From positions 1-51,413 of IMG/VR virus record IMGVR_UViG_3300012096_000002: a DNA stretch of 51,413 nucleotides; one strand, written 5' to 3'. Positions 1-51,413 of this stretch are shown piece by piece. Source of the stretch: a virus. Positions within the stretch are counted from its first letter, which is position 1, and each line of letters begins with the position of its first letter. A program made the translations under genes and the position numbers. The notes beneath the pieces were generated by a model that was not told the origin of the DNA, searched no databases, and saw only the letters and a program-made list of their open reading frames with translations.

Positions 1-123
1 AGCTATCTTCGGTAAGAAAACAGCTTGATTTGACCTGTCGGCAAATCAGCAACGGCTGTTTTCTGATCGCAGATCGCAAGAGATGCGATCTAATGAAAGA
101 AAACAAGCCTTACAGCTTAAACT
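1..123. repeat. Terminal direct repeat, left copy (circular closure overlap)
   Basis: Identical base for base to 51291-51413. It holds the last nine codons and stop of the 479-aa gene (stop at 26-28), that gene's terminator-like hairpin and part of the following leader. Either the assembly overlap of a circular or circularly permuted genome, or a T7-style terminal repeat. Because it cuts through a gene end at arbitrary positions, an assembly overlap is more likely. Confidence 0.95.
17..63 (+). terminator. Nested hairpin with T-tract after the 479-aa gene
   Basis: An outer 8-bp stem (17-24 with 55-62, AAAACAGC/GCTGTTTT) encloses an inner 6-bp stem (GATTTG/CAAATC), and its 3' arm ends in TTTT. 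It overlaps the last codons and stop (26-28) of the upstream gene. It resembles an intrinsic terminator, but the U tract is short, so partial read-through into the replication genes is plausible. The same element is repeated at the right end. Confidence 0.55.
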
Positions 124-152
124 ACCTATTATACCCCCGCGTTAGGTAGTTT
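71..152 (+). promoter_or_regulatory. Two strong leader hairpins upstream of the replication module
   Basis: An 8-bp perfect stem AGATCGCA/TGCGATCT (71-78 with 84-91, loop AGAGA) is followed by a 10-bp perfect stem AAACTACCTA/TAGGTAGTTT (119-128 with 143-152). Neither has a U tract. With the flanking terminator-like hairpins at 17-63 and 158-196 they form a four-hairpin leader between two gene modules, suggesting attenuation, antitermination or RNA processing. No sigma70 promoter was found here. Confidence 0.5.
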
Positions 153-157
153 GAGGG

Positions 158-196
158 GAGGGTGGTATGGTCCTGTCAATATGCCACCCTCTTTTT
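158..196 (+). terminator. Rho-independent terminator before the replication module
   Basis: GAGGGTGG (158-165) pairs with CCACCCTC (184-191), extended by three more pairs including one G-U, followed by TTTTT (192-196). A textbook intrinsic terminator placed only 13 bases before the start codon of the next gene, so downstream expression needs read-through or a promoter I did not detect. Confidence 0.8.
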
Positions 197-209
197 ATTG
201 GAGGTACCG

Positions 210-836
210 ATGGATATCTTAGCCATCAATGGCGCTGCTCTAATGTGGACTGCGTTTACCCCAGACATTGCAATACTTGAGCAAAGCCAATTTCAATTGG
301 TGTTCGTATGTGATGATCTGATGTGTAATGGAAAGAATTATGAAATCATAGCCGATTGCTCGGCCAATATTGCCAGAGCATTTACTATGAGGACATATAA
401 TTTCTATCGAAAGAATACCGATGAAACTCCAGTAGTCATGAACCCATCAGGTAAAATGGAGACTGGATGTTACAAAATCAAAGGAGAAATCCATTCTGTG
501 CTCTCTTCTGAGATGCCTAGACTTGACAGACACTACCAGAATGGAGTACAATTCAAGCGTTATAGGACTAAACTTCTGTACCCAACTAGAGCTACAGGTC
601 TGATTGAGAATAAATCTGTGGATGGCAGTACTTTGCCCCATACCTTGCAAGGTAAGAAGCGGTTCATACTTCCAGAACGTGTTGATATTTTAGAGGCGTG
701 GATGTATATTGGTCTACAATCCTATTGGGGTAGTCTATTAGATGGGGGATTTGCTTTTGAACGAGTACGATTAGTAGAACCTGAAAGAGTTAGAAATTGG
801 TTACCGAAATATTACCATTGGCAGAACAGACCTTAA
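210..836 (+). CDS. Hypothetical protein, 208 aa
   Basis: The start ATG at 210 was chosen over the longer reading from 162 because GGAGG sits 6 bases upstream (200-204) and the longer version would run through the terminator hairpin. No domain recognised. The protein is soluble, with a tyrosine/tryptophan-rich C-terminus. It overlaps the primase-helicase gene by 40 bases and opens the replication module, so a role early in DNA metabolism is possible but only inferred. Confidence 0.8.
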   Translation: MDILAINGAALMWTAFTPDIAILEQSQFQLVFVCDDLMCNGKNYEIIADCSANIARAFTMRTYNFYRKNTDETPVVMNPSGKMETGCYKIKGEIHSVLSSEMPRLDRHYQNGVQFKRYRTKLLYPTRATGLIENKSVDGSTLPHTLQGKKRFILPERVDILEAWMYIGLQSYWGSLLDGGFAFERVRLVEPERVRNWLPKYYHWQNRP

Positions 837-2371
837 CCCATCAACCATGCCCGGATTGTGGTTCATCAGATGCTTTAGCTAAGTATTCTGATGGACATAG
901 TTATTGTTTTAGTTGTCTAACTTATACTCCACCAGATGATAAATCAGAGGAGGAATTCAGTTATGAATACTTACCATGGCGTGGTATTGCTGCAACTACC
1001 TACAGATTCTACGATACGAAAACAAAAATCGGACAGTCTGGAAGGCCTATTAGCCTGGGTTTTCCATATTCAAATGGAAGCTATAAAATCAGGACTCTCG
1101 ATAAAAAGGGTTTCTATTCGCAAGGTGATATAAGCAAAGCTGGTTTGTTTGGTCGTAATAAGTTTGCGGCAAGTAGTCACACTTCCGTGACTATTACAGA
1201 GGGAGAACTAGATGCGCTTTCCTATTATCAAGTACTACGCAGTCCTGTCGTCAGTGTTCACAGCAGTGCTAGCGCTCAGCTGGATGTGGGGATCGATCGA
1301 TCCTGGGTTAACTCGTTCGAAAGAATTGTACTCGCATTTGATGGAGATGAAGCAGGACGCGAAGCAGCGGCTAAAGTCGCAAAGTTGTTTGATTACAACA
1401 AGGTTTTCATGGTGCGCTTCCCAGGCGGAGTTCGAAAAGACGCCAACGACTATCTACGAGCCGGTGAACGGGATGAACTGGCCACCCTCTGGTACAACGC
1501 GAAGAAGTTCCTCCCAGAAACCATAGTATCCTCATTCCCTGAATTCGAGAAGATCATCAGGGAAAAGCCAGAGAATGGAGTAGCATATCCATTCCCTACG
1601 TTGAACTTCATGACGTACGGCATCCGCACTGGTGAGTCTGTGTTAATCACAGCTCAAGAAGGTGTCGGTAAAACAGAGGTGATGCATGCAATCGAACATC
1701 AGCTCCTCACGGAGACAGAGGATCCTATCGGCGCTATCTTCATTGAAGAACCGAAGCGTCGACACCTACAAGCTATTGCTGGTATACATCTTGCTCGGCC
1801 TGCTCATCTGCCAGATAGCGGTGTCTCGGACGATGAAGTTATCCGGGCAGTACAAGACGTGGTTAGGGTGGATGAGCGCCTTCACATCTACTCTCATTTT
1901 GGATCAGACGATCCTGAGGTCATTCTCGATACCATTAGATTTCTGGTATCCGCACGTGGTTGCCGTTATATTCTTCTCGACCACATCACTATGGTTGTTA
2001 GTGGTCTCGGAGGCAAAGACGAAAGAACTACTCTCGATTATCTTTCGACGCGACTCGAAATGATGGTCAAAGAGTTAAACTTCGCTCTAATCATAGTGAG
2101 TCATGTCAATGATGATGGACTTACCCGAGGCTCCCGAAACATATCCAAGATTGCTGATATCAGGATCGATTTGTATCGGGACATCACTCATTCTGACCCC
2201 ATCCTCCGCCGTATTACCCGTATGGTTGTATCTAAAAACAGGTTCTGTGGACGTACTGGACCGGCAGGGGAATTACTATTCAATCCCGTTACCTATACTC
2301 TGACAGAGGATATGGGTTATGATGCCACACCAGCTAACGATAACAGCAGAGTTAAAACATTGGCGGCTTGA
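797..2371 (+). CDS. T7 gp4-like bifunctional DNA primase-helicase
   Basis: Bifunctional replisome enzyme that would synthesise RNA primers and unwind DNA at the fork. Seen: N-terminal zinc ribbon with Cys18, Cys21, Cys37 and Cys40; TOPRIM acidic motifs TEGE (about 134-137) and DGDEAG (182-187); a DANDYL motif (215-220) typical of this family; hexameric RecA-like helicase with Walker A AQEGVGKT (286-293) and a Walker B-like ILLDH. At 524 aa it is close to T7 gp4 (566 aa). Start is TTG at 797; a second TTG at 818 is possible. Sits with DNA polymerase, SSB and endonuclease I in the same transcription direction. The primase-helicase identity is firm; only the exact start is uncertain. Confidence 0.95.
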   Translation: MVTEILPLAEQTLTHQPCPDCGSSDALAKYSDGHSYCFSCLTYTPPDDKSEEEFSYEYLPWRGIAATTYRFYDTKTKIGQSGRPISLGFPYSNGSYKIRTLDKKGFYSQGDISKAGLFGRNKFAASSHTSVTITEGELDALSYYQVLRSPVVSVHSSASAQLDVGIDRSWVNSFERIVLAFDGDEAGREAAAKVAKLFDYNKVFMVRFPGGVRKDANDYLRAGERDELATLWYNAKKFLPETIVSSFPEFEKIIREKPENGVAYPFPTLNFMTYGIRTGESVLITAQEGVGKTEVMHAIEHQLLTETEDPIGAIFIEEPKRRHLQAIAGIHLARPAHLPDSGVSDDEVIRAVQDVVRVDERLHIYSHFGSDDPEVILDTIRFLVSARGCRYILLDHITMVVSGLGGKDERTTLDYLSTRLEMMVKELNFALIIVSHVNDDGLTRGSRNISKIADIRIDLYRDITHSDPILRRITRMVVSKNRFCGRTGPAGELLFNPVTYTLTEDMGYDATPANDNSRVKTLAA

Positions 2372-2579
2372 CGATGAACGCTACAATGTCGAGGGAATTG
2401 TTCACAACTCTACTTCTCCTAACTATAACGAAGGAGATATAATAGTCCTACTAAACTTTAAAACCATAACACACTATCCAGCATATTTAGTAGATCCGTT
2501 ACATATTGAAGAGCATTGGATAGTGAAAACTCAAACCAATAAATACTTTATCCTGTACAAAAGTCAGCAACAACCATGA
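2319..2579 (+). CDS. Hypothetical protein, up to 86 aa
   Basis: Small unknown protein squeezed between primase-helicase (52-base overlap) and uracil-DNA glycosylase (4-base overlap, ATGA). The N-terminal dozen residues read through the primase tail and may not be translated. The core contains YNEGDIIVLLNF and many aromatic residues, suggesting a small beta fold. No family recognised. Confidence 0.65.
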   Translation: MMPHQLTITAELKHWRLDDERYNVEGIVHNSTSPNYNEGDIIVLLNFKTITHYPAYLVDPLHIEEHWIVKTQTNKYFILYKSQQQP

Positions 2580-3241
2580 TCTATCCTTGGAAACTCAACT
2601 ACTGGCAATCCGGTGAATGGCAGGTGTGCAATGAGAGGCTTAAAGATCTGGAGAAGGCTGGGATTACATACAACCCAAAAAGGCAAGAGTTGTTTGGATC
2701 TCTACGATTGCTATCTGTTGGAGCTGTCAAGGTTTGCATTATTGGGCAAGACCCGTACCCCCAGTCCCAGTATGCCACCGGAGTTGCCTTCTCCATCCCC
2801 GACAAAACCACCAGAGAAGATTTCCCTCCTACACTTAACACGATTTTCAAAGAATATTCCTCTGATCTCAAATACCCCATACCTAGTAACGGTTCACTCC
2901 TACGATGGACAGCCCAAGGCGTCCTTCTATGGAATGCCATCCCAACTTGCACCGCTGGTAAATCATTATCTCACAACTGGGACGAATACTCCCACCTCAC
3001 CAAAGAAATCATCCAAACCCTCTCGAAAAAAGGCATCGTCTTCGTCTTCCTCGGATCTATTGCCAAAAGATATTTGGAAGAAGTAGATTTAAATAATAAT
3101 AAGGTTATTACTACCTCACATCCATCGCCTCGGGCTAATAGATTTTCAAGAACTCCATTCGAAGGATCTAGATTATTCTCCACTATCAACGATAAGTTAG
3201 TATCTTTAGGTCTAACCACTATCAACTGGAGATTGGAATAA
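2576..3241 (+). CDS. ung: Uracil-DNA glycosylase, family 1
   Basis: Removes uracil from DNA by cleaving the N-glycosidic bond. Seen: the catalytic water-activating loop GQDPYP (residues 57-62, Asp59), an FPPTL segment, an LLWN motif and the C-terminal HPSP minor-groove loop (182-185), all in family-1 order. Length 221 aa matches the family (about 220-230). Start ATG overlaps the previous stop by 4 bases, and the stop overlaps the next start. Could protect phage DNA from uracil incorporation or deamination, or act as a polymerase-associated factor; the phage role is inferred. Confidence 0.96.
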   Translation: MIYPWKLNYWQSGEWQVCNERLKDLEKAGITYNPKRQELFGSLRLLSVGAVKVCIIGQDPYPQSQYATGVAFSIPDKTTREDFPPTLNTIFKEYSSDLKYPIPSNGSLLRWTAQGVLLWNAIPTCTAGKSLSHNWDEYSHLTKEIIQTLSKKGIVFVFLGSIAKRYLEEVDLNNNKVITTSHPSPRANRFSRTPFEGSRLFSTINDKLVSLGLTTINWRLE

Positions 3242-3417
3242 TGGGCAAGCACCATACAGTTATGAAATTGAAGCGTATCGAACGGGAAGTTACTGAAGTA
3301 ATCAAGCTTATCCAGAAGGATAAGGATGATATCTTCTGTGATGAGTCGGTACGTAACTTGTCATGGGTGGTATCCTACCTCAAGATGACTATCCAAATCC
3401 TAAGACCTAATGACTAA
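3241..3417 (+). CDS. Small hypothetical protein, 58 aa
   Basis: ATG overlaps the last base of the glycosylase stop (TAATG). Basic, predicted helical: MGKHHTVMKLKRIEREV followed by a lysine/aspartate-rich segment and a short amphipathic C-terminus. Translational coupling supports it as a real gene. Function unknown; the charge pattern would suit a small nucleic-acid- or protein-binding regulator (inference). Confidence 0.7.
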   Translation: MGKHHTVMKLKRIEREVTEVIKLIQKDKDDIFCDESVRNLSWVVSYLKMTIQILRPND

Positions 3418-3577
3418 ATCACTACGTATTAAAATTGTGCGGTAAATTTGGAGGGTAGTTTGCGGTATAGAAAATGGTAGAAATCTAGTGCAAGCATACT
3501 TTTCTGGTACTTTGGTACCACTCAACAGAAATAACGCATCCCAGGGCATTTAAACACCTATCTACAGGGAATGAAAT
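3418..3577 (+). other. Intergenic gap with an element shared with 43401-43433
   Basis: 160 bases without a gene. Positions 3431-3461 (AAAATTGTGCGG, a short AT run, then TTTGGAGGGT) closely resemble 43401-43433 (AAAACTTGGTGCGA, then TTTTGAGGGT), also in a non-coding gap. A GGTAC/GTACC inverted repeat lies near 3509-3522. No convincing -35/-10 pair. Possible shared regulatory or replication site. Confidence 0.4.
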
Positions 3578-3895
3578 ATGCTCAATTTAGTAGTCAACAA
3601 CGATAAGGAGGAAGAACAGAGGCTACCACAGCCCTTATTGAAGTTGAAAGGTAAGGGACCTACTAATTGGGATTGGCTTAGCCCGATGTCTTCAGGGACA
3701 GAGTTCCTCTGTGCCCATAAACAATCCTCAACTTGGTTGTTGACTAACTTCACCCATGGAGGTAAGAAAGAAGGTTGTGTATTACTAATACCTACAGCTA
3801 CCATGAACAATCATACTACCTGGATCTGGGTTGATCCGGTAGAATTCTGTAAAGTATTTGATCTTAAAACTATATTAGAAGAACCTGATGACTAA
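3578..3895 (+). CDS. Hypothetical protein, 105 aa
   Basis: ATG at 3578 preceded by AGGGA about 8 bases upstream. Starts with an acidic/glutamine-rich stretch, then a tryptophan-rich core (NWDWLSP, TWIWVDP). No domain recognised. First gene after a 160-base gap, overlapping the next gene by 8 bases, so it begins a small operon that ends at the hairpin at 4228-4264. Confidence 0.75.
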   Translation: MLNLVVNNDKEEEQRLPQPLLKLKGKGPTNWDWLSPMSSGTEFLCAHKQSSTWLLTNFTHGGKKEGCVLLIPTATMNNHTTWIWVDPVEFCKVFDLKTILEEPDD

Positions 3896-4094
3896 CAATT
3901 TGCAAGCAAATAATGTAATTAATATACCTGAACATAGTACCTTCTGGACTATGAACTTGTTAAAGAAATCTATTAGACATATGAAATCTAAGAATACAGA
4001 AGGACAATACGACATTGCAATCATTAAAGAAGAGAACATACTTAGGTCGTTCTTTGATTTCATTTCGAAATCTGCCGACCAGATCGCTGCTTAA
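3888..4094 (+). CDS. Hypothetical protein, 68 aa
   Basis: Starts 8 bases before the end of the preceding gene. Mixed helical protein with a lysine-rich middle (LLKKSIRHMKSKN). No family recognised. Gene-like because of coupling and a short gap to the next membrane-protein gene. Confidence 0.65.
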   Translation: MTNNLQANNVINIPEHSTFWTMNLLKKSIRHMKSKNTEGQYDIAIIKEENILRSFFDFISKSADQIAA

Positions 4095-4107
4095 CATAGG
4101 AGTTCGA

Positions 4108-4218
4108 ATGTATCCTCACAAGACTACTGAACTACTGATAGCCGGTGCAGCTATCGCTATCGTCATCATCGGCATCGCCTATGCCTATGCTTACTACCCC
4201 TTGGGTATAATCAACTAA
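4108..4218 (+). CDS. Small membrane protein, 36 aa
   Basis: ATG at 4108 with TAGGAG about 6 bases upstream. One long hydrophobic segment (LLIAGAAIAIVIIGIAYAYA) after a short polar N-terminus, so a single-pass inner membrane peptide. A longer reading from 4015 in the same frame lacks a good ribosome site and overlaps the previous gene heavily. Function unknown. Confidence 0.7.
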   Translation: MYPHKTTELLIAGAAIAIVIIGIAYAYAYYPLGIIN

Positions 4219-4227
4219 TACAGAGAT

Positions 4228-4264
4228 ACTCCGGTCAGAGTCTCCTCTCTCCTCTGACCGGAGT
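4228..4264 (+). terminator. 13-bp perfect hairpin upstream of DNA polymerase
   Basis: ACTCCGGTCAGAG (4228-4240) pairs perfectly with CTCTGACCGGAGT (4252-4264); the loop is pyrimidine-rich. It is followed by TACTTTAGG, which is not a clean U tract. Either a terminator or an mRNA processing/stability hairpin just before the polymerase gene. Confidence 0.6.
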
Positions 4265-4281
4265 TACTTTAGGATATACTA

Positions 4282-6252
4282 TTGAAGGTTGTAATTGATA
4301 TTGAAACTAATTCTTTAATCAATCCCACTAAGATTTGGGTAGTGGTTTGTAAAAATATTGAGACAAATACCTATCACATTTTCCGTAACATAACTGAGGA
4401 CAGAACTGAACATGAAAACCTTACTAGATATCTTGAACAACTACGGACTGAAGCCAATAGTCTACTCATTGGGCATAATCTTCTTGGCTTTGATCTGCCT
4501 GTCCTTAGTTCCGCAGTACAGCTTCATAGTAAAATACTTCCTACTCAATGTATTGACACATTAATAATTTCTAAACTGGTAGACTACCCTAGACAAGGTC
4601 ATAGTATTGAAAGCTATGGTCTAGAATTTAGTCTACCTAAGATCCACTTCAATAAGTTTACTGAATATTCTCAAGAGATGGAGGACTACTGTGTACGAGA
4701 TGTCAATATTTGTCACAGGATCTATAGCAAGTATCTTAAGTATATTAGTAATCCGAGACATCAAGACTCAATACGATTGGAGCATGAGTTCCAAATTGTT
4801 GTCAACAATCTTCATGATAATGGTTTTTGTTTCAATAGCGAGCGGGCTACTGCACTACTCGCCAAAGTAAAGCATGAACTGTCTATCTTAGACAAGGATA
4901 TCTTAGAAGCATTTCCTCCTAAGCTTAAGCTTATAAGAGAAGTAACTCCTAAGGAGACTAAGTATGGTACTATTAGTCTTACAAGTATTCCTAAGGATCT
5001 ACGTAATCATACTGAAGAACTTAGTATTGATAGCCCGTTCTCGTATTGTACGTGGCAGACCTTCAATCCAAGCAGTCATAAACAGATTATATCTGTTCTT
5101 AATCAAGCAAATTGGAGACCAGTAGACAAGACACAGACACATATAGATACTGAGAGAGAACTGAGTAAATTAAAGTATACTAGGAGGACTCCTGAGCTTG
5201 ACACAAGACTTCAGGAGTTGTATGCTAAGCATGAAGTAATGAAGAAGGCAGGGTGGAAAGTAAACGAGACTAATCTCGAAACACTTCCCCAGACTGCCCC
5301 CTTATCCGCTCGCACCCTAGCGAAGCGTATCCTCCTTGAGTCCAGACGCCGTACCTTAAGCGAATGGTTGGCTCTAGTCCAACCAGATGGTCGCATCCAT
5401 GGTAAGTTCTATGGTATAGGTGCCTGGACTCATCGTATGGCCCACCAAAATCCCAACACTGCTAATATACCGAACGAGTTTGATACCAACAACAACAAGA
5501 AACTATATGGTAAAGAACTCCGTTCATTATGGTGTGCAGCTAAGAACCGATTACTAGTCGGCGTGGATGCAGAAGGTATCCAGTTGCGCATCTTTGCTCA
5601 TTACATCAATGATCCCGAGTTCACTAGAGCTCTAGTTGAAGGCAAGAAGGAGAACGGCAGTGATCCTCACACCCTTAACCAAAAGATTCTTGGGTCGGTA
5701 TGCAAGTCACGCCAAGCTGCTAAACGGTTCATTTATGCCTTGTTACTCGGCGCAGGATCCGGAAAGCTTACTGAAATATTGGGATGTACATCAGAGGAAA
5801 TGTCTATCGCTCTCGAGCGTCTTATGGGTAGATACCAAGGCTTTGCACATCTCAAAACAAATGTCATACCAGCCGATGCTATACGAGGTTGGTTTTCAGG
5901 CTTGGATGGTAGAAAGATTAGGATACCTGGCGACACTATCTCCCAACGACGGCACCTTTGCATGTCTGGTTATCTGCAAAGTGGTGAAGCGATTGTAATG
6001 AAATTAGCCACTCTCAAATGGTGGCAAAGACTAGAGAGTTATGGTGCTAAACTTGTTAACCTTGTACACGATGAATGGCAAGTAGAATGTCCCAACAATA
6101 TGACCACGGCATTGCATATCGCAAACCTGATGGCGAACTCGTTATCGTCAGTTGGAGAGGAACTGATGATGAAGTGCCCCTTGTCAGGGAGTTACTGGAA
6201 CGACACCTCGAACGACTATACGATAGCCCCTAACTGGAGTAAAACACATTGA
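4282..6252 (+). CDS. T7-like family A DNA polymerase with 3'-5' exonuclease
   Basis: Replicative polymerase of the phage. Seen: exonuclease motif I DIET at residues 6-9, a GHNLLGFD exonuclease II segment, polymerase motif A GVDAEGIQLR (about 428-437), motif B around RQAAKRFIYALLLGAG (from about 477) and motif C VHDE (595-598). At 656 aa it is slightly shorter than T7 gp5 (704 aa) and has no 5' nuclease domain. Start is TTG at 4282 with AGGA about 8 bases upstream. It follows a strong hairpin and is coupled by overlap to a small gene and then the ssDNA-binding protein. Confidence 0.96.
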   Translation: MKVVIDIETNSLINPTKIWVVVCKNIETNTYHIFRNITEDRTEHENLTRYLEQLRTEANSLLIGHNLLGFDLPVLSSAVQLHSKILPTQCIDTLIISKLVDYPRQGHSIESYGLEFSLPKIHFNKFTEYSQEMEDYCVRDVNICHRIYSKYLKYISNPRHQDSIRLEHEFQIVVNNLHDNGFCFNSERATALLAKVKHELSILDKDILEAFPPKLKLIREVTPKETKYGTISLTSIPKDLRNHTEELSIDSPFSYCTWQTFNPSSHKQIISVLNQANWRPVDKTQTHIDTERELSKLKYTRRTPELDTRLQELYAKHEVMKKAGWKVNETNLETLPQTAPLSARTLAKRILLESRRRTLSEWLALVQPDGRIHGKFYGIGAWTHRMAHQNPNTANIPNEFDTNNNKKLYGKELRSLWCAAKNRLLVGVDAEGIQLRIFAHYINDPEFTRALVEGKKENGSDPHTLNQKILGSVCKSRQAAKRFIYALLLGAGSGKLTEILGCTSEEMSIALERLMGRYQGFAHLKTNVIPADAIRGWFSGLDGRKIRIPGDTISQRRHLCMSGYLQSGEAIVMKLATLKWWQRLESYGAKLVNLVHDEWQVECPNNMTTALHIANLMANSLSSVGEELMMKCPLSGSYWNDTSNDYTIAPNWSKTH

Positions 6253-6386
6253 ATACTGAATTGATTGATGGTCTAGTTAAATACTTAGATGATCCTCTTC
6301 GAGATGAACCTGTTAAGTTAACCCAAGACGAGATTGATTTAATTATTGATGCTCTAGTCTTTTACAAGGAAATGAATATACTCTAA
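6249..6386 (+). CDS. Small acidic hypothetical protein, 45 aa
   Basis: TTG start overlaps the polymerase stop by 4 bases, and the stop overlaps the SSB start (TAATG). Highly acidic, helical (KYLDDPLRDE, then DEIDLIIDALVFY). Tight coupling on both sides argues for a real gene. It may act on the replication proteins it sits between (inference). Confidence 0.65.
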   Translation: MNTELIDGLVKYLDDPLRDEPVKLTQDEIDLIIDALVFYKEMNIL

Positions 6387-6880
6387 TGGTTAAATACGGT
6401 AAGACTGAAATAGTATACATTCAGGGTAAAGTATCTTGGTTTAGAAATAAGATGCCTAATCAATGGGATAAATACTCTGTACAAATACACCCCAATCCTA
6501 AAGACTTGGAAGTCATCCGAGACTTACAAGCTAGAGGTTTAAAGAATACTATTAAGAAGGATGATGATGGATATTTCACCACTTTTTCCAGACCAGTGAG
6601 TAAACAATACCAGAACCATAAGGTGCAGACCTTTGCTCCACCTACTGTGACTGATAAAGATGGTAACATCTATGAAGGTCAGGTAGGTAATGGTAGTGAT
6701 GCTACCCTTAAACTAGAAGTCTATGAACATGCTACTCCTGCCGGTGGTAAGGCTGTAGCTGCTCGGTGGACTGCAGCTAGGATAGATAACTTAGTACCTT
6801 ATGCAACTGAATTGGATGCCTTCCCTGAACAGAAGCAAGCTATCTCTGGATTAAAGGAACAACCCGAACAGTTGTTCTAA
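6386..6880 (+). CDS. Single-stranded DNA-binding protein, T7 gp2.5-like
   Basis: Likely OB-fold protein coating ssDNA at the replication fork. Seen: an N-terminal strand-rich region (EIVYIQGKVSWF), an SxQIHP strand and a C-terminal tail ending in phenylalanine (EQPEQLF), like the gp2.5 tail that contacts polymerase and helicase, although this one is less acidic. Size (164 aa) and position next to DNA polymerase fit a phage ssDNA-binding/DUF2815-type protein. The family call rests on pattern and context. Confidence 0.75.
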   Translation: MVKYGKTEIVYIQGKVSWFRNKMPNQWDKYSVQIHPNPKDLEVIRDLQARGLKNTIKKDDDGYFTTFSRPVSKQYQNHKVQTFAPPTVTDKDGNIYEGQVGNGSDATLKLEVYEHATPAGGKAVAARWTAARIDNLVPYATELDAFPEQKQAISGLKEQPEQLF

Positions 6881-8388
6881 AGAACGAAGACCTAGCAGAT
6901 CCCATATGCAGCAGGAAACCACGTGCTAGGCTTCGGAGGAGGGCAGGAAATCTGACACCGTACTAGTTCTCGGTACAAGTTCAGAAGAGCCCTCCTCTAT
7001 ATTTAATTCTACAGCATGAACCCTCCACGCTTTGGGAAAGCTTGCTAAGGAGTAAGCAACCCCACCCTCCCACAGGACTCAGGTACCTGGCTGTCGATGA
7101 CCTTGGGTATAGCCCAAGAGGAAATGAACCAATGTGTAGCTTGATTTCAACTAAGGGAAATCAAGCGCATCCCTATCTGGAATGTAACTGCTGGGGTGAC
7201 GCCCCTCAACTTCGTTAGCAAGAGACCGTGTCCAGTAGTCAGGGGTCCTGCTTCTGAATGAATGTACGGTGAGCAAGGCAGTGAGCGAAGGTAGCGAGCA
7301 CAACCACACATGTGTCTCATAAGCACAATGGTGGTAGATAGCACACAGACGTCGCGTATGCTGCAGGCATGGTGCATGTTCTGCATGGACCTCCTTTAAG
7401 GAGGGCGCGTATGAGGGTAAAGGACTTGTCTTCACTGACTAACGATCTGAAGCGAAGTAAGGTGGAAAAGAAGTCTACCACTCCCTGTTGGTTCGATTCC
7501 AACGTCCCATGCATTGGGAACTGGCGGCAATGGTGGCGTGCAGAAAGCGGAGCGAGTTGAGGTTCGATGCCTCTAGAGCTTGGGTAGCAGATAGCTCGGT
7601 GAGTACCCACGTAGTAGATTGATAGACAACTGAGGTACGCTAACAGTGTGAAACCTGTTAGGTGGGTTCGACTCCCACCCCATGAACGTAATGTAGTAGG
7701 ATCGTGATAAAAGCGAGACCCGACTAATTGAGCATTAAGGGTATCAGATACTTCTCAACCTCTGTGACCCCACTGTTTCCACTGTTCGAGCAAGCTGTCC
7801 CATGAACTCAGCCCAGACGACCCTGTGGAGCTGGTTGCGTAGACGCAGCATCATCTGACTGTGCACTGGATACTTACACCTCCAGGCTTTACGGAGCAGT
7901 ATGTACGAACCGGAAGGCTGATGATGTGGAGCACTGGCTATTTACCAGCTGGCTCAATAACTACTGTCCTACAGTGGACAGAGATGTGATCTACAGTCCG
8001 TTATGATGGTAGAAAGCAAGTATCCCTAGGTCGGGTTCCTAGTATTGAGCTTGTGACGGCCACAATCTGTTAGAGCATCAAGCCGCAGACTACTACGACT
8101 AGGTGCAACGCTGAAGTGTATAACCAAGCATGCACTGAATGGGTAGCTAAGACGTCCCAGCTGAGTCCAATTACATGGATGATACGGGATGCAAACCCGT
8201 CTAGCAAGTCCATAGAACTTCCTATTCGATGGCAGTCCCACGACGGTAAACTGCCTCTACAAGATCTGAAGGGAGTCTGAAGTGAATATCAGGTCCTCTC
8301 AACAGAAGCCTCGACCTCCTTAAAAACAATAACAGGCAGAGGTGGGCCGGGTTCGAGTCCACCTCTGTTACGAGAAAGGAGATGTGTC
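6881..8388 (+). ncRNA. Large ORF-free, highly structured region: candidate giant non-coding RNA or decayed tRNA array
   Basis: About 1.5 kb with no plausible gene on either strand in an otherwise packed genome. Hairpins read directly include 6891-6897/6924-6930, 6936-6944/6989-6997 (9 bp, GC-rich), 7040-7046/7051-7057, 7102-7107/7113-7118, 7139-7147/7158-7166 (9 bp), 7390-7394/7400-7404, 7487-7491/7499-7503, 7581-7586/7604-7609, 7640-7646/7655-7661, 7662-7666/7674-7678, 7836-7839/7844-7847, 7964-7969/7976-7981, 8026-8030/8038-8042, 8184-8188/8196-8200, 8231-8236/8250-8255 and 8337-8345/8359-8367. Several have tRNA-like T-loops (TTCGANN). I could not close a standard 72-90 nt cloverleaf. GOLLD and ROOL RNAs are known giant phage RNAs often near tRNA genes, so that class is the leading guess. 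Exact ends unknown. Confidence 0.6.
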
Positions 8389-8682
8389 ATGAAGAAAGTT
8401 ATGCTGGTCGACCCGGATGATTTCTTCACCGGAGGTAGTCGATCTAAACGTGAAGTAATGACTGACGATTTGAAGATATACAAGAAGTGGAAGAAGTTCT
8501 TGAAAAAGGAAGAAGAAGACGCTAAGAAGAAAAAGGATGTCCCTACCAAATGGTGGGAGAAGAAGTCTGTTGCCGAGAGGACAGTTATTATTGCTATCCT
8601 CGGGCCACCATTCGGTATTCTATACGTCTATGGTTTGCTCCAGCTAGTTAAATTGATGGCTGAAACTATAGGAGTACACTGA
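8389..8682 (+). CDS. Membrane-anchored hypothetical protein, 97 aa
   Basis: ATG at 8389 with AAAGGAG 8 bases upstream. A lysine-rich cytoplasmic part (KKEEEDAKKKK near residues 45-55) is followed by one transmembrane helix (VIIAILGPPFGILYVYG) and a short C-terminal helix. First gene after the structured non-coding region, whose last hairpin (8337-8367) ends about 20 bases upstream. Function unknown. Confidence 0.8.
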   Translation: MKKVMLVDPDDFFTGGSRSKREVMTDDLKIYKKWKKFLKKEEEDAKKKKDVPTKWWEKKSVAERTVIIAILGPPFGILYVYGLLQLVKLMAETIGVH

Positions 8683-8684
8683 TA

Positions 8685-8942
8685 ATGCCTGAATGGTATG
8701 AAATGATGGATGATCTTGATGGTCCTGAACAGGAGTGTCATGCACTCGATGCACACGTAACTAATTCACACAATGGAGGCAAGGTAACTTGCTATAAATG
8801 TAATGGTTTCATCCTATATAAGGATGTAGTTTCATATCTAGATCATCAACACAGAGATGAATTTCCTAGAGTACACTTCCACAAGGAATGCTACAATCCT
8901 TACGAACATTATTATGGATTAGATAAACCCAACCGTGACTGA
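8685..8942 (+). CDS. Small putative zinc-binding protein, 85 aa
   Basis: Begins 2 bases after the preceding stop and overlaps the exonuclease gene by 8 bases. Acidic N-terminus, then a CYKC knuckle and a later HFHKEC cluster, together with HQH, that could bind one zinc ion in a LIM/treble-clef manner. No named family recognised. May partner the downstream nuclease (inference). Confidence 0.7.
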   Translation: MPEWYEMMDDLDGPEQECHALDAHVTNSHNGGKVTCYKCNGFILYKDVVSYLDHQHRDEFPRVHFHKECYNPYEHYYGLDKPNRD

Positions 8943-9795
8943 AATACGAACATTAATACAAGATATCTACCATCTGGTAGGTAAACAAGAGAACTGGCTG
9001 ACAAGTGATATCGCTACTAAATTCACATCTGAACTCACACTTAAACTCCAAGGATCCTTCAGTCCGCAAAGCAGCTCTGGATTACGTCTCTCAGGTATGG
9101 GCCCAAAGTGCCCGTGTCAGCTGTGGCACTCGGTACATACCCCACTGGATGCAGAGCCACTCCCACCCTGGGCCAGGATCAAATACACCTACGGACACAT
9201 ACTTGAAAGTCTTGTAATCGCAATGGCTAAGGCAGCCGGACATGAGGTAACAGGAGAACAAGATGCTGTATCTGTTGATGGGATCATCGGCCACAGAGAT
9301 TGTGTTATTGACGGGTACGTCGTTGACGTTAAGTCTGCTAGCAGCCGTGCTTTCCAAAAGTTCAAGGATGGTTCAATCGCATCCGATGATGGCTTTGGCT
9401 ATCTTGATCAACTTGATGGGTATCTTGTGGGGTCCACAGATGATCCACTGGTAAGATTTAAAGATAAAGGTTATCTATTAGCAATCGACAAACAATTAGG
9501 ACATATGTGTTTACATGAGCATACTTCGCGCCCGCAAAGCATTAGAGAAAGAATTCGAGATTATAGAACTATCGTCGCTCTTAATAGAGCTCCGAGCTGT
9601 ACTTGCGAAGAAGTACCCGAAGGAAAGTCCGGAAACTATCGCCTGGGCATTAGAGCAAGCTACAATGCGTTTAAGTACCAGTGTAAGCCACAGCTTCGAA
9701 CCTTCCTCTATTCAGATGGACCAAGATACCTAACTAAAGTAGTCAGGAAGCCTGATGTACCAGAAATAGATAGGCATGGAAGAATAGTTTATTGA
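8935..9795 (+). CDS. PD-(D/E)XK exonuclease, Cas4/RecB-like
   Basis: Probable DNA exonuclease for recombination or host DNA breakdown, replacing T7 gp6. Seen: helix Glu91 (GHILES), then Asp126 in VIDGY and the core DVKS (Asp131, Lys133), the PD-(D/E)XK order, followed by a GYLDQLDGYL segment. Cysteines at 59 and 61 and at 222, 224 and 250 are placed like the four iron-sulfur ligands of Cas4/AddB-type nucleases. Start is GTG at 8935, overlapping the previous gene by 8 bases. The nuclease fold is fairly sure; the metal cluster is inferred. Confidence 0.85.
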   Translation: MTEIRTLIQDIYHLVGKQENWLTSDIATKFTSELTLKLQGSFSPQSSSGLRLSGMGPKCPCQLWHSVHTPLDAEPLPPWARIKYTYGHILESLVIAMAKAAGHEVTGEQDAVSVDGIIGHRDCVIDGYVVDVKSASSRAFQKFKDGSIASDDGFGYLDQLDGYLVGSTDDPLVRFKDKGYLLAIDKQLGHMCLHEHTSRPQSIRERIRDYRTIVALNRAPSCTCEEVPEGKSGNYRLGIRASYNAFKYQCKPQLRTFLYSDGPRYLTKVVRKPDVPEIDRHGRIVY

Positions 9796-10502
9796 TTATA
9801 AGACCATTGTTTAGTTTTTATGGCGCTAAGTTTAGAGCATCTAAATATTATCCTCAACCTAAGTACAATAAAATAATAGAACCTTTTGCAGGATCAGGTT
9901 GTTATTCCCTACGATATTGGAAAAACCACGATGTCTTATTAAATGAAATCGACCCTGTGATATATGAATTGTGGAGATTATTGATTAATATTTCTTCCCA
10001 CACAGTGTTACATTTACCAGATGAAATAAGTGATCTATATGAAAAAGATCCTATGCGATCTCTAATTGGATTTTGGTATAATAAAGGTCAAGTCAAACCG
10101 ACAACTACTAAATGTAAATGGATGGTAGGAAAAGACTCCAAAGGAAGAAACTGGAAAGATCAATTTTGGGGAGACCGTGTGCGTAAACGAATAGCAAACA
10201 ATCTCCATGCAATAAGAAGGTTTCAGATAACTAACAAAGATTACTCAGAATTAGAAAATGAAGAAGCAACTTGGTTTATAGATCCTCCTTATAAAAAGAA
10301 AGGAACTCATTACATCTACAATGAAATAGATTATGATCACCTAGGTAAATGGTGTCTGGAAAGAAAAGGACAAATAATTGTCTGTGAACAAGAAGGCGCA
10401 GATTGGTTAGATTTTAAACCATTTAGAAAATTAAGAGCGTTGAAGAAGGAATATAGTAATGAAGTATGCTATGGAAGAGAAAACAGTCAAAGAATTAATT
10501 GA
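9792..10502 (+). CDS. DNA N6-adenine methyltransferase, Dam/D12 class
   Basis: Would transfer a methyl group from SAM to adenine in DNA, possibly to protect phage DNA from host restriction or mark it for packaging. Seen: N-terminal FYGAK (about 9-13) and PFAGSG SAM-binding motif (31-36), catalytic DPPY (164-167) followed by YKKKGTHY. At 236 aa it is slightly short for Dam (about 270). TTG start overlaps the previous stop by 4 bases. The target sequence cannot be told from the protein alone. Confidence 0.9.
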   Translation: MIIRPLFSFYGAKFRASKYYPQPKYNKIIEPFAGSGCYSLRYWKNHDVLLNEIDPVIYELWRLLINISSHTVLHLPDEISDLYEKDPMRSLIGFWYNKGQVKPTTTKCKWMVGKDSKGRNWKDQFWGDRVRKRIANNLHAIRRFQITNKDYSELENEEATWFIDPPYKKKGTHYIYNEIDYDHLGKWCLERKGQIIVCEQEGADWLDFKPFRKLRALKKEYSNEVCYGRENSQRIN

Positions 10503-10737
10503 CGCATATCTATCTATAGACGATAGAATGTACAATGCCAGTGTTATCTATGGTCCTAATACATACGATCGTCTTGAAGAACAAGCAAATGTAGAACCAC
10601 ATTCCGGTTCTAATTCAGGTAAAAATCTAATTGAGAGAGGTCTTTGGGAAATAGTCGGATACGGTCCTACTTCAAGAAATGCAGATGCAGCTATCTTCGC
10701 ACCTATTGATCCTAATTATTATATAACGAGAGACTAG
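10459..10737 (+). CDS. Hypothetical protein, 92 aa
   Basis: Overlaps the methyltransferase gene by 44 bases; AAGGA lies 8 bases before ATG 10459, and a second ATG at 10471 is possible. Tyrosine- and asparagine-rich, with GPNTYDRLEEQANVE and GYGPTSRNADAA segments. No family recognised. A sigma70-like promoter lies just past its end. Confidence 0.65.
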   Translation: MKYAMEEKTVKELIDAYLSIDDRMYNASVIYGPNTYDRLEEQANVEPHSGSNSGKNLIERGLWEIVGYGPTSRNADAAIFAPIDPNYYITRD

Positions 10738-10763
10738 ACAGGTCTTTGGAAACCATGTATAAT
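10735..10763 (+). promoter_or_regulatory. Sigma70-type promoter for endonuclease I, probably leaderless
   Basis: TAGACA (10735-10740), 17-base spacer, perfect TATAAT (10758-10763). The expected start site, 6-7 bases past the -10 box, coincides with the ATG at 10769, and no ribosome-binding site precedes that ATG. This suggests a leaderless mRNA made by host RNA polymerase. Confidence 0.6.
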
Positions 10764-10768
10764 TAAGC

Positions 10769-11101
10769 ATGCCTCGTAATAAATTCGAAGCCAGGATCTA
10801 TGCTTGGCTCAAGCACAAGAAGATTAAGTTTAAGTATGAGTCAGAAAAGATTCCTTACCTCATCGCAGGTCACTACATACCTGACTTCATTATCACTACC
10901 CACACAGGTAAGATCTATGTCGAAACCAAAGGACACTTCAGACCCGAAGCTAAACGTAAGATGGCAGCTGTCAAGAAGCTTAATCCCATGCTTGATATTA
11001 GGATACTCTTCTACTCATACAGCAAATCCAGTGTTAAGTGGTGTGTTAAGTATAACTTCCCGTATGCTATAGGAGACATCCCCAATGAATGGTTGGCTTG
11101 A
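10769..11101 (+). CDS. T7 endonuclease I-like Holliday junction resolvase
   Basis: Resolves branched DNA and helps degrade host DNA in T7-type phages. Seen: N-terminal Glu7, then IPDF (Pro-Asp about 38-39) and the catalytic VETKGHF (Glu52, Lys54), giving the PD-(D/E)XK signature, with the conserved RPEAKRKM helix behind it. At 110 aa it is shorter than T7 gp3 (149 aa). No ribosome site; the promoter at 10735-10763 would start the transcript at the ATG. Overlaps a small membrane-protein gene by 17 bases. Confidence 0.93.
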   Translation: MPRNKFEARIYAWLKHKKIKFKYESEKIPYLIAGHYIPDFIITTHTGKIYVETKGHFRPEAKRKMAAVKKLNPMLDIRILFYSYSKSSVKWCVKYNFPYAIGDIPNEWLA

Positions 11102-11180
11102 AGGTTTAGTCTGGTTCATCTTCGGAGCAGCTTTTATGTTGCTTGTTCTACTCATAGTAGGAATATATTCAATTACGTGA
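11085..11180 (+). CDS. Small membrane peptide, 31 aa
   Basis: ATG at 11085, with AGGAGA about 10 bases upstream inside the end of the endonuclease gene. One hydrophobic helix (LVWFIFGAAFMLLVLLIVGI). Overlaps the next GTG-started gene by 4 bases. Short, but the ribosome site and couplings support it. Function unknown. Confidence 0.6.
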   Translation: MNGWLEGLVWFIFGAAFMLLVLLIVGIYSIT

Positions 11181-11320
11181 ACTTAACTACTCTGCTTGAT
11201 GTCTATACCTTGGAAGAGATACTTGAATTGAACGACAAGACTCCTGAAGACTGCTTAGAATTCCTCGTTGAAGAGAAGTTTGTGAAGTTACCTAACATCA
11301 AACCCTTGGATTTTGATTAA
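11177..11320 (+). CDS. Small acidic hypothetical protein, 47 aa
   Basis: GTG at 11177 overlaps the previous stop, and the stop overlaps the next ATG (TAATG). Sequence such as LLDVYTLEEILELND and FLVEEKFVKLP resembles a small acidic helical protein often seen in podovirus replication modules, though I cannot name it. Function unknown. Confidence 0.7.
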   Translation: MNLTTLLDVYTLEEILELNDKTPEDCLEFLVEEKFVKLPNIKPLDFD

Positions 11321-11487
11321 TGCTTAGAGCTATTAAATTAAATCCCAAACATCCTGACTCCATAAGAGTTGTGGGTAGTGTATTAAAGAATATTGGATTA
11401 ATTCAAATAGAAGATATTCAACTTCTAATTGATGGTTCTATTGAAATTGTAATATCTAATGATCAAACATCCCAGCAGCCGAGCTGA
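11320..11487 (+). CDS. Small hypothetical protein, 55 aa
   Basis: ATG overlaps the previous TAA. Alternating hydrophobic pattern (SIRVVGSVLKNIGLIQIE, then LLIDGSIEIVIS) suggests a compact alpha/beta fold. Its last 29 bases overlap the following gene in another frame. No family recognised. Confidence 0.6.
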   Translation: MLRAIKLNPKHPDSIRVVGSVLKNIGLIQIEDIQLLIDGSIEIVISNDQTSQQPS

Positions 11488-11650
11488 GAGGCTACGTCTC
11501 AAACACTTAAAGGATACTTTTGAACCTAAATCTACCCGATCCTCTTATGTTCGAAAGAGCAAGGAGGCTATCGAAGAAAAGGAACTCGAAGATGAGCTTA
11601 GGATCCAAGTATCTGGCTCGCAAGAGGAAACAGAATTCTCAGCCCATTAA
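11459..11650 (+). CDS. Small charged hypothetical protein, 63 aa
   Basis: Begins MIKHPSSRAERLRLK, a basic start I associate with a recurrent small podovirus protein, then a Lys/Glu-rich coiled segment (SKEAIEEKELEDELR). Overlaps both neighbours (29 bases upstream, 59 downstream). No function assigned. Confidence 0.65.
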   Translation: MIKHPSSRAERLRLKHLKDTFEPKSTRSSYVRKSKEAIEEKELEDELRIQVSGSQEETEFSAH

Positions 11651-11840
11651 GACTGAGATATCTCTCGCTAACGTAGGTGATGGTATCATGCCTATGTTAT
11701 ACACAACCAATATTTTAAAGCCTAAAGATGAAGTCTTGGAAATTGACTTCGACTGGCATAACATTAAGGACAATATCTGTCCCATTACTATCTATGTAAA
11801 AGGAGCATCCAAGACTAAGATGAACGACAATAGTGGCTAG
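11592..11840 (+). CDS. Hypothetical protein, 82 aa
   Basis: Start set at ATG 11592 (MSLGSKYLARKRKQ), with AAGGAA about 10 bases upstream, rather than an earlier in-frame ATG at 11520 lying deeper in the previous gene. Basic N-terminus, then a beta-rich core (EVLEIDFDWHNIKDN, ITIYVKGASK). No family recognised. Overlaps the HNH-like gene by 8 bases. Confidence 0.6.
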   Translation: MSLGSKYLARKRKQNSQPIKTEISLANVGDGIMPMLYTTNILKPKDEVLEIDFDWHNIKDNICPITIYVKGASKTKMNDNSG

Positions 11841-12081
11841 CAGAAACTACCCGAAAGAAACTAAGTATGAAGAGGCTCCTACGCAGGTTAGGCGTCGAGA
11901 AGCTCGGAATAGAGCCCGTCGAAAAGCACTCAAGGCAGGACGAGTTCACAAAGGAGACTCCCTCGAACTTGACCACGTTGGATACCATAGGACTGGTTCT
12001 CTTGACCGTATTCCCACTCGTGTTGTTAGCAAGCATTATAACCTCGCTAGACAACCACCAACAAAAGGAAGAAGGAAATGA
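11833..12081 (+). CDS. HNH-endonuclease-like small basic protein, 82 aa
   Basis: GTG start at 11833. A very basic helix (RRREARNRARRKALKAGRV) is followed by KGDSLELDHVGYHRTGS and VVSKHYNLARQ. The LDH, glycine turn and asparagine near the end match the order of a compact HNH (beta-beta-alpha metal) fold found in many phages. It could be a nuclease helping packaging or genome processing. The first His of the HNH triad is inferred, so catalytic competence is not proven. Stop overlaps the next ATG. Confidence 0.65.
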   Translation: MASRNYPKETKYEEAPTQVRRREARNRARRKALKAGRVHKGDSLELDHVGYHRTGSLDRIPTRVVSKHYNLARQPPTKGRRK

Positions 12082-12251
12082 ATGAAATCCTTCCAGATAA
12101 CACCGTGGCATTGGATCACTTCGTCCTTGGTCTCGATGATGAAGGCAATGAAGTTAAGATTAAGATCGATGAAGCCGGTGAACTCCACTACTTCCAGGAC
12201 ATTGAAGATGAGGATAGCTTCAAAGATGAAGCAGAAATCCTTGTCCACTAA
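12078..12251 (+). CDS. Small acidic protein, 57 aa
   Basis: ATG at 12078 overlaps the previous TGA, with AAGGAAGAAGG upstream as a strong ribosome site. Very acidic (VLGLDDEGNEVKIKIDEAGE, then IEDEDSFKDEAE). Last gene before the terminator at 12288-12326. Function unknown; DNA mimicry or chaperoning of basic partners is possible but unproven. Confidence 0.75.
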   Translation: MNEILPDNTVALDHFVLGLDDEGNEVKIKIDEAGELHYFQDIEDEDSFKDEAEILVH

Positions 12252-12287
12252 CTCCAGTGGTATCCTCCCTTGAGCCACTGGTAAACT

Positions 12288-12326
12288 GACCCCGGTTCCG
12301 CTAACGCAGGCCGGGGTCCTTTTTTG
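12288..12326 (+). terminator. Strong rho-independent terminator ending the replication operon
   Basis: GACCCCGG (12288-12295) pairs with CCGGGGTC (12311-12318), followed by CTTTTTTG. A second 7-bp hairpin (CCAGTGG 12254-12260 with CCACTGG 12275-12281) lies between the last stop codon and this terminator. Confidence 0.93.
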
Positions 12327-12347
12327 ATTGTACTTACAATCTATTGG
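12326..12347. promoter_or_regulatory. Dyad element, copy A (second copy 45910-45931)
   Basis: GATTGT-A-CTTACAATC is a near-perfect inverted repeat (GATTGTA/TACAATC), followed by TATTGG. 20 of 22 positions match the element at 45910-45931. Operator-like: it lies just after a terminator and 8 bases before the next gene start. Confidence 0.45.
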
Positions 12348-12355
12348 AATATATA

Positions 12356-13048
12356 ATGAATAAATCTGATGCTAGAGTTTGGTATAACTATACGTTTACT
12401 GGCAATAAATATATAATTGAATTTGAGGATTATTATAAAACCTATGAAGAATGGTTTGATAAAAATATACTTGATTATAAATGCTACTTAGCACCTATTG
12501 AAGAAACGCAGGTCGATTCGGTGCCCTGCCAAGAAGGGAATAATCCCATGTATATCGAAGATATGGTTTGCACTCATCCGGTAAAGAAGTGCCCTCAGGC
12601 TTCTGCTGCCTCTGTGATCCAGGTGGTCACTGAGGCCAAGCCTGATACTGCTACTGACCAGCGTAAGTATCTTGCTGCTCGTGCTCACGACATCCGGTAC
12701 GCCAAGTTTGAAGAGCTGCGAGATATGTTCTTCATCAATGAGCCGGCTGGTCCGAAGAGTGTTGCTGAGTTGAAAGAGCGTCTGAAGAAGGGCCTCTTCA
12801 CAATCGAGAAGCAGAAGTACTCGGACTACGAAGATGATGAGGAGCATGACAATTTCTACTGGCGTGATGCCTTCTCTTGGCGGACACCAGAGACTCAGAA
12901 GGATGAGAAAAGTCACAATGCTGCCTACAAAGAATTGATGAAATTCTATGAGGACATCATTGACCAGATCAAGATCCTTGAACCCAAGGAAGGTCTGGCT
13001 CTGCTGGATGATCTGAAGAAGTGGAAACCGTCGAAGGCTAAGAAGTAA
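12356..13048 (+). CDS. Hypothetical protein, 230 aa, composition changes inside the gene
   Basis: ATG 12356 preferred, with GGAAT 5 bases upstream; a TTG at 12344 is the longer alternative. The first roughly 50 codons are AT-rich like the neighbours, while from about 12500 on the gene is clearly GC-richer, with different codon choice. The protein is acidic and helical (KFEELRDMFFINEPAGPK, then lysine-rich ends) with no recognised domain. It stands alone between two terminators. Similar GC-rich style appears in the 386-aa and 479-aa genes, so the three may have been gained together (inference). Confidence 0.85.
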   Translation: MNKSDARVWYNYTFTGNKYIIEFEDYYKTYEEWFDKNILDYKCYLAPIEETQVDSVPCQEGNNPMYIEDMVCTHPVKKCPQASAASVIQVVTEAKPDTATDQRKYLAARAHDIRYAKFEELRDMFFINEPAGPKSVAELKERLKKGLFTIEKQKYSDYEDDEEHDNFYWRDAFSWRTPETQKDEKSHNAAYKELMKFYEDIIDQIKILEPKEGLALLDDLKKWKPSKAKK

Positions 13049-13115
13049 TTTCCTGGCTTAATGTAAACCAGGGTTGGTGGAAGGTACACCAACTGGAGTA
13101 AGTACCGACTAAAAG

Positions 13116-13151
13116 AACCCCGTAGGGATTGTTTCCTTACGGGGTTTTTTT
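13116..13151. terminator. Bidirectional terminator between converging arms
   Basis: AACCCCGTA (13116-13124) pairs with TACGGGGTT (13138-13146), continued by four inner pairs including one G-U. Plus strand continues into a run of Ts (to 13151); minus strand continues into TTCTTTTAG. It sits where plus-arm and minus-arm transcripts meet. A further 7-bp hairpin (13073-13079/13087-13093) lies just upstream on the plus side. Confidence 0.92.
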
Positions 13152-13186
13152 ATGTCTTGTTGAAATTTAATTCATTATGATAGGTT

Positions 13187-14953
13187 TTACTCTTCAGAAG
13201 AAGGGGGAAAGAGTTCAAAATATTGCTTTACAAGTTTCTTATATCTAGCATGTTCGAAGTCAGATACTTGATCTTTAGAAGATATTTTATTCATCTCATC
13301 TCTGATAGCATCCCCTTTCTTAAGCTTACCTGCTAATTCATTCCAAGCTTTATCTACATCAACTCCACCTGTACCAAGATCTAAGTTCTTATTATCATTA
13401 GCAGCACGTCTAAAGTTAATAGGCTCACTCTTACTCTTAATCATCTGTCCAGTAATAGGATCCTCTACGCCATAAGCAGTGGCAAGCGCCGACTTACTAG
13501 TAGGTATTTGTTGTTCAGGAGGAATATCTTCTCCACCAAGCTCTTTTAGAGTACCTTTTGGAGGCAGAATACGACGTTGATGTAGAGTCATATGGAGTCT
13601 ATTCGCTACATTCCTAGCTTCAACTTCTCCTGCTAGCCTAAGATAATAATCATGAGCTTCCTTATCGCCAGCTGTCTGATATTTCTGATACTTAGCAGCA
13701 ACGTCAGTTATATAATCCATATCGTTTAGATCTTTATCAGTTAAACCCAATGCTCCCTTCTTCGCGTACTTTGCGTTTATATCATCCATCCTACCTCTAG
13801 CCCATTTAAGGTGCTCTTGCATAGCCTTATCTAATTTAAGATTATATTCTACTCCAGCTGTACCAGGTGCACCACCTTTAGCAAATCCTTCTATATCTTG
13901 GATAACATGTTGTACTTCATGCATCAATGTACCTTTATTCTGCGCAGCTTCAGATCCCACTCTTATAGTCTTATTAGCAGCATCCCATTCAGCTCCTGCG
14001 CTAGGATACTTAGGATCATGTACAACTCTTATATCTTGTAGTTGAGGATAAGCTTTATAGAGTTCAGGATGATCTAAAACTTTAGTTAAAGCAGATGTTT
14101 GCTCCCCTGTGGCAGAGTTAACTCTAGCATTGTCTTTCCAATCTGTGTTTAAAATAGACTTACTGTCATCTATCTCATATCTCCACTTACCTTCAGAGCC
14201 CTTACCAAAACCTGTCTTCCTCCATATACTCTTATCAAGCTGACCTTCTCCAGCCATCCGCATAGCATCCATTAATTTATCTGTATTTATGGTAGCACTC
14301 TTTACCCCAGCCATAGTGCCTGGACCTGCAGAGAGACCTATATTAATAGATTTATCTATATCTTCAGGAGTAATAGTTATCCAAGGATTGACATATGTAG
14401 CACCAGGAGGAACATAAGTCTTACCTAATATAGCTGGCTTTCCATTCTCATCAACCCAATGCCCTGCTAAATCAGGTCTATCTTTAGCATACATACTTTG
14501 ATCGGAGAACGTAGGATGATTTGGTTTCTTATAAACATCAGACCAATGTCCAGTTTCACCAGGTTGTTCTCCAGCTTTGAAAGCACCTCTAAAATCGTAG
14601 TCTTCTCCTGAATCCTTAGGAGCATTCTGTTGTTTCCAAGTTTGAAACTTTATCTCCTCTTCAGAACTTAATTTAGTCTCGTACTGTTTCCCCGGTATAT
14701 TGGTACCCCCAGATGATTTTAACGCACCAGTGGGCTCCGTAGGGCTTCCTACAGGCATTGTACGATAGACATTAAGTCTTGGAATAGCATCAAATCTATT
14801 CTGAAAGCTACCTGCCTTCTCATTCTCTTGAATCTGATTACGATCTGACTTCTCTTTAGCAGTCAGAGGTAATAGAGCCTGAGGTTTATTTTGATCTACT
14901 AATAGTTCACCTTCATCTTGATAGTAAACACCTGAACTAGAACCGATAGGCAT
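13187..14953 (-). CDS. Virion-associated polyvalent-type protein with HExxH zinc-peptidase domain, 588 aa
   Basis: Last gene of the late operon. Seen: an N-terminal segment with DYDFRGAFKAG and HPTFSDQSMY (about 119-155), a pattern I know from phage virion proteins, then a GKWRYEI motif (256-261), HPELY (295-299) and the zinc-binding HEVQH (345-349) with GEVEAR about 95 residues later (442-447). This set resembles the metallopeptidase-like domains of phage polyvalent proteins, thought to enter the host with the DNA. Placed directly after the internal core proteins, so packaging in the head and ejection are inferred. Proteolytic activity is a prediction. Confidence 0.8.
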   Translation of the reverse strand: MPIGSSSGVYYQDEGELLVDQNKPQALLPLTAKEKSDRNQIQENEKAGSFQNRFDAIPRLNVYRTMPVGSPTEPTGALKSSGGTNIPGKQYETKLSSEEEIKFQTWKQQNAPKDSGEDYDFRGAFKAGEQPGETGHWSDVYKKPNHPTFSDQSMYAKDRPDLAGHWVDENGKPAILGKTYVPPGATYVNPWITITPEDIDKSINIGLSAGPGTMAGVKSATINTDKLMDAMRMAGEGQLDKSIWRKTGFGKGSEGKWRYEIDDSKSILNTDWKDNARVNSATGEQTSALTKVLDHPELYKAYPQLQDIRVVHDPKYPSAGAEWDAANKTIRVGSEAAQNKGTLMHEVQHVIQDIEGFAKGGAPGTAGVEYNLKLDKAMQEHLKWARGRMDDINAKYAKKGALGLTDKDLNDMDYITDVAAKYQKYQTAGDKEAHDYYLRLAGEVEARNVANRLHMTLHQRRILPPKGTLKELGGEDIPPEQQIPTSKSALATAYGVEDPITGQMIKSKSEPINFRRAANDNKNLDLGTGGVDVDKAWNELAGKLKKGDAIRDEMNKISSKDQVSDFEHARYKKLVKQYFELFPPSSEE

Positions 14954-17127
14954 TACTGTTTCCTATTGGGGTAGGAAGAATTGAAACGATCTTCAAAGGT
15001 ATCTTCCAATGTCTTTAGAGATCTAGTCTTATCATGTGAAGATATAATAGCTGTCTTCATAGGTTCAGTAATAGATTGAGTAGCTGGGTCAGCATTATTC
15101 AAGACTTCTAAGATATACCTACTTGTATTACCACCATCCTTATCTTGGATATTACTTAACTGAGCTAGAGCACCATCAACTCTACGAATATACTTATTCA
15201 TATTATCAATGTAAGGATTGCGAGAAGGATTAGGTAATTCTAAGAATTGATTACGATCGTTATCCCAATGAATATCGAAGTTACCTCCCCTACCAGCTAC
15301 CGCAGCTTCAGCAGCAGTTGGTTTCAAAGTAGCATTTGCTGCAGATCTCTCTTGAAATTGTTTATAAGCTTGAAAGGTAGAAGTCATATTATTCAGATCT
15401 TCTCTGAATAGAATTGGGAATTCATTCTCTCCCCACTTCTTCATGTTATCCCAAGCTATCCTACCATCACCACCTTGTTGCTTTAGTTTATACATACTGT
15501 CTATGATGTCAGTAGATAGCATACGATCAAAGGCAGAATACTTACCAGGAACATACTGTCCCTTCTGATTAGTATAGTCCATCTTAATCTCATCCATTAC
15601 ACCCCAGTTATTAGGAGCAAAGGCATACTTAGCTACATTAAGCTTAACATCATCAGGAGCTTTAGGATCAGCTAGTATCTTAGGAACCATCAGATAGTTA
15701 TCAATTAGACGAGTCTTAGGATCAACATTTGCTTTCTTAGCTTGTTGAATATCTTCTTTAAGACTAGCAGGATGCAACGGATCTATTTGAGAAGCAGCAT
15801 TAGCTAACTTACCTTGCATTATAGGAATAAGATCCTTGTCTAGATTATTTAACAGACCTTGTTTAAGCATTGCATCGCCCCAATTAGGAGCAATCTTATA
15901 TAAAGCGCCTAGTGCTTGCAGTTGTGTACCAACCTTAGGATCATTATATAGATTTAAATTATTCTTCTCATCAATAGACTGCGTTACTCTGGAAGCTGTA
16001 TGGGCAAAGCCTAACTTCTCATCTCCGATATATTTAATATACTCATCGAGAGGTTTAACCTGAGCAGTGATGTGAGACATAACTTTCTGCTCACCTATTA
16101 GACCCATAGTTGTTTGACCATTAGCATCAGGTTCATTAGCTTTACGTATTGCATTGGCAACAACATTAGCTCTTAGAGCGGTAAGACCCATTAATCCTTG
16201 TTCAAGTTTAACTGGATCTACTTTAGCACCTTCAGAATTAGCTTTAGTAATAGTATCTACCAAACCTTGAGCAGTCTGAGTGCCTCCAGCTATATGAGTA
16301 ATATCAAGAGCAGCCATAGTATCACTAGCTACTATCTTAGCAAAGGATTGTTCTGTCTTAGTTTGAATATCAGATAACCTACCTTGTTCATTAGTACGGT
16401 CAGACATTTCTTGCTGACGTTCATATTCTCTAGAAGAATATTTATAGATATAACTATAAACTTGACTAGGCGATAGCTTACCAGCATCCCATAAGGCTGC
16501 TGCTACATTAGCATTAGGAATACCCTGTTTTACAGCATCTCTAACCATAGTGGTAATCTTATCATGCTCTGACTTAGCATTACCAGCATTACGATTAATA
16601 TCTTCCAACAGATTACGCATCACTGCATTAGCAGGATCAACGCCACTGACAGTCTTAATCTGTTCATCAATATAATCCCGATATCCTGGATACTGAGCAC
16701 GCATTTGCTTAGCTAAAGAGTTAAGGTTCATGGTGTAGAGAGTATCATTAAGATGACCTCCCTGAATTTGGGAAGCACCTATAGCTTTAGCTCTATCTAA
16801 TCCTGCCTGTAATCCACCTGGAACCTGAGATTGCTGAGCCTCAGCTAATGTCTGCTCTTGATCTGGTATTACATTCTGAGCATTCTTGATACCTTGATAA
16901 GCATTGATGTAGTCGTCACGTAGCTTATTAACACCAGTATCAACCTTCTCCCTTAGGAAAGACTTCTCACTAGTATCATATAACTTAGCTGCTTCCTCAA
17001 TACCTGTAGCTGCTGTACCAAGAGCTATACCAGTTGACTTATCTGACTCAGGCTGTTGGATAGGCCGAGATACTCTAGTCCAATCTGGAATAGGTACTGC
17101 AGGTACTGTAGGATCGAAGCTAGCCAT
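14953..17127 (-). CDS. Internal virion protein, 724 aa
   Basis: Large, mostly helical, coiled-coil-rich, glutamine/asparagine-rich protein with no catalytic motif I recognise. Size and position (after the 1694-aa protein, end of the structural block) match the internal core/ejection proteins of T7-like phages (gp15 analogue). One-base overlap with the next gene and with its upstream neighbour. Role in forming a DNA translocation channel is by analogy. Confidence 0.7.
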   Translation of the reverse strand: MASFDPTVPAVPIPDWTRVSRPIQQPESDKSTGIALGTAATGIEEAAKLYDTSEKSFLREKVDTGVNKLRDDYINAYQGIKNAQNVIPDQEQTLAEAQQSQVPGGLQAGLDRAKAIGASQIQGGHLNDTLYTMNLNSLAKQMRAQYPGYRDYIDEQIKTVSGVDPANAVMRNLLEDINRNAGNAKSEHDKITTMVRDAVKQGIPNANVAAALWDAGKLSPSQVYSYIYKYSSREYERQQEMSDRTNEQGRLSDIQTKTEQSFAKIVASDTMAALDITHIAGGTQTAQGLVDTITKANSEGAKVDPVKLEQGLMGLTALRANVVANAIRKANEPDANGQTTMGLIGEQKVMSHITAQVKPLDEYIKYIGDEKLGFAHTASRVTQSIDEKNNLNLYNDPKVGTQLQALGALYKIAPNWGDAMLKQGLLNNLDKDLIPIMQGKLANAASQIDPLHPASLKEDIQQAKKANVDPKTRLIDNYLMVPKILADPKAPDDVKLNVAKYAFAPNNWGVMDEIKMDYTNQKGQYVPGKYSAFDRMLSTDIIDSMYKLKQQGGDGRIAWDNMKKWGENEFPILFREDLNNMTSTFQAYKQFQERSAANATLKPTAAEAAVAGRGGNFDIHWDNDRNQFLELPNPSRNPYIDNMNKYIRRVDGALAQLSNIQDKDGGNTSRYILEVLNNADPATQSITEPMKTAIISSHDKTRSLKTLEDTFEDRFNSSYPNRKQ

Positions 17128-20100
17128 TATTGTTTATATTCCTGTTGTAGTTTAGTTCTATACTGTTCTGTACGTGTGGCTTGTACATCCGATTGGAACC
17201 ATTTCTTAGTGGGTACCTTAGTAGTTGCGAAGTGTTGTGAGACTTGATCTGCTTGAGTTTCATAACCATTCATAGCTTTAGATATGACTCCAGCTCTCAT
17301 GTCTAGAGGCATACCTGCCCACTCCATACGACCAAAAGCTCTACGAAAATAATCATTAGATTGATTCTGATCTTGAGCAGCAGAAGTCATTAAACCTCTA
17401 CGAATTTCTTTAATGACTTCCTTCTCAGTCCACTTCTGGTAATCATCTTCAGACTTCTTGATATTAGTTATCTGATAAGCATCATCTGCTTCTTGACCGT
17501 GTAGACCTGTAACTCCTTGAAATAGAGCATTTAAAGTACTGACATTACCTTGATAACCTTCATTCTTAGATAACCATTTACCTGTATTCAAAGCAGTTAA
17601 CACCTGCCAAGAAGAATTAATACTAGATACTTCCTTGAAGACATCTAAAGCATCTTCTACTTTAAAAGGATGATCCATCTCTTTAGGATTACCTCGTATA
17701 CCTGAGATTATTGATAAAGCTAAAGGACTTGCACTAGCTAGAGTATTGGAGAAGATACTGACACCAGCACCACCTAATAGCTGCCACCAAGTATGGTCAG
17801 ACCATAGTTGATTGAAACCTTGAATACCATAACGTGGTCCTACATTATAGAAGTTACCCTTTTCCAGATCACCTTTACCAGTGACCATAGCTCCTAGGAT
17901 AGCAGGTAAACCTTCCATCATTGCAGAGGTAAACCAATTGTGTCCCATAACATAACCACGATCTATTGCTTCCTTACGAAAGACATCATATAGAGGTAGA
18001 CCTGTTAAACCAAAGGCTACTGGTATACCGTATAGACTTGAATAGATTGCAGCCATCCTAGTCTTAGCAGCTAAGCTAAGTCTATTACCCAGAAACTGTT
18101 CAGTAGTTCTAAGTTGATAAGTTAAGAATTGAGTGGTAAGACCCATGACTCCAGTATGTAATTCAGAAGCAGAAGCCCTGGACATATTGGCGCTGAGTAA
18201 GTCAGCTCTATGTAATATTGAAGCTCTATCAGAATTAGTAATTAAACCAGTAGGTTTAACTTCCCTAAACTCTCGATAAGCAGTATACCAAGCTCCTAAT
18301 CTAACAGACTTCTCACCAGCTCTGAAGAATCCTTGCCCTGCATTTAAGAAGTTACCCCAATCATTACCAATGAATTGATGTTGAACATTATCACGCATAG
18401 CATATTCACCAGAGACATGTTCGAAACCAGTCTCACGTAGAAGTCTATTAGCTTCTAACCATTCACCAGGTTTACCAAAACCTAGATTAGAAGCAGCACT
18501 ATCTAGTTTAGATAAGAAGCCTTCAGTCCTATTAATATTAGCCCAACCATGTAAGAACGCACCAGCAGTGCCACCTGCGCCATGTTTAAAGCCTGCTATA
18601 CCAACTATAGACGCATAGGTTTGTGCTTGCACCAGTATTTGCGCAGGATTAAATACACCAAGTTTAGTATTAAAAGCAAAGGATCTTAATAGACGAACAG
18701 GATCATGGATATGACTCAGTGCCCAGAGAGGAATGATGGCAGCCTTCTCAGCTAGTCCACCTTTCTCATAAGCTGTATCGGCTAGATGTTGAGCTAAGCT
18801 ATGAGTCCAAGTATCAAAGGTATTAGGTATACCTACAAACTGATTAATCTTCATTCTATTAGCTAGAAGCTTATTCAATATCTCAGGAGGAGTAGCTGAT
18901 TTAAAAGCATTCTTATCTGTAGCTTGATGGAAGTTCCAGAATGGAGAAGCCCTTAACGAGGATTCATTCTCCTTTAAATAAGGTCCTGCTTCACGAAGCC
19001 AATGCTCGACAGCAAAGATCTTGTAGTCATCCATATAGGTACTATTGATTGCTCTATTGAGAGCACGGTTCATAGTAGGAATAGGATCTGTTAACTTAGC
19101 AGGTTCATACTTCCATAAAGAACTATCCCGTCCACCAGTTATAGTACCAACTCTCTCAGCATCACGTTGTAAGTTAAAGGCAACTCTATTCTGAGCTGCA
19201 TCAGATCCTTCTTTAGTACCATCTCGGAATGTACCTGGATATCTTGACTCAAGAGACTTATCTAGATCATATATCTTTCTATTCTTAGGTACGACATAGA
19301 ATGGTTCTGTAGTGCTCAGACGTGGAGGAATTATATTACCTTTAGGATCTCTACTAGGCTTAAACCACTTACTTAGTTCATCCCATTTAATAGGTAGAGT
19401 TCTCTCGGTTAAAGCTTGAGCTTCATCTAATTGATTCTTACCAATCAAGACACGAACAGCATCTAGACGTCTAGCGACATCTGCACCCTTAGCTCTATTA
19501 TCAATAGGCATTACAGTCTGATCTCCAGTGTAGAGATCATTGTACTTAGTACGCTTATCACTAGCTACTGTACCAGCACGTTCCGGAATTATCTGAGCCT
19601 GCTTAATATAATGTTCATAAGGATATTCAAAGTGACCGCCACCACGTCTTGCAACATGGTTGAAGTCTAGTGGTTTAGTTTCAACGTTATCTGTTACTAC
19701 ATACCTGACACGTTCTGAAGCAGCTACGTCACTGAAATTCTTAAGAGGATATTCATCTGGATTATAAATCCGTATTACTTTACGAGCACCTACAGAAACA
19801 TCTTTCTCTAACTTCTCCCAAATTTGAGGATTAAGAGCACGACTTTGCAGATTGTATAACTTCTCATCGCCGAGACGATTACCCATGATCAAGACATTAT
19901 CTTTACCATGGGGCATTGTTTTCTCTTCTATTCCATCGAAGAAACCAGATCTCTCAAATTGATTAGAACCTGAAACACCACTACGAGATAACGCAGCAAT
20001 CTGATGTTGCTCTGTACCTATACGGGCACGGTTACGAAACTCTGCTATCTCTGAGAATATTCTATTACCTTCAGTTAACTTAACGTGAGCAAAGTAAGCC

Positions 20101-22211
20101 TCTACCTCTGGGAAACTAGGAGAACGGTTATAATATCTTAGATAATGATCTTCCAATTCTCCGGGTGTCTTAAAGAAATAGCCAGGGAGTCCTGTATCAG
20201 GATCGTTAATCTTACGAGCTTGATCTAAGACATCTGTAAAGTCTTTCCAAGTCTGTCGTTGTTTTAGTGTAACTTTATTGAGCAGTGCTCTAGGCTTAGC
20301 ACTCCAATACCCATAACTAGTACCAGTAATAGGATCATTTTTATAGTAACCAGTAGCAATTGCTTCGATCTTAGATTGTTCATCCTTAGCCCACTGTTTG
20401 AATAAGTTCTGGGTATAAGTAGCAACTAGACGTTGCTTCATATCATTTACAGCTAAAGTATTGTCAGCACCACGCCATCTGCTGAAGGCAGCTTTGAGAG
20501 TTCCCGTTTCATTGGATACACTACTAGCACCGGGTCCAGTAAAGTTACCTTTAGTATCTCTATCGATCATATAGTTGCGGACTATATCTTCAGTTTCATT
20601 ATATGGTTTTGTAACTACAAGTTTGAAACCTAGACCATCCTGAGCTACCTTAGCCCCAGTAAGACCGTGCATATCTGCAAAGTTCTGGGCTGTAGTAGCA
20701 TTAGAATGTAACGTACCATCTAGATCCCCTAGATGAGTTTCCACATGCCAGGTATTAGTAACAGGTTCCCGTATAGGAGGAGATTGATCTAGAATAGCAT
20801 TCTCTAGACCTTTGAAATTATTCTTATTAAGTTCTCCATAAGCACGGAGAGCATTCTCTGTCTCCAGAGGAATTGGAGTTCTATTAACTCTAGCTGCAGT
20901 AACAGCAGTCTGGAGAATAGTATCAGCAGATCTAGTAAACCCATCTTGAAGACGAGTCATTTGTTCTCTACTCATAGCTCCAGGACGATTGTAATTATAA
21001 TCAGTAGCTAGCTGTTCTAAATCTAATCTGAAGTTAGAAGGCAACCTATCGATCATATCCTGAAAGAAGTTATCCTTACCGTTAAGAGTCTTAGTTACCT
21101 TATCCGCAGTTCTTATTACTCCAGCTTCTGCAACATTACCTGCACCTTCAGCGGCAGCAGCTTTGATGGGAATGTCTTTAGCATCCTTAGCAGCAGAAGA
21201 TATAATATCTCTGACAGCAGTCCTAGCTTGGTTATAGACAGCAACCTTACGAGCTAAAGAAAGACCACCTTTAAAACCTGTAGCAATATCTACTGGAGCT
21301 ATAGCTGTGGAGAAGTTATCTATGGTACTTCGAGAGGAAGTAACACCTGCTAGATAGTCAACAAATTGTTTAGCCAGACTAGGATTATCTTGACGTAGAG
21401 GATTTAAGATAGCATCAACTCTAGTTTTAAATACTTCTTGATCTGGTATACGTAAAAGGAAATCAGCCTGAGCTTGTAAGTTAGTGCCTAAACCTAAACC
21501 TCCAGATACTTTACCTACCTCTGGAACAAGACCACGCATCTTAGCTTCAGGATATACCTGAGTAAGACTTTTAAGTTGATCTGCTAAATAAGGTACCCAA
21601 CCCTGCTCATGTACTTCCTGATTTAAATTATCTTGCCAAGTACGAACATACTCCATCTTAAAGACAGCAAGATTTCCTTTATCAAGCAAGGGTTGTACTT
21701 GTTCTGGAATATCCTTTACAGCTTCATCCATCACAGTATCTTTCATGCGAGCCGCAGCCTCATGAATAGATCCTATGTAAGACTTACCAAAATTCTCTTC
21801 CATTACTGTGGTAGGATCGGTAGGTTTGTTAGCAGGATTGAAAGGATCTAATATCCTTCTAACCTCAGTATAATCTAGCAATCCTTGCTTCTGATTAGCA
21901 GCATCAATTAGCATCTTCTGCTTCTGCTGAGCCTTCTGCTGATCTAAAACTGAAGATAACTCTTCACGTAATCCAGGTTCATCACCTTTAGATATACGCA
22001 TATAGACTTGAGCTGCATCCATAACTCCACTATTACCAAAGGCATAGTTGAACTTATCAGCACGCTTCTTAGCTATCTCAGGCTGAGGAGGCTCTACTGG
22101 AGCAGGTCCTGCCGGAGCTAGACTAATTTGAGTATCAGCAGCTTGTGCAGGTTCTGAGATTGAGATTGGAGTAGAAGTATCTTCTTGAGGTAATTCTTGA
22201 GGTTCAGCCAT
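17127..22211 (-). CDS. Giant internal virion (ejection) protein, 1694 aa
   Basis: Largest gene in the window. Starts with an acidic/proline-rich, Gln-rich leader, is long and helical, and has several hydrophobic stretches in the C-terminal third (for example AAIIPLWALSHI and IYSSLYGIPVAFGLTGLPL), consistent with membrane insertion during DNA ejection as for T7 gp16 (1318 aa). I see no lytic transglycosylase motif at the N-terminus, unlike T7 gp16. Sits between two other internal protein genes. Identity rests on size, context and composition. Confidence 0.75.
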   Translation of the reverse strand: MAEPQELPQEDTSTPISISEPAQAADTQISLAPAGPAPVEPPQPEIAKKRADKFNYAFGNSGVMDAAQVYMRISKGDEPGLREELSSVLDQQKAQQKQKMLIDAANQKQGLLDYTEVRRILDPFNPANKPTDPTTVMEENFGKSYIGSIHEAAARMKDTVMDEAVKDIPEQVQPLLDKGNLAVFKMEYVRTWQDNLNQEVHEQGWVPYLADQLKSLTQVYPEAKMRGLVPEVGKVSGGLGLGTNLQAQADFLLRIPDQEVFKTRVDAILNPLRQDNPSLAKQFVDYLAGVTSSRSTIDNFSTAIAPVDIATGFKGGLSLARKVAVYNQARTAVRDIISSAAKDAKDIPIKAAAAEGAGNVAEAGVIRTADKVTKTLNGKDNFFQDMIDRLPSNFRLDLEQLATDYNYNRPGAMSREQMTRLQDGFTRSADTILQTAVTAARVNRTPIPLETENALRAYGELNKNNFKGLENAILDQSPPIREPVTNTWHVETHLGDLDGTLHSNATTAQNFADMHGLTGAKVAQDGLGFKLVVTKPYNETEDIVRNYMIDRDTKGNFTGPGASSVSNETGTLKAAFSRWRGADNTLAVNDMKQRLVATYTQNLFKQWAKDEQSKIEAIATGYYKNDPITGTSYGYWSAKPRALLNKVTLKQRQTWKDFTDVLDQARKINDPDTGLPGYFFKTPGELEDHYLRYYNRSPSFPEVEAYFAHVKLTEGNRIFSEIAEFRNRARIGTEQHQIAALSRSGVSGSNQFERSGFFDGIEEKTMPHGKDNVLIMGNRLGDEKLYNLQSRALNPQIWEKLEKDVSVGARKVIRIYNPDEYPLKNFSDVAASERVRYVVTDNVETKPLDFNHVARRGGGHFEYPYEHYIKQAQIIPERAGTVASDKRTKYNDLYTGDQTVMPIDNRAKGADVARRLDAVRVLIGKNQLDEAQALTERTLPIKWDELSKWFKPSRDPKGNIIPPRLSTTEPFYVVPKNRKIYDLDKSLESRYPGTFRDGTKEGSDAAQNRVAFNLQRDAERVGTITGGRDSSLWKYEPAKLTDPIPTMNRALNRAINSTYMDDYKIFAVEHWLREAGPYLKENESSLRASPFWNFHQATDKNAFKSATPPEILNKLLANRMKINQFVGIPNTFDTWTHSLAQHLADTAYEKGGLAEKAAIIPLWALSHIHDPVRLLRSFAFNTKLGVFNPAQILVQAQTYASIVGIAGFKHGAGGTAGAFLHGWANINRTEGFLSKLDSAASNLGFGKPGEWLEANRLLRETGFEHVSGEYAMRDNVQHQFIGNDWGNFLNAGQGFFRAGEKSVRLGAWYTAYREFREVKPTGLITNSDRASILHRADLLSANMSRASASELHTGVMGLTTQFLTYQLRTTEQFLGNRLSLAAKTRMAAIYSSLYGIPVAFGLTGLPLYDVFRKEAIDRGYVMGHNWFTSAMMEGLPAILGAMVTGKGDLEKGNFYNVGPRYGIQGFNQLWSDHTWWQLLGGAGVSIFSNTLASASPLALSIISGIRGNPKEMDHPFKVEDALDVFKEVSSINSSWQVLTALNTGKWLSKNEGYQGNVSTLNALFQGVTGLHGQEADDAYQITNIKKSEDDYQKWTEKEVIKEIRRGLMTSAAQDQNQSNDYFRRAFGRMEWAGMPLDMRAGVISKAMNGYETQADQVSQHFATTKVPTKKWFQSDVQATRTEQYRTKLQQEYKQ

Positions 22212-22214
22212 TAG

Positions 22215-22775
22215 TTAACCTGTACCATATCCAGAAGGACTACCACCTCCCATTAAGAAGCCAAAACTTCCGCTACCTCCTAAATTCTTACCGAAGGATC
22301 CTATAATTGGACCAGCTTTAAGGAGTGATCCGCCAAGAGATTGTATTCCCTGATCTGTAGCAGCTTCTCCACCCAATTGAGCTAACTGTACTCTCTTAGA
22401 AGAGATGTCTGTATCAATACCAAAGATATTCTTACTAATTTCTAAACCTTGATTAATACCCAATGCATTTTGGAAACCTTCATTAGTAGCAGCAGCTTGT
22501 CCGCCAGCTAAACCTGAACCAAACTGTGCACCTTGACTAGTAGCTGTAGATAATCCTTGATCTTGAGCTTGTTGAATATTACGAAAGTTCTGTAAACTAG
22601 ATCTCTGAGCTTCTAATTGTACTTGTTGTTGTTTCTGAGCTTGAACTTTTTGTTCATCTTGAGCTATCTGTCCACTAACCTGAGCTTGTTCTTTAGCATT
22701 TGCAGCTTGACTTGCACCCCCAAAGAGTGACAATCCTAAACCTGCTATGCCTAAAGCTATTGTGATTGGATCCAT
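22215..22775 (-). CDS. Internal virion protein, T7 gp14-like, 186 aa
   Basis: An N-terminal hydrophobic helix (ITIALGIAGLGLSLFGGASQ) is followed by a long Gln/Ala-rich coiled segment (KEQAQVSGQIAQDEQKVQ) and a glycine-rich C-terminus. This layout and its place directly upstream of the big internal proteins match gp14-type core proteins that insert in the outer membrane on ejection (function by analogy). One base overlaps the tail tubular B gene. Confidence 0.75.
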   Translation of the reverse strand: MDPITIALGIAGLGLSLFGGASQAANAKEQAQVSGQIAQDEQKVQAQKQQQVQLEAQRSSLQNFRNIQQAQDQGLSTATSQGAQFGSGLAGGQAAATNEGFQNALGINQGLEISKNIFGIDTDISSKRVQLAQLGGEAATDQGIQSLGGSLLKAGPIIGSFGKNLGGSGSFGFLMGGGSPSGYGTG

Positions 22776-25162
22776 TATACGCCCTGATTAGCTGTTTCAT
22801 AGAGAGACCAACCCATGACATCAAACGGTTGTCCATCTACCGATGTTATTCTAATTTGTAATACCAATCCCCAACCTCGTAATCTATGTCTTCGGAATGC
22901 CATACCAAAATTAGGATTATTAATATTTACTATCTGTTGTACAGACCATCTACCTGAATCTGTATTTAAAGCATAGTCCCATAGACTTTGAATGTAATAA
23001 GCTACAGGCTGACCTAATCTAGAGTAGACATAAATATATGGTAATTGGAAACGACGTGAAGCTTGTCCATGAAGCTTGTACCCAGTTACAAAGAAACTAG
23101 TGAAGTTAACTCCCTTACCATCGAAACTAAACCAATCTACGAAGGTAGAATCATGTTCATCCGAGAAAGTATATTTAAAGATACCTGTAACTAGTTGAGA
23201 ACTGAAGTATTTAAAACCTGAAGGAGGTGAAGTACTACCTCCGGGTCCTTCTATATATCTAACTCCGTGTACAAAAGTAAACCCTGGCCCTGTAGCAATG
23301 CTATGGGGAAAGAAAGCATTATTAACATTATTATAATTAAGGATGCGATCGTATTGGTAACGATCAGTTACGTTAGTTTCATTAGTATTTCGGTAGACCC
23401 ATTGAACAACGTAATCTAAAGGATTGTAAGCACCTTTTACAAACTTCTTACTCTGAAGAGGTATACTCTGATAGAAGGTTAAGATTGTACCTACAGTTAT
23501 AGGATTAACTTCCAACGGATTAACATGGAGAGGATTACTTAATAGCCGTGTTCCTTGTTTAGCTGGTTCTACTTTATAGATACCTTCTTCATTCCAAAAG
23601 ATAGGTAGACCTTGAACATCTACGAAAGATGTACTGGATATGCTACGTACTGCAGATAGCTTAACAATAGTATAGTCATTAGCTGCAAAACCAATGCCCG
23701 TACTACCAGTTAGATACCAAATGCCATTAGCAGCAAAGACAATCATAGCATTCTGTAACGGGAATAATTTATAGATGCTACCAGCACCAGGTATTTTAAT
23801 CACACCTCCATCGGAAGGAAGAAGATTAAATAAGGTTTGAGAACTAGGATCATTTGTTTGAAAACAATTACCAAAGTCTGCTGTAGAGGTAACTATGTTA
23901 GAGAAGTATATATTCTCTGACCAAGTTACATATGGTTCATCACCAGTTACAGGCTGCTGGGCATCCACTCCGGTATACCATACACGACCTTGAAACCATG
24001 TCCCAGTCTTAGGACGTATTGGTGTAACGATATCAGTTATTCCCGCAATTGCAGCAATTGTCGCACGTGATTGTATAAATTCTTTTAAGATGAAATGTCC
24101 ACGAGGAGCATTTCCAGAAGCTAACGTTACACGGTTTATTGTAGTTGTTGGATTAAAAGCTCCAGTAGTATCTTTAAAATACCACCACACATCTGCATTA
24201 GATGGGAAGTTTCCAACAGCTGTGTTCCAAGTAGTTATATATCCGTGATTAATAGGAACAATAGTCCATGTTCCACTATTTAATGCAATATATGGATCTA
24301 CAATGGTAAGAATATTTATAGTAAGACTTGTTCCCGCATAAGCAGTTACTGTTCCAGAAGCTATGATTGTTCCTGAATATGCCTGTGGACGCATAATACC
24401 TGTAAAGGTAAGATTGACAGAATCTCCATTGGTAGCAGATAAACCTGCAGCTACTGTGAAAACATAATTCCCAGGTACAAAAGAACCAACTGCAATGTTA
24501 CTATTGGAAGTAGAGGTAGCACTATAAGGATTACCTTGTGTCCATCCTTGATTTTCAAGATTATAAAGATGTTCTGCAGAAAGAACATTAGGACGTGTAT
24601 TAGCGTCTATACCCGGCTCAGGTATTCCTTGAAAGTCTCTTGTCCTAATTGTTATTCCATTGGGAGTAATTACTCCAGCATTATAAGTACAATAGATAGG
24701 ATCACAATACGGGTGGTAGATAAATAAATATCCATTGCCGTCTGAATATTGACATTCAATTGGAGACGGATCTAAAAAAGAAAATGCTGGAACAAAGTTA
24801 ACTAAGTTTACTGTACTGGATAATTTAGTGGTAGATAAAGGAGCATTAGTAGTAGCTGATGTGGAAAGAAAGAAGTAAAGCGTAGATCCTACTTGGGTGA
24901 CAATGATTTGAGTCAGACCATCCCCACCTGCATTGTTCCATTTATAATCTGATAGAGCCTTGCCACTCCTATCTCCTAAGGCATTAAGAGCAAAGTTAGT
25001 TTCATAGTCAATGCCTTCTCGACGAATAACATCACCTATTAAAGTATAGTTACAATTAAAAGTATCAGTAGCTGCATTCTCTGGAAAGTTAAGTCCAGTG
25101 AATTCAGTTACTAATCCCTTAGTAAAGTTATTCTCAACAGAATTTAGTACTTGCTGCGGCAA
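22775..25162 (-). CDS. Tail tubular protein B (nozzle), 795 aa, with inserted beta module
   Basis: Forms the tail nozzle in podoviruses. Starts with the conserved ENNFTKGLVTEFTGLNFPENA and continues with beta-propeller-like repeats (WYLTGSTG, PIFWNEEGIYKV), matching the T7 gp12 family (794 aa). A Thr/Ser/Gly-rich module at about residues 215-305, containing GTVTAYAGTSLTIN, looks inserted and resembles one in tail tubular A. TTG start directly abuts the upstream stop. Confidence 0.9.
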   Translation of the reverse strand: MPQQVLNSVENNFTKGLVTEFTGLNFPENAATDTFNCNYTLIGDVIRREGIDYETNFALNALGDRSGKALSDYKWNNAGGDGLTQIIVTQVGSTLYFFLSTSATTNAPLSTTKLSSTVNLVNFVPAFSFLDPSPIECQYSDGNGYLFIYHPYCDPIYCTYNAGVITPNGITIRTRDFQGIPEPGIDANTRPNVLSAEHLYNLENQGWTQGNPYSATSTSNSNIAVGSFVPGNYVFTVAAGLSATNGDSVNLTFTGIMRPQAYSGTIIASGTVTAYAGTSLTINILTIVDPYIALNSGTWTIVPINHGYITTWNTAVGNFPSNADVWWYFKDTTGAFNPTTTINRVTLASGNAPRGHFILKEFIQSRATIAAIAGITDIVTPIRPKTGTWFQGRVWYTGVDAQQPVTGDEPYVTWSENIYFSNIVTSTADFGNCFQTNDPSSQTLFNLLPSDGGVIKIPGAGSIYKLFPLQNAMIVFAANGIWYLTGSTGIGFAANDYTIVKLSAVRSISSTSFVDVQGLPIFWNEEGIYKVEPAKQGTRLLSNPLHVNPLEVNPITVGTILTFYQSIPLQSKKFVKGAYNPLDYVVQWVYRNTNETNVTDRYQYDRILNYNNVNNAFFPHSIATGPGFTFVHGVRYIEGPGGSTSPPSGFKYFSSQLVTGIFKYTFSDEHDSTFVDWFSFDGKGVNFTSFFVTGYKLHGQASRRFQLPYIYVYSRLGQPVAYYIQSLWDYALNTDSGRWSVQQIVNINNPNFGMAFRRHRLRGWGLVLQIRITSVDGQPFDVMGWSLYETANQGV

Positions 25163-25471
25163 TTAATCTATTACTTCTTTAATCTCTATATTCCTACCTA
25201 AGAAATAAGCTTCAGCATGTCTCTTTAAGGATGAAAAATTAGTAAACTTAGCTTTCAAGGGTTGTGGTAAACCACCTGAATCATACTGCATATACCATAG
25301 ACAAGTATCTGGTTCCATTTTAGCATAGAGTTTATTCTCTCCGGTGAATAACGTGGGATCGATCATTCCTGTGCTACTTCTAGGTTTCTTAGCATCTATT
25401 ACACCTAGAACAAATATTCTATCCTTGGCTCGCATCTTAGTAGTATCAGGCAGGTATTGGACTTCAGCCAT
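25163..25471 (-). CDS. Conserved hypothetical virion/tail-assembly protein, 102 aa
   Basis: Lies between tail tubular A and B, overlapping A by 8 bases. Basic, mixed fold, with RIFVLGVIDAKKPRSS and YAKMEPDTCLWYMQYD. A small gene at this place is common in this kind of phage; I do not know its function. It may be a tail assembly factor or minor tail part. Confidence 0.7.
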   Translation of the reverse strand: MAEVQYLPDTTKMRAKDRIFVLGVIDAKKPRSSTGMIDPTLFTGENKLYAKMEPDTCLWYMQYDSGGLPQPLKAKFTNFSSLKRHAEAYFLGRNIEIKEVID

Positions 25472-26603
25472 TTGAAGAATCCCATCCTCTTAGTTTGAAT
25501 TGACTAGCCCTACTTGTTACCATACCACCACGTCTACCATAATCCGCAAATTCATTGAAGTAGGTGGGTCTATTAATGATTGCTTTATTCTTTTGTACTG
25601 TACTCCATCCACGTTTAATTTCCTGTTCAGCCTTAGGATGTACAGATTGTTTAATCTCGAAGTATGCTAAGGCTTTAGCTTCATTAAGAAGAAGGGTGAA
25701 CTGCTCATCATCTAAGTTAGGAATGAAGCTGTCAGTCATTATCCACTTAGGAAATACTCTAGCCCAACACATAGTCTTGCTGGCCTGAAGAGTTGAGTCC
25801 TGAGTATTATCAAAGGAGTCAAAGATAACTACAAAGTTACTTAGAATGGTACAGAAGCTAGGTTGTCTATCAGTCTTATAATAGAAGGTATAACTACCGG
25901 GGAAACCATTAATATTCCCATCAAACTGGAAACTTCCTACATTTATCTCCGTAGGGTTGAAAGTATTAACTCGATCTATGAACTGATCTACCGGAAGAAT
26001 AGTAACATACTTATAACCTGGAACAGCTATATTACCAGTAGATATAGCAGTAATAATCCAAGAACTAAAGGTTCCTGAACCAGTTCTAGAAACTGCATTT
26101 AATACTAGAGTAGTTCCTACATAACTAGTCACATTGCCAGTTACAGTACTAGTCCCAGAAGTAGCTGTAGCTATCTGTCCTATTTTAATAGGTAAAGTAG
26201 ATGAAGCCACTGTAAATGTTAAAGGACCTAATGCAATGGTATTAGTAGTTAGAGATGTAGTAGACCAAAGTATAGTAGGTTTAATATCTGTGTTAACACC
26301 ATGAGTTGCTGTGGCAGTATTAACATTAGTAAATCTATTAGTATCGAAATACTTAATCCATTTAATACCAGGTACGTCATCAGGGATAATCATTTCCACT
26401 GGAGCTGTACTAGTAAGAGAAGGTTGTAATTGAATTAACTGACTATGTTCAGGTAATTCAGTACGATTAACAATATCAAAGTATTTATTCTTTAGTATTA
26501 GAGCTATCTGTTGAGACTCAACGTTGTCCCCAATACTATTGACTTCATCTGAAGATAAAGCACTCAAAACATTTTGAGTCATGTCGAGTAGAGTCATGCC
26601 CAT
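25464..26603 (-). CDS. Tail tubular protein A (gatekeeper), 379 aa, with inserted beta module
   Basis: Ring between portal and nozzle. Seen: N-terminal helices (TQNVLSALSSDEVNSIGDNVE, split by usual family positions) and C-terminal LLNEAKALAYFEIKQ and AEQEIKRGW motifs typical of the T7 gp11 family. T7 gp11 is 196 aa, so this protein is nearly twice as long; much of the excess is a Thr/Ser-rich insert at about 115-190 with GNVTSYVGTTLVLN and GSGTFSSW. The insert resembles that in tail tubular B. Confidence 0.88.
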   Translation of the reverse strand: MGMTLLDMTQNVLSALSSDEVNSIGDNVESQQIALILKNKYFDIVNRTELPEHSQLIQLQPSLTSTAPVEMIIPDDVPGIKWIKYFDTNRFTNVNTATATHGVNTDIKPTILWSTTSLTTNTIALGPLTFTVASSTLPIKIGQIATATSGTSTVTGNVTSYVGTTLVLNAVSRTGSGTFSSWIITAISTGNIAVPGYKYVTILPVDQFIDRVNTFNPTEINVGSFQFDGNINGFPGSYTFYYKTDRQPSFCTILSNFVVIFDSFDNTQDSTLQASKTMCWARVFPKWIMTDSFIPNLDDEQFTLLLNEAKALAYFEIKQSVHPKAEQEIKRGWSTVQKNKAIINRPTYFNEFADYGRRGGMVTSRASQFKLRGWDSSNG

Positions 26604-26604
26604 A

Positions 26605-26967
26605 TTAACGTCTCCAAATATTCAAAGCAGTTACACCAAATAAGAATACCATAACTGCATAAGGTAATTCAGCAAGAGAAGGTGGATATGCAGCTACTGT
26701 CCAAACTAAAGTAGGATATTTATAAACTATAATATTATTCCAAGTTACAAAACCCATCCAAATAGCAACAGGGAATAGAATTATATCCCGAGTAACCCTA
26801 ACCCCGATATCATCATGAAAGGCAGTAGTTATTGTAGTACTGCCTTTAATAACTTGAGTATCTAAATCTACATCTGCTTTATGAATACCGAGACGGGTGT
26901 CCTCTACCTTAGTAAATAAAGATACTATCCCCTGAATAATTGGTCCAATAATGGGAATCCAGAACAT
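26605..26967 (-). CDS. Holin-like membrane protein, 120 aa
   Basis: Resembles GTA-type three-helix holins: an N-terminal amphipathic/hydrophobic part (FWIPIIGPIIQGIVSLFTK), a central polar stretch, then two membrane helices (DIILFPVAIWMGFVTWN and YAVMVFLFGVTALNIW). In the lysis cluster just after the lysozyme gene. Would make the inner-membrane pore that releases the lysozyme. Confidence 0.75.
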   Translation of the reverse strand: MFWIPIIGPIIQGIVSLFTKVEDTRLGIHKADVDLDTQVIKGSTTITTAFHDDIGVRVTRDIILFPVAIWMGFVTWNNIIVYKYPTLVWTVAAYPPSLAELPYAVMVFLFGVTALNIWRR

Positions 26968-27197
26968 TAATGATCCTCAGCTAGTAGTGCAACCATACCT
27001 ACCACAGCCAATGCTATGGTAACTTCTTTAGGAACATCTAAGACACTTAGATATGTCTTAAATTCAGGGTTTGTAACGTAGTGGTTAACCGCAGAAACCA
27101 TAGCTAGAAAAGCACTGGGAATAGTATAGAGTTTAGTCCAGAATCTAGTCCAACGTTTCTTCCAGATTTCTTTAAACAGGTGGGAGGTGAACTGCAC
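26967..27197 (-). CDS. Small membrane protein of the lysis cluster, 76 aa
   Basis: Basic aromatic N-terminus (KEIWKKRWTRFWTKLY), then two hydrophobic stretches (IPSAFLAMVSAVNHYV and VTIALAVVGMVALLA). Overlaps both neighbours by small amounts. Probably a second holin or an accessory membrane lysis protein; the exact role cannot be told. Confidence 0.65.
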   Translation of the reverse strand: MQFTSHLFKEIWKKRWTRFWTKLYTIPSAFLAMVSAVNHYVTNPEFKTYLSVLDVPKEVTIALAVVGMVALLAEDH

Positions 27198-27441
27198 TGG
27201 TTAACTTATTAAGTTCAGTTTTAGCTAAAGCAAGGTCAGCTTTGACAGCGGTAGTAGCACTACCACCATACCACCAACCAAGACCTCCACCGGCTACGAA
27301 AGCGACGACGGCGGCAATAAGGACTTGCATATAAGAAACTCCTGTTTCAACATATTGAATTACGGGTTTAAGAGGTGCTGTTGTTTGCATAACAGCATGT
27401 GCGACTTGAGAAAGATTTGCAGCTGGGGCGAGATCAGCCAT
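27172..27441 (-). CDS. Membrane protein of the lysis cluster, 89 aa (holin- or spanin-like)
   Basis: One membrane helix (MQVLIAAVVAFVAGGGLGWWYGG) with a roughly 35-residue polar N-terminus and a helical tail (KADLALAKTELNKLTS). The topology fits a class III holin or the inner-membrane half of a spanin. Overlaps the lysozyme gene by 8 bases and the next gene by 26, so translation is likely coupled. Confidence 0.6.
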   Translation of the reverse strand: MADLAPAANLSQVAHAVMQTTAPLKPVIQYVETGVSYMQVLIAAVVAFVAGGGLGWWYGGSATTAVKADLALAKTELNKLTSAVHLPPV

Positions 27442-27952
27442 TAAAGATTCCTTTTATTCTTGAGATAAATGATAATTTAGGAGGAATAGAAACTAGAGAC
27501 TTACTGTAGTTACGAACCCTGGATACTCGAGCTAACCATCCTTTGAGGAACTTAGCATTCTTACCTACGCCTATAGCCTGTAGGAAGGCCGTACGTTCGT
27601 CATTGATAGCATCTATTAATTTAGTACCTGTAAGTGATTTAAACTTCTGTAGAGCCTTCCTAGGGCGTCCTAGACCACTATTAACACCATAGTCAAAACA
27701 AGTGTAATCTACACCAGATGGTAGAGAATCACAACCTAAAGCATCCCAATATTTAGACTTATAAATAATCTTAGCTTGGTCTACAATCATATTCTTTACA
27801 TCTAAAGAAGTCCCACTGCTGTTAATGTACTTGCGATAATCAGCAATAGTAATACCAAAGTTAGTAGCACCACCGCTGTCACTCGGATCATTACTATATC
27901 CTCCTTCGTCTTTAAGAACTCTAGTTAAACAATCATTAAAATTAGACTTCAT
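27434..27952 (-). CDS. Endolysin, GH108 N-acetylmuramidase, 172 aa
   Basis: Cleaves peptidoglycan for lysis. Seen: catalytic EGGYSNDPSDSGGATNFGIT from Glu16, the defining GH108 motif, and a YWDALGCDSLPSGVDY segment with an aromatic FDYGVNSG helix as in the family's C-terminal domain. No signal peptide, so it needs the adjacent holin-like proteins. Overlaps the fibre gene by 4 bases. Confidence 0.95.
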   Translation of the reverse strand: MKSNFNDCLTRVLKDEGGYSNDPSDSGGATNFGITIADYRKYINSSGTSLDVKNMIVDQAKIIYKSKYWDALGCDSLPSGVDYTCFDYGVNSGLGRPRKALQKFKSLTGTKLIDAINDERTAFLQAIGVGKNAKFLKGWLARVSRVRNYSKSLVSIPPKLSFISRIKGIFNG

Positions 27953-29181
27953 GTATTTTCATAAACTCCGCTTACGATCACTCTGTCATTGACAGCGAAA
28001 GATGTTGCTGTATCAGCATTTACAACACCACATGTTGTACCTGCAGCTGAGATAACACCCCCTACAATCTTCAATCTATTCACAATCTCTCTTCCTGTTA
28101 CACCGCCTCCAGAGTTTGCTGTATTAGGAAGATTAAAAGTTATAGAGGTAGTTGGCGCACCTCCACTGATTGTGATGTCAAGTTGTATATTTGTAGTCTT
28201 TCCTAGTGTCTTAAACTTTGCAGCGTTAACTGTGAACGTTGCAGTACTAGAAGATGGGGAAGGCGTGTAGTTAGCCCATGCAGTTGATGTATTGACACCT
28301 AAGATCAGAAGAGCATTAGCACCACTTGCAGTATCTATAGTCTTACCAGTTAAAGTATTAGCTGTATTAACTCCAATTAAAGTATCAGTAGATGTAGGAA
28401 GTGTTAAAGTGCCTGTATTAATTATAGTAGAAATTGTAGGAGTAGTTATAGTAGGCGAGGTACTCATCACAAATGTACTACCAGTACCTGTTTGTGAGGC
28501 TACCGAAGTAGCATTACCTACTGAAGTTATAGGTCCAGTAAGGTTAGCATTAGTAGTAACATTTCCTGCCGTTAATCCTGCAGCTGTTCCAGTAAGATTG
28601 GTAGCCACTCCTGATGCTGGTGTCCCTAATGCCGGAGTAACTAAAGTAGGGGAAGTAATCGTAGGGGAAGTAGATGCAACTACACTACCAGTTCCTGTTG
28701 TACCATTAAGTGTAACTCCATTTAAAACCAAAGTAGGAGTAGTTACACTAGTAGTAAAAGAAGGATTATTCAAAGTAGAAACAGTAGCAGGGGTCGTTCC
28801 TGTTATTACTATGTTATTCCCACCTGTTAACTTAGTAGACTCATCTGACCAACCCATAGCAAAGTCAGTATTACTAGTTTTAGATAAGATTTGTCCTGTA
28901 GTTCCTCCGACAGGAACAGTAGATATAGTTCCACCCCCTATGAAAGAATTCAAGTCTTGTAATCTTAGAGGTGATCCTACTGTAGCAGGAACAGGTAGAT
29001 TAAGAATCTGATTAGAATTCATATCCAGATTAGTATTCATCTGGTTAGGAGTACTACCATCTAGAGATAGAGTATTATTAACAGCATTCGTAATATAAGT
29101 ATTATTGGTATTAATGGTAGACGAAACTGTAGTTAAGTCTGTAATATTCTGAAGATTATTTAAGGGAGTTATCTTGCTCAT
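27949..29181 (-). CDS. Tail fibre protein with repeat-rich shaft, 410 aa
   Basis: The N-terminal roughly 75 residues match those of the 576-aa spike (LDMNSNQILNLP versus LDMNSNRMINLP), indicating a common virion-docking domain. The middle is a Thr/Ser/Val repeat shaft with LGTPASGVATNLTGTAAGL and repeated SPTITTPT, a common phage fibre repeat type. The C-terminus forms a small beta domain. Probably a second receptor-binding or branching fibre. Confidence 0.85.
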   Translation of the reverse strand: MSKITPLNNLQNITDLTTVSSTINTNNTYITNAVNNTLSLDGSTPNQMNTNLDMNSNQILNLPVPATVGSPLRLQDLNSFIGGGTISTVPVGGTTGQILSKTSNTDFAMGWSDESTKLTGGNNIVITGTTPATVSTLNNPSFTTSVTTPTLVLNGVTLNGTTGTGSVVASTSPTITSPTLVTPALGTPASGVATNLTGTAAGLTAGNVTTNANLTGPITSVGNATSVASQTGTGSTFVMSTSPTITTPTISTIINTGTLTLPTSTDTLIGVNTANTLTGKTIDTASGANALLILGVNTSTAWANYTPSPSSSTATFTVNAAKFKTLGKTTNIQLDITISGGAPTTSITFNLPNTANSGGGVTGREIVNRLKIVGGVISAAGTTCGVVNADTATSFAVNDRVIVSGVYENT

Positions 29182-30908
29182 CTTATTCTCCTAGCTCTGA
29201 TTATTCCATAGGAACTTAAGGTACTGACTGTAAATTGTCCTTGGACAACAGCGTACAAAGTTGTAGGAGCTGTGAAATTAACTCGTGTAGGTCCTGTTAT
29301 AACAGTAATGTTTGTACTTCCTAGAACTGTACCAGGGAATGGAAGTTGACTGAATGATCCATTAGCATTGTTTATAACTCCACTTACACTGGAAATACTA
29401 GAAATTAAGTTTGTTAAGTTAGTGGTTGCACCGGGAATGAAATAACTATCCAACCAAACATCCCAGTCTCCTGCAGGTACTACTAAAGTAGTTAAATTTG
29501 CATTAACGTTAGTTGCTAAACTAATACCCGGACTTGCAACATTGGATGAAATATATTCACCAATGTTACCTGCAGTTGCATTATCACCAGTTATAGTTCC
29601 AGTTATCTGGCCTCTGCTGAAAACAACTGTATTTACAAGAGAAGGTAAAGGAGCTTGATTAGCAGTAATTGCTCCGTAGAAATTATTAGGAGTAGCTAAT
29701 ACGCCTGGAGTTCCTGTTGATCCGAAGGAATTAATTTCATATGCATAGACGTTGGTGCTACTAGGAAAGTTACTATTGAGTGTATAATCGAAATACATTC
29801 CAGTTCCGGTACCCATGGAACAAGAGAGATTTACAAAAGTATTAGCATCATTAACGCCTAAGTACACACCAAAGTTGGTAGAACCTGTAGAACGAATAAA
29901 TGTATTGGTAAATATATTATAGTCTGTATCAGTAGTTCCGCCCGGATCTCCGTGAAGGAAAATACCCTTAGCACCTACAATTGCTGGAACTAAGATAAAA
30001 GTATTCAGCCAGTTATTACGAAGACTATCTACATTACCAATTCCAGTAAAACCACCGATTGGATATGAGGTAGAATAGATTGAGGTAGTACCACAACCTT
30101 GAATTGTTAAATTAGAACAATCTCCGAATTGACCTGATGTTACGGTTATACCTGTAACTCCCGGTACACCCGAACCGTCTAAAAGAAGATTCTGAATTCC
30201 CCAACCTTGTAGTGGACCATTAATGGCAATCATACTACCAGCACCACTTGCCCATGTTAATTTGGGACCTGTGGTAAGGCTATAGCCATTTAGTGAAGGA
30301 AGACCTATTGGAGTATTGGGATTTCCAGTTCCTCTTAAAATAACTCCCTGTCGAGTAGAAAGGGTTGTAGAAGTACCATTTCCTATGACCAGAACAGATG
30401 AAATCTTGAAGTTCTTATTAGAAGGAAATAGAACAATTCCGCCTGAAGTAGGCAGAGCATTAATAGCACTTTGAATTGCAGCAGTATCATCTGCTACTCC
30501 ATTGCCTATTGCTCCGAAGTCTAAAACACTAATAGTAGTTATTGCTGTGGCATTAACACCTCCAATCAGAGTTAAAGCTGAAGCAGTTGTAGAAGCATTA
30601 ACTACCGGCTGCATAGCAGCAGAGACAGGAACACCAGTCAATCCTGTGACAATGTTTCCATTGTTTACTAAAGCTCCAGTCATTTGGGATAGAGTAACTG
30701 GCTCAGTTGTAGAAGTAGCTGAAGGAAGATTAATCATCCTATTAGAATTCATATCTAGAGTGGCATTCATCTGATTAGGTTGAGTACCATCTCTAGATAG
30801 AGTATTGTCCATAGCAGTTGTTAAGACTGCGTTATTGGCATTGATAGCATTAACCGCAGTAGTTTGATTTGTTAGATTAACCAGATTGGTTAATGTTACC
30901 TTTGACAT
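29178..30908 (-). CDS. Tailspike with pectate-lyase (beta-helix) fold, 576 aa
   Basis: N-terminal docking region (about 1-75) shared with the 410-aa fibre, then the pectate lyase-3 signature VLDFGAIGNGVADDTAAIQ (about 127-146) followed by a long parallel beta-helix. Such spikes degrade host surface polysaccharide and decide host range. Catalytic residues cannot be pinpointed by eye. Overlaps the second fibre by 4 bases. Confidence 0.9.
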   Translation of the reverse strand: MSKVTLTNLVNLTNQTTAVNAINANNAVLTTAMDNTLSRDGTQPNQMNATLDMNSNRMINLPSATSTTEPVTLSQMTGALVNNGNIVTGLTGVPVSAAMQPVVNASTTASALTLIGGVNATAITTISVLDFGAIGNGVADDTAAIQSAINALPTSGGIVLFPSNKNFKISSVLVIGNGTSTTLSTRQGVILRGTGNPNTPIGLPSLNGYSLTTGPKLTWASGAGSMIAINGPLQGWGIQNLLLDGSGVPGVTGITVTSGQFGDCSNLTIQGCGTTSIYSTSYPIGGFTGIGNVDSLRNNWLNTFILVPAIVGAKGIFLHGDPGGTTDTDYNIFTNTFIRSTGSTNFGVYLGVNDANTFVNLSCSMGTGTGMYFDYTLNSNFPSSTNVYAYEINSFGSTGTPGVLATPNNFYGAITANQAPLPSLVNTVVFSRGQITGTITGDNATAGNIGEYISSNVASPGISLATNVNANLTTLVVPAGDWDVWLDSYFIPGATTNLTNLISSISSVSGVINNANGSFSQLPFPGTVLGSTNITVITGPTRVNFTAPTTLYAVVQGQFTVSTLSSYGIIRARRIR

Positions 30909-30917
30909 TTTTATTCC

Positions 30918-31439
30918 TTAAAAGTAAATAGTGTAAGCTTCTGAGCCAGCAGTAACATTGTTAAGTCTAATCTGAACTACTTTAGAACCTGAAGTAGCTA
31001 TAGTTCTATTAGCATTATTACCATCAAATCCACCACCAGTTCCCTGGGTAAGTGTGAAAGTATTAGTGCCACCACCATTTATAATTAGACATGTTATAAA
31101 ATCACCAACCTGAGCGCCAGAGCTAATGTTATTAACAGCAGCCACTAAATTAGTAGCCGTGTCTAAAGTCATAGTCAAACCTGCACCTGAAGCGGTAATA
31201 GTGATTACGCCAGTCAAAAGATCTGCAGCTAAGAGAGTAAGACCTGCAGCTGTAGTTGCTGTACGTGGAGGACCAAATCCAACTATCCAATTAGTTCCTT
31301 GTAAATTAGTTGTATATGCAGTGCCTAGAGCAGCAGTTCCAGTGAGCGTAAGGGGGACGCGAGTAGCCCTCGATCGCTCATTTGAAACTACTTCATCCAA
31401 GCCCGCCATATCAACTTCGCGAGTATTGTCGAGAGCCAT
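30918..31439 (-). CDS. Beta-rich virion protein, 173 aa
   Basis: Short helical start (MALDNTREVDMAGLDEVVSN), then Gly/Thr-rich beta strands (GTAALGTAYTTNLQ, FTLTQGTGGGFDGN). Follows the 239-aa protein after a stable hairpin and precedes the spike. Likely a minor capsid decoration or fibre-associated protein. No named family. Confidence 0.65.
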   Translation of the reverse strand: MALDNTREVDMAGLDEVVSNERSRATRVPLTLTGTAALGTAYTTNLQGTNWIVGFGPPRTATTAAGLTLLAADLLTGVITITASGAGLTMTLDTATNLVAAVNNISSGAQVGDFITCLIINGGGTNTFTLTQGTGGGFDGNNANRTIATSGSKVVQIRLNNVTAGSEAYTIYF

Positions 31440-31454
31440 TTATTATTTTCCTTT

Positions 31455-31490
31455 CTATGGTAGGGGGCCGAAGCCCCCAGAACCATATAG
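31455..31490 (-). promoter_or_regulatory. Very stable C(UUCG)G hairpin between two late structural genes
   Basis: On the minus strand GGGGGC-TTCG-GCCCCC (31463-31468 with 73-78) forms a 6-bp GC stem capped by the extra-stable cUUCGg tetraloop, extended by TATGGT/ACCATA. No U tract follows, so it is more likely an mRNA stabilising or processing hairpin than a terminator. It lies between the stop of the 239-aa gene and the start of the 173-aa gene. Confidence 0.7.
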
Positions 31491-31493
31491 TCA

Positions 31494-32213
31494 TTACTGA
31501 CTGATAGAGCCGTACATAGTATATCTACAACGGAGTTTAATTAACCCATTGGTAAATGTACCTGTAGCAATAGTGGAGAGATACGCCTTCGAAGGAAGGG
31601 GTGTCACTGCATTAGTTACTAGAGGAACAGTACCAAGCCAGTCACCGCCGCCTGCAACACCTGTACCAGGAGTACTCCACAAGAACCCGGCTGTAGCGCC
31701 TGGTTGAGTGAAAGTAACCCGTTGTCCGGATGTAGCCATGCTAGCAGTCAGCATATTCTTGAGAATCTGCGTACCAGCGTTGGGTGTTACCTGCACAAAT
31801 GTACTCGATGGAGTGCCAGGCTGAACGAACGCAAGTCCGACAGCGAGACTGGTACCACCAGTAGCACCTACAAGAGTATCAATTTCCACATGCTCAAAGA
31901 AGAGCTGCGTAGTTGTAAAATTGAGGATACCACCAGAGACCGTAGTCACCGGAGTAATTTGTAAAGGAACGATGTTAGTTAAAGATTGAATACCTGCCGC
32001 AGCCGGGAGACCAGTACCAACGAACGATGTCGGTGGGGCTGGAACCTGGATTGTCGTACCTGAGCCAATTGACATAGGTACTAGTGGGATAAGTTGTTCA
32101 AACTCACGAGTTTCGCCGTAGACGAGATAATCGCCTGCGACTTCTTCGATAGCCTTCTGCGTGCCAAATTGCAGCGGAAGTCCATCTTGGTTAAGCCAAA
32201 AACCTGCTACCAT
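31494..32213 (-). CDS. Virion protein downstream of major capsid, 239 aa
   Basis: Begins MVAGFWLNQDGLPLQFGTQK; rich in Gly, Thr, Pro and beta-branched residues, with no catalytic motif. Placed 11 bases after the major capsid gene, in the high-expression zone, so a decoration or head-fibre protein is likely. GC-richer than many late genes, like the capsid gene. Confidence 0.7.
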   Translation of the reverse strand: MVAGFWLNQDGLPLQFGTQKAIEEVAGDYLVYGETREFEQLIPLVPMSIGSGTTIQVPAPPTSFVGTGLPAAAGIQSLTNIVPLQITPVTTVSGGILNFTTTQLFFEHVEIDTLVGATGGTSLAVGLAFVQPGTPSSTFVQVTPNAGTQILKNMLTASMATSGQRVTFTQPGATAGFLWSTPGTGVAGGGDWLGTVPLVTNAVTPLPSKAYLSTIATGTFTNGLIKLRCRYTMYGSISQ

Positions 32214-32224
32214 TTCATATCTCC

Positions 32225-33184
32225 TTAACTTGGAACTGCACTGGTGGCGGTAATCACTGTAACCATGTTTTCAGGCCGATAAAGCTTGAAACCGTACTCA
32301 GCGATAGTGAGGTATTCTTCTTGCTGAAGATCCTTGTTAAACTCACTGTAGACTGTGGGCATCTGACGGAAGCCACCAATCCACGGTGTAGTATCACCAG
32401 GAGTTGCGGAGAAGAAGTAGTTAGCTACACCACCAGTTACAGTCACACCATTGATCGTTTCAGACGCAATAGCGGGAAGGTAATTGGAAACATAGATATC
32501 AAACCCATAAACATTGAAACGGAATTTGAAGCCCGTCATAATGCCATCTCGAGTTACATCACCCCACATTTGCATGGGAGAGAGTAAGTTCACAAGATTG
32601 GTTTGTGTTTGTAGTGTGTAGGCAACTGAAGGATCAATCACAGCGCACAGATTAACCAAAGGCACGTTAGCCTTGAATAATCCATATTGTGCACGAGCGA
32701 AGTCAGGCAATGCGATTGCTTGACCTGCACCGCTAGCCACCCAACGGTGGTCAGCTAGATTGATGATATTTGGATTGCTAGCAGTTTGTCCATTATTTGC
32801 TTGTGCAAAAATGCGAGTCTCCACTGCTTCCATCAAGGCACGGTGTTGACGCGGCACGAATGCAGCAATCACATCAGCTTGATAAAAGCTATCTCTCTTG
32901 AACTTTTCGCTAATTGCATGAGCAGAATACTTGTATTGGTCGAATGAGAACTGGAAGTTACCAGTGTCCATCGAGTTATACTTGACTGCTTGATTTTCTG
33001 TGAAATCAAGTGTTTCTGCTTCACCAATAGACGGAATGTTAATCGTATAGCCATCGGGGAAGTCTTGGATAATCTTGACAAACTTCATAGCATTCAATTC
33101 ATCGAGTAAGAGCTCCTTGATCTGACGAGACCAAAGTTGACTCCTAACGAGATATTGATTACTGGCGTCGGTAAAACCTGCCAT
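32225..33184 (-). CDS. Major capsid protein (HK97-like fold), 319 aa
   Basis: Builds the head. Between the scaffold gene and the decoration-like gene, as in podoviruses. Seen: an N-terminal helical arm (SQLWSRQIKELLLDELNAMK), an E-loop-like stretch (DFTENQAVKYNSMD), a long spine-helix region (RQHRALMEAVETRIFAQAN) and a beta-rich C-terminus. Size close to T7 gp10A (345 aa). Recognised by context and pattern; sequence identity to a named family was not checked. Confidence 0.9.
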   Translation of the reverse strand: MAGFTDASNQYLVRSQLWSRQIKELLLDELNAMKFVKIIQDFPDGYTINIPSIGEAETLDFTENQAVKYNSMDTGNFQFSFDQYKYSAHAISEKFKRDSFYQADVIAAFVPRQHRALMEAVETRIFAQANNGQTASNPNIINLADHRWVASGAGQAIALPDFARAQYGLFKANVPLVNLCAVIDPSVAYTLQTQTNLVNLLSPMQMWGDVTRDGIMTGFKFRFNVYGFDIYVSNYLPAIASETINGVTVTGGVANYFFSATPGDTTPWIGGFRQMPTVYSEFNKDLQQEEYLTIAEYGFKLYRPENMVTVITATSAVPS

Positions 33185-33206
33185 AATGAAGTCTCCTTAG
33201 ATTAAA

Positions 33207-33944
33207 TTAATTCGCAGGCATATTGAAGTCAGCTCCTAGAGCAATGGCATCGTTATGCATTTGAATCGCGATTTTAGGGTCTAGATACGCCCGGGGATCT
33301 CTTTTATTTAATTGCTGATAGTATTCCCAATCTCGTTTCTGAACCGTTGGTGCGAACTGGTTTTGTCGCTGGCTAGAACGGGGTGGAGCAATATCTGCAG
33401 TTTGACGTTGCTCATCTAATCCAAATGTCCTATAAAAGACAGAAGGATGAGTTTTAGCAAGATCGTCGGTAAAAGATTGATCTAATCCTAATGTATCCAT
33501 ACGTTGCTTAAGAACCTCTGAAGCTTTATCTCCAAACTGTTCTCTAAGCTTTGCCTTCACCATATTGAAGTTATCATTCTGTTTAGTCAGCTTCTCACGG
33601 GCTGTGAGTTTCTGTTCCAGAATGGAATCAATATCTTCAGGCTTGATCGATGGCTTGATTTCTTCTGCCGGGGTGATTGGCAGTTGTTCGGGGTTGGAAA
33701 GAAGTTTCTCTTGTCGAGCTATTAATTCTTTCAACGAGGCCGTCGCTGTAGCTTCTTCTCTTAACTTAAGATAGTCTTCCCGAATATTGTCAAAACGGGC
33801 ATTTTGTGTCTTAATGAAAAGATCGGACTCTACCTTTGCTGCGAGAATATCTTCTTTGGATTTGTCTTTCCATTTATTAAGAATAGCTTCTCGTTCACTG
33901 TTATTGTCTGTGGTCGGATCAACATCTAATAGGCTGTCAGCCAT
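33207..33944 (-). CDS. Scaffolding protein, 245 aa
   Basis: Highly charged, helical, with coiled-coil patches (DNIREDYLKLREEATATA, LTAREKLTKQNDNF) and a short conserved-looking C-terminal end. Located directly upstream of the capsid gene. Directs procapsid assembly and leaves afterwards. Overlaps the small preceding gene by 8 bases. Confidence 0.88.
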   Translation of the reverse strand: MADSLLDVDPTTDNNSEREAILNKWKDKSKEDILAAKVESDLFIKTQNARFDNIREDYLKLREEATATASLKELIARQEKLLSNPEQLPITPAEEIKPSIKPEDIDSILEQKLTAREKLTKQNDNFNMVKAKLREQFGDKASEVLKQRMDTLGLDQSFTDDLAKTHPSVFYRTFGLDEQRQTADIAPPRSSQRQNQFAPTVQKRDWEYYQQLNKRDPRAYLDPKIAIQMHNDAIALGADFNMPAN

Positions 33945-34206
33945 GTTTCTTCTCCTGGTCTAGGGTAATTAATTTGGACACCATCTTCAAAGCAGCTTTA
34001 AAACCATTGGTGTGAGCTTGCTTATAATCCCAATTAGGTGTCTCATAAATCTTGGGACTTATCTCTGCCGACTCTAGGCCGGCCTTCTCTTCGTCTAATA
34101 GTTCCTGCAACCGACCTAATATATATCGGGAGGCTTTCAGACTCTTTAGAAATTTATCTTTATCTTCGTCAGTCTTTAAATGCTTGGTCCAAGCAGAGAC
34201 AGCCAT
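33937..34206 (-). CDS. Small helical hypothetical protein, 89 aa
   Basis: Lysine/leucine-rich helices (KFLKSLKASRYILGRLQELL) with a PNWDYKQAHTNGF turn. Between portal and scaffold genes, overlapping both neighbours. Could be a head-assembly helper; no family recognised. Confidence 0.7.
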   Translation of the reverse strand: MAVSAWTKHLKTDEDKDKFLKSLKASRYILGRLQELLDEEKAGLESAEISPKIYETPNWDYKQAHTNGFKAALKMVSKLITLDQEKKHG

Positions 34207-34400
34207 TAGTAAGTGCCTTTACCTACCGAAGTATTGGGACCATCAGCACTGCTCATACCACCATGTCCAGTGGGTTCATTACGTTGTCGAAGATGTGGAT
34301 CTTCGTGAGTAACATTGTGTAAATGTTTCAAATGAGGAGTATGTTCATTATCTGAACTAGAAGGGAAAAAGGGGTGCATGTAAGATTTGTGATCAGCCAT
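34206..34400 (-). CDS. Small histidine-rich hypothetical protein, 64 aa
   Basis: Polar and low in structure, with many His/Pro/Asn residues (HTPHLKHLHNVTHEDPHL). Shares single-base overlaps with portal and the next gene, which supports translation. Possibly a metal-binding or minor head protein (inference). Confidence 0.6.
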   Translation of the reverse strand: MADHKSYMHPFFPSSSDNEHTPHLKHLHNVTHEDPHLRQRNEPTGHGGMSSADGPNTSVGKGTY

Positions 34401-36280
34401 TATTGTGTTCCTAAAGTTCCGGTTGGGGTTGCGCTCATGGGTGGGTTACGTTTTAAACCCAGACCAGGTTGAGCTGGGGTCTGAGGTGGTGGGGAAAACT
34501 GCCCCTGGGGATTAACATCGTAATCATGTCCAATCCCGGTGGCAGTTCCCATTTCTTGATGTAGCTGCTCCTGAAGGGCTTGAACCATTCGTTGCCCATC
34601 AGCCTGTTCAGCAAGCTGAATGTATGGGGTGACAGCTGCGTAATCTTTAAGGTCGAAGATAGACTCGAGTAGCCTTGCAAGCACAACTCCGGAGAAGTGA
34701 GGTTGAACTGTAGCCCATAGATTTGAACCTGTGAGGGCAGTGAGATTTTGGACGAGTTCAGCTTGTTCAGCAAAGTGTCGTGCTCCAATTGGCTTAATTC
34801 TACCAACTCCTGTGATGTCATCGACTGTAAGAGTTTGGAACGTTGTTGCGTTGAGGTCATTGTCGAATACTCTTATTGTAGTAGCTCCAGAGAGATTTCT
34901 ACGAGCTAGTTCAAGCATATAATTAAGTAGCATTTCCAAGATCTGCTCAGAGAACTGATTGATCTTATTCTGGAACATACGAGATGAGGCATTCTCAAGA
35001 CGTTGTACTTCGTATTTTGTCTTTTCACCTGGAGATCGAATGCCCATCGCCTCTCGAGGAGCTCCTGCCATTTCTTCCATCTGAGCTTGAAGTTTTTCAA
35101 TCTTCATATCAGATTGCATAATTTGGACTTCAGGTTGAACTAATTCGACATCTCCTTCTTCAGAGACGAAGATCTTCTCACCTGGCTGCCAAACATATTC
35201 TTCAACAAAACCTTTGACTTTCTGAACAGGATAAGTAACTAAGTCCCAGATATCTGCGGCCATATTCTCGATATGGTCCATGCGGTACTGCATACCAACA
35301 AGATTAGCTAGAGGACCTTGTCCCCATAGATTATCTTGTTTACGTCTCCACGGAGAGTGGACAATCGGAGGATAACCAAAGAAAGATGGATTAGGTATAT
35401 TATTGATCAGCTTGTGTCGATCAACCACCGTAATAACACGATTCTTTTCAAAGGTATCCGTATAAGGATCGTACCAATCACCGTAGAAAGTTAATACTTC
35501 CACCATATCTGATAATAGATAAGCACGGAAGTTAGTGAAGCCATCCATGGCATAGAGACGATCCTTCTGGATCCAGTCTCCTTGGAATTGTCTGGCGTGA
35601 AATCTAATTTCCTTTAGATATTTAAATAAATCTTCATAAGTCTGACGATTCTCATCATTAGACATCCGTTCCATTAAATCCTTTAATTCACCTAAGGAAA
35701 TTAAGGAACGGACTAATTTAGGAGACTGCATGAAGTTTTCAGCAGTAGGGTTGAAAACTATGTCTAAAGGACTAATACGACGAACGGCGGGACCAACGTA
35801 GCCTGCTTGAGTTTTATCTATTTGTTCTACTCTTTGGTCCACCCATTCTACTGTAGCAAAGCAATTACCAAAGTCTATGTAGTCTTGAGTAACCTTCTCT
35901 ATTTCAGATTTGAAAGTAGGTTGTTCTATAACCCATGACATGTAATTTATAATTGAGTCACGCTTTCGGACATCAGCGGCATCTTCATTCTCAGGTTCCC
36001 ACACAAGCCATTTACGCTTGGGAAATAACGTGGCGATGTAGTTCGCGAATAAGTTATCTCGGATTTGGCAAAGCTTAGGGACTGTAGTCTTATTCTTCCA
36101 GGGCAATGAAGAGTTGGAAGTCTGGGTAGTATCTGTGGCATATACATAGCGTCTAACCTCTTCCCAATCATTCTTAGCGACTTGTCGAAGAGTGTCCCAT
36201 TCAATGTAACGTTGTGTAAGTCTAGTTGCTAGAAGATCTGGAGAAATAATATTCTCCAGAGGCATCACCTTTCCGGTCAT
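34400..36280 (-). CDS. Portal (head-tail connector) protein, 626 aa
   Basis: Dodecameric ring for DNA passage. Lies right after terminase with a 4-base overlap. Seen: an N-terminal FANYIATLFPKRKWLVWEPE clamp-like region, mid-protein PPIVHSPWRRKQDNLWGQGP and an ALQEQLHQEMG barrel-side helix near the C-terminus, plus a Pro/Gln-rich tail. Larger than T7 gp8 (536 aa). Family call rests on position and these patterns. Confidence 0.92.
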   Translation of the reverse strand: MTGKVMPLENIISPDLLATRLTQRYIEWDTLRQVAKNDWEEVRRYVYATDTTQTSNSSLPWKNKTTVPKLCQIRDNLFANYIATLFPKRKWLVWEPENEDAADVRKRDSIINYMSWVIEQPTFKSEIEKVTQDYIDFGNCFATVEWVDQRVEQIDKTQAGYVGPAVRRISPLDIVFNPTAENFMQSPKLVRSLISLGELKDLMERMSNDENRQTYEDLFKYLKEIRFHARQFQGDWIQKDRLYAMDGFTNFRAYLLSDMVEVLTFYGDWYDPYTDTFEKNRVITVVDRHKLINNIPNPSFFGYPPIVHSPWRRKQDNLWGQGPLANLVGMQYRMDHIENMAADIWDLVTYPVQKVKGFVEEYVWQPGEKIFVSEEGDVELVQPEVQIMQSDMKIEKLQAQMEEMAGAPREAMGIRSPGEKTKYEVQRLENASSRMFQNKINQFSEQILEMLLNYMLELARRNLSGATTIRVFDNDLNATTFQTLTVDDITGVGRIKPIGARHFAEQAELVQNLTALTGSNLWATVQPHFSGVVLARLLESIFDLKDYAAVTPYIQLAEQADGQRMVQALQEQLHQEMGTATGIGHDYDVNPQGQFSPPPQTPAQPGLGLKRNPPMSATPTGTLGTQ

Positions 36281-37854
36281 GCTACTCCGCCCCAGCGGCT
36301 ATTAAATTTAAATTCAGGTTCTTTACTCTTACTCATTCTATAATAATCTATTGGAGGTACTGCGAAATCTACTGCAGAAGCTAAGGCATCCTTAACATCG
36401 TCATGTGCAGGATTGGCGTAAATTAATTCTTCTTCTAATACTTGACAATTACCACTAGGATAGTGCCATATCTGTTTATTAGCATAACGCGGTTCTAACA
36501 GTGAGAAGATTCTTTCTTCTTTTGAACCTGTCCACCTACTAGGCCGATACTCATCTACACTCAAAGAAAGACCATTCTTTCGGATATAGTTTTCTTTTAA
36601 GTCTTCTACAATTACTTTCTGTGCGACTGAAACTTCACATCTAATCTTTCTGAAACCCCATCTATCGTATAGTTTTAATATATGGTTAAAGTATTCAGAT
36701 ACTCTGTCTGTCTTAAAACGATCTATCTCAAGTATGTAGTAATTATGTAAACCGTCAGCGCCGAGAACAACAATGCTAGTAAAATCAGACTTTTTCCCAG
36801 TGGAGTAAGCGAAGTCAACAGATGCACATACGTTGAGACGCTCCCGCTTAAAGAACCAGTGATGGTCTCGTTTGAAGAGATAGTTTTGATCATAGTATTG
36901 GAAGAGGTCTCGATTGATGGGGGAATTGTCAACGTCGTGGGGATCGTTGTAGTATTGGGCTCTAAAGTAAAGTTTGTTAATATATTTAGATCGTTTTTCA
37001 GCTAAAATATCTGGATCGAAACCAAACCACTTACCATCTGATCTTTGTTGACGAGGCCAGAGAAATTGACCGGATCCATCTCCTGCTGTTTCAACAGGAT
37101 ATTCCTTACTTTCGAAAAGTGGATTAGAAGATTTCTTGTCACCGAATTCATCGTATTCGTCTATTTCCATTTCCAATAGACTTGAATATAGATCTTTGGG
37201 GTGATACCTAGTTCCTACTACCCATTCCTTAGCATTAGCAGCTTCAATAGAAGATAAGTAAGAATATTGATCTATTACTTTTTTTCGTCCTTCTTCGAGA
37301 TACGCGTTACCCTGTACAACAACATCGTCAAGCACGGCAATATCACAATGCATGCCAACAATATTAGTAGTAAGACCGGCAGTGAATATAGATGGATCGC
37401 GGATAGATTCCTCTCTACGTCTTGGATGATCAAGTGATATTTCCCTTTCCGTCCATTTCTCTCGCTTAGCTTCTTCCTTTATGACCATATCAGGCCAATA
37501 CAGTCTATATACGTCGTCTGTAAATATATCTTTAATAAACTTCAATTGCTTAATAGCTAAGTTGGAAGTAGACGAAATATATAGAATACGAAGCGTAGGA
37601 TCTCTAGTTAACTCCCAAGCGACTCTGTAGGCAGCCAGAGCTGACTTCATGTGATCTCTGGGCAATAGTAACAGCTGATGCGATTTCGCGTCTCCAGAAG
37701 TCCACCATGAGATAACCTCACGATGTATATTACCTAAGAGTCTTCTTGGATGGACTAAGTTGATGAAAGAAACTAAGGAAGATTCAGCTTCTAGACGACG
37801 TTCTTGTCTTCGTTGCTGTAAATCCGACAGAGGTTTCTTTTTTCGGGCGACCAC
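36277..37854 (-). CDS. Terminase large subunit, 525 aa
   Basis: ATP-driven packaging motor with nuclease. Seen: Walker A-like PRDHMKS (65-71), Walker B DIAVLDDVV (171-179), motif III-like SSIEAANAKEWVVGTRYH, and nuclease acids Asp347 (VDFAYSTGKKSD) and the HDDVKDALA motif near the C-terminus. GTG start at 37854. Its first 71 bases overlap a possible small gene in another frame. Size fits T7 gp19 (586 aa). Confidence 0.95.
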   Translation of the reverse strand: MVARKKKPLSDLQQRRQERRLEAESSLVSFINLVHPRRLLGNIHREVISWWTSGDAKSHQLLLLPRDHMKSALAAYRVAWELTRDPTLRILYISSTSNLAIKQLKFIKDIFTDDVYRLYWPDMVIKEEAKREKWTEREISLDHPRRREESIRDPSIFTAGLTTNIVGMHCDIAVLDDVVVQGNAYLEEGRKKVIDQYSYLSSIEAANAKEWVVGTRYHPKDLYSSLLEMEIDEYDEFGDKKSSNPLFESKEYPVETAGDGSGQFLWPRQQRSDGKWFGFDPDILAEKRSKYINKLYFRAQYYNDPHDVDNSPINRDLFQYYDQNYLFKRDHHWFFKRERLNVCASVDFAYSTGKKSDFTSIVVLGADGLHNYYILEIDRFKTDRVSEYFNHILKLYDRWGFRKIRCEVSVAQKVIVEDLKENYIRKNGLSLSVDEYRPSRWTGSKEERIFSLLEPRYANKQIWHYPSGNCQVLEEELIYANPAHDDVKDALASAVDFAVPPIDYYRMSKSKEPEFKFNSRWGGVA

Positions 37855-37936
37855 CTAGTTTTCCTAACATTTGAGCATATTTGTTTATGCTTGCAGGTTT
37901 TGCTTTAATTGGAGTTGTATGCTTGCAGGTTTTCAC
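37784..37936 (-). CDS. Possible small basic protein upstream of terminase, 50 aa
   Basis: GTG start at 37936 overlaps the previous stop (GTGA), and the frame stays open for 50 codons, the last 24 inside the terminase gene. Sequence includes INKYAQMLGKLGGRPKKE, a basic motif often seen near terminase genes. Could be a vestige or equivalent of a small terminase subunit, which otherwise I cannot find. The overlap region contains A AAA AAG in the terminase frame, a classic -1 slippery heptamer. Speculative. Confidence 0.4.
   Translation of the reverse strand: MKTCKHTTPIKAKPASINKYAQMLGKLGGRPKKETSVGFTATKTRTSSRS
37886..37933. repeat. Two perfect 16-bp direct repeats just upstream of terminase
   Basis: TATGCTTGCAGGTTTT at 37886-37901 and again at 37918-37933, spaced 32 bases start to start (about three helical turns). 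On the minus strand they read AAAACCTGCAAGCATA. They lie between the YDWP-repeat gene and terminase. Packaging-site, operator or terminase-binding roles are possible. Confidence 0.6.
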
Positions 37937-39270
37937 TTTTTAGACCACCTAGCTGTGGCTCCTTTAAAAGCTATATTTGAACGTTGTTTAGCAGTTAAAG
38001 CTGCCGCTCTAGCATGTCCACCATCCGCATGGATCTTATGACCTTCTTGCATCTCTCGGATGCCTTCAAGCCATCTCCATTCTTTACCACCACCTTGAGT
38101 AACTATTACAATAGGAGCTGGTGGAGTTAATACCAACGCTAGATTAGGCGTAATAAAGTCAGTAGCTCTTATCTTATCTAGATATACTTGCCAATCATAA
38201 GTATTGAATGGTAATGCACCTGGACCAGGATTATATGGTGAAACATATACCCATGTACCATCTGGTGTTTGATATCGACCTGGAAGAGGCCAATCATAGA
38301 TGTTAAATGGAATTTGCGCCGGAGGAGCTGTTATTCCGGGATTAAACCATGTTTGATTGATTGGAACTGGAGTTCTAGGATTAGGCCAATCATATTGGTT
38401 AAATCCTTGAACTGGAGTAATTGTTATACCTGGTACAATCCAAACTTGACCTGTACTAGGTATTAGAATAGCCAAAGGCCAATTATATTGATTGAACGGT
38501 ATAGTATTAGGTATTTGACCTAATGTATAGGTAAAATCAGGACGATAAGGCTGTATTGGGAGAGGCCAACTATACTGGTTAAAACCTTGTACAGGAGGTG
38601 GAATTACTATTGGAGTAGCAACCCAAGTCTCATCTAAACGATAAAATGCTCTAGGATTGGGCCAATCGTAAGTATTGAACGGGAAAGAAGGTGGAGGACC
38701 TTGAGTCTGTCCTTGATTTACCCATGTACTATCAGGACGATAGTAACCTTTAGGAACTGGCCAGTCTAATTGATTAAATGGCTGATTTGGTGGGGGGATA
38801 AGACCAGGATATTCAGACCATATCCAACTTCTGAAATCTCTACCATCCTTCGGATTAGGCCAATCATATTGATTGAAAGGAGATTGAATAGCTGTCTGTG
38901 GAGCTAATTGGTTAATCCAAGTCTCATCAAGACGTGAATATCCCTTAGGCGTAGGCCAATCTATTTGATTAAACGGTTGATTAGGAGGCGGTATAACTAC
39001 CGGAGTTCTAATCCAAGTCTGTTCAATGCGTATCGGTGGAGTAGGAATAGGCCAATCATATTGATTTTTAGGTCTAGCAGACTTATTTAAGACAAGCCAA
39101 CTATTTATAGTTGTCTGTTCAATACGGTATGGCTGAGTAGGATTAGGAAAGTCTGTTTGATTAAACGGCTTATTAGGTGGAGGAACAATAGCCGGAATTT
39201 CACTGAATGTATATCCAGTGATAGGTTTTATCGGATCCAGTCTAGTATATAACGGTGCTCTTACCGTCAT
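37933..39270 (-). CDS. Tryptophan/proline-rich YDWP-repeat protein, 445 aa
   Basis: Eleven imperfect repeats of about 30-35 residues, each built around FNxYDWPxP (for example FNQIDWPTP, FNQYDWPNP, FNTYDWPNP), separated by PIVIPPP-like linkers and an xxTWV element. After residue 400 comes a basic tail (GGHARAAALTAKQRSNIAFK) resembling the common GGxARAxxLTxEQRS motif of many bacterial proteins. Probably an elongated virion or surface-binding protein. The repeats have no family I can name. Confidence 0.8.
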   Translation of the reverse strand: MTVRAPLYTRLDPIKPITGYTFSEIPAIVPPPNKPFNQTDFPNPTQPYRIEQTTINSWLVLNKSARPKNQYDWPIPTPPIRIEQTWIRTPVVIPPPNQPFNQIDWPTPKGYSRLDETWINQLAPQTAIQSPFNQYDWPNPKDGRDFRSWIWSEYPGLIPPPNQPFNQLDWPVPKGYYRPDSTWVNQGQTQGPPPSFPFNTYDWPNPRAFYRLDETWVATPIVIPPPVQGFNQYSWPLPIQPYRPDFTYTLGQIPNTIPFNQYNWPLAILIPSTGQVWIVPGITITPVQGFNQYDWPNPRTPVPINQTWFNPGITAPPAQIPFNIYDWPLPGRYQTPDGTWVYVSPYNPGPGALPFNTYDWQVYLDKIRATDFITPNLALVLTPPAPIVIVTQGGGKEWRWLEGIREMQEGHKIHADGGHARAAALTAKQRSNIAFKGATARWSKK

Positions 39271-39935
39271 AACATTATCTGAGCTTGAAGAACATCGATC
39301 ACGGCCTGATTGATGGCTAGTGCAACGCCTGTATCAGGAGCACTAGTCTGGGTCATGGACATGACAGTGGTAGCGCCAGCCGCGATAGCGAAATTACCTA
39401 TGTGGAAATCAATGCTAGCTGTAGTCACGGCTGCGGAAGTCCACGCAGTTTGATTGACGGTCGGTGTGCCATCGTTGCCGCTGAACATGCCAACGACCCC
39501 ATCACCAGACACGGTGGTGACAGTCTTCGTATTGGTAGTTTCCGTAGCAGTACTGCTGATGGCATTCTTAAAGGTGGTAGTGCCGCCAGTTTGATCAGCT
39601 CCCGTGAACGAGATGTACGCGACGATCACATCAGCGGCGGTACCTAGCGAAGCCACATTCAAGGTCTTGGCACCGGAGGTCGGAGCGACCAGGCAGAATA
39701 ACCAGGTTTTGGTCGATGTCGATCTGGCTATCGACGCAATAGCCGTCATCGACTGGTTGGTGCCGGCACTGTCCCAATTACAAGTAGGCGCTGTCGGAAG
39801 TGTAGCTTCAGCAGACAGCGCTACAATTAGTGCTCGATTAGAACCAGAACCTACTGTATGTCTAGTATCCGTGAAACTAGTGACACTGTTATGCGAAATT
39901 CCATAATCAGTTAAAGCATCGAATACAACAGCCAC
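39267..39935 (-). CDS. Beta-rich structural-looking protein, 222 aa, GC-rich
   Basis: GTG start at 39935. Thr/Ala/Ser-rich strands (FDALTDYGISHNSVTSFTD, GSGSNRALIVALSAE) suggest a jelly-roll or lectin-like domain. The stretch 39300-39780 is visibly GC-richer than the genes on both sides, pointing to recent transfer. Overlaps the YDWP-repeat gene by 4 bases. Confidence 0.7.
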   Translation of the reverse strand: MAVVFDALTDYGISHNSVTSFTDTRHTVGSGSNRALIVALSAEATLPTAPTCNWDSAGTNQSMTAIASIARSTSTKTWLFCLVAPTSGAKTLNVASLGTAADVIVAYISFTGADQTGGTTTFKNAISSTATETTNTKTVTTVSGDGVVGMFSGNDGTPTVNQTAWTSAAVTTASIDFHIGNFAIAAGATTVMSMTQTSAPDTGVALAINQAVIDVLQAQIML

Positions 39936-39958
39936 AAGTTATCCTAGATATTTATAAC

Positions 39959-40483
39959 TCAATAAGGCTCGTAAATGATGTGGGCATTAGCTGAACCTGT
40001 TACACCGCCACCTGTACTTGAATTATACAGACACCAGGCACCGAGATTAACTGCGTTACCAATCATTTGGATTTGCTGGGTAGGAGCAGCATTCCATCGG
40101 AAGATACCTCCGAACATATTAATGGTTACATTAAGACGTGGAACAGTACTTGAGGATGATGGAGTAGCACCGGTAGTTGCTGACTGAGTATAGGTCGAGA
40201 CCACACTAGCTAGAGCAGTAGCATTGACGACCATAGGACCGTCAGTTGCTGTTGCAGCTAATGAGAAAGCACCTGTACCTAAGGTTGACACTGGTACGAA
40301 TTGGAATGCTCCAATGGTCGAAGCCGAAGCTAGACCTGAGATTGCAACTTCGAGGACATCAACAACTTGAGTGGTAGTAGCACCGGTAATACCCATGATA
40401 TTTGAAGTAGCCGCAGTAACGGCTGAACCTGCGGCAGAGGCCGTGAAGGTTTGATTGTATGAATTGAAGAGTCTTTTAGCCAT
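39959..40483 (-). CDS. Beta-rich structural-looking protein, 174 aa
   Basis: Starts MAKRLFNSYNQTFTASAAGS; Ala/Thr/Ser-rich, ends with AHIIYEPY. Resembles small capsid- or tail-associated beta proteins of phages, with no catalytic motif. Overlaps the zinc-ribbon gene by 8 bases. Confidence 0.65.
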   Translation of the reverse strand: MAKRLFNSYNQTFTASAAGSAVTAATSNIMGITGATTTQVVDVLEVAISGLASASTIGAFQFVPVSTLGTGAFSLAATATDGPMVVNATALASVVSTYTQSATTGATPSSSSTVPRLNVTINMFGGIFRWNAAPTQQIQMIGNAVNLGAWCLYNSSTGGGVTGSANAHIIYEPY

Positions 40484-40769
40484 TGCTAGTGTTTAATCCT
40501 TTATAGATGTTATCTACCTTTTGTTGGTATGATTGATGAATGTAGTCTGGTTGTTTCATTTCTATCGCACAATTATCACAGACGTATTTCATACATCGGT
40601 TACAACTAGGTCTCTCCCTAGTGCGGTTAGGGTTAATAATAACTACTGTCCCGCAATGCGAACAATGCATGGTAGCAGCTTCTAATAGAGTTCCTTCAGG
40701 TACTTGTGCAGTACCTGGAGAAGCTCTGTGGTCAATCATGACGTAGCCTTCATGAAAAGGTTTTGTCAT
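40476..40769 (-). CDS. Small zinc-ribbon protein, 97 aa
   Basis: Two CxxC knuckles, CSHC and CNRC, plus CDNC (middle of protein) can bind one or two zinc ions. Contains the phage-typical YVMIDHRASPG start. Present in many phages near structural genes; function unknown. Confidence 0.75.
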   Translation of the reverse strand: MTKPFHEGYVMIDHRASPGTAQVPEGTLLEAATMHCSHCGTVVIINPNRTRERPSCNRCMKYVCDNCAIEMKQPDYIHQSYQQKVDNIYKGLNTSNG

Positions 40770-41083
40770 ACGGTGGTTACTACTGCTGCAACTTTGTAAG
40801 ACTGTCCCATTACAGAAGAAATATCAAAATACTCTGTAGCATTAGGTGTCATTCTAATGCCTGTATTGATTACTGCAGTAGGGTTAGTTCCAAATGCAAG
40901 GGAAACTGCACTGGTTGTATCGTTATTTATACGAAGTAGTTTAGTATTGTTCTGAAATGCCGCTGATTGTGCTGAAGAAGCTGAAGTAGTTATAGCTTGG
41001 GCAGCATTGATTGGAATAGGCAATGCATTCGGATAACCTCCTCCTCTAACATCTGCAAATTCAGTTACATATAAAATAGACAT
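40766..41083 (-). CDS. Small virion-like beta protein, 105 aa
   Basis: MSILYVTEFADVRGGGYPN at the start, then AQSAAFQNNTKLLRIN and a C-terminal KVAAVVTTV. Such a small beta protein commonly precedes structural genes in podoviruses; perhaps a minor capsid component. Overlaps the zinc-ribbon gene by 4 bases. Confidence 0.65.
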   Translation of the reverse strand: MSILYVTEFADVRGGGYPNALPIPINAAQAITTSASSAQSAAFQNNTKLLRINNDTTSAVSLAFGTNPTAVINTGIRMTPNATEYFDISSVMGQSYKVAAVVTTV

Positions 41084-41088
41084 TTAAA

Positions 41089-41292
41089 TTACTTCTTTCT
41101 TGCTTGTTTTAGTCCTCTGACGTATCCACCTTTATGGGCTATCTTTATAAGATCTTCAGTTAGACCATTAGTCTGTTTCTTAATTGCATCCGCTATCTTT
41201 TTATTGATGTGGATTTGAATGGTATTATATAATAAGATAACTACAGCTACAGTTGTAGCTATGTCCCCTAAAGTAGGATCAACCATAGTCAT
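41089..41292 (-). CDS. Small membrane protein, 67 aa
   Basis: One transmembrane helix (IATTVAVVILLYNTIQIHI) and a basic, helical cytoplasmic tail ending GYVRGLKQARKK. ATG overlaps the previous stop. Function unknown. Confidence 0.65.
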   Translation of the reverse strand: MTMVDPTLGDIATTVAVVILLYNTIQIHINKKIADAIKKQTNGLTEDLIKIAHKGGYVRGLKQARKK

Positions 41293-41417
41293 GTAGGTTT
41301 ATTATCAAAGACATGAGATAAAGCAGAGAATCCTGAGATCTCTGGCTTCTTTAACTCTATCTTTTTAGGCTTCATATTAGCTTTATCGTCCTTTTGACCT
41401 TTGTTACCTTTACCCAT
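41289..41417 (-). CDS. Small basic hypothetical protein, 42 aa
   Basis: Lysine-rich (MGKGNKGQKDDKANMKPKK), then a hydrophobic end (ISGFSALSHVF). Overlaps the downstream gene by 4 bases. Very short, so moderate confidence. Confidence 0.55.
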   Translation of the reverse strand: MGKGNKGQKDDKANMKPKKIELKKPEISGFSALSHVFDNKPT

Positions 41418-41420
41418 AAA

Positions 41421-41591
41421 TTATCCTTGTGTTGCATTGGGACCAGTATTAGGTCCAATTGCATCCAAGCCTAATTCCTTCTTGGAATGCGGTGGAAAGT
41501 TACGTGCTGGATGACTACTAACGTCCATAGGGGTCGCCATAGTGACGCCATAGTCTACGTTGGGATTGAGATCCAGGTTGACGTGAGCCAT
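41421..41591 (-). CDS. Small hypothetical protein, 56 aa
   Basis: MAHVNLDLNPNVDYGVTMAT, Pro/Asn-rich with little predicted structure. Its start overlaps the stop of the upstream 75-aa gene by one base. May be a short minor virion peptide. Confidence 0.55.
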   Translation of the reverse strand: MAHVNLDLNPNVDYGVTMATPMDVSSHPARNFPPHSKKELGLDAIGPNTGPNATQG

Positions 41592-41818
41592 TAGGGAGCT
41601 ACTGCAACCGGAGCAGCGGGAGTATTAGCTACTACAGCAGCCTGCATAATTGAAGTATGAGTTTGAATATCAGCCACTACTTTATCCATGGCAGAAGTAT
41701 CTGTGGAAGCTTGGGCAGCTTTAATCTTAGAAACCATACCTTCTAACATGGAAAGTACTGAAGCTTCTACGGTAGCTTCAGCAGCAACTGCATTAGCTAA
41801 ATCTTGCATCGTTGTCAT
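41591..41818 (-). CDS. Small alanine-rich helical protein, 75 aa
   Basis: Ala/Val-rich helix (ANAVAAEATVEASVLSML, split here) with an Ala/Pro tail. Start and stop overlap both neighbours by one base. No membrane segment strong enough to call. Function unknown. Confidence 0.65.
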   Translation of the reverse strand: MTTMQDLANAVAAEATVEASVLSMLEGMVSKIKAAQASTDTSAMDKVVADIQTHTSIMQAAVVANTPAAPVAVAP

Positions 41819-41925
41819 TAGTCTTTAATTCCTTTTTTCTTATCTTTGAGTTTATCTTTACGAGAACCTTCTTTGATTCCCTTCTTCTTGTCTGACTTAA
41901 AGTCAGCCTTCTGTTTAGTAGACAT
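41818..41925 (-). CDS. Very basic small peptide, 35 aa
   Basis: Half Lys/Asp: MSTKQKADFKSDKKKGIKEG, with two internal copies of KKKGIK. ATG starts near AAATGGTGATG on the minus strand; stop overlaps the next gene by one base. Probably DNA-binding, unproven. Confidence 0.5.
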   Translation of the reverse strand: MSTKQKADFKSDKKKGIKEGSRKDKLKDKKKGIKD

Positions 41926-41935
41926 CACCATTTCA

Positions 41936-42043
41936 TCACCTGTGCATGAATGAGCCTATGAAGTTTAGGACATTAGATCCTACAATCCATCCCATTCCCA
42001 TGAATAGTCCCCATAGGAACCAATCAATAGCTTTATAAAACAT
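41936..42043 (-). CDS. Small membrane peptide, 35 aa
   Basis: Tryptophan-rich hydrophobic sequence (IDWFLWGLFMGMGWIVGS). One membrane pass. Follows another membrane peptide with a 3-base gap. Function unknown. Confidence 0.55.
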   Translation of the reverse strand: MFYKAIDWFLWGLFMGMGWIVGSNVLNFIGSFMHR

Positions 42044-42046
42044 TAT

Positions 42047-42130
42047 TTACCCTTTATGAAAGTACATTAGAAGAATAGTAAGACAGACAATAGCAGTACA
42101 AGCTATCCAAGCAATGTTGTAATTAATCAT
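42047..42130 (-). CDS. Tiny membrane peptide, 27 aa
   Basis: Single helix (IAWIACTAIVCLTILLMYF). Overlaps the upstream gene stop by 4 bases (ATGA). Shortness limits certainty, but the coupled position in a run of peptides supports translation. Confidence 0.5.
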   Translation of the reverse strand: MINYNIAWIACTAIVCLTILLMYFHKG

Positions 42131-42264
42131 GCTCTTCCTCTACCTACTGCTTGACTACCTTTATGTTTACTATTCCATATCTTAGCAGCCTTAGTCTTAG
42201 CTGCTTTAGTAGACATACCCTTAGCCTTAAAGGCATCTCTTATCTTTTCATAGCCTGCTGGCAT
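42127..42264 (-). CDS. Small basic conserved phage protein, 45 aa
   Basis: MPAGYEKIRDAFKAKGMSTK and AAKTKAAKIWNSKHKG: a pattern I have seen as a widespread short phage protein of unknown function (MPAGYEKIRD... AAK/IWN). Overlaps the upstream gene by 17 bases. Confidence 0.7.
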   Translation of the reverse strand: MPAGYEKIRDAFKAKGMSTKAAKTKAAKIWNSKHKGSQAVGRGRA

Positions 42265-42451
42265 TAGTCTTAGTCCCTGGGTCTATAATTGTTGATGTCT
42301 TACTATTAGTAATATCCTCGGAGAGTACTTTCATAGCTTGTTGTCCTAATAAGACAAGTAAGACTAGTATACCTCTACTATCTAGATCTTCTATAAGAGA
42401 CTCTAGAGCAATAGGATTAGGTTTATGTCTATTAAGAACCTTGTTGGACAT
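42248..42451 (-). CDS. Hypothetical protein, 67 aa
   Basis: Start put at ATG 42451 (MSNKVLNRHKPNP) rather than GTG 42457. Amphipathic helix in the middle (GILVLLVLLGQQAMKVLS), so perhaps membrane-associated. Overlaps both neighbours. Function unknown. Confidence 0.6.
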   Translation of the reverse strand: MSNKVLNRHKPNPIALESLIEDLDSRGILVLLVLLGQQAMKVLSEDITNSKTSTIIDPGTKTNASRL

Positions 42452-42740
42452 AAACACACATTGGTTGTTGCTGAGAAGTATTGTTTAAGTTATATTCAGT
42501 AATACAGACATGACATTGGTTGTCTTGACTAGGATGTATCATGTCTTTAGTAAACTCTATACCATTCCATACTACACCTTTAGTAGTCTCTAGGATCTCT
42601 GAGCAAGAACTAATTGGATGGCAATGCTGACTACCACAACAATGGAAAGAATACCAATCGTGAGCACTAGCTTGTAGAACTCCGAATAAGACAATAAATA
42701 GGACACATAGTGCCGCCGTTCTGAATAGTTTATTTGACAT
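42432..42740 (-). CDS. Secreted cysteine-rich protein (HDWY/CC type), 102 aa
   Basis: First gene of the minus arm. Signal peptide about 1-26 (AALCVLFIVLFGVLQASA), then HDWYSFHCCGSQHCHPIS, with later Cys pairs (CHVCI, MCVYV) for disulfides. I know this HDWY..CC..C type mainly from alphaproteobacteria (Rhizobiales) and their phages; function unknown, perhaps periplasmic exclusion or envelope modification. Its ATG is at the expected transcription start of the minus promoter (42747-42775), so the mRNA is probably leaderless. Confidence 0.8.
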   Translation of the reverse strand: MSNKLFRTAALCVLFIVLFGVLQASAHDWYSFHCCGSQHCHPISSCSEILETTKGVVWNGIEFTKDMIHPSQDNQCHVCITEYNLNNTSQQQPMCVYVQQGS

Positions 42741-42775
42741 TGCATAAGTATATAGATATACTGCAGTGTTGTCAA
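42734..42775. promoter_or_regulatory. Face-to-face overlapping divergent sigma70 promoter pair
   Basis: Plus strand: TTGACA (42734-42739), 17-base spacer, TATACT (42757-42762). Minus strand: TTGACA (42775-42770), 17-base spacer, TATACT (42752-42747). The two spacers and -10 boxes interlock, making a 42-bp inverted repeat. The two promoters cannot easily be occupied together. The minus start site falls at the ATG of 42740; the plus start site is about 20 bases before ATG 42792. Main transcription switch of the genome, by inference. Confidence 0.85.
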
Positions 42776-42791
42776 GAAATAAGGTAATATC

Positions 42792-43247
42792 ATGACCAGA
42801 TGTAAGAACATCTTAAAAATTAGACTAGATCATAAAGCAGATAGAAAATTACTTCTAGAACTTTGTAATCATTTGGAAATTTCTAAAAATAATCTAAAAA
42901 GAGATGGACTTGACTATTGGAATTTATTTGGTAGAAGAGGTAAAATTGACACGGATTCTGTATTTTGGTATCTCAGAGTAAGTTGTAATTCGAAAAGAAC
43001 TTGGAGAAGGGTAAAAGAATCCCTGCCAACTATGGTATTATGGCAGGATGGAGACGATGAAGGAGCCTTAAGGCTACAAAGGTACCCTACTAAAGAAGAA
43101 GCACAAAAAATACGTAATATAGTGGGGTTTAGAAGGACAATTAAATTTACGGAGGAACAGAAGGAAATGCTTAAGAATAGATTGCAAAAGCAATCAAAAA
43201 GGTTTAATACGCATAAAACAGATTGCAAACAATCGAATGAAATATGA
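42792..43247 (+). CDS. Hypothetical protein, 151 aa, first gene of the plus arm
   Basis: ATG at 42792 with TAAGGT upstream. Basic, helical and rich in Lys/Arg/Trp (LLELCNHLEISKNNLKRD, RVSCNSKRTWRRVKES). No domain recognised. Being first behind the plus promoter, it is a candidate immediate-early host-takeover or regulatory protein. Confidence 0.8.
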   Translation: MTRCKNILKIRLDHKADRKLLLELCNHLEISKNNLKRDGLDYWNLFGRRGKIDTDSVFWYLRVSCNSKRTWRRVKESLPTMVLWQDGDDEGALRLQRYPTKEEAQKIRNIVGFRRTIKFTEEQKEMLKNRLQKQSKRFNTHKTDCKQSNEI

Positions 43248-43398
43248 ACACGAAGTAGAATTTAGAGGATTTATAGATATGATTGAATTCATCCAGACAC
43301 ATCCAGGTTTTACTATATTTGGTTTATTATCTGGTATTTATGTTTATATGTTAATAGTTGCAGTATTTAAGAAAGATAAAGACACTCCTGAACTCTAA
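43237..43398 (+). CDS. Small membrane protein, 53 aa
   Basis: Overlaps the preceding gene by 11 bases. Charged N-terminus, one membrane helix (FTIFGLLSGIYVYMLIVAVF), Lys/Asp-rich C-tail. Last gene before a 536-base non-coding region. Confidence 0.65.
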   Translation: MKYEHEVEFRGFIDMIEFIQTHPGFTIFGLLSGIYVYMLIVAVFKKDKDTPEL

Positions 43399-43934
43399 TA
43401 AAAACTTGGTGCGATATTTTGAGGGTGTAATTCATCGGCGCGCGATGACCCCCCGACCCCCTTGGGAGGGTTTTGTGCATGGTTTGTTCACGGTTCGTTC
43501 GTTGTTTGTCCGCAACAGAGGTAGCTAAATACCTAAGACTCTGATCTTGCAAATTCCTAAGAGACAAGGTTGAGTATGAATGCTAACGTAATGATTAGAT
43601 AGTGATTTCTAATGAATTATGTTAGTGTACATACGATATTCTTTAGACACTCGTCGTTAGACACAATGAGGACATAGATATGAACCAAGCGCTTTGTTCA
43701 TCATGATGGCATGATTAAAGCATCAATGCCTTGATAAGACCTTGATGTTGGTTCAAATCACGTCTTTGTGATTTGGACTGCCTTGACTTAATCACAATCA
43801 ATTGCTAATCTCTCATTGCGTCGTCAAGACGGCCCAAGGCATCGGGTAGCCGAGTCAGCGGACTTCCGTCAAACGTAGTTGCACTCAAGGCGGCAATGGT
43901 GCCAGCCAAGTGCGAAGCATGAGAGAGACAAGCT
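43399..43934 (+). other. 536-base non-coding regulatory region upstream of the 386-aa gene
   Basis: No gene supported. Contents: the element 43401-43433 shared with 3431-3461; a GC-rich palindrome TCATCG-GCGCG-CGATGA and a C/G-rich tract (about 43431-43470); GTTCGTTCGTTG repeats near 43493; an AAATCAC/GTGATTT hairpin (about 43755-43774); a sigma70-like promoter TTGACT-N17-TAATCT (43783-43811) and a roughly 115-base structured leader. Could include a replication origin or packaging site as well as the promoter. Confidence 0.6.
43783..43811 (+). promoter_or_regulatory. Sigma70-type promoter for the 386-aa gene
   Basis: TTGACT (43783-43788), 17-base spacer, TAATCT (43806-43811). Leads into an unusually long leader of about 115 bases with several inverted repeats before ATG 43935. 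Confidence 0.6.
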
Positions 43935-45095
43935 ATGAAAAACGTTCTTAATCCCAAGGCACAGCAGCCAGTCGAAGCACCTCGCGTTGATCCTCACCAA
44001 TACGAGATCGGCGCTGCAATGGAGGCCAATGCCAAGGAAGTGGCTTCTAACTCAGATTGGCTCTCGGCGACCATCAACACCATTGCCAAGGCCAAGCAAG
44101 ACTATGAGGGCGGACCATTTGCCGTCATGTTCAAGGTCATGGAGAAGATGGACGCCGATACTATCAATGCTCTGCCCGATCCGGACAGTGAGACTGGCAA
44201 CAATCCGGGCAAGTACAAAGTCCGGACGGTTGGCGGCAAGGGCAAGCCAGTCGTCAAGGAACGCAAGTATTACCACGTTCTTTCCGACTATCTGCCCGGT
44301 AACATCGTCAAGCAACAGCGTATCGACATGCTGGAATTGAGCATGAAAGACCCTGTTCAATACAACGTGTCATCGGTGTCACAAGACATCAAGGACATGG
44401 ATCGGGATCGGCGAGGCGCTGAGGTATCCAAACTTAGCGGTGAGCTGTCTACCTCAAGGTCGAATGTCCTCGCTGCATTCGAATTGTTGTTCCACATCCG
44501 GGCAGTCAATGCACTGCCGGGTGTCGAGGCCAATGTGATGTACGCATTGGACGACAAGGGACAGGAACTCAACGGCGAGGACGGTCGCGAGTGTGTGGTT
44601 GAGAATACCAAAACACCTATCATAGTCACAACCACAATCGACGGTCGCAAGGGCAAGGATACTACGCAACTCGGTATTACTTCCTTCAAGAAGCTACGCC
44701 CTGCTATCGCAATGGAGAAGGGCGGCACTTACCAAGCTCTGATCGACAGTGCACCGACGATCAAGCGTGGTACCAAAGGCGAGGAGGAACCGGGTGGTAC
44801 CAAGCCCTCGCTTATCAACACCAATGAGACACTGTTCACTCGCATGGTAGACATTCATGACTACCTTGACGTGATCACCAGCGACACCAAACAGACCGCA
44901 TACTCTGCGATCCTTGGTATGCTGAACAAGAAAGAGGGTAGCGAGGACATGCTCGTTACCTTCACCGAAGTCAGGGACTTCCTGAATACCCTGCTCTCTA
45001 AGACCTACAAGGCCGGAGAGAGATATCAGGAACTCACTATCAAGCGTGCTGAGGCTGAAGCTAACAAGGCCGAAGTCAAAAAGACCGGGACCTAA
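43935..45095 (+). CDS. Hypothetical protein, 386 aa, GC-rich
   Basis: Charged, Lys/Glu/Asp-rich, without hydrophobic segments; a KERKYYHVLSDYLPGN motif and a coiled C-terminal tail (ERYQELTIKRAEAEANKAE) stand out. No domain recognised. Higher GC and different codon use than the small neighbours, and its own promoter. Followed by an 8-bp hairpin (45109-45130). Possibly abundant early, or a structural accessory protein; unknown. Confidence 0.85.
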   Translation: MKNVLNPKAQQPVEAPRVDPHQYEIGAAMEANAKEVASNSDWLSATINTIAKAKQDYEGGPFAVMFKVMEKMDADTINALPDPDSETGNNPGKYKVRTVGGKGKPVVKERKYYHVLSDYLPGNIVKQQRIDMLELSMKDPVQYNVSSVSQDIKDMDRDRRGAEVSKLSGELSTSRSNVLAAFELLFHIRAVNALPGVEANVMYALDDKGQELNGEDGRECVVENTKTPIIVTTTIDGRKGKDTTQLGITSFKKLRPAIAMEKGGTYQALIDSAPTIKRGTKGEEEPGGTKPSLINTNETLFTRMVDIHDYLDVITSDTKQTAYSAILGMLNKKEGSEDMLVTFTEVRDFLNTLLSKTYKAGERYQELTIKRAEAEANKAEVKKTGT

Positions 45096-45108
45096 GATTG
45101 TAAGCTAT

Positions 45109-45130
45109 TGCCCGTCTAAGACGACGGGCA
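45109..45130 (+). terminator. 8-bp GC hairpin after the 386-aa gene
   Basis: TGCCCGTC (45109-45116) pairs with GACGGGCA (45123-45130), loop TAAGAC. No U tract, so termination is doubtful; a processing or stability hairpin is possible. A second 5-bp hairpin (CGTGC/GCACG) follows a few bases on. Confidence 0.45.
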
Positions 45131-45164
45131 GTGGCGTGCAATCAAGCACGATAAGGGAACTAAT

Positions 45165-45377
45165 ATGGCTCATGTAACATACACCTTGCGATATCGTGAT
45201 AATGGCTCGGTTGTCATTGTTAGTTCCGATGGACGTGAGAGTGAGCCGGTTGGCTATCAAGGTATAGCTAAGCTAGATCACAATATCTGTGCTACATCGG
45301 ACTACTATCGCGGCGTGCTACCTGCATTGTTCATAGCCAGCACATTGCAAGAACATCCCGAATATATTCCCGGCTAA
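45165..45377 (+). CDS. Hypothetical protein, 70 aa
   Basis: ATG at 45165 with TAAGGGAA about 8 bases upstream. Beta pattern (VTYTLRYRDNGSVVIVSSDG). Ends just before the terminator at 45389-45420. No family recognised. Confidence 0.75.
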   Translation: MAHVTYTLRYRDNGSVVIVSSDGRESEPVGYQGIAKLDHNICATSDYYRGVLPALFIASTLQEHPEYIPG

Positions 45378-45388
45378 TCAATAACTTA

Positions 45389-45420
45389 ACCCGTGTGTCT
45401 TAATTGGCACACGGGTTTTT
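45389..45420 (+). terminator. Rho-independent terminator
   Basis: ACCCGTGTG (45389-45397) pairs with CACACGGGT (45408-45416), followed by a T-run TTTTCTTT. Ends the 43935-45377 operon. Confidence 0.93.
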
Positions 45421-45653
45421 CTTTACCTTAATCTGTTCTATGTTTGTCCCATCCGGTGTGGCATTAATGTCACACACGCAAAGCGTGATAGGTTTTAATA
45501 CTTGCGCGCGTGTGTATATGATTGTTCATATACATGAACAAAGCAGTCCATTCATGTATATTAACAAGGATGGTTGAATTAGCTAGTTTGACTTAACTTG
45601 TTGGGCATGGGATAATACATAATTCCAGAAGCGCAGACGAAAGGGGAAATACC
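45421..45653 (+). promoter_or_regulatory. Regulatory gap with nested inverted repeats and a sigma70 promoter
   Basis: GTGTGGCATTAATGTCACAC near 45456-45475 is a near-perfect palindrome. ATATACATGAA (45528-45538) pairs with TTCATGTATAT (45551-45561), and overlaps a second possible stem GTTCAT/ATGAAC (45524-45539), so the two folds exclude each other. Then TTGACT (45588-45593), 17-base spacer, GATAAT (45611-45616). Regulated entry to the accessory gene set. Confidence 0.7.
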
Positions 45654-45911
45654 ATGTCTAAGTATTCGTTAATACTCACCATGCAACAACGTTACAACAG
45701 CCATGTCATCACCCGACAGACTGGATTCATTCCCAACTGTATGCCAGTAGTGGATACATTCATCGATCGGTCACCGGAAGAAGTCCGTGCAATGCTGACT
45801 CAAGATCCATACCATCAAGTATGGGATGACTACCGCAATGGTGTATTGGGCTGGAATGAATGGCTCAACCATCCCATCCACAAGCGGAAACCATATTCTC
45901 CAATACGTTGA
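45654..45911 (+). CDS. Hypothetical protein, 85 aa
   Basis: ATG at 45654 preceded by AAAGGGGAAATACC, a strong ribosome site that recurs at 47942. Aromatic/histidine-rich C-terminus (WDDYRNGVLGWNEWLNHP). No family recognised. First gene after its promoter. Confidence 0.8.
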   Translation: MSKYSLILTMQQRYNSHVITRQTGFIPNCMPVVDTFIDRSPEEVRAMLTQDPYHQVWDDYRNGVLGWNEWLNHPIHKRKPYSPIR

Positions 45912-45931
45912 TTGTTCTTACAATCTGTTAG
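45910..45931. promoter_or_regulatory. Dyad element, copy B (second copy 12326-12347)
   Basis: GATTGT-T-CTTACAATC, nearly the same inverted repeat as copy A, followed by TGTTAG. It begins inside the stop codon of the 85-aa gene. A shared operator or protein-binding site is possible. Confidence 0.45.
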
Positions 45932-46022
45932 CGCCCACGCGCATAGAGGCTACGTTGGCCTAAACAACGTCACAGCTAGGCATCTGTATAAACTGCCGCA
46001 TCTTTCACAAGGGAGAAGCAAC

Positions 46023-46274
46023 ATGTTAGTATTGAGCATCCTCTACATACTCACGCAATATGACGGACCTCCGATGTGGGATCGAGGCGAACCATATTGG
46101 GATCAAAGACGATGGGAGAATAGACAGCCTCCTCCACGTCGTTGGGGACCACAGAAAGACCCATGCATCTATTTCGGAGATTGTCGTGGCCCACGTGACC
46201 GGGACTTAAATGATCCCCGTCCATATCCTATGCCACCAGATCCATTCCCGCCTCCACGTTATGATGACTATTAA
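46023..46274 (+). CDS. Small secreted or membrane Pro/Arg/Asp-rich protein, 83 aa
   Basis: Start set at ATG 46023, with AAGGGAGAAG about 8 bases upstream; the longer frame from 45912 lacks one. A short hydrophobic N-terminus (MLVLSILYILTQ) like a signal or anchor is followed by a disordered WDRGEPYWDQRRWENRQPPP region and two Cys (CIYFGDC). Perhaps an envelope-active early protein. Confidence 0.7.
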   Translation: MLVLSILYILTQYDGPPMWDRGEPYWDQRRWENRQPPPRRWGPQKDPCIYFGDCRGPRDRDLNDPRPYPMPPDPFPPPRYDDY

Positions 46275-46297
46275 TCTTCCACAATAGGGGTAATACC

Positions 46298-46489
46298 ATG
46301 ACTGCACACACACAAAATCTAACACCAGTGCATATCCTGATCTCCAGAAACAAGGAGATGTGGTGGACCTATACCTTGGTCATCTGGAGAGATACCGAAA
46401 GAACATCTACTGAGATGTATTCCACGCCTACCGCAGCATTCAATGCTGCATTATTTGAGCTCAATAGGAGGGGATACTATGAGCCATGA
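46298..46489 (+). CDS. Hypothetical protein, 63 aa
   Basis: ATG at 46298 after AGGGGTAATACC. Beta-strand pattern (MWWTYTLVIWRDTERTSTEM). Overlaps the next gene by 11 bases. No family recognised. Confidence 0.7.
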   Translation: MTAHTQNLTPVHILISRNKEMWWTYTLVIWRDTERTSTEMYSTPTAAFNAALFELNRRGYYEP

Positions 46490-46742
46490 TAATTACTTGG
46501 AGACACTGAGTCGTATCAGGTGCGTACTTGAGCCTAAGGGTGTGTTCCTTAGCCTTCCTCATTTAAAGAAGTACGTGGAAGAGTATACTAGCGGCAGAAT
46601 GCGTCCACATTTTCCTATGCCTGCAATACGACTTTACGTTCAAATATATGATTTGTGTGTAGATATATTTGACGATAGTAACAATGGAATGACTTTCTAC
46701 AAAGGAGAGGGACCAGATGAAACGAATTGGAATATTTATTGA
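46479..46742 (+). CDS. Hypothetical protein, 87 aa
   Basis: Start at ATG 46479 with AGGAGGGGATACT, a very strong ribosome site; the longer frame from 46443 has none. Mixed alpha/beta (SRIRCVLEPKGVFLSLP). Overlaps the NYN gene by 26 bases. Function unknown. Confidence 0.75.
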   Translation: MSHDNYLETLSRIRCVLEPKGVFLSLPHLKKYVEEYTSGRMRPHFPMPAIRLYVQIYDLCVDIFDDSNNGMTFYKGEGPDETNWNIY

Positions 46743-47265
46743 TGGTTCCAATCTGTACATGTCTACTAAAGCATTAGGCTTCAGGGTCGACTTCACTAAG
46801 TTACTTAACTATTACAAGGAACAAGGTGATGTTGCTCATGCCTTCTACTTCACTGCTCTACCACCTAAGGAGGTACAATCAGGTCTACGAAGAATGATTG
46901 ATTACGTAGATTACAATGGTTTCACTGTGATTCAGAAGGAAACCAAGGAATATACTGATACCGAGGGCGTTAAGAAACTGAAGGGGAACATGGATGTTGA
47001 GATTGCTGTGCGTGTTAACGAGACTGCACCATTCATCACCAATCTTGTGCTATTCTCAGGTGATGGTGACTTCCATGCACTACTTGAGTCAGTGCAGCGG
47101 AGGTACGGTATACATTGTACTGTGGTCTCTGCTAGGTCGCTAATTGCTGATAGTCTGCGTCGACAAGCCAATGAGTTTGTCGATTTGGCAACGCTTCGTG
47201 ATAGGTTTGAGCACGCGGACTCTATCCTACGCAAACGTAAGTTTAACTTCTTAGATGGAAAGTGA
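46717..47265 (+). CDS. NYN-domain (LabA/DUF88-like) putative ribonuclease, 182 aa
   Basis: PIN-like fold nuclease. Seen: FIDGSN (Asp9), NMDVEIAVR (Asp93), FSGDGDF (Asp116, Asp118), the acidic set that binds metal in NYN domains, plus a VVSARSL segment. AAGGAGAGGGACC ribosome site. An early phage ribonuclease could cut host tRNA/mRNA or counter host systems; the substrate is unknown. Length matches stand-alone NYN proteins (about 180). Confidence 0.85.
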   Translation: MKRIGIFIDGSNLYMSTKALGFRVDFTKLLNYYKEQGDVAHAFYFTALPPKEVQSGLRRMIDYVDYNGFTVIQKETKEYTDTEGVKKLKGNMDVEIAVRVNETAPFITNLVLFSGDGDFHALLESVQRRYGIHCTVVSARSLIADSLRRQANEFVDLATLRDRFEHADSILRKRKFNFLDGK

Positions 47266-47441
47266 TGACCATGCACTACATCTTAATCATAATACATCTT
47301 CAAGCCGGAATTGTTATTGCTCCAGGCCATTACAGCAGCCTAGCACTCTGCAGCAAGGCAGCTGAAACTATAATGCAGAGTGCTAGTGGACCTATAAAAG
47401 CAGTCTGCATCAACGCTCCTGACAATATCGAAGGAGTTTAA
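47265..47441 (+). CDS. Small hypothetical protein, 58 aa
   Basis: ATG overlaps the NYN stop (TGATG); ATG 47271 is an alternative. Hydrophobic start (YILIIIHLQAGIVIAPG) like a signal peptide, then two Cys. May be exported or membrane-bound. Function unknown. Confidence 0.6.
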   Translation: MTMHYILIIIHLQAGIVIAPGHYSSLALCSKAAETIMQSASGPIKAVCINAPDNIEGV

Positions 47442-47445
47442 AACC

Positions 47446-47697
47446 ATGTCATTTACTATAGGACAGCGTGTAAGACTTAGTGAACGTGGTCTTAAACTGT
47501 TCGATTGTAAGCCTATAACTGTACGAGGAGAGGTTATAAATTGGAAGAAAAGAATTGGGTTTATCGCTCGTATTACTCCTAATAAATGGATGGTGGTACA
47601 TTGGGATGGTAACAAGTTTCCATCGGAAGCTATCTCTCCCATCTGCTTGAAACCATTCATCGACAATAAAGAGTGGATTCCTGAATACGGAGACTGA
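47446..47697 (+). CDS. Small SH3-like hypothetical protein, 83 aa
   Basis: ATG at 47446 with AAGGAG about 10 bases upstream. A repetitive beta pattern (FTIGQRVRLSERG, RGEVINWKKRIGFIARITP) as in SH3/KOW-like barrels. Could bind protein or nucleic acid; not a named family. Confidence 0.65.
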   Translation: MSFTIGQRVRLSERGLKLFDCKPITVRGEVINWKKRIGFIARITPNKWMVVHWDGNKFPSEAISPICLKPFIDNKEWIPEYGD

Positions 47698-47700
47698 CAA

Positions 47701-47892
47701 ATGTTTGTAGATCTGTGTTTAATAGCAATAATCACAGTTCTAGCTGCAGTTATGATGTTCTGTCTTGTCGTCGTAGCTGTTAAAGTCAATGAAATATCAA
47801 AGACTCTGGATAGAGTGGATATCTTTGTTGATACGATAGAATATAAGCTAAAGAATGCTAATGCAAGGAAACTCACCATTAAGCCACGTTGA
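47701..47892 (+). CDS. Small membrane protein, 63 aa
   Basis: One long helix (CLIAIITVLAAVMMFCLVVV), then a charged helical tail (VNEISKTLDRVDIFVDTIEY). Starts 3 bases after the previous stop and ends just where the promoter at 47889 begins. Function unknown. Confidence 0.65.
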   Translation: MFVDLCLIAIITVLAAVMMFCLVVVAVKVNEISKTLDRVDIFVDTIEYKLKNANARKLTIKPR

Positions 47893-47917
47893 CTTAACTC
47901 ATTGACCATGAGATAAT
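47889..47917 (+). promoter_or_regulatory. Sigma70-type promoter, near copy of the one at 45588
   Basis: TTGACT (47889-47894), 17-base spacer, GATAAT (47912-47917). Spacer and following bases (AAAGGGGAAAT, then CATG) repeat those at 45588-45616 and upstream of 45654, so the cassette is duplicated. Confidence 0.75.
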
Positions 47918-47941
47918 GGGGACAATGGAAAGGGGAAATCC

Positions 47942-48421
47942 ATGAGCAACAGAACTATGCAACAGAAGTCTTTAAAGTTACGTAGACAACGTAGGGCATG
48001 GGCTAAACCATTAGCACGAGCTAGTGGTATCGTTCCCAATCGTGGTGTACTAGCGGAGTACAAAGAACGTGCCGCAGGTCTCGGCATCAGTGAATATGAA
48101 ATAGACCAACTGATTCGGAAGTTGTATAAGCGAGATTCTATTGAAGGCATCCCGGCCGGCAGAGTAGAAGTGTTAGCTCTTCTGAAAGAACTCAAGCAAC
48201 AAGTTCCAGAGATGCATTTCTTTAGTATCTTGGACAATGGCTGGTGGCATGCAGCATGCTTCTATAATTCAGAGAAGACATGCTTCGTCCTAGCCTTAAC
48301 AGATCTTCGTAAACATACTGTGAGACGATCCATTGAATATGGTAGTAAAGAACGTGCCTTGCACGTCTGGAACCATAACAAGGTTATCTGGGTGTCTCAC
48401 AGGTCTATACGATCAGGTTAA
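47942..48421 (+). CDS. Hypothetical protein, 159 aa
   Basis: Strong ribosome site AAAGGGGAAAT. A very basic N-terminal helix (LKLRRQRRAWAKPLARAS) is followed by a mixed domain (VLALLKELKQQVPEMHFFS). Basic start suggests DNA/RNA binding. Followed by the terminator at 48461-48497. Confidence 0.78.
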   Translation: MSNRTMQQKSLKLRRQRRAWAKPLARASGIVPNRGVLAEYKERAAGLGISEYEIDQLIRKLYKRDSIEGIPAGRVEVLALLKELKQQVPEMHFFSILDNGWWHAACFYNSEKTCFVLALTDLRKHTVRRSIEYGSKERALHVWNHNKVIWVSHRSIRSG

Positions 48422-48460
48422 TAGCCCCTCCCTGGTCGTACTGCGCAGGACACTGCGCGT

Positions 48461-48498
48461 AACCCCGTCACATCGTTCCCCTCGGTGTGGCGGGGTTT
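48461..48498 (+). terminator. Terminator-like hairpin
   Basis: AACCCCG (48461-48467) pairs with CGGGGTT (48491-48497), with inner CAC/GTG pairing. The 3' side continues TTTCC, a modest U tract. Two direct copies of CTGCGC precede it. Confidence 0.7.
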
Positions 48499-48524
48499 CC
48501 TACTGCCAATAGGAGGCTTCCCCA

Positions 48525-48746
48525 ATGTGTAATGATCCCACTCATCCAATCATCGCTATGTGTGAATGTGGTGCGTATTATCGTAGCTGTGACTACCTTA
48601 ATGCTATGTTGCACATCACACCTAGATCAGCTCTATCTCATAAGTGGGCATACCTCGCAAGCAATTCATTTGTAGCTGGCAGAGATAACAAAACATTTAA
48701 CAAACAGATACTTTTATTTGGTAGTCCTATAAAGAGAGGAGAATGA
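48525..48746 (+). CDS. Small Cys-rich hypothetical protein, 73 aa
   Basis: TAGGAGGC ribosome site before ATG 48525. Cys pattern (MCNDP, then MCECGAYYRSCDYL) could bind zinc. No named family. Followed 1 base later by a GTG-started gene. Confidence 0.65.
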   Translation: MCNDPTHPIIAMCECGAYYRSCDYLNAMLHITPRSALSHKWAYLASNSFVAGRDNKTFNKQILLFGSPIKRGE

Positions 48747-48747
48747 T

Positions 48748-49329
48748 GTGGATAACTCAATCCAAGACTGGCTGTGGGATTACCGTGATGTGATCTTGCT
48801 AGCCATCATGCTCTTATCACTGTGCGGTATAGTGGTAAGTGTAGAATACCTTTGGAATGCGCTATTCCCTAGCTATGCCACACGGTTGTGGTTCGGGATT
48901 GTGAAGGACCAATGGTATAGGTTTGTAAAGAACCCTATATCACGGTTGTTACAGCCTTTGCACAGAATGCATTCCAAGTGGTCGGCCAGAAGACTGAGGG
49001 TGCAAATGGCCAAGTGGAAGAAGGAGTATGTCGCAGCCATATTCTATGATGGCTTATCACAAGCGTGTGAAGAGGGGATCATTTCCAAACATATCAAACG
49101 TAAGCTAATGAAAGATTTAGCTGACTTCTTTCAGATGTCTGATCTTGTTCGTGCTAGTAGGAATAGGAAGGCGATTGCACATCGTATCCAGACCAACGAA
49201 ACCTACAAGTTCGGCCCTGTTCAAGACAAGCCTGCGTGGGGTGGTAAACCTGGTGAAGATGTGGTTCCAATCTATAAGCACGAAGGGTTGGGGTCTAAGT
49301 TCCTGAAGAAGAAGGGGAATGCAGCATAA
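48748..49329 (+). CDS. Membrane-anchored basic hypothetical protein, 193 aa
   Basis: GTG at 48748 with GAGAGGAG upstream. N-terminal transmembrane helix (VILLAIMLLSLCGIVVSVEYL), then a basic, helical cytoplasmic domain (SKWSARRLRVQMAKWKKEY) with a KLMKDLADFFQMSDL motif. May tether phage DNA or proteins to the membrane. Stop overlaps the next ATG. Confidence 0.75.
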   Translation: MDNSIQDWLWDYRDVILLAIMLLSLCGIVVSVEYLWNALFPSYATRLWFGIVKDQWYRFVKNPISRLLQPLHRMHSKWSARRLRVQMAKWKKEYVAAIFYDGLSQACEEGIISKHIKRKLMKDLADFFQMSDLVRASRNRKAIAHRIQTNETYKFGPVQDKPAWGGKPGEDVVPIYKHEGLGSKFLKKKGNAA

Positions 49330-49475
49330 TGGGACACAAAGGGTATTCATCCAAATCAAACAAACGTAAACGTAGGCGAACTCCGCATGAAAAGGCGCGT
49401 AGAGTTCGTGCAGCAAAGCTGCGTGTCCGACGTATTAAACTTGGAATAAGAAGGAGCAAACATGTCTGGGCATAA
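49329..49475 (+). CDS. Very basic small peptide, 48 aa
   Basis: About a third Arg/Lys (SNKRKRRRTPHEKARRVR). ATG overlaps the previous stop and its end overlaps the next gene. Likely nucleic-acid-binding. Confidence 0.6.
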   Translation: MGHKGYSSKSNKRKRRRTPHEKARRVRAAKLRVRRIKLGIRRSKHVWA

Positions 49476-49713
49476 ACGCAAGCGGTGTTGGTTCTGCACC
49501 CGAGAAGGTGTCCCTAGGACATTCAAGAACCGTAGTACACTTCGAGCTCACATCTTCGAGAACCATCCCGAAGAAGCTGCTGTTCGTATGTTCACCAGCC
49601 ACAAGGGGCATGGTCGTCCGGATGTTGTGCATTACGGTGCAAGGATGCGAAAGAAGCTTGGACTTGAATATAGCCCAAGTGGTCATCTACGTTCTACCTT
49701 GGAGGCCGCATGA
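49462..49713 (+). CDS. C2H2 zinc-finger-like protein, 83 aa
   Basis: CWFCTREG and RAHIFENH place Cys and His as in a C2H2 finger (C-x2-C, H-x4-H). Basic N-terminus and tail. AGGAGCAAAC ribosome site. A small DNA-binding regulator is plausible; overlaps the following gene by 4 bases. Confidence 0.75.
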   Translation: MSGHKRKRCWFCTREGVPRTFKNRSTLRAHIFENHPEEAAVRMFTSHKGHGRPDVVHYGARMRKKLGLEYSPSGHLRSTLEAA

Positions 49714-49871
49714 GTCGTATATCCAAGATCAAAGCTAAAGCCCGCCGGCGAGGCCATGATATGCTTTCTCGTAAGATCAAGCATGCCATGAAGATGCTGG
49801 ATCATCCTAAACCAGTCTCTAAGGATGATGCTGTCCTGACACCAAAGAGACCAGCTGCCAAGAAGAAGTGA
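49710..49871 (+). CDS. Small basic protein, 53 aa
   Basis: Lys/Arg-rich (SRISKIKAKARRRGHDMLS, then RKIKHAMKML). ATG overlaps the previous TGA. Third consecutive small basic protein gene. Probable nucleic-acid binder. Confidence 0.6.
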   Translation: MSRISKIKAKARRRGHDMLSRKIKHAMKMLDHPKPVSKDDAVLTPKRPAAKKK

Positions 49872-49878
49872 GAGAGCC

Positions 49879-51318
49879 ATGATTAATCAACCACAGAATA
49901 TCATCCACGCCTTAGCGGGACACCAAGTTCCCAAGGAACTGTGGGAGACTGCTTTACGCAAGTGCCCCACTGCATCAGGATACGCCATACGGGATACCAC
50001 CGATGGCAAGACCACTCTCGAAACTGAGCACTACGACCAATCAGTCACAGTCGACAACATGCTCACTCTGGAAGAACAGGCGAAGCAATACGATCGTGTC
50101 TACTACTTGGCCAACCTTCCAGGTAAACATACCAAAGATGACGTACAGCCCTACGTGCTGACCATCTTTGAAGATGAAGACGACAAGATCGGGCGAGACA
50201 TACTTTCTTTCTTCGTGGAAGGTGACTTTCCTAAGTTCTCTTCCAAGGATCACACCGACGAATACAACTTCTCTCAAGATATTGTCATCCCTACTTTACA
50301 GGACATGTTCCTATCTGCCGATCAAGACATCAGCAAGTTCACAGCCAGTTTGCATAAGCCTCTGTTCGAAAAGAACATGATGGCTCATGTCGGACATCGT
50401 GCAGCGTTTGTCTTCCTGCCTCTAGAAGGTGATGTAGTTAAGTTCGGACAGAATGACCTCGGCGCCGGCTTCGATTGGGGAACCTGTTCACAGCATTTGG
50501 ATTTCCAGAAGGCTGTGAAACCTATCACATCTCCAGTCGCGGCGGCATCAGCAGCGATCAAGAAGTTCAATCCATTCAAGGCATCGACCAGCACAGACAT
50601 CAAGACTGACGACAAGGGCATTCATCATACTGAACCCAAGAAGGATGTTATCGATAAGGTGGCTACCGACACTATGCTGGGCAAGAAACTGATCAAGCCT
50701 CCGTCCAAGTTGGACAAGTCTGGTAAGAATAGATGGCTGCGTCTATTCAACAATGGTGATCTGCCCAAAGATCATGACCATAAAGATTTCCCAGGTTTGT
50801 GGATCAATCCTGAATTGGTACCTTACGCTCAGAGAGATATTTCTACTCTGGCTCAAGTCGATGCTGTCGGTGCTGAAATGCGCACAGGGGTTAGGAAAGT
50901 AGGTAACACTACTTACGTAGACAAGAATGTCAAACCGGCGGCAGCAGACTTCCTACCTATTCTCAGTGATGAAGAGATGGTTGGACTAACAGGAACGTTG
51001 GCCAAGTTCCTGGATCGAGCTAAAGCTCCTACTGCTCTGGAAGTCCAGAAGATGGAGGCTGCTTTCCCTACATTCTCTGAGAAGGCTGGTATCAGGTATG
51101 AAGATACCGATAGCTGGACTGTCCACGATGCCTACCTACTCGGTCACAAAGCTCTGGTTATGCTCTGGGCCGAAGCTCGTCGCAAAGAAATGCTAACCAG
51201 AAATCCAGACCTTCAAGTCAAGGATTTGGTTGGGACCCATGTGGCAGCCAAGGAAATTCTCAAACCGGATACAGCAGCAGCCAAACGAGCAGCTATCTTC
51301 GGTAAGAAAACAGCTTGA
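49879..51318 (+). CDS. Hypothetical protein, 479 aa, GC-rich
   Basis: GAGAGAGCC precedes ATG 49879. Mixed fold; contains KNMMAHVGHRAAFVFLP, a lysine-rich linker (SAAIKKFNPFKASTSTD) and a basic C-terminal tail (AAAKRAAIFGKKTA). No family recognised. GC-richer than the small genes before it, like the 386-aa gene. Its end lies in the terminal repeat, followed by the hairpin copied at 17-63. Confidence 0.85.
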   Translation: MINQPQNIIHALAGHQVPKELWETALRKCPTASGYAIRDTTDGKTTLETEHYDQSVTVDNMLTLEEQAKQYDRVYYLANLPGKHTKDDVQPYVLTIFEDEDDKIGRDILSFFVEGDFPKFSSKDHTDEYNFSQDIVIPTLQDMFLSADQDISKFTASLHKPLFEKNMMAHVGHRAAFVFLPLEGDVVKFGQNDLGAGFDWGTCSQHLDFQKAVKPITSPVAAASAAIKKFNPFKASTSTDIKTDDKGIHHTEPKKDVIDKVATDTMLGKKLIKPPSKLDKSGKNRWLRLFNNGDLPKDHDHKDFPGLWINPELVPYAQRDISTLAQVDAVGAEMRTGVRKVGNTTYVDKNVKPAAADFLPILSDEEMVGLTGTLAKFLDRAKAPTALEVQKMEAAFPTFSEKAGIRYEDTDSWTVHDAYLLGHKALVMLWAEARRKEMLTRNPDLQVKDLVGTHVAAKEILKPDTAAAKRAAIFGKKTA

Positions 51319-51413
51319 TTTGACCTGTCGGCAAATCAGCAACGGCTGTTTTCTGATCGCAGATCGCAAGAGATGCGATCTAATGAAAGAAAACAAGCCT
51401 TACAGCTTAAACT
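51291..51413. repeat. Terminal direct repeat, right copy (circular closure overlap)
   Basis: Exact copy of 1-123. Joining the two gives a continuous circle in which the 479-aa gene is followed by the hairpin-rich leader and the replication module. Confidence 0.95.

Follow-up and report, generated by a model that had tools for sequence, protein, structure and literature searches.

To our knowledge, only a handful of giant ornate RNAs have been described, and their functions are open. Two of them, GOLLD and ROOL, build RNA-only cages, and the GOLLD linker sometimes contains tRNAs (PMC12286853). For another large ornate RNA, OLE of bacteria, the gene seen most often immediately downstream of ole is oapA; the membrane protein that it encodes carries a cluster of basic residues in its cytoplasmic part, binds OLE RNA and is required for its membrane localisation (PMC12265935).

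The window analysed here is the whole of the virus contig record IMGVR_UViG_3300012096_000002 (IMG/VR; 51,413 bases). Its plus-strand replication arm encodes a primase/helicase, a family-A DNA polymerase, an SSB-like protein, a Cas4-type exonuclease and a methyltransferase-like protein, and its minus-strand arm a terminase, a head-tail adaptor, a major head protein and tail proteins. The closest polymerases from cultured phages belong to those of Roseobacter and Lentibacter and share no more than 38% identity with that of the window. The replication arm also carries a protein of the uracil-DNA glycosylase superfamily (2576-3241; Pfam PF03167, E 2e-14). The gene upstream of the region of interest, which we take to encode an SSB from its position and from the reading of an earlier note on this DNA, has homologues in relatives at 38-80% identity and no match in Pfam or PHROG. 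The stretch from its stop codon at 6880 to the ATG at 8389 holds no open reading frame longer than 63 aa on the plus strand or 97 aa on the minus strand, and 84% of short indels in the alignment of close relatives over this region would shift a reading frame; in the polymerase gene 27% do. The earlier note had seen no credible ORF on either strand for 1.5 kb, and both measures bear this out. No record in the cultured-phage collection gave a DNA match to 6881-8388. A second, smaller stretch of about 400 bp without a listed plus-strand ORF of 40 aa lies at about 43530-43935, just upstream of a 386-aa ORF.

Related contigs were gathered by searches with the SSB, exonuclease and polymerase. In 74 non-identical viral contigs (window included) the SSB-exonuclease gap measures 1.5-4.2 kb, with about 1.1-3.7 kb from the SSB end to the start of a small membrane-protein gene, whereas the gap is only about 27-270 bp in eight outgroup contigs, and 54 bp separate the corresponding genes of Roseobacter phage CRP-13; five other distant loci with a gap of about 4 kb but marginal SSB matches were left out. 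The simplest reading of these gap lengths would be an insertion into, or growth of, the SSB-exonuclease spot in one virus clade. The viruses carrying the giant RNA are bacterial viruses, mostly soil-derived; a search of genome contigs for the host returned two distant relatives only, both from metagenome-assembled genomes (Dependentiae and Altiarchaeales), in which the SSB-like frame overlaps the exonuclease frame or is separated from it by little. No ORF upstream of the membrane gene is common to the whole family, and the small ones present are confined to single clades. Such ORFs, of about 90-115 aa and conserved within the clade, occur between the SSB and the membrane gene in L068, L093 and L098 and in L075, L080 and L084, which suggests that the giant RNA region tolerates gene insertions.

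Evidence for RNA structure comes from an RNAalifold test of nine homologous contigs, all close relatives, set against 40 column shuffles that preserve conservation class and gap pattern. The consensus energy was -414.5 compared with -274.6±9.4 in the shuffles, with 124 covarying pairs compared with 36.5±5.9 (maximum 48). Covariation accompanies 29 supported helices (171 bp), in which G-U cells number 147 and A-C cells 34, and folding favours the plus over the minus strand; taken together, these two asymmetries indicate an RNA read from the plus strand. When the domains were folded separately, changes on both sides were found in 28 of 44 pairs of the 5' domain and in 29 of 51 pairs of the 3' domain. 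Nine further groups of relatives, each aligned separately, gave z from -5.6 to -14.6 and a tenth (G6: L085, L086 and L094) a weaker -4.0, in alignments that take in the small membrane gene and of which those with two or three sequences are weak tests singly. That the region at 6881-8388 holds a structured RNA is thus, on covariation, almost certain, and comparison of sequences shows no protein-coding content in it that is conserved across the family.

The earlier note's central claim, a giant phage RNA transcribed with the plus arm between the SSB and 97-aa membrane genes, is accordingly upheld by strong compensatory change at homologous phage loci, whilst several of its details need revision. 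Its picture of a hairpin-dense region stands insofar as the sequence is structured beyond chance, but most of the helices span longer distances, and have better support, than the hairpins that the note had read off the letters. The helix that it drew between 7383-7388 and 7507-7512 finds no support: 7505-7510 pairs instead with 7514-7519, with covariation. Of the full extent 6881-8388, the conserved RNA occupies the part from near 7005 to 8366, and 6881-7004 varies in length and sequence; in the relative L013 the conserved RNA begins about 8 nt past the SSB stop codon. The most conserved sequence of the region lies in the core domain (Table 1), with covariation at 7442-7448/7699-7705 and 7452-7456/7685-7689.

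Table 1. Features of the giant RNA and its flanking genes, in window coordinates.
Feature	Position	Strand	Basis or remark
SSB-like gene, 164 aa	6386-6880	+	ORF; directly 5' of RNA
Variable 5' leader with strong hairpins (6936-6944/6989-6997)	6881-7004	+	absent or different in most close relatives
Conserved body of giant structured RNA, about 1.36 kb in the window phage	7005-8366	+	covariation, 29 helices
5' three-way-junction domain: 7010-7015/7090-7096, 7033-7037/7068-7072, 7073-7078/7083-7089	7010-7096	+	all three helices covary; also folded separately (alignment A4)
Hairpin CTTGGGT-ATA-GCCCAAG	7102-7118	+	covaries in close relatives
Long-range domain, closed by 7170-7177/7290-7297 and 7187-7192/7277-7282	7170-7301	+	alignment folds
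Core domain (ATGAGGGTAAAGG ... GATAAAAGCGAGACCC), closed by 7415-7418/7718-7721 and 7442-7448/7699-7705	7411-7721	+	covariation
T-arm 1, GTTGG-TTCGATT-CCAAC	7487-7503	+	sequence pattern; alignment fold
T-arm 2, GAGG-TTCGATG-CCTC	7559-7573	+	alignment fold
Family signature: hairpin, then T-arm 3, then conserved GTAATGTAGTAGG...GATAAAAGCGAGA tail	7629-7720	+	covariance models R1, R2
T-arm 3, GTGGG-TTCGACT-CCCAC	7662-7678	+	within family signature
3' domain: 7848-7856/7919-7927, 7866-7870/7881-7885, 7929-7932/7952-7955, 7934-7938/7944-7948	7848-7955	+	alignment folds
Covarying hairpin 8102-8107/8131-8136	8102-8136	+	alignment folds
CTCCTT (8316-8321), complementary to Shine-Dalgarno AAGGAG (8376-8381) of membrane gene	8316-8381	+	complementarity, invariant
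Terminal hairpin of RNA, 11 bp, 7 covarying	8339-8365	+	alignment fold
Candidate RNA partner: gene of a 97-aa protein rich in Lys and Glu, with a single transmembrane helix at its C-terminus	8389-8682	+	ORF; AlphaFold
Cas4-type exonuclease gene	8935-9795	+	PHROG 1990, E 4e-20; 3' boundary of insertion in relatives

A scan for promoters and terminators remained at chance level and none stands out, so the RNA may be merely part of the operon transcript. This, together with a position between two cistrons, is what might be expected of a very large intercistronic cis-regulatory element controlling translation or processing of the membrane protein and the exonuclease. The 3' end of the RNA offers a possible means, as CTCCTT could mask the Shine-Dalgarno sequence of the membrane gene by a pairing that would enclose the covarying terminal hairpin. 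A comparable upstream complement occurs in seven of the 24 relatives with a Shine-Dalgarno sequence of 6 nt or more (0.8 expected), though several of the seven are close relatives, and the pairing in the window phage never varies, so that covariation cannot back it. We consider a purely regulatory role improbable, as no leader known to us needs anything near the conserved structure of over 1 kb seen here. The same stretch was considered as an anti-Shine-Dalgarno ribosome decoy (ACCTCCTTAA, 8314-8323, resembling the 16S 3' end), a less likely reading than pairing with the downstream Shine-Dalgarno sequence.

A recurrent element within the RNA consists of a hairpin followed by an arm resembling the T-arm of tRNA. 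Perfect T-arms (5 bp plus TTC[AG]ANY) number 87 in 54 of the 74 gaps, with 0.7 expected from shuffled gaps. The loop of the hairpin before T-arm 3 reads GTGAAA in the window phage and (G/T)TGCAA in many relatives. A first covariance model, of this hairpin plus T-arm 3 (window 7629-7720), was trained on the nine close relatives and also retrieves distant family members. Over 23 module matches, 91.6% of cells pair, against 59% in shuffled and 35-45% in slid controls, and all 12 module pairs change on both sides, in an alignment that is fitted to the model and whose pairing figures therefore lean towards it. A second model, R2, was trained on the 23 matches and searched against 1.0 Mb with E up to 0.5; it returned 53 matches, every one on the plus strand and within the gap between SSB and exonuclease. 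They fall in 47 of 73 family loci, and 14 outgroup loci have none. Most of the strong matches (23 of the best) are R2's own training sequences, and the strongest beyond these have E of 1e-7 to 1e-4. By this measure the T-arm module recurs in about two thirds of related loci.

The uniform orientation of the matches (53/53), alongside the excess of G-U over A-C cells in supported helices (147 to 34), points to an RNA made from one strand and bears on whether the structure might instead belong to single-stranded DNA, for example as a replication origin or recombination site. A place in the replication module, next to the genes of the exonuclease and the SSB-like protein, would suit such an element, but with both signals pointing the other way we regard it as highly improbable.

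As the module is laid out like the 3' half of a tRNA (hairpin, short linker, T-arm), an array of divergent, degenerate or split tRNA genes also has to be weighed, and the abundance of perfect T-arms (87 in 54 of 74 gaps, where 0.7 would be expected) would accord with it. A DNA pattern derived from the module, TGCAA...ATGTCGGTTCRARTCCGAC, matches mostly tRNA-Cys genes elsewhere, a preference that is unsurprising given that the pattern includes the GCA anticodon by design. Taken as a tRNA, however, the module fails: its anticodon-like loop has six bases, no acceptor strand or acceptor stem partner is seen beside the T-arms, and T-arm 1 is followed by a covarying hairpin in place of an acceptor strand. 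ARAGORN without introns finds no tRNA in the window or relatives (19 loci). A tRNA array is very unlikely indeed. With introns allowed, ARAGORN gave one hit in each of 10 of the 74 gaps, scattered and not conserved in place, which we take as noise.

Known RNA families fare no better. A cmscan with all 4227 Rfam families, OLE, introns and riboswitches included, found none at gathering score in the window or 15 relatives, and at E up to 10 the window region gave chance snoRNA and microRNA matches only. The GOLLD model (RF02032) had no match over cut-off in 49 records of the virus group, two of which gave E 0.11 and 0.24 (9.4 and 7.5 bits, where the gathering score is 150); the ROOL model (RF03087) had none in the same number of records at E up to 10, a weaker negative as control genomes gave no match either, to which the full Rfam scan adds. 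The membership of GOLLD or ROOL that the earlier note put forward therefore goes unsupported. A looser form of the idea, a protein-free giant RNA of GOLLD/ROOL type that builds a nanocage or other homo-oligomer and has the membrane gene as a mere operon neighbour, is the main rival to the reading we prefer, if a rather unlikely one. The RNA is phage-encoded, rich in hairpins and of the same size class or larger, and RNA-only cages have precedent in GOLLD and ROOL (PMC12286853). Many relatives, moreover, carry the palindrome TGCA within their (G/T)TGCAA loops, putatively self-kissing, whilst the GTGAAA loop of the window phage is not palindromic and kissing remains a candidate mechanism. Against the rival are the lack of any match over cut-off in the 49 records, the lack of a tRNA island, and the membrane gene that accompanies the RNA in nearly every relative. 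Examples of the palindromic loop, a candidate self-kissing loop for RNA dimers, are seen in L005, L012, L014, L016, L041 and L051.

That membrane gene, which the earlier note mentions but does not single out as a partner of the RNA, is the most interesting feature beyond the note's idea. A rule for its product (length 60-220 aa; 19-residue hydropathy of 1.4 or more close to the C-terminus; 40% or more charged residues ahead of it) was fixed after inspection of the ORFs and is hence descriptive. Immediately 3' of the RNA it picks out, in 64 of the 74 gaps, proteins of 70-130 aa with a stretch rich in Lys and Glu and a single transmembrane helix at the C-terminus, and on the reverse strand it picks out none in any of the 74. 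In nine of the ten gaps lacking a formal match a similar ORF can be seen by eye; the stretch examined in L053 contains none. As a matter of synteny, then, the membrane gene abuts the 3' end of the giant RNA. Aligned across clades, the proteins are so divergent that little beyond architecture shows. For the 97-aa protein of the window, AlphaFold predicts a charged helix at 22-49 and a confident helix at 61-94, with low pLDDT outside the transmembrane helix; comparison with Pfam and PDB gave nothing confident, and no relative was found in cultured phages. Its nearly constant place beside the RNA makes it somewhat more likely than not, from synteny alone, that this protein is the partner of the giant RNA.

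On the other side of the membrane gene, a median of 10 nt separates its stop from the exonuclease start. In 19 relatives this distance exceeds 150 nt, often with another ORF, which suggests that added genes tend to enter on the exonuclease side. In the window, 8685-8942 encodes an 85-aa Cys/His-rich protein, possibly a zinc finger, with similar ORFs in L040, L050 and L134 and in the same position in some distant relatives. In L041, L049, L053, L057, L064, L076 and L114, the space from the membrane gene to the exonuclease holds a 174-243-aa ORF resembling a metallophosphoesterase (ISDTHFFH and GNHD motifs).

By analogy with OLE RNA and OapA, the explanation we favour, at about even confidence, is that a giant non-coding RNA forms a membrane-tethered ribonucleoprotein with the small membrane protein early in infection. 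The plus-strand RNA would be made as part of the replication operon; the membrane protein would bind it via the charged cytoplasmic helix and hold it at the infected cell's inner membrane. The two together, a ribonucleoprotein bound to the membrane, would then be the working unit and the phage counterpart of OLE RNA and OapA. The T-arm loops may lock the tertiary fold of the RNA and perhaps also hold homo-oligomers together, and the putative Shine-Dalgarno-masking helix could, as a guess, couple the RNA to synthesis of its membrane partner. What such a particle would do is more speculative: as a tentative guess, to which we give rather less credence, it would either serve phage replication at the membrane as a scaffold or shield, or sequester a host factor. 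Alternatively, the membrane protein may belong to the operon on other grounds, for instance to anchor replication proteins.

Should the membrane-tethered ribonucleoprotein prove correct, the locus would represent a new class of giant phage RNA, with a dedicated single-pass partner and tRNA-elbow modules, OLE/OapA-like but evolved in phages, and among the largest structured non-coding RNAs of bacteriophages; we consider the case for this classification evenly balanced. RNA-membrane complexes would then exist in viruses of bacteria. The RNA is larger than the known ones, occurs in more than 70 phage contigs and shows deep covariation, and the presence of a candidate protein partner in nearly every genome makes the role of giant phage RNAs testable. 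The open literature searched, which mostly leaves subscription papers and bioRxiv preprints outside its scope, contains no description of this RNA.

Set beside known systems, the module shares with the T-arm (elbow) of tRNA and tmRNA a 5-bp stem, a 7-nt TTCRANY loop, a G-C closing pair and an anticodon-like hairpin before it, and differs in its 6-nt anticodon-like loop, in showing neither acceptor stem nor CCA end, and in sitting within a much larger fold. With GOLLD (RF02032) the RNA has in common that it is giant, ornate, non-coding and phage-encoded; it is larger, however, lies in a replication operon with a membrane-protein gene next to it, and has T-arm-like modules only where GOLLD may have tRNA genes. 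ROOL (RF03087) is likewise a large ornate RNA of phages or prophages, but the RNA here is more than twice the length of the 574-position model and has no tRNA island. OLE differs in being chromosomal, in its length of about 600 nt against about 1.36 kb, and in its Rfam model, which the phage RNA does not match; the phage protein, for its part, has one predicted transmembrane helix where OapA has four, shows no detected homology to it, and as a candidate RNA binder would be an analogue only. The arrangement itself is nonetheless shared: a large ornate non-coding RNA with a membrane protein bearing positively charged residues encoded immediately downstream, as in 64 of the 74 gaps described here.
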